Source: Brachybacterium sp. (GTDB taxonomy: Bacteria > Actinomycetota > Actinomycetes > Actinomycetales > Dermabacteraceae). From it: a stretch of DNA of 12,330 nucleotides. Within the stretch, counting starts at the first letter, position 1, and each line of letters opens with the position of its first letter. The notes beneath the pieces were generated by a model, which saw only the letters and a program-made list of their open reading frames with translations, was not told the DNA's origin and did not search any database. A program made the position numbers and the translations under genes. The stretch spans positions 1 to 12,330 of the forward strand of contig DAHVRS010000214.1 in assembly GCA_027322375.1 (NCBI GenBank), read 5' to 3'. Below are positions 1-12,330 of the stretch, piece after piece.

Positions 1-2951
1 GGCAGTCCGATCTGGTGCACGGTCCGCTCCCCCACCTGCAGCGGCACCATCCTCTCGGTGACCAGCACTCTCGCCTCGATCGCGTTGCGGGCGGAGATGA
101 TCGTGGCCCAGCCGTAGGGTTCGAGTCCGAGCTCCCCGGCGAGCTCCGGAGAGACCTCGCAGTACATCTCCGGCTGCAGCTCCGCGAGATAGGGCAGGAA
201 TCGGCTCATGCCCCCGGCGGTGTGGTGCTCGGTGATGCGGTAGGTGGTGAACACGTAGGGGTAGACGTCTCCGCCCGGCGCGGAGGCTCCCGGCGAGCTG
301 AGGTTGTCCTCGCTGCGGAAGGTGACCCGGGTGGGGTTGGACTGCTGGGTGTACAGCGGGTTCGGGATTCGTGACTCGGGGGCCTCGTAGTGGGTGGGCA
401 GCGGCCCGTCCACGAGTCCCGTCGGTGCGAACAGCCAGCCGCGGCCGTCGGGCTGCATGATGAACGCGTCGGTGCCGGCGAGGGCGGCGCCGCCGCCCTC
501 GGACGGGTCGCCCGGGTCCTCGGGACGCTTCGTGGCGGGGAAGTCGGGCACGTCCTTGCCGGTCCAGCGCCCGGCCTCCTCGTCCCACCACACCCACTTC
601 TTCCGCTCGCTCCAGGGCCTCCCCTGAGGGTCGGCGGAGGCGCGATTGTAGAGGATCCGGCGGTTCGCAGGCCAGGCCCAGCCCCACTCGGCGGCCGTCT
701 CGTCCTGCTCCTGGCCGGGGGTGCGGCGGCGGGCCTGGTTGATGCCGTCGGCGAAGACGCCGGCGTAGATCCAGCAGCCGCCGTCGGTGGTGCCGTCATC
801 GCGCATCTCGCCGAAGGAGGCGAGCGGCTGCCCGGCCTTCTCTCCGGTGAGGTGGCGGCCGTTGATCTCGGCGAGGACCGCCTCGGCGTGCGGGTCGCCG
901 TGCTCGTCCTCCGGATAGTCCCAGGTGAGGTCGAGGAGCGGCCTATCACGCGGGTCGGTGGAGCCTTCGAGCTTCTGACGGATCCGCTTGCCGAGCTGGT
1001 ACATGAACGCCAGATCGCTGCGGGCATCGCCCGGCGGGTCCACGGCCTTGTCGCGCCACTGCACCATGCGCTGCGTCTGAGTGAAGGAGCCGGCCTTCTC
1101 GGTGTGGTTCGCGGCGGGCAGGAAGAACATCTCCGTGCCGATCTCCTCCGGGGACAGCTCCCCGGACTCGATCTCGGGGCCGTCCTTCCAGAAGGTCGCG
1201 GACTCGATCATGTAGAAGTCCCGCACCACCATCCACTTCAGGTGGGTGAGCGCCAGGCGCTGCATGCGTCCGTTCGCGGAGCCGACGGCAGGGTTCTGGC
1301 CGAACAGGAAGTAGCCGTCCACCCCGCCCTCGAGCATCCGCGCGACGGTCTGGTAGGTGCCGTGCGCGCCGGTGAGACGGGGCAGGTGGTGGAAGCCCCA
1401 GTCGTTCTCCGCGGTGGCGTGCTCTCCCCACCAGGCCTTCAGCAGGTTGATCGTGTAAACGTCCGCGTCCGCCCAGAAGCCTTTCTGCTCCTTGCGCCCG
1501 ATCCCGCGGGTGAACTCCGCGAAGTCGTCCTGACCTGCCTTCGGCATCGGGAGATAGCCGGGCAGGATGTGGTAGAGCGTGGGGATGTCGGTGGAGCCCT
1601 GGATCGTGGCGTGGCCGCGCAGCGCCATGATGCCGCCACCGGGCCGGCCCATATTCCCCATGAGCAGCTGGAGCACGGAGGCGGTGCGGATCATCTGCGC
1701 GCCGCCCTGGTGCTGGGTCCAGCCCAGCGCGTAGGCGAACATCGTGGTCTTCTCCCGGCCTGATGCCTCGGCGATGGAGCTGGCGAGATACTCGAAGTCC
1801 TCCGGGGAGATGCCGCAGGTGGCCTGCACCATCTCGGGGGTGTAGCGGGCATAGTGGCGCCTGAGGATCTGGAAGACGGTGCGCGGGTGCTGCAGCGTCT
1901 CGTCCCGTTCGGGCAGGCCGCGCGCGAGGTCCTCCGCCTCCCCCTGGTAGGCCCAGGAGGAGGTGTCGTAGACGCCGGTCTCCGGGTCGTAGCCGGAGAA
2001 GAGGCCGTCCAGGTCCTCGGGGTCGCCGTACTCCTCGCTGATGAGAGTGGAGGCGTTGGTGTAGGCGCGGACGTACTCCTCGAAGTACAGCTCGTTCTCG
2101 AGCACATGCCGGATCACGCCGCCCAGCAGCACGATGTCGGTGCCGGCCCGGATGGGCAGGTGCCGGTCGGCGTTCGCGGAGGTGCGGGTGAAGCGAGGGT
2201 CGATGTGGATCACGCGCGCACCGCGGCGCCGCGCCTCGATCACCCACTGATAGGCGACCGGGTGCGCCTCCGCCATGTTCGAGCCCTCGATGATGATGAG
2301 GTCAGAGTTGGCGAAGTCCTGCACCGTATTCGTGGCACCGCCACGACCGAACGAGGCTCCCAGACCGGGAACCGTGGCGGAGTGTCATATGCGGGCCTGG
2401 TTCTCGATCTGGATCGCGCCCGCGGCGGTGAAGAACTTCTTGATCAGATAGTTCTCCTCGTTGTCGATGGTCGCGCCGCCGAGGCTGGCGATCCCCATCG
2501 TGCGCCGCAGCGGATGACCGTGCTCGTCCTCGTCCTCCCAGTGCTTGCGGCGGGCTTCGAGGAAGCGGTCCGCGATCATGTCCATCGCGGTGTCGAGATC
2601 GAGGTCCTCCCAGTCCGTCGCATAGGGGCGGCGGTAGCGAACCTTCGTCTCGCGGAGGTAGGAGTTGGCGAGCTGCTCGCTCGCGGCCCCCTTGGGGCAG
2701 AGCCGGCCGCGGGAGACCGGCGAGTTCGGGTTCCCCTCGATGTGGGAGACGCGCCCGTCCTCGGTGTAGATGCGCTGGGAGCAGCCGACGGCGCAGTACG
2801 GGCAGACGCTCTCGGCCATCCCGTCGGCCGAGTCGGTGCGCGAGCTGGTCGCGCGCGTGCGCGCCGAGGTGACCGCGGTGCCACGCCCGGTCCGGTCACC
2901 GCCGCGAAACTGCCGGAGGACCGGCCAGTCGAGAGGTGTGATGCGCGCCAT
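1..2951 (-). CDS. Selenocysteine-containing formate dehydrogenase, catalytic (alpha) subunit, 3'-truncated by window edge
   Basis: Molybdenum/tungsten bis-MGD formate dehydrogenase, which oxidises formate to CO2. The frame is open from the ATG at 2951 to the window edge (983 complete codons) except for one TGA at 2385-2387, codon 189. The residues around it read ENQARI-(TGA)-HSATVPGL, which aligns with the active-site NQAR-Sec-H of E. coli FdnG, so TGA is read as Sec189 followed by the conserved His190. The N-terminal [4Fe-4S] ligands are C50, C53, C57 and C85 (CPYC, VGC, LCPKG), with K87 in the usual place. GRGGATN, MAEAHPVAYQW and HIDPRFTRT after the Sec are typical molybdopterin-oxidoreductase segments. 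No Tat signal is present, so it is probably cytoplasmic. The start is chosen because the N-terminus MARITPLDWPVLRQ resembles actinobacterial homologues as I know them. The C-terminal molybdopterin-dinucleotide-binding part is begun, and roughly the last 5-10% is missing. No frameshift was found when I checked the codon register. Confidence 0.93.
2355..2387 (-). promoter_or_regulatory. Selenocysteine TGA codon plus bacterial SECIS hairpin
   Basis: The TGA is at 2387-2385 (minus strand). After an 11-nt spacer, GGUUCCC (2373-2367) pairs with GGGAGCC (2361-2355) over 7 positions, one of them a U-G wobble, closing the apical loop GGUCU (2366-2362). From memory, E. coli fdhF has the same GGUCU loop 18 nt after its UGA, and the distance here is also 18 nt. 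The SelB-Sec-tRNA complex binds such loops to deliver selenocysteine. The U that is bulged in E. coli (three nt before the loop) is present here but faces an A, so it may be paired. The hairpin lies within coding sequence, as is normal for bacterial SECIS elements. Confidence 0.85.
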
Positions 2952-2957
2952 GACCGC

Positions 2958-2963
2958 ATGGTA
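2958..2963 (-). promoter_or_regulatory. Candidate -10 element for a leaderless formate dehydrogenase transcript
   Basis: On the minus strand TACCAT occupies positions -12 to -7 relative to the A of the start ATG (2951), fitting the TAnnnT pattern of actinobacterial -10 boxes. No Shine-Dalgarno sequence is seen upstream of the ATG. This combination is typical of leaderless mRNAs. No good -35 hexamer was found 17-19 nt upstream, so the call rests on position alone. Confidence 0.35.
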
Positions 2964-3041
2964 TCAGCGCAGGTGCGGGGGCGGTGGCGCCTCGCGGAAG
3001 CTCGCCAGGACGTGCGGCGAACGGGGTCTGCAGCCGACGGG

Positions 3042-3413
3042 TCAGTCGTCGGCGGGCTGCTCGCCCGACTGCTCAGCGACGGCACCGGTATCGCGGATCC
3101 GTTCGTGGTGGCGGATCACCTCGGTGACGATGAAGCGCATGAACGCCTCCGCGAAGGTGGGGTCCAGTCCGGCGTCATCCGCGAGGGAGCGCAGGCGCGC
3201 GACCTGCTGAGCCTCGCGGTCAGGGTCTGCGGGTGGCAGTCCGTGCTCGGCCTTCAGCACGCCCACCCGCTGGGTGTGAGCGAAGCGCTCGGCGAGCAGG
3301 TGCACGAGGGCCGCGTCGATGTTGTCGATGCTGCGCCGCTCCTCGGCGAGGAGGACGCGGGCACGCTGGACCGCCTCCTCGCGGGATGCGGCCGCGGAAT
3401 CCGGTGCGCTCAT
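3042..3413 (-). CDS. Chorismate mutase, AroQ-class (type II) domain
   Basis: Small all-helical enzyme (123 aa) converting chorismate to prephenate, the branch point towards Phe and Tyr. The core (about residues 20-106) has the AroQ pattern: R26/R27 on helix 1, R43 in LLAERF, K54 in VGVLKAEHG and D65-R66-E67 in PDREAQQ, matching active-site positions R11, R28, K39, D48 and E52 of the E. coli enzyme. The position equivalent to Gln88 falls in EVIRHHERI and appears not to be Gln. The length is normal for a monofunctional enzyme. A short polar tail ([13 protein letters not shown]) follows the domain. The ATG overlaps the clpX stop (ATGA, 3410-3413), so it is probably co-transcribed and translationally coupled with clpX. 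A 90-nt gap separates it from the formate dehydrogenase gene. There is no signal peptide, unlike secreted *AroQ forms. Confidence 0.85.
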
Positions 3414-4753
3414 GCGCTCTGCTCCTGGCGGCCGGTGCCCTCGGCACGGTCCGCGTCCTTGCCGGTGAGCATGAGCGGGGCACGGCCCTCGATGACCACG
3501 CCCTCGGTGATGACCACCTTGACGACGTCATCGCGGGAGGGGACCTCGAACATCACCGGCTGCAGCGCCTCCTCGAGGATCGCGCGCAGGCCGCGCGCAC
3601 CGGTCTCCCGCTCGATCGCGCGCTCGGCGATCGCCTCGAGGGCGCTGCGCTCGAAGTCGAGCTCCACGCCGTCCAGCGCGAACATCTTCTGATACTGCTT
3701 GACGAGCGCGTTGCGGGGCTCGGTGAGGATCGTGATGAGCGCGTCGCGGTCCAGGTCGGAGACGCTCGTGATGACCGGGAGGCGGCCGATGAACTCGGGG
3801 ATCAGGCCGAACTTCAGCAGGTCCTCGGGCAGGAGCTTGCCGTAGAGCTCCTGCTGCTCGAGCGGGGAGTGCAGCTCGGAGCCGAAGCCGATGCCGCGCT
3901 TGCCGATCCGCGAGCCGATGATGTCCTCGATGCCGGCGAAGGCGCCTGCAACGATGAACAGCACGTTCGTGGTGTCGATCTGGATGAACTCCTGGTGCGG
4001 ATGCTTGCGCCCGCCCTGGGGCGGCACCGCCGCGACCGTGCCCTCGAGGATCTTCAGCAGCGCCTGCTGCACGCCCTCGCCGGAGACGTCACGGGTGATC
4101 GAGGGGTTCTCGGCCTTGCGACCGATCTTGTCCACCTCGTCGATGTAGATGATGCCGCGCTCGGCCTTCTTGACGTCGTAGTCCGCGGCCTGCAGCAGCT
4201 TCAGCAGGATGTTCTCGACGTCCTCGCCCACGTAGCCGGCCTCGGTCAGCGCAGTCGCGTCCGCCATCGCGAAGGGCACGTCGAGCATGCGCGCGAGGGT
4301 CTGGGCGAGGTAGGTCTTGCCGCAGCCGGTGGGGCCCACCAGCATGACGTTGGACTTCGCGACCTCGACCTCGTCGGGCTTCTCCGCGTCCGCCTCCTCG
4401 GCGAGCGCGGCGGCGGCGCTGCGCGCGGGCGAGGCGGAGTCCTCGGCGTCCTGCGCGCGCAGGCGCTTGTAGTGGTTGTAGACGGCGACCGACAGTGCGC
4501 GCTTGGCGGGATCCTGGCCGATCACGTACTCGCCCAGGAACCCGAAGATCTCCTGCGGGGTGGGCAGGGCCGTCTGCTCCTCGGCGGCGGGCTGGGCGGC
4601 CTGGATCTCCTCGGCGATGATCTCGTTGCACAGCTCGATGCACTCTTCGCAGATGTACACCCCCGGGCCCGAGATCAGGCGCTCGACCTGCTTCTGCGAT
4701 TTGCCGCAGAAGGAGCACTTGAAAACGTCACCGTTCTCGCTCGTCCGTGCCAC
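3410..4753 (-). CDS. clpX: ATP-dependent Clp protease ATP-binding subunit ClpX
   Basis: AAA+ unfoldase that feeds tagged or misfolded proteins into the ClpP chamber (447 aa, cytoplasmic). The N-terminal zinc-binding domain has C13, C16, C35 and C38. Other features are Walker A GPTGCGKT (140-147), pore loop GYVG (173-176), Walker [11 protein letters not shown] (201-210), RKH loop (249-251), the IGFG ClpP-docking loop (288-291) and sensor-2 GARGLR (385-390). All key ClpX elements are intact. The start is GTG at 4753, preceded by a GGAGGAGGAG purine run. Residues about 101-131 form an Ala/Glu/Asp-rich insertion before the AAA+ core, making the protein some 20 aa longer than E. coli ClpX (424 aa). 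It is downstream of clpP2 on the same strand, with a 180-nt gap containing a palindrome. Confidence 0.97.
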
Positions 4754-4857
4754 AGCTCTCCTCCTCCTCGGCGCTCAGCTCCTGTCAGCCTACCTGCCGC
4801 TCCCCCGCGGGATCGCGGAGGCTCGCGGAGGGTGACGCTGGGTTCCCTCCGTTGCAG

Positions 4858-4893
4858 TGCAGGGCGTTGCGGGAGCTCCCGCAACGCCCTGCA
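4858..4893 (-). terminator. Perfect 36-nt palindrome between clpP2 and clpX (terminator or attenuator)
   Basis: Positions 4858-4875 (TGCAGGGCGTTGCGGGAG) are the exact reverse complement of 4876-4893, with no spacer. The arms are 18 bp and the folded RNA would have a minimal loop around GAGCTC. The site lies 41 nt after the clpP2 stop and about 100 nt before the clpX start. No U-tract follows in the minus direction, so it may be an inefficient terminator, an mRNA-stabilising or attenuating hairpin, or a protein-binding site. It could set a clpP to clpX expression ratio, which is inference. Confidence 0.55.
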
Positions 4894-4933
4894 TGCGATG
4901 GTTCTCCGGTCCGCGAGACGGACCGGCGTGGCC

Positions 4934-5626
4934 TCAGCGGCCGAGCGCCGGACGCGTCTCCTTGCGGGACTCCAGCACCTGGTCGACCAGGCCGTACTCG
5001 AGCGCCGCCTGCGCGGTGAGGATCTTGTCGCGCTCGATGTCCTTGCTGATCTGCTCCTTGGACCGACCGGAGTGGTGGGCCAGGGTCTCCTCGAGCCACT
5101 CGCGCATGCGCATGATCTCGTTGGCCTGGATCTCCAGGTCGGAGGCCTGACCGCCGCCGCCCTCGCCGCCCATGGCGGGCTGGTGGATGAGGATGCGGGC
5201 GTTGGGCAGGGCGAGTCGCTTGCCCGGCGCGCCGGCGGCCAGCAGCACCGCGGCGGCGGAGGCCGCCTGGCCGAGGCACACGGTGGTGACCTCGGGCTTG
5301 ATGTACTGCATCGTGTCGTAGATCGCGGTCAGCGCCGTGAAGGAGCCGCCGGGGCTGTTGATGTACAGCGTGATGTCGCGGTCGGGGTCCTGGGACTCGA
5401 GCACGAGCAGCTGCGCCATGACGTCGTCGGCCGAGGCGTCATCGACCTGGACGCCCAGGAAGATGATGCGGTCCTCGAACAGCTTGGTGTACGGGTCCTG
5501 GCGCTTGAAGCCGTAGGCGGTGCGCTCCTCGTACTGCGGCAGCACGTAGCGGGAGGAGGGCATGGGCGCCTGGGCGCCGGCCCGGCCGAGGGGCAGCGCG
5601 CCGAAGGGGCGGGGATCGAAGGTCAC
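4934..5626 (-). CDS. clpP2: ATP-dependent Clp protease proteolytic subunit 2
   Basis: Serine peptidase ring subunit, 230 aa. In actinobacteria ClpP1 and ClpP2 form mixed tetradecamers docked to ClpX or ClpC. The catalytic triad is S123 in GQAASAAA, H148 in ILIHQP and D200 in [13 protein letters not shown] (88-95) is the oxyanion/substrate strand. The GTG at 5626 is preferred because AAGGAG lies 5 nt upstream (5632-5637), the same leader as clpP1. An internal ATG at 5563 (MPSSRYVLP, residue 22) would remove the poorly conserved N-terminus and may match the mature protein. A glycine-rich stretch (GGEGGGGQ, 153-160) adds about three residues between His and Asp relative to ClpP1. It lies 43 nt downstream of clpP1. 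Confidence 0.95.
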
Positions 5627-5669
5627 GGGGTCTCCTTGCGTGAAGGTGTCGATGAGGTCCGGGGCGCGG

Positions 5670-6302
5670 TCAGTCGTCGGTGCCGCCGCCGCCGGTGACG
5701 TCGCCGGAGCCGCGCACGATCTTGTCGATGAAGCCGTACTCGAGAGCTTCATCAGCCGTGAACCACTTGTCGCGGTCCGAGTCGGCGGTGATCTGCTCGA
5801 CGCTCTTGCCCGTCTGCTCCGCGATCAGCTCCGCGAGGGTGCGCTTCATGGAGAGGATGAGCTCCGCCTGGATCTTGATGTCCGTCGCGGTGCCGCCCAG
5901 GCCGCCCAGCGGCTGGTGCATGAGCACGCGGGTGTGCGGGGTCGCGTAGCGCTTGCCCTTCGCGCCGGAGGAGAGCAGGAACTGCCCCATGGACGCAGCC
6001 ATGCCCATGCCGACCGTGACCACGTCCGGCTTCACGAACTGCATCGTGTCGTAGATGGCCATGCCGGCGGTGATGGAGCCGCCGGGGCTGTTGATGTAGA
6101 GGTAGATGTCCTCGTCAGGATCCTCCGCCGCGAGCAGCAGCAGCTTCGAGCAGATCGCGTTGGCGTTCTCGTCACGCACCTCGGAGCCGAGCCACACGAT
6201 GCGCTCCTGCAAGAGGCGCTGGTAGACATTGTCGTTCAGGCCCATCGGGGTGTCGCCGCCCGCGTTGCGGGGCGGAGAGGTCTGAGTGCTCTGAGAGGAC
6301 AC
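5670..6302 (-). CDS. clpP1: ATP-dependent Clp protease proteolytic subunit 1
   Basis: Serine peptidase of the ClpP family, 210 aa and first gene of the clpP1-clpP2-clpX block. The triad is S104 in GMAASMG, H129 in VLMHQPLGG and D178 in DSDRDKW. The spacing (25 and 49 residues) matches E. coli ClpP S97/H122/D171. [23 protein letters not shown] (68-90) is the classic ClpP strand and helix. The GTG start at 6302 is supported by AAGGAG 5 nt upstream (6308-6313). About 22 N-terminal residues precede the conserved core and are probably a processed propeptide, as known for this family. Expression is likely from a promoter directly upstream (-10 at 6339-6344), possibly ClgR-activated. Confidence 0.96.
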
Positions 6303-6338
6303 GGGGTCTCCTTCATGCCGGTGGTCGTCGATGCCACG

Positions 6339-6344
6339 ACTCTA
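6339..6344 (-). promoter_or_regulatory. Candidate -10 box for clpP1
   Basis: Minus-strand TAGAGT fits TAnnnT. It would place a transcription start near 6332 and give a leader of about 30 nt containing the AAGGAG ribosome binding site. No convincing -35 hexamer precedes it at 17 nt, which is typical of activator-dependent promoters. The ClgR-like palindrome at 6373-6389 would be centred near -49. Confidence 0.4.
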
Positions 6345-6372
6345 GGCGCTGGAAGGGGGCCCCGCGCACCCT

Positions 6373-6412
6373 GTTCGCCGCAGGCGCACTGCCAGCATCC
6401 GCCGCAGGCGCA
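6373..6412 (-). promoter_or_regulatory. Tandem CGC-N5-GCG sites, candidate ClgR operator
   Basis: GTTCGC-CGCAG-GCGCAC (6373-6389) is close to the GTTCGC-N5-GCGAAC palindrome described for ClgR, the activator of clp genes in actinobacteria. It differs from that palindrome at one outer position. A second copy of the core, GCCGCAGGCGCA, recurs exactly 24 bp away (6377-6388 and 6401-6412) but lacks the outer GTT arm. Position relative to the clpP1 -10 box suits an activator. The assignment rests on my memory of the motif. Confidence 0.4.
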
Positions 6413-6564
6413 GCACCGTCGGCAGTCACTCTCTGCACGCGCTGGCACTGCCGCTCGTGTGCGCCAGCTCCCCGCGATCGTCAAGTCAGGGCGCGTTCGG
6501 GTCACGACCTCCCACTGGTCGGTAAAGACCCTCCCAAGAACCCGGACCGGCTCTGCCAACGGGC

Positions 6565-6594
6565 GTGACCGGACGCCGGGGACTCTCTTAGCGT
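6565..6594 (+). promoter_or_regulatory. Candidate promoter of the NlpC/P60 hydrolase gene
   Basis: GTGACC (6565-6570) resembles TTGACA at four of six positions. TAGCGT (6589-6594) fits the TAnnnT -10 pattern, with 18 nt between them. Transcription would start near 6601, giving a 5' leader of about 100 nt before the ATG at 6703. The leader is long enough to hold a regulatory fold, but I could not recognise a known riboswitch in it. Confidence 0.35.
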
Positions 6595-6702
6595 GGAGCC
6601 ATCGCCCCGCACGGCACCTTCGCCAATCGCCGGTGGCCGCCCATGCCAGAGCAGTACAGCCCGGAGAACCCGCCCGGGATCGGAAGGAACGAACCGCACA
6701 CC

Positions 6703-7524
6703 ATGGCTCAGCACAACACGCACCGCATCCCCGGCCGCGCCCAGCTCCCCACCCACCACGCACAGCGCGCAGCCCGCGGCCTCGGTGGCGCAGCGGTCCT
6801 CGGCACTGTCGTCCTCGGCACCGCCTTCGCCGGCAGTGCCGCGCAGGCCGCTCCGGCCACCACTCCCGCCGCGACCCCCGCCGCCGCGCAGGCTGCCCAG
6901 GTGCCGGCCGCGACCACCGCCCCCTCGGCGGTCCTCGACTCCACCCAGAAGCTCCGCTGGGGCTCCCGCGGCGCTGCCGTGAAGGACCTCCAGTCCGCGC
7001 TCAACGACAACGGTGCGAACCTCGTCGTCGACGGCGTCTTCGGCAAGCGCACCCACGCCGCGGTGAAGAGCTACCAGAGCTCGCACGGCCTCAGCGTCGA
7101 CGGTGTCGTCGGCCCGCAGACCCGCGGCGCGCTCAACGGCGGTGTCGCCACCGGTGGTGCCTCGGCCCCGACCTCGTCCTCCTCCTCGAGCAGCGGCTCC
7201 ACGATCGTGAACGCGGCCGAGTCCGCGCTCGGCACCCCCTACCGCTGGGGCGGCTCCTCGCTCTCCGGCATGGACTGCTCGGGCCTGGTGAACTACGCCT
7301 ACAACGCCGCGGGCATCTCGATCCCCCGCACCTCCAGCCAGATCGCCAACGGCGGCCGCTGGATCTCCCAGTCCCAGGCGCAGCCCGGCGACATCGTCGC
7401 CTGGTCCGGCCACGTCGCGATCTGCGCCGGCAACGGCCAGATCATCGACGCCTCCGGCTCCAAGCAGCGTGTCGTCAAGCGCGCCATCTGGGGCAACCCG
7501 ATCGGCTTCGTGACCTACCGCTGA
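6703..7524 (+). CDS. Secreted peptidoglycan endopeptidase: PG-binding domain plus NlpC/P60
   Basis: Probable cell-wall hydrolase cleaving within the stem peptide (typically D-Glu to diamino acid), 273 aa. A Sec/Tat-like signal peptide covers residues 1-49: an Arg-containing n-region, a hydrophobic core AVLGTVVLGTAF, and cleavage predicted after AQA. An Ala/Pro/Thr linker follows (50-80). A PG_binding_1 domain (about 83-146) has the paired VVDGVFG and SVDGVVGPQT segments. A Ser-rich linker (156-166) leads to NlpC/P60 (about 168-273) with catalytic C192 in MDCSGLV and H237 in SGHVAI. The start at 6703 is chosen because the signal peptide is then compact. GGAAGGA (6682-6688) is the only Shine-Dalgarno-like site, and its 14-nt spacing is long. 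An upstream in-frame ATG at 6643 would add 20 residues without a better site. It sits alone between clpP1 and tig and is terminated by its own hairpin. Confidence 0.92.
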   Translation: MAQHNTHRIPGRAQLPTHHAQRAARGLGGAAVLGTVVLGTAFAGSAAQAAPATTPAATPAAAQAAQVPAATTAPSAVLDSTQKLRWGSRGAAVKDLQSALNDNGANLVVDGVFGKRTHAAVKSYQSSHGLSVDGVVGPQTRGALNGGVATGGASAPTSSSSSSSGSTIVNAAESALGTPYRWGGSSLSGMDCSGLVNYAYNAAGISIPRTSSQIANGGRWISQSQAQPGDIVAWSGHVAICAGNGQIIDASGSKQRVVKRAIWGNPIGFVTYR

Positions 7525-7545
7525 GCCACCCGCTCACCGGTCCAC

Positions 7546-7578
7546 GGCCCGGCTTCCCGCAAGGGAAGCCGGGCCGTT
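7546..7578 (+). terminator. Rho-independent-type terminator after the NlpC/P60 gene
   Basis: GGCCCGGCTTCCC (7546-7558) pairs perfectly with 7563-7575 across a GCAA (GNRA) tetraloop. It is followed by GTTCCCGTTCCC, a weak T-rich tail. It begins 21 nt after the stop codon. The 13-bp perfect stem is very stable. Confidence 0.85.
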
Positions 7579-7794
7579 CCCGTTCCCGAGGCACTGAGCC
7601 TTCCCCGTCCCCTCTCAGCACCCCCTCCGCTCCTCGCCCCTCCCCACGCCATCCCGCTTCCCGGACACGAATTATCAAGCCCTCTGCATGACATCAGCGC
7701 CCATTGCGCTTCGAGGTCACGGGCAGGGCTTGAAAGTTCGCGCACGGCCCCCGGGGACGAGCTCGACAGACCGGCACTCAGGGCGGCGCTGCGC

Positions 7795-7830
7795 ACCAGC
7801 ACCGGCACCAGCACCAGCACCAGCACCGGC
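7795..7830 (+). repeat. Hexanucleotide tandem repeat (ACCAGC/ACCGGC)6
   Basis: Six consecutive 6-bp units, four ACCAGC and two ACCGGC, in noncoding DNA between the two converging genes. Length may vary by strand slippage between strains. It lies just beyond the tig terminator, so it is probably transcriptionally quiet. Confidence 0.9.
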
Positions 7831-7857
7831 AGCACCCGCACTCGCCCCCAGACATGA

Positions 7858-7898
7858 CGACAGGCCGCCATCCCCAGCTCGGGGATGACGGCCTGTCG
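7858..7898 (-). terminator. Terminator hairpin downstream of tig
   Basis: The 18-nt arms 7858-7875 (CGACAGGCCGCCATCCCC) and 7881-7898 pair with one internal mismatch (7868/7888) around the 5-nt loop AGCTC. It starts 25 nt past the tig stop. In the minus direction it is followed by TCATGTCT, a modest T-rich tail. Confidence 0.8.
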
Positions 7899-7923
7899 TG
7901 CGGTGCCCGTCAGGGGCGGGAGG

Positions 7924-9489
7924 TCACTCGGCCTTCTCGGCCTCGTCCTTGTCCGCCGCCTTCTTCGCGGGCGCCTTCTTCGCGGGCGCCTTCTTCGCGG
8001 GCGCCTTCTTGGCCGGAGCCTTCTTGGCGGGCGCCTTCTTCGCGGGGGCCTTCTCCTCGGCCTCGGCGTCGTCGGCCGCAGCGGCCTCGTCAGCCTTCGC
8101 AGCCAGCTTCTTGACCGGGGCCTTCTTCGCCGGAGCCTTCTTCGCCGGAGCCTTCTTGGCGGGCTTCTCCTCCGCCTTCTCGGACTCCTCGGCACCCTCG
8201 GCGTCAGCAGCCTCGTCCTCGGCATTCAGGCCCAGGTCCAGGACGTCGCCCGCAGCGTTCTTCACGGTGACCTCGGCGAGGACCACGTCGAGCGCCTTGG
8301 AGCGCTGGACCTCGGCGAAGATCTGCTCGAGCTGGCCGGACTGGGCGAGCATCTGCAGCAGCTGGTTCGGCTCGATGCCGTACTGCTGGGAGAGCTGGGT
8401 CATGTAGTGCATGAGGTCGGCCTGGTCGACCTGGACCTCCCGGGACCCATTGATCTCGTCGAGCAGGAACTGCGAGCGAACGGCCTTCTCGGTGTCCTCG
8501 CGGATCTCCTCGCCGTGCGGGTCGCCCGGCTCCTTGCCCTCGTTCTCGAGGTGGGAGGTGATCTCGTCCTCGACGAGCTGCTCGGGGACGGGGATCTCGA
8601 GCTCCTCGAGGAGCTTCTCGAGGAGGGCGTTGCGGGCCAGGGCCACGCGGTTGCCCTCGGCGTCCTTCTCGGCCTGCGCCTTGAGGTCAGCCTTGAGCTC
8701 CTCGATGGTGTCGAACTCGGAGGCCATCTCGGCGAACTCGTCGTCGGCCTCGGGCAGCTCGCGCACCTTGACGGACTGCGCGGTGACCTTGACCTGCGCC
8801 TCTTCGCCCGCGCGGTCGCCACCGGCGAGCTTCGAGACGAAGGTGGTGGTCTCCTCGGCGGAGAGGCCGGTGAGCGCCTCGTCGAGGCCCTCGAGCATGT
8901 TGCCCTCGCCGATGCGGTAGGAGACGCCCTCGACGGACTCGATCTCCTCGTCGTCGATGGTCGCGGTCATATCGAGGGAGACGAAGTCGCCGTCCTCGGC
9001 CGGGCGGTCCACGCCCACGAGGGTGCCGAAGCGCTCGCGGAGCTCGTCCAGGCGCACCGAGACGGCGTCCTCGTCGACGGTGGGCTCCTCGATCTCGACC
9101 TCGTAGGAGGCGAAGTCGGGCAGGGTGATCTCGGGGCGGATGTCCTGCTCGACGGTGAAGACGAGGTTGCCCTCGTCCTTGCCGTCCAGGCCAGGGATCT
9201 CGGAGACCTCGACCTCGGGGCGACCCACGGGCTTCAGCTCCGCCTCGGCGGCGGCCTGCTGGTAGAAGTCGGGCAGGGAGTCGTTGACGGCCTCCTGCAG
9301 GATCGCCGGGCGGCCGAAGCGCTGCTCGACGAGCTTGGAGGGGACCTTGCCCTTGCGGAAGCCGGGGATCTGCACCTGATCGGCGATCTTCTTGGTGGCG
9401 GCCTCGACGGCGGGCTTGAGCTCGTCGAAGGGCACCTCGACGGTGAGCTTCACCCGGGTGGGGCTGAGCTTCTCGGACTCGGTCTTCAC
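7924..9489 (-). CDS. tig: Trigger factor (ribosome-associated chaperone / prolyl isomerase) with H1-like tail
   Basis: Ribosome-docking chaperone that shields nascent chains and isomerises prolyl bonds, 521 aa. The N-terminal domain carries the ribosome-binding signature GFRKGKVP (43-50). The FKBP-type PPIase domain covers about 162-247 (AEDGDFVSLDMTA to GLDEALTGLS). The helical C-terminal chaperone domain covers about 248-423. Residues 424-521 are an added tail: an acidic stretch, then two clusters of (A)PAKK repeats (about four and six units) separated by an acidic Ala-rich spacer, ending KDEAEKAE. Trigger factors are usually about 430-470 aa, so the tail is extra. The start is GTG at 9489, with GGGAG 9 nt upstream (9499-9503). 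tRNA-Pro lies 86 nt upstream on the same strand. The gene is separated from clpP1 by the divergent NlpC/P60 gene. Confidence 0.96.
   Translation of the reverse strand: MKTESEKLSPTRVKLTVEVPFDELKPAVEAATKKIADQVQIPGFRKGKVPSKLVEQRFGRPAILQEAVNDSLPDFYQQAAAEAELKPVGRPEVEVSEIPGLDGKDEGNLVFTVEQDIRPEITLPDFASYEVEIEEPTVDEDAVSVRLDELRERFGTLVGVDRPAEDGDFVSLDMTATIDDEEIESVEGVSYRIGEGNMLEGLDEALTGLSAEETTTFVSKLAGGDRAGEEAQVKVTAQSVKVRELPEADDEFAEMASEFDTIEELKADLKAQAEKDAEGNRVALARNALLEKLLEELEIPVPEQLVEDEITSHLENEGKEPGDPHGEEIREDTEKAVRSQFLLDEINGSREVQVDQADLMHYMTQLSQQYGIEPNQLLQMLAQSGQLEQIFAEVQRSKALDVVLAEVTVKNAAGDVLDLGLNAEDEAADAEGAEESEKAEEKPAKKAPAKKAPAKKAPVKKLAAKADEAAAADDAEAEEKAPAKKAPAKKAPAKKAPAKKAPAKKAPAKKAADKDEAEKAE
7958..8047 (-). 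repeat. Six 15-bp tandem repeats coding the APAKK tail of trigger factor
   Basis: The plus-strand unit GCCTTCTTCGCGGGC occurs six times in a row, with silent-type changes in units 4-6. Each unit encodes one AKKAP pentapeptide on the minus strand. A related, shorter cluster lies at 8105-8164 (four units, one diverged, encoding PVKK). A multiple of 3 keeps any copy-number change in frame. Confidence 0.92.
8105..8164 (-). repeat. Second cluster of 15-bp AKKAP-coding repeats in tig
   Basis: Four 15-bp units. Two are identical (8120-8134 and 8135-8149), and the unit at 8105-8119 has diverged to encode VKK. The cluster is separated from the 3' one by codons for an Ala/Asp/Glu spacer. Confidence 0.8.
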
Positions 9490-9575
9490 TGGTCAGGTCT
9501 CCCTGTAGATGGACATCGGATGGACGCTTCTGAAGGCGCCCCGGGGCCCGCCGCGGCGGCGACCCGGTGGCGGAG

Positions 9576-9649
9576 TCGGGGTGACAGGATTTGAACCTGC
9601 GACTTCCCGCTCCCAAAGCGGGTGCTCTACCAAGCTGAGCTACACCCCG
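9576..9649 (-). tRNA. tRNA-Pro (anticodon TGG)
   Basis: A 74-nt cloverleaf on the minus strand. The acceptor is CGGGGTG/CACCCCG with discriminator A. The D-arm contains AGCTCAGCTTGGTAGAGC. The anticodon stem is CCCGC/GCGGG around loop TTTGGGA, giving anticodon TGG. The T-arm is GCAGG/CCTGT around TTCAAAT. CCA is not encoded. It precedes tig by 86 nt on the same strand. Confidence 0.97.
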
Positions 9650-9797
9650 GAGGGCAACCCAGGGGATATTACCCGTTCCTCCCGCACGGCGCGCCGGGAG
9701 GTGGTGGGCCCTGTGAGCAGATGCATGTCGCCTCGGCCACTGCGCCGTGGCGGGAATGTGCTCGATGCGCGCTGATCTGGTTCAATAGGTGCCGTAT

Positions 9798-9868
9798 GCG
9801 GGCGTAGCTCAATGGTAGAGCCTCAGTCTTCCAAACTGATTACGCGGGTTCGATTCCCGTCGCCCGCT
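9798..9868 (+). tRNA. tRNA-Gly (anticodon TCC)
   Basis: A 71-nt cloverleaf. The acceptor is GCGGGCG (9798-9804) with CGCCCGC (9861-9867), discriminator T. The D-arm is TAGCTCAATGGTAGAGC. The anticodon loop is CTTCCAA between CAGT and ACTG, giving anticodon TCC. The T-arm is GCGGG/CCCGT around TTCGATT. CCA is not encoded. It is divergent from tRNA-Pro, with 148 nt between them. Confidence 0.97.
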
Positions 9869-9874
9869 CGCATG

Positions 9875-9917
9875 GACGGGCCGCATCCCTCCTGCTCAGG
9901 CAGGGATGCGGCCCGTC
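9875..9917. terminator. Shared bidirectional terminator between tRNA-Gly and the methyltransferase pseudogene
   Basis: GACGGGCCGCATCCCT (9875-9890) pairs perfectly over 16 bp with 9902-9917. The intervening CCTGCTCAGG can extend the stem by CCT/AGG with a bulged C. It starts 7 nt after the tRNA-Gly 3' end and ends 2 nt before the pseudogene stop on the other strand, so it serves both convergent units. The plus-strand tail TCATTCCTCGTT is moderately T-rich. Confidence 0.8.
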
Positions 9918-9918
9918 G

Positions 9919-10546
9919 TCATTCCTCGTTCCGCGGAGGCCTGGCACGGACTCGCAGCACCGCGGTGGAGTCATCGTCCGCCAGCACCCGGTCCACGGCG
10001 CCGAGCCGTCCGCTCGCCCGCGCCGCCTGCGCGGCGGCATCGCACTGCTCACGGTGCATCTCCAGCAGGAGCACGCCGCCGGGGGCGAGGTGATCGGCGG
10101 CACCGGCCAGCAGCGCACGCACCACCTCCAGTCCGTCCTCCCCTCCCGCGAGCGCCCCGGGTCTACGTCGGCGGCGTGCACTCGGGCGCTCGGGAGGCGT
10201 CTGGCCACGAGCGCGGCGACCGGTGCGGCGCCCGCGCACAGCTCGAGCACTCGCCGTGCGGGCAGCTCCCGCGCGGCCCGCAGGGTCTTGGTGATGAGCA
10301 GCGCGGTGCGCCGACGGGGCACGAACACGCCCGACGCGACGGCGAGCCGCTCCCCCAGGACATCGACCTCGCCGACGACGTGCTCGAGGAACTCCCCGGC
10401 CACGCGCCGGCGCGTCATCTCCTCGAGCTGGGCGGCATCGTGGCGGCGCGGCGCAGCTCCGCAGCCTCCTCCTCGGCGAAGACGCAGCCCGCGGCGCGCA
10501 GGCGTGCCGTGGTGCTCTCGAGAGTCGCTGTGCCCATCTGGCCCAT
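9919..10546 (-). pseudogene. Decayed HemK/PrmC-like N5-glutamine methyltransferase gene
   Basis: Family similarity continues through three frames. Part 1 (from ATG 10546 or 10537) reads MGTATLESTTARLRAAGCVFAEEEAAELRR. It then goes out of frame near 10436-10445. Part 2 reads DAAQLEEMTRRRVAGEFLEHV, then GVFVPRRRTALL and RVLELCAGAAPVAAL, which is the SAM-binding motif I region, and HAADVDPG. At about 10152-10158 it jumps to part 3, ALAGGEDGLEVVRALLAGAADHLAPGGVLLLEM, through to the TGA at 9919. In intact relatives the NPPY/NAPY catalytic segment and surrounding 60-75 residues lie between DVDP and the VALDGG-type sequence, and that segment is absent here. A base-level frameshift plus an internal deletion means no active methyltransferase. 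The first lesion alone could be a sequencing error, but the deletion could not. It was probably a paralogue of prmC (release-factor methylation) rather than the essential gene, though that cannot be shown here. Confidence 0.85.
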
Positions 10547-10675
10547 CCGGGAAGTATCCGCGATCCGGTCCCGTCAGTGCCAGGCCCGTCGTGGACGGAC
10601 CGCCGTGGCCTGCCCGTCTGCCGTCGTGTCCGATTCCCGCTGGTGCCGCAGGCCCGGACGCGGTTCACTGGACTC

Positions 10676-12280
10676 ATGCAGTCGATGACTGATGATGAGC
10701 GCTACGCCGCGATCCGTGCCCGGGACGCGCGCTTCGACGGCATGTTCTTCACCTGTGTGCGCTCCACCGGGATCTTCTGCCGTCCCTCCTGCCCGGCGCG
10801 CACCCCCTCCCGGGGCGGGGTCGAGTTCGTGCCCTCGGCCGCGGCGGCGGTCGCCGCGGGCTTCCGTGCCTGCAAGCGCTGCGGGCCGACGGCCCCGCCG
10901 GGCAGCCCCGACGCTGATCCTGCGGGCTCTCTCGCGGGGCGGGCGCTGCGCCTGCTCGAGGCCGGGGCGCTCGACGGGGAGGGGACGGTTCCCGCGCTCG
11001 CAGCGCGCCTGGCGGTCTCCGAGCGGACGCTGCACCGGGCGCTCGTGGACCGCACCGGCGCAGGCGCTCTCGCCCATGCCCGGATCCTCCGCGCCCGTCG
11101 CGCGCATGAGCTGGTCACCGGCACGGATCTGCCGCTGGCACGGATCGCGCACGCTGCTGGCTTCGGCTCCGAGCGCCAGTTCCATGACACGTTCTCCACG
11201 ATCTTCGGGCACGCCCCCTCGGTGGTGCGGGAGCGCCAGCGCTCCACCCGACACAGCGCATCCGACGGGCCCAGCGCCGCCGACGGGCCCCGGACCCACG
11301 GGCAGTCTGGCGCGGTGGTCACCGCGCGTCTCGCCCTGCGCGGCCCCTTCGACGGGGCGGGCCTCGCGGACTGGTTCGCCCATCGCGCCGTCCCCGGCGT
11401 CGAGGAGCTCGACGGCCTCGTGTGGACGAGGGCCCTGCGCCTCCCGCACGGCCCGGCCGTGGTGCGCGTGGATCTTTCCGCTCCCGCCCCGCTCACCGCC
11501 CGCCTCGCCCTCGCGGATCTGCGCGACTATGCCGCGGCGATCGCGACCGTGCGCCACCTGCTGGATCTCGACGCGGACCCCGTCGGCATCGATACGGGGC
11601 TCCGCGCCGCACTGCCTGCGTTCGCCGCGCTGGTCGCGGCGCGGCCCGGGGTGCGCCTGCCGGGCGCGCCGAGCCCGCGAGAGGCGCTGCTGTGGGCGAT
11701 CACCGGTCAGCAGATCACCGCCTCCCAGGCCGCCGAGCAGATCACACGCGCCACCGACCTGCTCGCTGAGGAGCTGCCGGGCGCCCTGCGCACGGGCGGC
11801 GTGCACCGACTGCCCGTGGACCCCGTCCGCGCCGCCGAGCGCGCCGAGGAGTGGTTCCGCGGCCCCGGTGCCCGGCGCCGCACCCTCACCACCGCCGTCC
11901 CCGCCCCGGGACTGGAGGCGGAGGCGGGCCCGTCGAACCTCCGCGAACGGTTGCTCGCCCTGCATGGGGTGGGGCCCTGGACCGCGGACTACGTGCTGCT
12001 GCGCGGTGCGCGGGCGGTCGATGTCGCCCCGGCGCGGGATGCCGCGCTGCTCACCGCTGCGAAGGACCTCGGCCTCGCCCAGGACCACGCCGAGCTCACC
12101 GCCGCGCTGCGCAGCGCCTCCCCGTGGTGCTCCTACGCCTGCTTGCACCTGTGGCACCACGCCGCCGCGCTCCGCCGCGGCGCGTCCTCCCTCGGCACGA
12201 GCACCGCCATCACGCATTCGCCTACTTCGCACTCGCCCGCTTCTCACTCCCCCGCCCCTGTGGAAGGACCCACCTCATGA
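10676..12280 (+). CDS. Ada-type sensor / AraC regulator fused to AlkA DNA-3-methyladenine glycosylase
   Basis: Alkylation-repair protein of 534 aa. Residues 1-75 are an Ada metal-binding domain with zinc ligands C35, C39, C66 and C69 (TGIFCRPSCPAR, ACKRC). C35 corresponds to the methylphosphotriester-accepting Cys38 of E. coli Ada. An AraC-type HTH covers about 86-188 (ERTLHRALVDRTG, IAHAAGFGSERQFH). An AlkA N-terminal domain covers about 213-325. An HhH-GPD glycosylase covers about 330-500, with hairpin LALHGVGPWTADYVLLRG (427-444) and catalytic Asp455 aligning with E. coli AlkA Asp238. It removes alkylated bases and probably senses methylation damage to activate its own operon. The ATG at 10676 (or 10685) starts right at the conserved DDERYAAI segment, but no Shine-Dalgarno sequence is visible. 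The tail 502-534 is low-complexity (HSP repeats). The stop overlaps the next start by ATGA. Confidence 0.93.
   Translation: MQSMTDDERYAAIRARDARFDGMFFTCVRSTGIFCRPSCPARTPSRGGVEFVPSAAAAVAAGFRACKRCGPTAPPGSPDADPAGSLAGRALRLLEAGALDGEGTVPALAARLAVSERTLHRALVDRTGAGALAHARILRARRAHELVTGTDLPLARIAHAAGFGSERQFHDTFSTIFGHAPSVVRERQRSTRHSASDGPSAADGPRTHGQSGAVVTARLALRGPFDGAGLADWFAHRAVPGVEELDGLVWTRALRLPHGPAVVRVDLSAPAPLTARLALADLRDYAAAIATVRHLLDLDADPVGIDTGLRAALPAFAALVAARPGVRLPGAPSPREALLWAITGQQITASQAAEQITRATDLLAEELPGALRTGGVHRLPVDPVRAAERAEEWFRGPGARRRTLTTAVPAPGLEAEAGPSNLRERLLALHGVGPWTADYVLLRGARAVDVAPARDAALLTAAKDLGLAQDHAELTAALRSASPWCSYACLHLWHHAAALRRGASSLGTSTAITHSPTSHSPASHSPAPVEGPTS
12215..12259 (+). repeat. Three 15-bp imperfect repeats at the Ada-AlkA C-terminus
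   Basis: Three in-frame units encode HSPTS, HSPAS and HSPAP (residues 514-528). They follow the end of the glycosylase fold and have no counterpart in the AlkA domain. This is probably a disordered tail. Confidence 0.8.
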
Positions 12281-12330
12281 GCACCAGCTGGACCCCCTCC
12301 CCGGCCTCCCCGCCGCGCCATCGCCGAGTC
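12277..12330 (+). CDS. Start of a downstream gene, truncated by window edge (18 codons)
   Basis: The ATG at 12277 overlaps the ada-alkA stop (ATGA), with GGAAGGA at 12262-12268 as a well-placed ribosome binding site. The 18 visible residues (MSTSWTPSPASPPRHRRV) are too few and too low in complexity to assign. In this gene order the partner is often a methylated-DNA-protein cysteine methyltransferase (Ogt), which would suit a coupled alkylation-repair operon. That is expectation from context only. Confidence 0.55.
   Translation, partial: MSTSWTPSPASPPRHRRV

Follow-up and report, generated by a model that had tools for sequence, protein, structure and literature searches.

The window, a 12,330-nucleotide stretch of Brachybacterium sp. 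DNA, almost certainly carries a single selenoprotein gene, fdhA, which encodes the alpha subunit of a membrane-associated formate dehydrogenase and in which UGA codon 189 would be read as selenocysteine (Sec). We base this reading on the codon itself, the reading frame, the protein family, a SECIS-like structure, four sel genes and the co-distribution of tRNA-Sec with the gene.

One reading frame around an in-frame TGA

The fdhA gene lies at positions 3..2951 on the minus strand. From its probable start codon, an ATG at 2949..2951 (minus strand; tblastn matches start at residue 1 in most Brachybacterium loci), a 188-codon open reading frame (ORF) runs from 2951 to a TGA at 2387-2385, and the frame then stays open up to position 3, where the contig stops. 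When this TGA (2385..2387, minus strand) is taken as a residue, the gene comprises 983 codons and its product 983 amino acids, with one recoded codon (U189) and no further stop up to the contig end. Because the window is one whole contig (C493, from an assembly of 567 contigs that is 74% complete) and ends inside the gene, the 3' end of fdhA is lost; in Brachybacterium sp. EE-P12 (L016) the same frame extends to 1098 codons. An earlier note on this DNA had counted nearly 800 more codons past the TGA: the frame does stay open, but the protein is longer, with the contig ending inside its gene.

Related fdhA loci were found 26 times in genome contigs, and 25 of them cover the site of codon 189 (L037 starts past it and was therefore excluded from the codon count). 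TGA stands at this site in 24 and TAG in one, from Blastococcus sp. TF02A-30 (L028), and so TGA 189 is not a product of chance. The 26 loci include nine from Brachybacterium and one from Candidatus Brachybacterium (81-88% identity) and one from an Actinomycetales MAG (83%), which mark the host as Brachybacterium-like; the other 15 come from Dermabacter, Kytococcus, Marihabitans, Corynebacterium, Frankiales, Blastococcus, Rubrobacter, Sphaerobacter, Ktedonobacteria, a Burkholderiales MAG and five Rokubacteria. Six Brachybacterium loci among the 26 were compared codon by codon, and each contains exactly one stop, the TGA at 189, with an excess of differences at third codon positions on both sides of it. 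Between the window and L016, for example, there are 18, 15 and 50 differences at codon positions 1, 2 and 3 over the upstream 188 codons and 65, 42 and 190 over the downstream 794 codons. The sequence therefore codes in a single frame before and after the TGA.

The competing reading, that the TGA is a nonsense mutation or sequencing error (leaving a pseudogene) or that two separate ORFs are translated, draws on a mechanical ORF list, which gives one ORF of 188 aa and another of 774 aa that starts with a GTG at 2324, and on the database entries of near relatives, which start at that place; we nevertheless consider it very improbable. A pseudogene and two separate ORFs were both rejected on the TGA shared by 24 of 25 relatives, the third-position excess on both sides with no other stop in six relatives, the presence of all sel genes in the assembly and the conservation of a stem-loop past the TGA (the last two described below). 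The sequence that separates the TGA from the GTG at 2324 is likewise conserved. The TGA count, the sel genes and the stem-loop thus support the view, already taken in the earlier note, that this is one selenoprotein rather than a broken gene or two ORFs.

Protein family and residue 189

The fdhA product matches the NCBIfam model NF041513 (formate_DH_Act) with 1725 bits (cut-off 1400) on both sides of the TGA, at model positions 4-338 and 371-1007 of 1067, bearing out the earlier claim that family similarity continues past the codon. No difference from this family was seen; the last 60 positions of the model fall past the contig end, and the window's assembly contains one match to the family. 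TIGR01553 is also matched (916 bits, cut-off 814), as are the Pfam Fe4S4, molybdopterin and dinucleotide-binding domains (PF04879, PF00384 and PF01568, all above their cut-offs), and TIGR01591 scores below its cut-off. On these matches, the product is an actinobacterial-type formate dehydrogenase alpha subunit that is predicted to oxidize formate. Its alignment with the Escherichia coli FDH-N alpha subunit FdnG (1kqf) and a tungsten formate dehydrogenase (1h0h) begins at residue 46 or 47 and runs up to the contig end; it differs from them in that its N-terminus, inspected by eye, shows no evident twin-arginine signal. Residue 189 aligns with the non-standard residue X of both 1h0h_A and 1kqf_A, which places the in-frame TGA at the catalytic Sec/Cys position.

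In a protein search that scored 7997 candidates under length limits, of which the best 120 were listed, all 104 homologues that cover the column of residue 189 have Cys there, in line with the earlier expectation of Sec or Cys at this position, with the proviso that the tool may write U as C. For this reason, we count as Cys at the DNA level only one gene, the TGC-bearing fdhA of genome G081. The remaining 16 of the best 120, which have the highest identity (74-89%), begin past the TGA at query residues 197-226 and are 871-904 aa long; such N-terminally short entries include the formate dehydrogenases of Brachybacterium ginsengisoli and B. sacelli. Automatic annotation had been expected to truncate the protein at 188 aa; the closest relatives' listed entries instead lack the part before the TGA, and stubs of 188 aa could not appear in this search because of its length limits.

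A Cys at the site in homologues would also suit a UGA read as Cys or Trp through a suppressor tRNA or an altered code. We rejected this alternative, which is more improbable still than a pseudogene or two ORFs, since the assembly encodes tRNA-Sec (UCA), SelA, SelB and SelD and a conserved SECIS-like element follows the codon; the TGC-bearing genome, without a tRNA-Sec match, also argues against it.

A SECIS-like stem-loop past the codon

Folding, pair counts and published rules place the upper stem-loop of a bacterial SECIS element at 2355..2373 on the minus strand (GGUUCCC-GGUCU-GGGAGCC), with arms at 2373-2367 and 2361-2355 and the loop GGUCU at 2366-2362. The stem-loop starts 11 nt and its loop 18 nt past the TGA. 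Among the rules given in PMC13188914 for bacterial SECIS elements are a loop of 3-9 nt, a stem of 4-16 bp, a G within the first two loop positions, a UGA-to-loop distance of 16-37 nt and an energy of at most -7.5 kcal/mol; the window's structure agrees with these (loop 5 nt, stem 7 bp, GG, 18 nt from the UGA), and the 48-nt stretch that contains it folds with -18.1 kcal/mol. This stability does not exceed that of shuffled sequences (z -0.45, with 67 of 200 shuffles as good), and fold stability alone is no help to the case for a SECIS element.

Pair counts were of help. They were made on an alignment (A1) of the window and 25 loci, with L037 left out, giving 24 distinct rows. Stem cells are paired in 94.6% of cases across the 24 distinct sequences, as against 86.4% in shuffled alignments and at most 63.7% when the stem is slid, and the covariation score is 0.244, as against 0.104 in shuffles (none of 500 reached it) and at most 0.137 when slid. 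This signal comes chiefly from columns 39/51, which are third codon positions (of Val and Gly, respectively) and are paired in 24/24 sequences through six standard pair types (UA 12, CG 7, GU 2, AU 1, GC 1 and UG 1). One of the seven stem pairs has changes on both sides, a number that 461 of 500 shuffles reach; three pairs are invariant, the outermost fails in 7/24 sequences and the third in 2/24. The stem-loop after the TGA is thus a SECIS-like element with compensatory changes between two synonymous sites.

Selenocysteine machinery in the assembly and at related loci

The earlier note had predicted that the host encodes selA, selB, selD and tRNA-Sec, and all four were found above their cut-offs on contig C346 (7099 bases) of the same assembly: tRNA-Sec with anticodon UCA at 3334-3424 (78.4 bits, gathering score 47), selA (408 bits, cut-off 267.9), selD (379 bits, cut-off 125) and selB, which is barely above its threshold (245.4 bits, cut-off 242.25) and whose product contains the winged-helix and beta-barrel domains of SelB. 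Genes for a 4Fe-4S protein and for an NrfD-family protein adjoin the sel genes. Because the 4Fe-4S protein scores 165 with the FDH-beta model TIGR01582, under the cut-off of 335, we name it FdhB by its domains and place.

Contigs C493 and C346 are very probably neighbours, judging from two observations: the first bases of C346 hold one frame to a stop whose ending resembles that of Brachybacterium proteins, and the window end and the C346 start map ~255 bases apart on four relatives. When the two contig ends were searched for an exact overlap of 16-150 bases, none was found. Elsewhere in the window, a trigger factor gene (7924-9489, minus strand) encodes a long Lys/Ala/Pro-rich tail (residues ~435-517) that resembles histone H1-like proteins and scores below the cut-offs of those families, and a single protein (10577-12280, plus strand) combines an Ada metal-binding, an AraC-type HTH and an AlkA N-terminal domain and probably acts in alkylation repair.

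At 12 of the 26 related loci, the genes that come after fdhA are fdhB, nrfD, selD, tRNA-Sec, selA and selB, with tRNA-Sec 3.4-5.2 kb past the end of the matched fdhA. The other 14 have no selD, selA or selB within the stretch examined. ARAGORN detected no tRNA-Sec within 14 of the 26 loci, nor did Rfam in the six of those 14 on which it was run (a seventh locus given to Rfam, L025, had an ARAGORN tRNA-Sec match). These ARAGORN-negative loci were considered as counter-evidence and rejected as such: for eight of the 14 (all except L020, L021, L033, L036, L037 and L040) a genome-wide search found tRNA-Sec above cut-off in 8/8, and in those eight genomes it therefore lies outside the locus. A scripted tRNA pattern run over L045-L052 found a tRNA in one of the eight.

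The TAG at the Sec position of the Blastococcus sp. TF02A-30 fdhA lies at L028 10538-10540, and the tRNA-Sec of this organism has the anticodon CUA (L050 1592-1501, Rfam alignment). UAG as a Sec codon is reported for Geodermatophilaceae in PMC5330540.

Distribution in the genus and order

In a genus set of 38 genomes, fdhA was above cut-off in 37, with TGA in the matched frame in 37/37, and tRNA-Sec in 35, all of them among the 37 with fdhA. Neither was above cut-off in G007. Two genomes, G027 and G032 (88% and 84% complete, in 750 and 410 contigs), have fdhA without tRNA-Sec above cut-off. The order survey covered 149 genomes, including the window's genome and ten others of its genus, with thresholds of E at most 1e-150 for fdhA and at most 1e-10 for tRNA-Sec. 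It found fdhA in 51, tRNA-Sec in 52, both in 50 and neither in 96; all 50 genomes with TGA in the fdhA match have tRNA-Sec. In both searches TGA was scored anywhere in the fdhA match rather than position by position per genome.

Several individual genomes of these sets are of note in their own right. G081 (L044), from the same order, has a stop-free fdhA with TGC at the site and no tRNA-Sec match, and by eye its gene has no matching SECIS 3' arm at the corresponding place. G041 and G131 have tRNA-Sec above cut-off and did not match this fdhA family at E 1e-150; they may encode a different selenoprotein. In G003, a member of the genus (contig C1, 2854725-2857843), fdhA has a second TGA and a frame change near model position 940, beside an intact tRNA-Sec, and is either a decaying gene or a sequencing error.

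Discussion

The insertion of Sec at residue 189, the metal, the electron route and the in vivo direction of the reaction are features that we infer from sequence. In the proposed mechanism, SelD and SelA would make Sec-tRNA-Sec with the anticodon UCA, and SelB would carry it to the ribosome and bind the stem-loop just past the UGA, so that codon 189 would specify Sec and not a stop. Sec 189 would then ligate the metal of the pterin cofactor, Mo or W, and participate in the oxidation of formate to CO2, with electrons predicted to pass through the FdhB-like 4Fe-4S subunit to the NrfD-like membrane subunit and from there probably to the quinone pool.

Comparable systems have been described. The published selenol formate dehydrogenase region of Corynebacterium aurimucosum ATCC 700975 holds a formate dehydrogenase gene that contains an internal UGA and lies in a cluster with genes for an iron-sulphur subunit, selD, selA, selB and tRNA-Sec (PMC2830990). 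This organism belongs to another genus and is likened here by its published description; our sequence comparison was with another Corynebacterium, L031, which carries the same cluster and shows 63% identity over the protein. Removal of formic acid by Actinomycetospora chiangmaiensis DSM 45062 is reported to be selenite-dependent, and its FdhA of ~1,080 aa has a predicted Sec and SECIS and lies beside fdhB, fdhC, selA and selB (PMC7176365). It differs in having three formate dehydrogenase systems, with selD apart from the FDH1 cluster, whereas the window's assembly has one family match. The formate dehydrogenase alpha subunit and SelD are described as the most widespread bacterial selenoproteins (PMC5029168), and mis-annotation of selenoprotein genes as a known problem (PMC13188914). 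Among open-licence publications on Brachybacterium and selenocysteine, titles and the starts of abstracts mention nothing on this enzyme.

The fdhA selenoprotein is a clear but ordinary case of a kind of enzyme already known in related bacteria, and it raises no new kind of question. For the nearest relatives (16 of the best 120 of 7997 candidates, those of highest identity), databases store the gene short of its N-terminus and catalytic residue, and the present reading corrects this. According to PMC5029168, sel genes and fdhA often lie close together or share an operon, both in donors of the trait and in recipients, and transfer of sel genes with fdhA is already in print there. We tentatively suggest, as a possibility somewhat short of probable, that fdhA-fdhB-nrfD and selD-selC-selA-selB form a self-contained cassette, so that the selenoprotein is kept or lost together with its decoder and the meaning of the codon can drift, as with TAG and CUA in Blastococcus. 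The Sec trait itself was found in 35 of the 38 genus genomes and in 52 of the 149 genomes sampled from the order, and it is kept together with a TGA-bearing fdhA.
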